DNA of 11,926 nucleotides, taken from positions 1 to 11,926 of the forward strand of contig DDYO01000267.1 in the NCBI GenBank assembly GCA_002348045.1, in the 5' to 3' direction. Source of the stretch: Anaerolineales bacterium UBA2232 (GTDB lineage Bacteria; Chloroflexota; Anaerolineae; UBA2200). Shown here one piece after another: positions 1-11,926 of the stretch. Position 1 is the first letter of the stretch; every line of letters starts with the position of its first letter. The notes beneath the pieces are model-generated. The model saw only the letters and a program-made list of their open reading frames with translations. It did no database searches and was not told the origin of the DNA. The position numbers and the translations under genes are program-made.

Positions 1-141
1 TTGCATCAGCGCCTGGAGGAACAGAGCGGAAATGCGCAGCGTTGACGACTTGAAAAGCACGCGGACGCCGTTGGTCACACATCCGACATAACGGAATCGT
101 CGCCTCTTCAGGCCTCGACCCAAGGTCCAGGCTTCGGTCAT
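1..141 (-). CDS. Unidentified protein, N-terminal 47 codons only
   Basis: An open frame begins with ATG at 141-139 and runs off the left edge, so only 47 residues are visible. It is preceded on the minus strand by a good ribosome binding site (GGGGAGG, 6 nt before the ATG), which is the main reason for calling it. The visible peptide starts MTEAWTLGRGLKRRR and continues with a mixed basic and hydrophobic stretch. I see no recognisable motif or signal peptide. It lies 139 nt downstream of the HisN-like gene on the same strand and could be cotranscribed with it. The function is unknown, and it could still be a chance frame because so little is visible. Confidence 0.5.
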   Translation of the reverse strand, partial: MTEAWTLGRGLKRRRFRYVGCVTNGVRVLFKSSTLRISALFLQALMQ

Positions 142-280
142 GGCCTACCTCCCCTCACCGCGCGCCCGCCACCGATGACGGACCACGGGATGCCATCGCC
201 CAGTCCCTGCCATTCAACCTGTCTCACTAGCCCTTGGCGGTTACAGCCGTTGTTGGCGCAGCACCGCGTGCCAGTCCGTT

Positions 281-1069
281 CTAGCCGCTTCGACCGTTCA
301 GGACCTCCAACACCTGAGGCAGAAGGCTGGCATTAGTGGCCAGGGCCTCGCCGCCATAGATCGTAGAGTTCCCCTTCCAATCGCCGAAATACCCGCCTGC
401 CTCGTCCAGGATAGGCGGGAACGGGCCACAATCCCAGGTCGCCATGGCCGGATCAACCGCGATCTCGGTACGTCCGGTCGCAACCAGAAGATAACCATAG
501 GCATCGGTCCACCCAGCGCAGTAGCCGGCCTGGCGTTGCAGCGCCTCCCAGACCTCCCCCTTGCCCCTTCCCCAAAAGCTCGGAGATCCACCCGTAAACG
601 TCACGACCGCTCGGTCCAACTCAGCCACAGTAGAGACCCGTGCCCGGCGTCCGTTCCACCAGCAGCCCTTGCCGGTTGCCGCGCACAGCATCTCGTCCAG
701 CGCCGGGTAGTACGCTGCTCCAACTTGCACGTGACCTTCGATCTCCAGGCCAATGAGAACCGCATAGAGGGGGACCCCGCACACAAATGAACGCGTGCCG
801 TCAATAGGGTCAACGAACCACCGATGATGGCTGGCAGAGGGGCCGGTCTTCTCCGGGAGCTCCTCCCCCACGATGCCGTGGTCAGGATACCGCTCCTCGA
901 TGCGCTGTCGAATGAGTTCCTCCGCCAAGCGATCTGCAACCGTGACAGGGGTGGCATCTGCTTTCATGTGCGGGGAAACGCCGGTCTTGAAATAGCCCAA
1001 GGTCAGCCGCCCCGCGGCGTAGGCGGTCTCGGTAGCGAACTCGAGGTACTCCTCTAGCGCCTCTGTCAT
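281..1069 (-). CDS. hisN: Inositol-monophosphatase-family phosphatase, probably histidinol-phosphatase
   Basis: This 262-aa protein has the usual length and motif order of the Mg2+-dependent inositol monophosphatase fold. The metal-binding motifs are GEE at residues 68-70, WFVDPIDGTRSF at 84-95 (Asp87 and Asp90 as ligands) and WDCGPFPPILDEAGG at 212-226 (Asp213). The DPIDGTRSF form and the late DEAGG block match the HisN-type subgroup, whose members hydrolyse L-histidinol phosphate in histidine synthesis. Fructose-1,6-bisphosphatase, inositol-phosphate or PAP phosphatase activity cannot be excluded from sequence alone. The usual WDxAA motif reads WDCGP here. The start ATG at 1069 follows a GGGAGG site with about 4 nt spacing, and a clear promoter lies about 50 nt upstream. 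No other his gene is nearby, so the pathway assignment rests on family resemblance only. Confidence 0.85.
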   Translation of the reverse strand: MTEALEEYLEFATETAYAAGRLTLGYFKTGVSPHMKADATPVTVADRLAEELIRQRIEERYPDHGIVGEELPEKTGPSASHHRWFVDPIDGTRSFVCGVPLYAVLIGLEIEGHVQVGAAYYPALDEMLCAATGKGCWWNGRRARVSTVAELDRAVVTFTGGSPSFWGRGKGEVWEALQRQAGYCAGWTDAYGYLLVATGRTEIAVDPAMATWDCGPFPPILDEAGGYFGDWKGNSTIYGGEALATNASLLPQVLEVLNGRSG

Positions 1070-1127
1070 CCAGCCTCCCGTATGTCCAGGGCAATGGGGT
1101 TTTAATTCGGACCGCCCTGCTGTCCCC

Positions 1128-1157
1128 AGTATAGCAACAGGAGGGCGACCCGGTCAA
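1128..1157 (-). promoter_or_regulatory. Sigma-70-type promoter of the HisN-like gene
   Basis: On the minus strand TTGACC (1157-1152) is separated by 18 nt from TATACT (1133-1128). These match the -35 and -10 consensus at five of six positions each. The predicted transcript would start near 1121, giving a leader of about 50 nt before the ATG at 1069. No operator-like repeat is evident. Confidence 0.7.
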
Positions 1158-1188
1158 CCAAGCCCAAACCACCTGGTATGGGTCGACC

Positions 1189-1217
1189 TTGTGCTGGTGT
1201 CGGTATTGTCCTATAAT
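1189..1217 (+). promoter_or_regulatory. Putative promoter for the PPC-cupin pair
   Basis: A perfect -10 hexamer TATAAT lies at 1212-1217. A partial -35 (TTGTGC, 1189-1194) sits 17 nt upstream and matches only in its TTG. Transcription would begin near 1224, about 290 nt before the PPC gene. It is arranged back to back with the HisN-like promoter, their -35 elements about 30 nt apart, so a regulator bound between could affect both. Confidence 0.55.
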
Positions 1218-1264
1218 CGCCCTGCTACCTTACGGGTGCGCGGGATGTCGAAGCGTAGGGCTGG

Positions 1265-1311
1265 CGCGGCCTGGCAGTGCACGAGAGCGCGGTCATCAGT
1301 GCCAGGCCGCG
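1265..1311 (+). repeat. Perfect 12-bp inverted repeat (RNA hairpin or operator)
   Basis: CGCGGCCTGGCA at 1265-1276 is matched exactly by its reverse complement TGCCAGGCCGCG at 1300-1311, with a 23-nt loop. As RNA this would be a very stable GC-rich hairpin inside the PPC leader. As DNA it could be a binding site for a dimeric regulator, although the arms are long and the spacing wide for that. Confidence 0.7.
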
Positions 1312-1500
1312 TGGACATCATGGCTCCGTCAGCCCATCACGTTCGACTTTGCCAAGGCCCGAATGCGAGTTCAGCTGTCCTGCCGGTTCAAGACCATCAC
1401 TGCCGGTGGACGCCTTCCGATGATGGATCACTCAGCTGACGAGCCCGCTGGTGCAGACGCAAGCCCGCCAGCCCAGTGGGCCCCAATACGCGGAACCGCC

Positions 1501-1506
1501 AGGAGG
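1501..1506 (+). promoter_or_regulatory. Ribosome binding site fixing the PPC start
   Basis: A perfect AGGAGG lies 6 nt before the ATG at 1513. It decides the start of the PPC protein against a frame that stays open upstream to about 1189. Confidence 0.85.
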
Positions 1507-1512
1507 CAACCG

Positions 1513-1968
1513 ATGGAGTTCGCATCCCTACACTGTGGTCAGATATACATCGTGCGCATTGATCCGGGTGAAGATGTGCTCGCCGCGATTGAGAGCTTTC
1601 TTCAGGAATCCAAGATACGACAGGCTGTCGTCCTGGGTGGTTATGGAACCCTGGCCGCGTACCACGTTCACTGGGTTACTCATAACCGACTGCCTGCTGA
1701 GAACCGCTACGGACACGGGGAGGGTGGAATCGAGATCCTCTCCATGAATGGTCTGGTCGTGGATGGCCGACCCCACGTCCACATCTCACTGTCCAACGCA
1801 CACGGGGCGTTTGGAGGCCACCTGGAATCGGGATGCATCGCCTATGTGGTCTGTGAGATGTTCTTGGCCGAAGTAGATGGGCTGCAGCTCAGCCGCCAGC
1901 GGGTGCCCATTTCGGTGGAAGGGATGGGCCAGGGGACTACGAGCAGGCTGACCTTTGAACAGAAATAA
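1513..1968 (+). CDS. PPC-domain (DUF296) protein
   Basis: This 151-aa protein is a single PPC (plants and prokaryotes conserved) domain. Visible hallmarks are the hydrophobic beta strand and glycine turn QAVVLGGYGTL (37-47), the strand ending GRPHVHISLS (85-94) and the family-defining GGHLESG (101-107), followed by YVVCEMFLAEV (111-121). His88, His90 and His103 are at positions usually conserved in prokaryotic members, where they may bind metal. In plants the domain is found in AT-hook (AHL) proteins. Prokaryotic stand-alone members form trimers and mostly lack a proven function. The same-strand cupin gene starts 59 nt after its stop and is probably cotranscribed. There is no AT-hook, signal peptide or membrane segment, so a cytoplasmic protein is expected. 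The biochemical role is unknown. Confidence 0.88.
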   Translation: MEFASLHCGQIYIVRIDPGEDVLAAIESFLQESKIRQAVVLGGYGTLAAYHVHWVTHNRLPAENRYGHGEGGIEILSMNGLVVDGRPHVHISLSNAHGAFGGHLESGCIAYVVCEMFLAEVDGLQLSRQRVPISVEGMGQGTTSRLTFEQK

Positions 1969-2015
1969 TCACCGCGCCACCCTGGGCACTGTAGCAAACC
2001 GCGAACAAGGTGAAT

Positions 2016-2021
2016 AAGGAG
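2016..2021 (+). promoter_or_regulatory. Ribosome binding site fixing the cupin start
   Basis: AAGGAG lies 6 nt before the ATG at 2028. The in-frame GTG at 2010 overlaps this region and has no site of its own, so the ATG is preferred. Confidence 0.75.
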
Positions 2022-2027
2022 AAAAAG

Positions 2028-2366
2028 ATGCCCATTCAGACCTATGCCGACTCTGCAGCCGTCCAGTTCCAACCGGGCGCGGAACGGAGAGTATCGTTCA
2101 CTGACAACTTGATGATGGTAGTGATCGACTTCAACGATGGCCCTCGCCAGGGCGTGGTGCCTCCCCACTCTCATCCCCATGAGCAGATCTCGTGCGTTGC
2201 CGCTGGGGAAATACTGGTCCACATGGAAGGCCAGGCCACGCGACTGGGACCCGGGGACTTTATCATCGCACCTTCTGGCGTTGCCCACGGCATTGACACA
2301 CTGTCGCCGCATGCACGCGTGATTGACTGCTTCACGCCCATCCGAGAGGACTTTGTTCCCGTCTAG
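2028..2366 (+). CDS. Single-domain cupin protein
   Basis: This 112-aa protein has both cupin motifs. Motif 1 is VPPHSHPHEQISCVAAGE (44-61), with His47, His49 and Glu52 as likely metal ligands and an extra His51. Motif 2 is GPGDFIIAPSGVAHGI (74-89), with His87 as the fourth ligand. The short spacing between motifs and the overall length are typical of small monocupins, which bind a divalent metal and serve as isomerases, dioxygenases, lyases or sugar sensors. The complete 3-His/1-Glu set suggests a metal-loaded, active protein, but the substrate cannot be told. It sits just behind the PPC-domain gene in an apparent two-gene unit and converges on the glycerate kinase gene. No export signal is visible. 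Confidence 0.88.
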   Translation: MPIQTYADSAAVQFQPGAERRVSFTDNLMMVVIDFNDGPRQGVVPPHSHPHEQISCVAAGEILVHMEGQATRLGPGDFIIAPSGVAHGIDTLSPHARVIDCFTPIREDFVPV

Positions 2367-2384
2367 CAATATCCATTGGGAACC

Positions 2385-2401
2385 TGCGGGGGCTTCCCGC
2401 A
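2385..2401. terminator. Possible hairpin between convergent genes
   Basis: TGCGGG and CCCGCA form a 6-bp GC-rich stem with a 5-nt loop between the ends of the cupin and glycerate kinase genes. A second, wider inverted repeat (CGCCGC at 2410-2415 with GCGGCG at 2439-2444) follows. Neither has a clear T-tract on either strand, so this is only a weak bidirectional terminator candidate. Confidence 0.35.
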
Positions 2402-2453
2402 CCAAACAACGCCGCAGCCCAAGCCCGGGTGTCCGGTAGCGGCGGAATCGCCC

Positions 2454-3908
2454 TCAGTCCTTGCCGCTGCCGCGGACCCGTCCTGACACATAGATGACGC
2501 GCAAGTCACGGACGTTGGTCTTACCGACACCTGTGTCGATGGCGTCTCCCAGGCGTTTGAGCACAGGCGTGGAATTGTGTCTCCGGAGCTCAAGGCCGAC
2601 GTCGATCCCTGCCTGCCGCGCCCGCTCCATCGTGGTTCCGTCCACGATCCCACCTGCAAGGTCGGTTGGACCATCGGTGCCGTCAGAGTCAGCCGACGCG
2701 ATGACAATCCCCTCGCTTCCTTCAATGCGGGGAGCAGCAGCCAGGACGAACTCCTGATTTCTACCACCGACTCCCTGCTCCCTGCCCACCGTGACAACTA
2801 GCTCACCGCCGCACAGCAGCACACAGGGAGGCTCCAGCGGCCGACCATACGTCTCAATTTCCTGAGAGATGTAGGCCAGCGTATTCGCCGCCGGCTGTGC
2901 TTCCACATCGCTGAGGCTTGAAATCAGGATGGTCGCGGCCAGCCCCATGGACTGCGCCTTCTTGAGGGCTGCCTCCAACATGAACTCGGGGCCCATGACG
3001 CGGAAATAGTACCGCGGTTTATCATACCACTCCTCAGGGCGCAGCGGCAGATACTTTGGGTCTGCCACCGTTAGAAAATCGCGCACCGACTGCGGAACTT
3101 GGTCCCAGCAGCCATACCGCTTGAGCAGATCGATGGCATAGCGGTAAGGGTCATCCTCCCGCTGGGGCCGGTTCAGATGGACACGGAGGTCTGGGGGCAG
3201 CTCAGTCGTCCCGATGTGAATCAAGGTGGCCTCGCCAACATACCGCGCGTGGCGCAGCCGCACGATCGACATCAAGTTGCGCACAGCATTGATCTCTGGC
3301 ATGGATGCCCCGCATCCAAAGTAAAGGATGCGATTCACTTCCTGAAGGTCCTGCAAGGAAACCCCTGGCGCAGGAAGCGTCATCAGTGCCGAGCCGCCAC
3401 CGGATTCGCTCAAGAACACGATGTCATCCTTGCGCGCGTTGTTTTCGATGGCAAGGATTCTGCTCGCTCCTGCGACACTGTCTTCATCCGGCAGGGGATG
3501 TCCTGCCAAAGTCACTGGGATTCGTCGAAGGTAGACCTCATCACCCTTCTTGGCATTCACCTGTCCATCGGTGATGAGGTCGCCCAGGATTTCCTCCAGC
3601 GCCTGGGCCTGGCGCTGAGCCGCCTTCCCTCCGCCCACCACATAGATGCGGCCCACCTGAGAGAGATCAAAGACTAGCGGCCCTGACGGCGTCGGTCTGG
3701 GGGAATACGCCGGATGCAAGGGGTCCAGAGGATCGGGATGCTGCAGATCGTTCCCGACAAGGAGCTTGTTGCCCTCCAGGCGCACCAGGCTCTTGACCCG
3801 ATCGTAGGGATCACCGCCTTTGAGCCCAGCTTCCAAGATGTCCAAGACCACACCGCGCGCGACGGCATTACCATGGGCCAAGAGCTGCTCCCGGTTCCTG
3901 ATAATCAC
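2454..3908 (-). CDS. Glycerate 2-kinase (MOFRL/GckA family)
   Basis: This 484-aa cytoplasmic enzyme should phosphorylate D-glycerate with ATP to 2-phosphoglycerate, feeding glycerate from sugar-acid, glyoxylate or serine breakdown into glycolysis. Family motifs appear in order: VVGGGKAA (90-97, with the conserved Lys95), SESGGGSALM (167-176), FGCGASMPEINAVR (197-210), LCGGELVVTVG (365-375), GGRNQEFVLA (381-390, core of the MOFRL domain), SADSDGTDGPTDLAGG (405-420) and the C-terminal GVGKTNVRDLR (460-470). It is somewhat longer than usual for the family; part of the excess appears to lie around residues 45-75. The start is GTG at 3908, backed by AGGAGG at 3921-3916 with 7 nt spacing. It lies 136 nt behind the transporter operon on the same strand, so it may be read from that operon or from its own unseen promoter. 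No functional link to the transporter is evident. Confidence 0.92.
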   Translation of the reverse strand: MIIRNREQLLAHGNAVARGVVLDILEAGLKGGDPYDRVKSLVRLEGNKLLVGNDLQHPDPLDPLHPAYSPRPTPSGPLVFDLSQVGRIYVVGGGKAAQRQAQALEEILGDLITDGQVNAKKGDEVYLRRIPVTLAGHPLPDEDSVAGASRILAIENNARKDDIVFLSESGGGSALMTLPAPGVSLQDLQEVNRILYFGCGASMPEINAVRNLMSIVRLRHARYVGEATLIHIGTTELPPDLRVHLNRPQREDDPYRYAIDLLKRYGCWDQVPQSVRDFLTVADPKYLPLRPEEWYDKPRYYFRVMGPEFMLEAALKKAQSMGLAATILISSLSDVEAQPAANTLAYISQEIETYGRPLEPPCVLLCGGELVVTVGREQGVGGRNQEFVLAAAPRIEGSEGIVIASADSDGTDGPTDLAGGIVDGTTMERARQAGIDVGLELRRHNSTPVLKRLGDAIDTGVGKTNVRDLRVIYVSGRVRGSGKD

Positions 3909-3959
3909 TTTCGGTCCTCCTGGGACGGTCGTCGGTTATGGTATGGCTGGCCGCAGGTT

Positions 3960-3977
3960 GTTGAGCCACGTGTTGAG
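3960..3977. repeat. Short direct repeat upstream of glycerate kinase
   Basis: GTTGAG at 3960-3965 and 3972-3977 is repeated with a 6-nt spacer that begins the palindrome CACGTG (3967-3972). On the minus strand this reads CTCAAC-ACGTGG-CTCAAC, about 50 nt upstream of the kinase GTG. A nearby GGCCA-TC-TGGCC palindrome (3979-3990) adds structure. It could be a regulator site, but such short repeats can occur by chance. Confidence 0.3.
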
Positions 3978-4044
3978 GGGCCATCTGGCCACCCTAACGA
4001 GTCCTGAGGCCTTGCGCACAGCGGCTCCCAGCCCATCGCTGGAC

Positions 4045-7000
4045 CTAGTAGCCCTTTTCGTGACCGAGGTACATCACGGCCAGGGACACAACGCGTCCGG
4101 CATCGTACAGCCTTTCCAGCTCAACGGTGTCCGCCGTATCGTCTGGGGTGCGTGCCATCAGATAGCTCCCTTCCCAGCTCAGCGCAACGTAAGGGATCTT
4201 GCGATCAGGAATGGGATAGAGATAAGCATAGGCACCGTACATGGAGGTACCGGATGTGCTGACATTGACCTTGGACCGCCGCGCGGCTTGCTGCAGCACT
4301 TCCGTCAGGCGCCCGCTGGTACCTCGCTGCAGGACGAGGGTGTGCTCGGAGCCAGCGCCCAGCCCCACCAACTCAATCACCGCCTTGATACGATAGCTCT
4401 CTGCGAATCCCAGACGCGCCCGCAGCATGTGGGCAAAATCCTGAGGCGCGTGCTGCTCAGCGCCGGCCCAAGCCACGAACAAGATCGTTCTGCGTGGCTG
4501 ATAGTCGGCCTCCTTGATCAATCGTGCCGTCTCCAGCAAAACCGAAACGCCGCTGGCGTTCTGATTAGCGCCTGCGTATATCGTTCCGTCATAGTCACAG
4601 CCCTGGCCATCGTAGGAGGCCAGGAGGATGATCAGTTCATTGTCCAGTTCCTCGTCATAGCCTGGCAGAATGGCCTGTACATACGGAGGATACGCCGTTT
4701 CGATGTCCTTGACCGCCATGGTCGCATCAGCATATACGCCCGTGCGCCAGAGAAACCCATCGTTAGCGCCCAAGGATGCCTGCAGCTGCACGAATTCCTG
4801 CAGTGAATGGCCCGATCTGCGAAGAATTGTCTCGGCCACGTCTGGCGCAATGTACAGATGCGGGATGTTGGAGAACCAGATATTACTCGATGCGCTAGGC
4901 TTGTACGTTAGCTGTCTCTGGGTCAGGTGCTCTTCATTCGGAGCAACCACCAGTACAGCGCTATCGCCGGCTACGGCTTGCAGTGGGTAGGGCAGGCCCT
5001 GGGTAACCAGAAGCGTCTTCCCATAGAAGTCGGCCGGCTGCGCATCAATCCCTTCCGGCCACTTGGCAGCGCCGGCGTTGACACCCAGCACCAAGACCTC
5101 GCTCTGGGTCTTGTTGACAGAGTGGGCTCCATCGGGCACCTCGGCGTAATCCTCCCGATACGCCATGGCGAGGAGGACCTGTCCCAGCCCATCCTTGAGT
5201 TGAAGGTAGGGAGTCTGGGCCAAAGATCGATATCTCAGCTCCTTTGGAGCAAAGTAGTTCAACAGCCCATCGTCGTCAACGCTCGCGGGCTGCAGACCAA
5301 TAGACCTGAACTGCTCGGCAATGTACTCGGCTGCCAAGGCCAGTCCATCGCTGCCCACGGCTCTCCCTGTAAGTTCCTCGGACGCCAGACGCTCGACATC
5401 GGCCATGGCGCGTGTAGCGCTGAACTCGCTCGCCGGAGCGACAAACTGCGGCCACGCACCGGTACCTTCGGCCGCAGCCACCAGCAGCACGGCTAAACCC
5501 AGGGCCGCCGCTATGGTCCAGCGGTTGACAATGCGGTGCATCGACAAGGTAAGACGTTCTGTCAGCCGTCGCAGTCCCTCACCAAAGAGATTAAACCCGA
5601 TGATGGCAACGGTAAAGGTGAGAGCCGGGTAGAACGTCATCCAGGGTTGGCTGCGGAAGCTGCGCCAAGTGTTCGAGAGCATCACGCCCCACTCTGGAAC
5701 GTCAAAGTACGTGACCGCTGCGTCGAGGGTGTTGCGGGTGGCCCATCCTCCGCCGATGAACAGGCCAATGAAGCCTAGCTCTCCCAACAGCATGAGCACG
5801 CCGCCCATCTCCAGGAAGGCCAGGATGACCAGCGAGGGAAGGATGTTGGGCAGAACGTGACGTGCCAGCAATTGCACATCACCCAGCCCCGTCGCCAGCG
5901 CACCCTCCACATAGTCCTGCTGGCGGATGCGCATGACTTGGCCGCGCACGTGCTGGCTGACTTCACCCCATCCAACCAGACACAGCGCCAGGGCAAAGAC
6001 CCACAGACCCTCTTGGATGCCCAGGGCATAGATCAGCAACATCGCCAGCAACAGCGACGGAAACGCAGCCATCACCTGGTTCAAGCCACTCAGCGCACGA
6101 TCCAGCAGACTACCGGAGAACCAGCCTGCCAACGCGCCCAGAACTATCCCCAGTATCATACGGGCGACAACCGCAAAAAACGCCAGACCCAGTGTCCTCC
6201 GCGCTCCAAAGAGCAATAGGCTCAGGATATCGCGGCCTTGTGCATCGGTGCCCATTGGAGAAGTGGCCGAAGGCGGAAACGGCGCATATCGGTCGACACC
6301 ATCAAGGGAAATCCTGGCAACCGGGCTGTAGGGGCTGGAAGGAGCGACCGCCTGCCCGAAAATGACCATTGCCAGCATCACAGCCAAGACAAGTGCACCA
6401 ACGGTGAACGGCACGCTGCCTGCTGTGCTCTGCACCCATGCCCGAGCGCGCTCGCGCCGTATCTTGGCATCCCTCATTCTCTGATCGTCCGATACGGGTT
6501 CTTTCGGGCGGAGCGCCCGCCGCGGTTCGCCACGGGCCGCCAGAGCCTGGAGCCCCTCCTCAAACCAGTGTTTGAGGCGGCGAGGCTGCTCGCGTAGGCT
6601 TGTCCAAGTAGACGCCAACAAGCCTATCCAGCTGTTGGGGACGGTAAGGCCCATGTCCGCATTGCGCATCCGCGGATCCATGTGTCGATACAGGTGCTCC
6701 AAGAAGACGTGAAGCAGCACGAACATCAAACCGAGGATCAGGATGAGGGTGGCTGCCAGGTCCGGGTAGTGGTTTCGGATGGCCATGAGCAGCATCTCGC
6801 CCATCCCAGGCCACTGGAACAAGGTCTCGACCACCGGAAGGCTTGACAGGGAGAACCGCAGCGAGGTGCCCACGCTGGTCAGAATAGGCACTGCCGCATT
6901 CGGCAGCGCATGCCGAGTCAGAACCGTTATTGGAGCCAATCCTTTTGCCCGCGCCGTCCGAACATAATCTGCGTCAAGCACTTCGCCCAGGGCCACCGCC

Positions 7001-8373
7001 GACACCCTGGCAATCTGAGCGATTGGCCGCGCAGCCAGGACCACGGCAGGAAGGATCAAGTGGCGGTCCCAGCCAAAGCCGCCCACGGGCACCAGCATGA
7101 CGCCCGTGTTTCGGTAAAAGTGGATTTCGGCGATCTGAAGCAAAAGGGCCAGGAAAAAGCTGGGCGTGGACACACCGGCAATGGACAATAGCAGAAAAAC
7201 CAGGGAGACCCTTCGATGCCGGACCGCAGCGGCGATGACTCCCAGCGTGACGCCCACGATCGTGCCTATCATCAGCGACACCAGCAGCAGTCCAAGGCTC
7301 TTGCCCGCTGTCCTGGCCACTGCCTCGGCCACGGTGTGCGTACGTTCGGTGGACCAGTACACGAACCGGGTTTCATAATAGTAGGAGCCCAGGTTGCCCG
7401 TGATCAGGTTTCGAACGTAGTGAGTGGACTGCGTCACGGCACTCGAGAGCCCCGAGCCCCAGTCAGCCGTTGCCCCTGACCCACCCATGGCCGCCATATT
7501 CATGCCCACGAAAGTTAGAAAGATGATCAGCAGTGCGACGGTAATGGTGTAGGCCAGCGGCTTCGCAACCGCCCCCAGCAGGGGAGCAACGGGCCTCAAC
7601 ATCGGCCAGATGTCATGGTCGTATACATCGAGCACAAGGTCGCTTGTGCTGAGATCTTCGCCGGGAGAGGGCTGGAAGACGGTCCCGTCAGTCGGCATCG
7701 GCACAGTCCGAGAGGCGCTTTGAGCAATCTCGCTTCGCACCGTCCCCACCAGCAGCGCGACCTCCTCTTCCGAACACAGCCGCGCCAGAGTTGACATGAA
7801 CCGTGCCGAGTCATCGGGCGCCATTCCCTCGGTTGGCTCATCTGCCAGAACAACTTGGGGATCGGTCACCAGGGCCCGCGCCAGCGCTACCAGGTGCTGC
7901 TCATATGGGTCCAGACTTCCTGGGGCGCTGTGAAGCCGGTCTGCCAGCTCCACGCGCTCCAGCAGGTTTCGGCCGCGAGTCTCTGCCACGGAGCGCGACA
8001 CACCCTGCCTGCGCAGCGGGAACGCGACATTGTCCAACACCGACAAATCCGGCAAGAGATGAGGCTGGCTAAAGACCAGCCCGATTTCTTGTGCTCGAAG
8101 TTTGGCTCGTTGAGGGCGGCTGAGTCTGTGAGCATCGACGCCCCCAACGCGCAACACTCCTCCGGTCAGCTCCGTAAGACCGGACAGCATACCTAGCAAC
8201 AGCCGTATATCGGAGGGGACCTCCCCAAGCACGGCCACGAACTCGCCACTGCGCAGCGCCAGGTCAGGAACACGCCACAGCCGCACCTTTCCGTCAGATG
8301 ACGGGCGGCTTTTGGCCAGTGAATAAGCCTCCAGCACGGGAGATATATTCCTGTATTCGGTCTCCTCGGCCAT
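4045..8373 (-). CDS. Fusion: degenerate ABC ATPase - DppB-like - DppC-like - M28 peptidase-like
   Basis: A single 1442-aa frame joins four modules that are normally separate genes. Residues 14-226 form a LolD/MacB-like ABC nucleotide-binding domain with intact Walker B (VLADEPTEG, 175-183). Its Walker A reads GEVPSDIRL (50-58, no Lys), its signature LDPYE (154-158, not LSGGQ), and its H-loop lacks His. Residues 270-570 are a DppB-like permease (EAA loop DADYVRTARAKGL from 467; FQWPGMGEMLL from 519). Residues 645-945 are a DppC-like permease (MGTDAQGRDILS from 707; DYVEGALATGLG from 820; FNLFGEGLRR from 927). A further membrane segment (950-970) should place the C-terminal M28-like domain outside the membrane. 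That domain carries a PA-like insert (about 1105-1195) and GANQNASG (1268-1275). The expected zinc ligands are replaced (Ser1253, Gln1271, Gln1307, Val1336, Arg1408). The start at 8373 lies 4 nt after the adaptor stop codon and behind AGAGGT. I infer a non-catalytic membrane scaffold or a transporter powered in trans. Confidence 0.85.
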   Translation of the reverse strand: MAEETEYRNISPVLEAYSLAKSRPSSDGKVRLWRVPDLALRSGEFVAVLGEVPSDIRLLLGMLSGLTELTGGVLRVGGVDAHRLSRPQRAKLRAQEIGLVFSQPHLLPDLSVLDNVAFPLRRQGVSRSVAETRGRNLLERVELADRLHSAPGSLDPYEQHLVALARALVTDPQVVLADEPTEGMAPDDSARFMSTLARLCSEEEVALLVGTVRSEIAQSASRTVPMPTDGTVFQPSPGEDLSTSDLVLDVYDHDIWPMLRPVAPLLGAVAKPLAYTITVALLIIFLTFVGMNMAAMGGSGATADWGSGLSSAVTQSTHYVRNLITGNLGSYYYETRFVYWSTERTHTVAEAVARTAGKSLGLLLVSLMIGTIVGVTLGVIAAAVRHRRVSLVFLLLSIAGVSTPSFFLALLLQIAEIHFYRNTGVMLVPVGGFGWDRHLILPAVVLAARPIAQIARVSAVALGEVLDADYVRTARAKGLAPITVLTRHALPNAAVPILTSVGTSLRFSLSSLPVVETLFQWPGMGEMLLMAIRNHYPDLAATLILILGLMFVLLHVFLEHLYRHMDPRMRNADMGLTVPNSWIGLLASTWTSLREQPRRLKHWFEEGLQALAARGEPRRALRPKEPVSDDQRMRDAKIRRERARAWVQSTAGSVPFTVGALVLAVMLAMVIFGQAVAPSSPYSPVARISLDGVDRYAPFPPSATSPMGTDAQGRDILSLLLFGARRTLGLAFFAVVARMILGIVLGALAGWFSGSLLDRALSGLNQVMAAFPSLLLAMLLIYALGIQEGLWVFALALCLVGWGEVSQHVRGQVMRIRQQDYVEGALATGLGDVQLLARHVLPNILPSLVILAFLEMGGVLMLLGELGFIGLFIGGGWATRNTLDAAVTYFDVPEWGVMLSNTWRSFRSQPWMTFYPALTFTVAIIGFNLFGEGLRRLTERLTLSMHRIVNRWTIAAALGLAVLLVAAAEGTGAWPQFVAPASEFSATRAMADVERLASEELTGRAVGSDGLALAAEYIAEQFRSIGLQPASVDDDGLLNYFAPKELRYRSLAQTPYLQLKDGLGQVLLAMAYREDYAEVPDGAHSVNKTQSEVLVLGVNAGAAKWPEGIDAQPADFYGKTLLVTQGLPYPLQAVAGDSAVLVVAPNEEHLTQRQLTYKPSASSNIWFSNIPHLYIAPDVAETILRRSGHSLQEFVQLQASLGANDGFLWRTGVYADATMAVKDIETAYPPYVQAILPGYDEELDNELIILLASYDGQGCDYDGTIYAGANQNASGVSVLLETARLIKEADYQPRRTILFVAWAGAEQHAPQDFAHMLRARLGFAESYRIKAVIELVGLGAGSEHTLVLQRGTSGRLTEVLQQAARRSKVNVSTSGTSMYGAYAYLYPIPDRKIPYVALSWEGSYLMARTPDDTADTVELERLYDAGRVVSLAVMYLGHEKGY

Positions 8374-8377
8374 GTGA

Positions 8378-9550
8378 CTACCGACCTCTGCCACCCGGGA
8401 CATCCAGCTCAACACGCACGGCCATTCCCCAGCGAAGCGCTGGCTCGGCCGTTTCCAACGTCACCAGCGCCTTGTAAAAGACCGCCCCGTTCGCACCCAC
8501 CGTAGGCTCAGGAGAAAGGAAGGTCAGGAATCCACGCAGGCGGCGGTTGCCCAGCGCTGGCACGACGACAATCGCCAGTTGATTGGGCGTTACCACCGCC
8601 GCTCCCCAGTCATCCAGGTCCCGCAGTTCTACCTGCAGCACGCCCAAGTCCGCCACGGTGGCCACAGTCTCTCCGGCTGCCAACCTCTCACCCGATCCTT
8701 TCTCGGTGACAGATGAAACCGTGCCCGATAGAGGCGCCCGCAGGGTTCCTTGCTCCACCATCATCTGTGCCTGTGTCACCGCCAATTCAGCCTGCACCAC
8801 CCGTGCCTCCGCAACACGTTGGGCAGCGATGACACCCGCACCCTCCAGAGCTTCCAGTCTTGCCCTGCTGGCAGCCACCTGACTCTCCGCCTGTTTCAAC
8901 GCTGCTTGGTCTGCCCCCGCCAGTGCCAATTCATATTCTGCCTTTGCCCGCTGGTGGGCGATTGAGGCTTCCTCCAGGGCCAAGGACTCGCGGCGCGCCC
9001 CGATGTCCGGAAGGTGGCGCACGGCATCATAGGCCGCCTGGGCTTGCTGCAGCGCTCGCACAGCTTGATGCAGTTCGGCCTCGGCTATTGCGACCTCCTG
9101 CGGCAACGGTCCAGAGGCGAGTTTGTCGTAGGCCGCCTGCGCTGCCTGGTAGGCGGCCTGAGCAGCAGCTAACTCTGGATGGGACGGCGCTGCCTGCGCC
9201 AAGTCAAGGGCGGCCCGGGCGCTCTCCAGCTCGGCAAGAGCCAACTGCAACTGCAACTCCATTTCGCCGGTCAAGAGCTGTGCCAGGGGCTCGCCCTGTG
9301 TCACCGTCATCCCCACCGTGGCAGTGATCACGTCCAGCTGCCCGCCGTCCCCAAAGCTCAGCCTCTGCAAACGGGATGGCACCACTATGCCGGTCACGCG
9401 CACCACAGGAACTCCTTCAGAAGCAGTCCCTTGGGACAGCGAAGCCGGGCCGGGGTCTCGCAGACGCTCGACAAACCATCGTTGGCCGACGACCGCCGCC
9501 GTGCCAAGGATCAGCACAAGAGCGACAATGATGAACAGCATCCTTCTCAT
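8378..9550 (-). CDS. HlyD-type membrane fusion (periplasmic adaptor) protein
   Basis: This 390-aa protein has one N-terminal membrane anchor (about residues 4-21). It continues with the first half of a biotinyl-lipoyl-like hairpin (ATVGMTVTQGEPLAQL, 77-92) and a long Ala/Gln/Glu-rich coiled coil (about 95-265, with repeats such as AAYQAAQAAYDKL). The second lipoyl half (GTLRAPLSGTVSSV, 268-281, through VATVADL, 296-302) and a beta-barrel domain (about 303-385) complete it. This is the HlyD/MacA adaptor layout; such proteins bridge an inner-membrane transporter to the cell exterior or an outer-membrane channel. It lies 16 nt downstream of the FtsX-type permease and 4 nt upstream of the fusion gene, as expected for a MacAB-like assembly. 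The start at 9550 is set by a GGGAGG site; the frame stays open upstream but overlaps the permease gene. The cargo is unknown. Confidence 0.88.
   Translation of the reverse strand: MRRMLFIIVALVLILGTAAVVGQRWFVERLRDPGPASLSQGTASEGVPVVRVTGIVVPSRLQRLSFGDGGQLDVITATVGMTVTQGEPLAQLLTGEMELQLQLALAELESARAALDLAQAAPSHPELAAAQAAYQAAQAAYDKLASGPLPQEVAIAEAELHQAVRALQQAQAAYDAVRHLPDIGARRESLALEEASIAHQRAKAEYELALAGADQAALKQAESQVAASRARLEALEGAGVIAAQRVAEARVVQAELAVTQAQMMVEQGTLRAPLSGTVSSVTEKGSGERLAAGETVATVADLGVLQVELRDLDDWGAAVVTPNQLAIVVVPALGNRRLRGFLTFLSPEPTVGANGAVFYKALVTLETAEPALRWGMAVRVELDVPGGRGR
8384..8389 (-). promoter_or_regulatory. Ribosome binding site for the fusion gene
   Basis: AGAGGT lies inside the last codons of the adaptor gene, 10 nt before the ATG at 8373. 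The in-frame GTG (8415) and ATG (8403) further upstream lack a comparable site and would overlap the adaptor gene. Translational coupling to the adaptor is likely. Confidence 0.5.
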
Positions 9551-9558
9551 GGACGCAA

Positions 9559-9564
9559 CCTCCC
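9559..9564 (-). promoter_or_regulatory. Ribosome binding site fixing the adaptor start
   Basis: GGGAGG lies 8 nt before the ATG at 9550 and directly after the permease stop codon (9569-9567). It favours this start over the open frame reaching back to 9613. Confidence 0.75.
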
Positions 9565-9566
9565 GA

Positions 9567-11735
9567 TCATCCTTCAATGGCTGGTTCTGTGCTGTACAAA
9601 AGCGCAGCGACATCTCTTCGCACCGCGCGCACTGCCGTCGGTATGGCTGTCAACACCGCGGTGAGTAGTGCGCAAGCAATCGGCCACGCTACCGCCTGCG
9701 GCGTCAGCAATAGGGGGGATGGCACCATCGGCTCCAGGACCTCCAAGAGAGTGACGATCCTCCATCCCAAGAAACTCCCCAATAGGGAAGCGGCCCCAAC
9801 CCAACTGAGAGTTAGTTCGGTGTATTCTGCGATGATTCTCCCGTCGTCGACGCCCATGGCTTTGGACAGGGCAACCCGCTTCCGATCTTGAACGAGCCGG
9901 CCACCCACTGCCGCCTGTATCGCGAACCCGCTAGCCGCAAACAGCATTAAAGAGCATCCGGCCACGAGGGCCAAGTATAGGTCGCTGCCATGACGGATAA
10001 GACCTCGTGAGCTGGATAAAGTCAGCGTCCCTGCTGCGGGGTACGCGCTTACGATTTCCGCCATCCGATCTTCGACGGTCTGCACCCTCACCCCACCCAT
10101 CCTATCGGCCACCAGCCTCAGGTAGTAGGCCTTCTGGTCCGGATCTCGGCTGGGCGGTATGAGCAAGGTTAATTCGCCTTGGGTTGAAGGGTCCCTAAAC
10201 ACGCGACGGAGACCTTCCAGAGACATCTGGACCCGATAGTTCATGTCCGTTCCAGGCCCGTACATCAGCCGCTTGTGGATACCCACCACCGTCAGATCAA
10301 CTCCCCGCACGGGCAGGAGCATGTCGGGGCAAAGACCCAGATGAAGCGCCAGGTCATGCCCCACAGTGACCTCATACCATACGTTGGGATCAGCCAGTCT
10401 GCCCGCCTCCAATCCTATGGAATAGGGAACGGTCAGGGTCCCAACGCCTCCACGGATGTCCAGGCCCACCGCATAGCCGGCGCTGGCTTCGCTGCCCAGC
10501 CACCTGTCGCGTTCACGTGCTAGTGGACCGCCCCTGGCTTCGATGACGTAGCCCCTTGTGCCGGGGAGTCCCAGAGCGGCTCGGATAAAGTCAGGCGTCG
10601 CCGGTACACCCATGAGGGTGATCCGGTCAGAGGCTGTCCGTGCAGCGTCGCCCAGGGCTAGCCTCAATGAGTCGCGGAGGGCGCCCACTACCGTTGTCGA
10701 TCCCACTGCAAGGGCAACTGTCGCGACTACTGCCGCGGTGCGCATTGTAGCACTGCGTACGAGCGACACCCTGCAAGCCATCCACGCCGTCACCCAGCCT
10801 ATCGCCAGCACCGCTCCCATCACCATCGCGGAGCAGCGCAAGGGAGACAGCGCCAGCGTACGCCTCATGTACCCATTTCCCGCCACCGCAAGCAGCCAGC
10901 CCCCTGTCAAACCCACTAATGACCACACCGTCGCCGGGCGACTCACTGCGGCCCATGAGCGCGTCGCGGCTCCCTGAGCAACGGCCAGAAGCCCCAGGAG
11001 GAGCACGGCCCCTGCAAGAGCCAGAAGCAGCACGCCTCGCTCGCGCCTCGTTGAGTCTGCCTCAGCTGCCGGTGAGGCCACAGAGACCTCTGGCAGTCCC
11101 GTCCAAATAGAAGTGGCAATCGAGTCTGCCGGCAGAAGGCCTGACGTCACCACGACAAACTGATGAGGTATTGAGGCGTATTCGGGCCAGAAGATGCGTC
11201 CAGCGACCATTGAGACTTGGGCCGTATTGCCCGCGTTGCGACCACTGGGTTCCCAGATTCCAACAACTGTAAAGACCTCGCCGCGAATCATCACTGTCGT
11301 GCCAATCCGAAGCCCTAGCTGACTCGCCAACTCGTAACCAACGACGGTCTCGGTCAGACTGTCGGGGTTCGGCAGCCGGCCCTGGCCCACCTTGATCCCC
11401 GGTGCAGGAGGTAGAAACGCCCCGCTGTGGCTGGATGACTCGCCAAAACAGACCCAGGCTTCCCGCCAGCCGGTCTGCCCAACCTCATCGGGCCACCAGC
11501 CAACCCGGTACATCGCCACCGCACCCTCGACTCCGTCCAGTCTATCCAGATACCACAGGGTGCTGACAACATCCAGTCGCTGCTGTGGAACAATGGTAAT
11601 CCAGCGGCCAGACTCCTGCGGCCAGCGACCGTTGGCCCAGGACGCCACCAGAGTAAGGATAGCCACGCCAAGGGCAAGGGCGGCGTATGACCAGGATGGC
11701 CCGTCAGAACGTGCGTGTGACTGATTGAGCGACAT
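9567..11735 (-). CDS. FtsX/MacB-type permease with two tandem modules, no ATPase domain
   Basis: This 722-aa membrane protein looks like two FtsX/MacB modules in one chain. Module 1 has a membrane segment at about 16-35, a large external MacB-like core (to about 232; signature VVGYELASQLGLRIGTTV at 131-148, then VFTVVGIWEPSG) and three segments within 234-322. Module 2 repeats this plan: a segment at 333-353, an external core with EVTVGHDLALHLGLCPDMLL (455-474) and LTVVGIHKRL (481-490), then three segments within 585-702. The cytoplasmic loop RKRVALSKAMGVDDGRIIAEY (618-638) of module 2 is the usual contact with an ATPase. The matching loop of module 1 lacks that pattern. Family members couple ATP hydrolysis inside to movements outside (lipoprotein release, peptide or macrolide export, or activation of hydrolases). 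No ATPase is fused here. It is the first gene of the operon, with ATG at 11735 behind an AGGAAGAAAAGGA stretch. Confidence 0.88.
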   Translation of the reverse strand: MSLNQSHARSDGPSWSYAALALGVAILTLVASWANGRWPQESGRWITIVPQQRLDVVSTLWYLDRLDGVEGAVAMYRVGWWPDEVGQTGWREAWVCFGESSSHSGAFLPPAPGIKVGQGRLPNPDSLTETVVGYELASQLGLRIGTTVMIRGEVFTVVGIWEPSGRNAGNTAQVSMVAGRIFWPEYASIPHQFVVVTSGLLPADSIATSIWTGLPEVSVASPAAEADSTRRERGVLLLALAGAVLLLGLLAVAQGAATRSWAAVSRPATVWSLVGLTGGWLLAVAGNGYMRRTLALSPLRCSAMVMGAVLAIGWVTAWMACRVSLVRSATMRTAAVVATVALAVGSTTVVGALRDSLRLALGDAARTASDRITLMGVPATPDFIRAALGLPGTRGYVIEARGGPLARERDRWLGSEASAGYAVGLDIRGGVGTLTVPYSIGLEAGRLADPNVWYEVTVGHDLALHLGLCPDMLLPVRGVDLTVVGIHKRLMYGPGTDMNYRVQMSLEGLRRVFRDPSTQGELTLLIPPSRDPDQKAYYLRLVADRMGGVRVQTVEDRMAEIVSAYPAAGTLTLSSSRGLIRHGSDLYLALVAGCSLMLFAASGFAIQAAVGGRLVQDRKRVALSKAMGVDDGRIIAEYTELTLSWVGAASLLGSFLGWRIVTLLEVLEPMVPSPLLLTPQAVAWPIACALLTAVLTAIPTAVRAVRRDVAALLYSTEPAIEG

Positions 11736-11794
11736 ATCCTTTTCTTCCTACGCCTCCAGGACCTGGGGTTCATTGACCCTGGGATGCGGCCTCC

Positions 11795-11800
11795 ATTATA
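11795..11800 (-). promoter_or_regulatory. -10 element of the transporter operon promoter
   Basis: A perfect TATAAT on the minus strand (11800-11795) lies about 60 nt before the permease ATG. No good -35 hexamer is found 16-18 nt upstream, where the sequence is GC-rich, so the promoter may need an activator or be weak. The imperfect CCTGG repeats downstream (about 11758-11783) fall in the leader. Confidence 0.5.
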
Positions 11801-11846
11801 CCCCACAGCCTTGCTGGCGGGGTGTCGTAGACAAAGGCCACGGAGC

Positions 11847-11875
11847 TTGACCGGCGCGGGCAATTCGTGTAGAAT
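11847..11875 (+). promoter_or_regulatory. Promoter of the tRNA-Glu gene
   Basis: TTGACC (11847-11852), a 17-nt spacer and TAGAAT (11870-11875) form a near-consensus sigma-70-type promoter. The start point would fall just before the mature tRNA 5' end at 11886. It is divergent from the transporter operon promoter. Confidence 0.75.
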
Positions 11876-11885
11876 CGGTCCGCAT

Positions 11886-11926
11886 GCCCCCATCGTCTAG
11901 TGGCCTAGGACACAGCCCTTTCAAGG
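11886..11926 (+). tRNA. trnE: tRNA-Glu(UUC), 5' part, cut by the window end
   Basis: The first 41 nt of a glutamate tRNA are present: acceptor strand GCCCCCA (11886-11892), then TC, the D arm GTCTAGTGGCCTAGGACAC typical of bacterial tRNA-Glu, and the anticodon loop CTTTCAA (11918-11924) with anticodon TTC at 11920-11922. The rest, including the T arm and the 3' acceptor strand, lies beyond the window. Confidence 0.9.

What the first reader, a model, noticed from the sequence alone, without database searches (positions are those of the whole stretch)
4045..8373. One 1442-aa protein joining an ABC ATPase-like domain, both Dpp-type permeases and an extracellular M28-like domain
An uninterrupted frame of about 4.3 kb carries an NBD, DppB-like, DppC-like, extra membrane segment and M28-like module in order. 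Dpp/Opp subunits are normally separate proteins, and I do not recall a described system with this architecture. The fused NBD resembles the LolD/MacB class rather than the DppD/F class, so the protein mixes two transporter types. The open frame with preserved membrane pattern and permease motifs argues for selection rather than decay.
Basis: partly seen in the sequence, partly recalled or inferred. Interest (0 to 1): 0.88.

Follow-up and report, generated by a model that had tools for sequence, protein, structure and literature searches.

The report
Merged peptide transporter with dead enzymes
One giant membrane protein joins a peptide-import channel to two former enzyme parts, an ATP motor and a peptidase, that have both lost their active sites but are kept, which suggests a new way of building a peptide importer that must borrow its motor from elsewhere in the cell.

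Summary
In detail: one frame (4045-8373, minus) encodes an ABC ATPase-like domain, DppB, DppC, an extra helix and an M28-like domain, behind HlyD and FtsX genes. It is no artefact: 55 other listed proteins carry all three Pfam domains, and 6 of 298 sampled genomes of the Anaerolineales relative's class have it, 6 of 6 in the order FtsX-HlyD-fusion. Best reading: a peptide importer with a tethered pseudo-peptidase receptor, driven in trans by DppD/F, the dead LolD domain being an adaptor to FtsX-HlyD. Function is inferred.

The parts
4045..8373 (-). CDS of the fusion protein (1442 aa from ATG at 8373; longest frame from GTG at 8415; residue numbers in this report count from that GTG)
7687..8343 (-). 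LolD/MacB-class pseudo-ATPase domain (residues 25-243)
8200..8226 (-). Walker A remnant (residues 64-72; Gly-Lys-Ser/Thr lost)
7891..7917 (-). ABC signature remnant (residues 167-175; Ser-Gly-Gly lost)
7729..7752 (-). H-loop remnant (residues 222-229; His lost)
6658..7578 (-). DppB/OppB-type permease half (residues 280-586)
6940..6969 (-). DppB coupling loop (residues 483-492) with the RTA motif and Lys491, which falls on E. coli DppB Lys243
   Evidence: PMC12136057 passages
5557..6468 (-). DppC/OppC-type permease half (residues 650-953)
5476..5532 (-). extra membrane helix (residues 962-980) that would put the C-terminal domain outside
   Evidence: hydropathy; topology is inference
4048..5463 (-). 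M28-like pseudo-peptidase domain (residues 985-1456)
8378..9550 (-). HlyD-family adaptor protein (longest frame 8378-9613; start near 9550 chosen by eye so as not to overlap FtsX)
9567..11735 (-). FtsX/MacB_PCD-type permease with a diverged FtsX domain

Best explanation
The protein is a merged ABC system. SHOWN by sequence: FtsX-HlyD-LolD operons and DppB-DppC-M28 permease genes exist separately in related genomes; in the window and its relatives a LolD-class ATPase domain is fused in front of DppB-DppC-M28 and lacks residues needed for ATP hydrolysis, and the M28 domain lacks an intact zinc site. INFERRED: (a) the LolD of such an operon is what was fused; (b) the DppBC halves still form a peptide (or amino-acid) import channel; (c) the M28-like domain, held outside by one extra helix, is a tethered substrate receptor in place of a free DppA-type binding protein; (d) energy comes in trans from a DppD/DppF pair that also serves an ordinary Opp/Dpp operon; (e) the pseudo-LolD domain is an adaptor that docks the importer on the FtsX-HlyD complex, which itself has no intact cognate motor in the operon.
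For: Pseudo-ATPase: of 56 NBDs (window included) GK[S/T] remains in 11, signature second Gly in 0, first Gly in 1, H-loop His in 0, Q-loop Gln in 4 (Arg in 47). Pseudo-M28: 0 of 135 rows keep all six catalytic residues, against 5 of 5 first M28 domains of neighbouring double-M28 peptidases; the window keeps one of six (mapping to Aeromonas aminopeptidase). Origin: order FtsX-HlyD-LolD in 3 of 3 loci that hold a related FtsX without the fusion (L089, L090, L091); in 6 of 6 NBDs tested the best of 9 ATPases is the LolD of L090 (window 119 bits, DppD 46, DppF 42); the 20 fused-NBD rows form one clade in the NBD tree (100/99); on the DppC tree the NBD label needs one change (support 74) inside a set with NBD-less fusions (98). 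Motor in trans: E. coli DppB Lys243, which bonds DppD Glu114 (PMC12136057 passages), falls on window Lys491 (counted) and is Lys in 61 of 61 loci and in all 61 rows of A1; in the column of the likely matching DppD Glu, 53 of 55 fused NBDs have Leu, Val, Trp, Ala or Met and the window has Phe, where DppD and DppF have Glu. DppD/F-type ATPase beside 0 of 6 NBD-fusion loci, 0 of 19 DppC-M28 loci and 3 of 41 NBD-less fusion loci. Of 4 NBD-fusion carriers searched, G001, G146 and G018 each hold one adjacent DppD/F pair at E<=1e-40. Peptidase link: 12 of 19 DppC-M28 loci have a double-M28 protein on the same strand, and 7 listed proteins have a further M28-like region behind the pseudo-M28, with all six residues in 4 of 7 (Pfam checked for two of the seven).
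Against: No experiment exists. The receptor role is by analogy (transferrin receptor as a non-enzymatic M28B relative, PMC9768917 passages). Eleven of 56 NBDs keep Walker A and 35 of 56 the Walker B Glu, so some members may still bind ATP. Mapping E. coli DppD Glu114 to G001 DppD Glu116 is by numbering offset; that alignment was not printed. In the window clade no peptidase gene was seen in the operon. FtsX and HlyD conservation is not explained by import alone. The fourth carrier searched, G127, has four DppD/F-type matches, and two other carriers (G030, G064) were not searched; the genomes are draft, with no completeness figure given. The LolD of the separate operon is the best match, but the NBD tree does not resolve it as sister and its bootstrap had not settled. 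Flanks of some loci are short.
Confidence: 0.55

Rival explanations
1. The pseudo-LolD domain pairs with one active NBD made elsewhere (LolD or Dpp type), forming an asymmetric motor like ABC exporters with one degenerate site, so the fused domain is half of the real motor.
For: One chain has two permease halves and only one NBD, so at least one NBD must come from elsewhere; 11 of 56 NBDs keep Walker A, which could pair with a partner's signature; degenerate sites are described for type I ABC exporters (PMC7756269, search listing with start of abstract).
Against: GK[S/T] is lost in 45 of 56, the window among them, and the signature Gly pair and H-loop His in all 56 but for one first Gly, so in those 45 neither composite site would be complete; the acid of the column that likely contacts the DppB Lys is hydrophobic in 53 of 55 fused NBDs and in free LolD.
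Confidence: 0.2
2. It is no importer but a Type VII (MacB/YbbAP-like) envelope complex: the FtsX-HlyD unit does mechanical work and the fused Dpp-M28 part is a scaffold or a substrate-presenting lid.
For: FtsX and HlyD are kept in 6 of 6 loci; YbbAP-TesA pairs a Type VII transporter with a periplasmic hydrolase (PMC12646458 passages, abstract among them).
Against: The FtsX domain of the window scores 19.5 bits and the six other fusion loci 29.9-51.1, against 126.6-151.3 in the three unfused loci; no LolD-type ATPase other than the fused domain was found in the six loci (two of them, L092 and L093, have downstream flanks under 250 bases); the strongest conservation is in the Dpp halves and their coupling loops.
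Confidence: 0.15
3. The locus is a decaying transporter: the enzyme modules are eroding and the protein is on the way out.
For: Lost motifs in NBD and M28, diverged FtsX; one genome (G049, L088) has a fusion without NBD beside FtsX in two pieces.
Against: 55 other listed proteins with all three domains, DppC half 75% and DppB half 65% mean pairwise identity among 45 rows, coupling-loop Lys in 61 of 61 loci, Q-loop Arg shared by 47 of 56.
Confidence: 0.07

Closest known systems
Dpp/Opp-type peptide ABC importers (E. coli DppABCDF)
   Same: Two permease halves with DppB/DppC fold and kept coupling loops, in the window with the DppB RTA motif and Lys243
   Different: Halves fused in one chain; no DppA-type binding protein and no DppD/F found in the operon; extra M28-like domain and LolD-class pseudo-NBD
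Type VII ABC systems (MacAB, LolCDE, YbbAP-TesA)
   Same: FtsX/MacB_PCD permease, HlyD adaptor and LolD-class NBD in one operon; YbbAP also has a partner hydrolase
   Different: NBD is fused to Dpp permeases and lacks catalytic motifs; FtsX domain diverged
ABC importers with fused substrate-binding domains (GlnPQ, OpuA)
   Same: Receptor domain covalently tied to the membrane domain (start of the abstract of PMC8025302 in the listing; OpuA recalled)
   Different: Those use binding-protein folds (recalled); here an M28 aminopeptidase fold
Transferrin receptor and other non-enzymatic M28 proteins
   Same: M28 fold without catalysis, used for binding; TfR1 is among the fold matches of the window domain (6okd_A, E 9.5e-22)
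   Different: Eukaryotic receptor, not joined to a permease

Membership tests
Dpp/Opp-type ABC peptide importer | two BPD_transp_1 permease halves of B and C type | tested here: met
Dpp/Opp-type ABC peptide importer | coupling (EAA) loops kept in both halves | tested here: met
   B loop Lys and Gly in 61 of 61 loci, RTA Arg in 59 and Thr in 53 of 61; C loop Gly in 66 of 66 and Glu in 64 of 66 rows, window included
Dpp/Opp-type ABC peptide importer | own DppD/DppF ATPases in the operon | tested here: not met
   0 of 6 NBD-fusion loci; none among the window proteins scanned
Dpp/Opp-type ABC peptide importer | free substrate-binding protein of the DppA type beside it | tested here: not met
   0 of 6 NBD-fusion loci; 6 of 41 NBD-less fusion loci have a hit; one binding protein of G001 was the only query
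Type VII ABC system (MacAB/LolCDE kind) | FtsX/MacB_PCD permease plus adaptor in the operon | tested here: met
   the window's FtsX domain (19.5 bits) is under the Pfam cut-off 25.5, its MacB_PCD (45.2) over the cut-off 27
Type VII ABC system (MacAB/LolCDE kind) | catalytic LolD/MacB-class ATPase | tested here: not met
   class and fold yes, catalytic motifs no
M28 aminopeptidase | five zinc ligands and the general base | tested here: not met
   window keeps one of six; 0 of 135 rows keep six
M28 aminopeptidase | M28 fold | tested here: met
   2ek8, E 3.9e-23, TMt 0.68
Any of the above | demonstrated peptide transport | not testable with these tools
   needs uptake assays

The most novel reading that the evidence does not exclude
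A further way to build an ABC importer: the receptor is a dead peptidase tied to the channel, the motor is borrowed from another operon, and a dead motor from a different ABC class is kept as a plug that joins importer and FtsX-HlyD mechanical complex into one envelope-spanning machine, so that handling of peptide-bearing substrates outside is mechanically linked to uptake.
Probability: 0.25. Interest if true: 0.9.

Novelty: new variant of a known kind. Interest (0 to 1): 0.7.

Why it matters
ABC systems are sorted by the class of their permease and motor; this protein joins two classes in one chain and keeps the motor of one of them only in a dead form. The relatives give a series (separate DppB + DppC-M28; DppB-DppC-M28; NBD-DppB-DppC-M28; and, elsewhere, DppB-DppC-M28 with a further M28) in which to study how transporters swap receptors and motors, and a direct test is possible: three carriers hold a single DppD/F pair that would have to serve this permease too. 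It also bears on how uncultured Anaerolineae, thought to live on peptides and other dead-cell matter (recalled), take up peptides.

Tried and rejected
Missed stops or frameshift artefact: rejected, 55 other listed proteins carry all three domains. Self-powered transporter: rejected, motifs gone. Active fused peptidase: rejected for the pseudo-M28. NBD of DppD/F origin: rejected, window 119 bits to a LolD against 46 and 42 to DppD and DppF. A hidden ATPase ORF masked by longer antisense frames: all frames of 80 aa or more were rescanned; none but the fused domain in the six NBD-fusion loci; the rescan did reveal the LolD gene of L089 that my first pass had hidden; weak hits (58-72 bits) to LolD-type or other ABC ATPases lie in L074 and L113, 3.9-4.8 kb off on the other strand. 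My first labels for the M28 Glu pair were off by one column; they were set right from the ungapped alignment before the counts. ABC genes on G001 contigs C8 and C38 were read as candidate orphan DppD/F pairs; scores to DppD/F were 62-74 bits, so I did not take them for such pairs. Docking of the NBD in the AlphaFold2 model could not be read, since no coordinates were among the files. VIA-align rows mostly cover residues 24-243. Printed precedents: none found for the fusion in the listings (open-licence library only; one search gave no paper). Distribution outside the phylum was not measured; one search used exact patterns and found one relative covering permeases and NBD (L001) among 26 loci.

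Rows dropped or special: P0058 (incomplete NBD) is not among the 56 NBDs and fell in the NBD-less group, as did the incomplete entries P0034, P0037, P0061; P0036 has an NBD but hardly any M28 yet counts among the 135. In one search six of ten DppC-M28 rows have a gap at the last His. L095 counts as DppC-M28 and L136-L138 as NBD-less fusions although cut short; L088 counts as NBD-less. Several loci have flanks under 1 kb. The 45 NBDs without Walker A are not one clade. The search tool reported stops inside some matches, among them one TGA in G018, whose frame in L070 is open for 1442 aa.
Full report

IT IS A CONSERVED FAMILY. One search lists 120 of 565 hits; 56 of the 120 (window included) carry all three Pfam domains. 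In 298 genomes drawn from the class of G001 (the Anaerolineales genome of L001), 58 have a match at E <= 1e-100; in 6 of these the match covers the NBD. In 301 genomes drawn from the phylum 4 match, and the only one with the NBD is G001 itself. Around 66 loci I scanned the neighbours with a small panel: T3 (NBD-B-C-M28, 6 loci) has HlyD and FtsX on the same strand in 6 of 6; T2 (B-C-M28, 41 loci) has a hit to an ordinary binding protein in 6, to DppB in 5, DppC in 4, DppF in 3 and DppD in 1, and otherwise mostly none; T1 (C-M28, 19 loci) has a separate DppB in 18, a double-M28 protein on the same strand in 12 and a beta-propeller gene in 6. The one T2 locus with FtsX (L088) groups with T3 on the DppC tree (support 84).

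BOTH ENZYME PARTS ARE DEAD. In 56 NBDs: GK[S/T] of Walker A in 11, signature first Gly in 1 and second Gly in 0, H-loop His in 0, Q-loop Gln in 4 (Arg in 47), Walker B Glu in 35. The window has lost Walker A, Q-loop Gln, signature and H-loop but keeps Walker B Asp-Glu. In 135 M28 domains of fusions none keeps all six catalytic residues (one keeps five); the first M28 of five neighbouring double-M28 proteins keeps six of six in 5 of 5, the last one two to five. By Aeromonas aminopeptidase numbering, mapped, the window has His97 to Ser, Asp117 to Gln, Glu151 to Ala, Asp179 to Val, His256 to Arg, and keeps Glu152 (residue numbers of the aminopeptidase site are recalled and counted on the printed alignment).

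HOW IT AROSE. The FtsX search matched 10 of 298 genomes: the six T3 carriers, G049, and G007, G076 and G219. In the last three the order is FtsX-HlyD-LolD with a separate ATPase, 3 of 3 (L090, L089, L091; the LolD of L091 is cut by the contig end). The LolD of L090 has intact motifs but for Met in place of the signature Leu, and among 9 ATPases it is the best match of 6 of 6 fused NBDs tested. The 20 fused-NBD rows (some identical) form one clade (100/99); which ATPase is sister is unresolved. On the DppC tree (72 rows) the family is one clade against 6 ordinary DppC (100), and T3 needs one change (support 74), inside a set of 15 with T2 rows (98). So the third gene of an FtsX-HlyD-LolD operon was most likely fused once to a DppBC-M28 gene. 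The FtsX domain then diverged: Pfam FtsX 19.5 bits in the window, 29.9-51.1 in six other fusion loci, 126.6-151.3 in the three unfused loci.

HOW IT PROBABLY WORKS. The Dpp halves are the most conserved part (DppC 75%, DppB 65%, M28 51%, NBD 48% mean pairwise identity among 45 rows). In E. coli DppBCDF each permease meets its motor through a coupling loop, with a DppB Lys243 - DppD Glu114 bond, and peptide importers of this kind need a binding protein (PMC12136057, passages). Counted along the alignment, Lys243 falls on window Lys491; it is Lys in 61 of 61 loci, and the C-loop Gly is kept in 66 of 66 rows. In the column of the likely matching DppD Glu (offset mapping; that alignment was not printed) DppD and DppF have Glu, free LolD has Leu or Ile, the window Phe, and 53 of 55 other fused NBDs Leu, Val, Trp, Ala or Met. 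No DppD/F-type ATPase was found near 6 of 6 T3 and 19 of 19 T1 loci; 3 of 41 T2 loci have one. Of four T3 carriers searched, G001, G146 and G018 each have one DppD/F pair and G127 four matches; in G001 the pair lies in an ordinary Opp operon. Shared motors are known for sugar importers (MsmK; PMC4519317 passages). Hence the inference of a motor in trans. The M28-like domain as tethered receptor is inferred from its position, its lost active site, the double-M28 genes beside 12 of 19 T1 loci, the seven long proteins with a further M28-like region (all six residues in 4 of 7) and the precedent of transferrin receptor (PMC9768917 passages). The role of FtsX-HlyD is the least certain step.

NOVELTY. 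I found no printed description in the listings. The parts are known; the combination of a Dpp importer, a dead M28 receptor and a dead Type VII motor in one chain is, to my knowledge, new. I file it as a new variant of a known kind, since it should still work as an ABC importer, and keep the bolder reading in the section on the most novel reading.

Noticed in passing
L064:5964-15530 (gene order similar in L072, L130, L131, L135): Operon of DppB, DppC-pseudo-M28, a PD40 beta-propeller protein and a protein of about 1600 aa with a membrane helix, PA, M28, a weak Peptidase_MA_2 match (26.1 bits, under the cut-off 32.4) and a second M28. The first M28 is intact in 5 of 5 such proteins checked, the last keeps two to five of six residues.
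   Followed up: partly
P0134, P0136-P0139, P0144, P0150 (1662-1702 aa): Long proteins, one named Thermoflexales (P0137), with a further M28-like region behind DppB-DppC-pseudo-M28; all six catalytic residues in 4 of 7; Pfam run on P0136 and P0139 only.
   Followed up: partly
L076:10984-17124; also L096, L098: Proteins of about 2020-2060 aa beside DppC-M28; the L076 one joins a DUF418 membrane region to PA and two M28 matches; the other two were not scanned with Pfam.
   Followed up: no
L088:11806-16969: Genome G049 has a fusion of 1003 aa without NBD and an FtsX gene in two pieces: decay or assembly error.
   Followed up: no
window 2454-3908 (-): DUF4147/MOFRL glycerate-kinase-type gene downstream of the fusion; whether it goes with the fusion elsewhere was not checked.
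   Followed up: no
window 281-1069 (-), 1189-1968 (+), 2010-2366 (+): Inositol-phosphatase/HisN-like gene (250.6 bits, NCBIfam cut-off 275.15), a PCC-domain gene and a small cupin gene; look ordinary.
   Followed up: no
Q-loop column of the pseudo-NBDs: The Q-loop Gln is replaced by Arg in 47 of 56 pseudo-NBDs, a shared change that hints at a kept contact; the window has Ser.
   Followed up: partly
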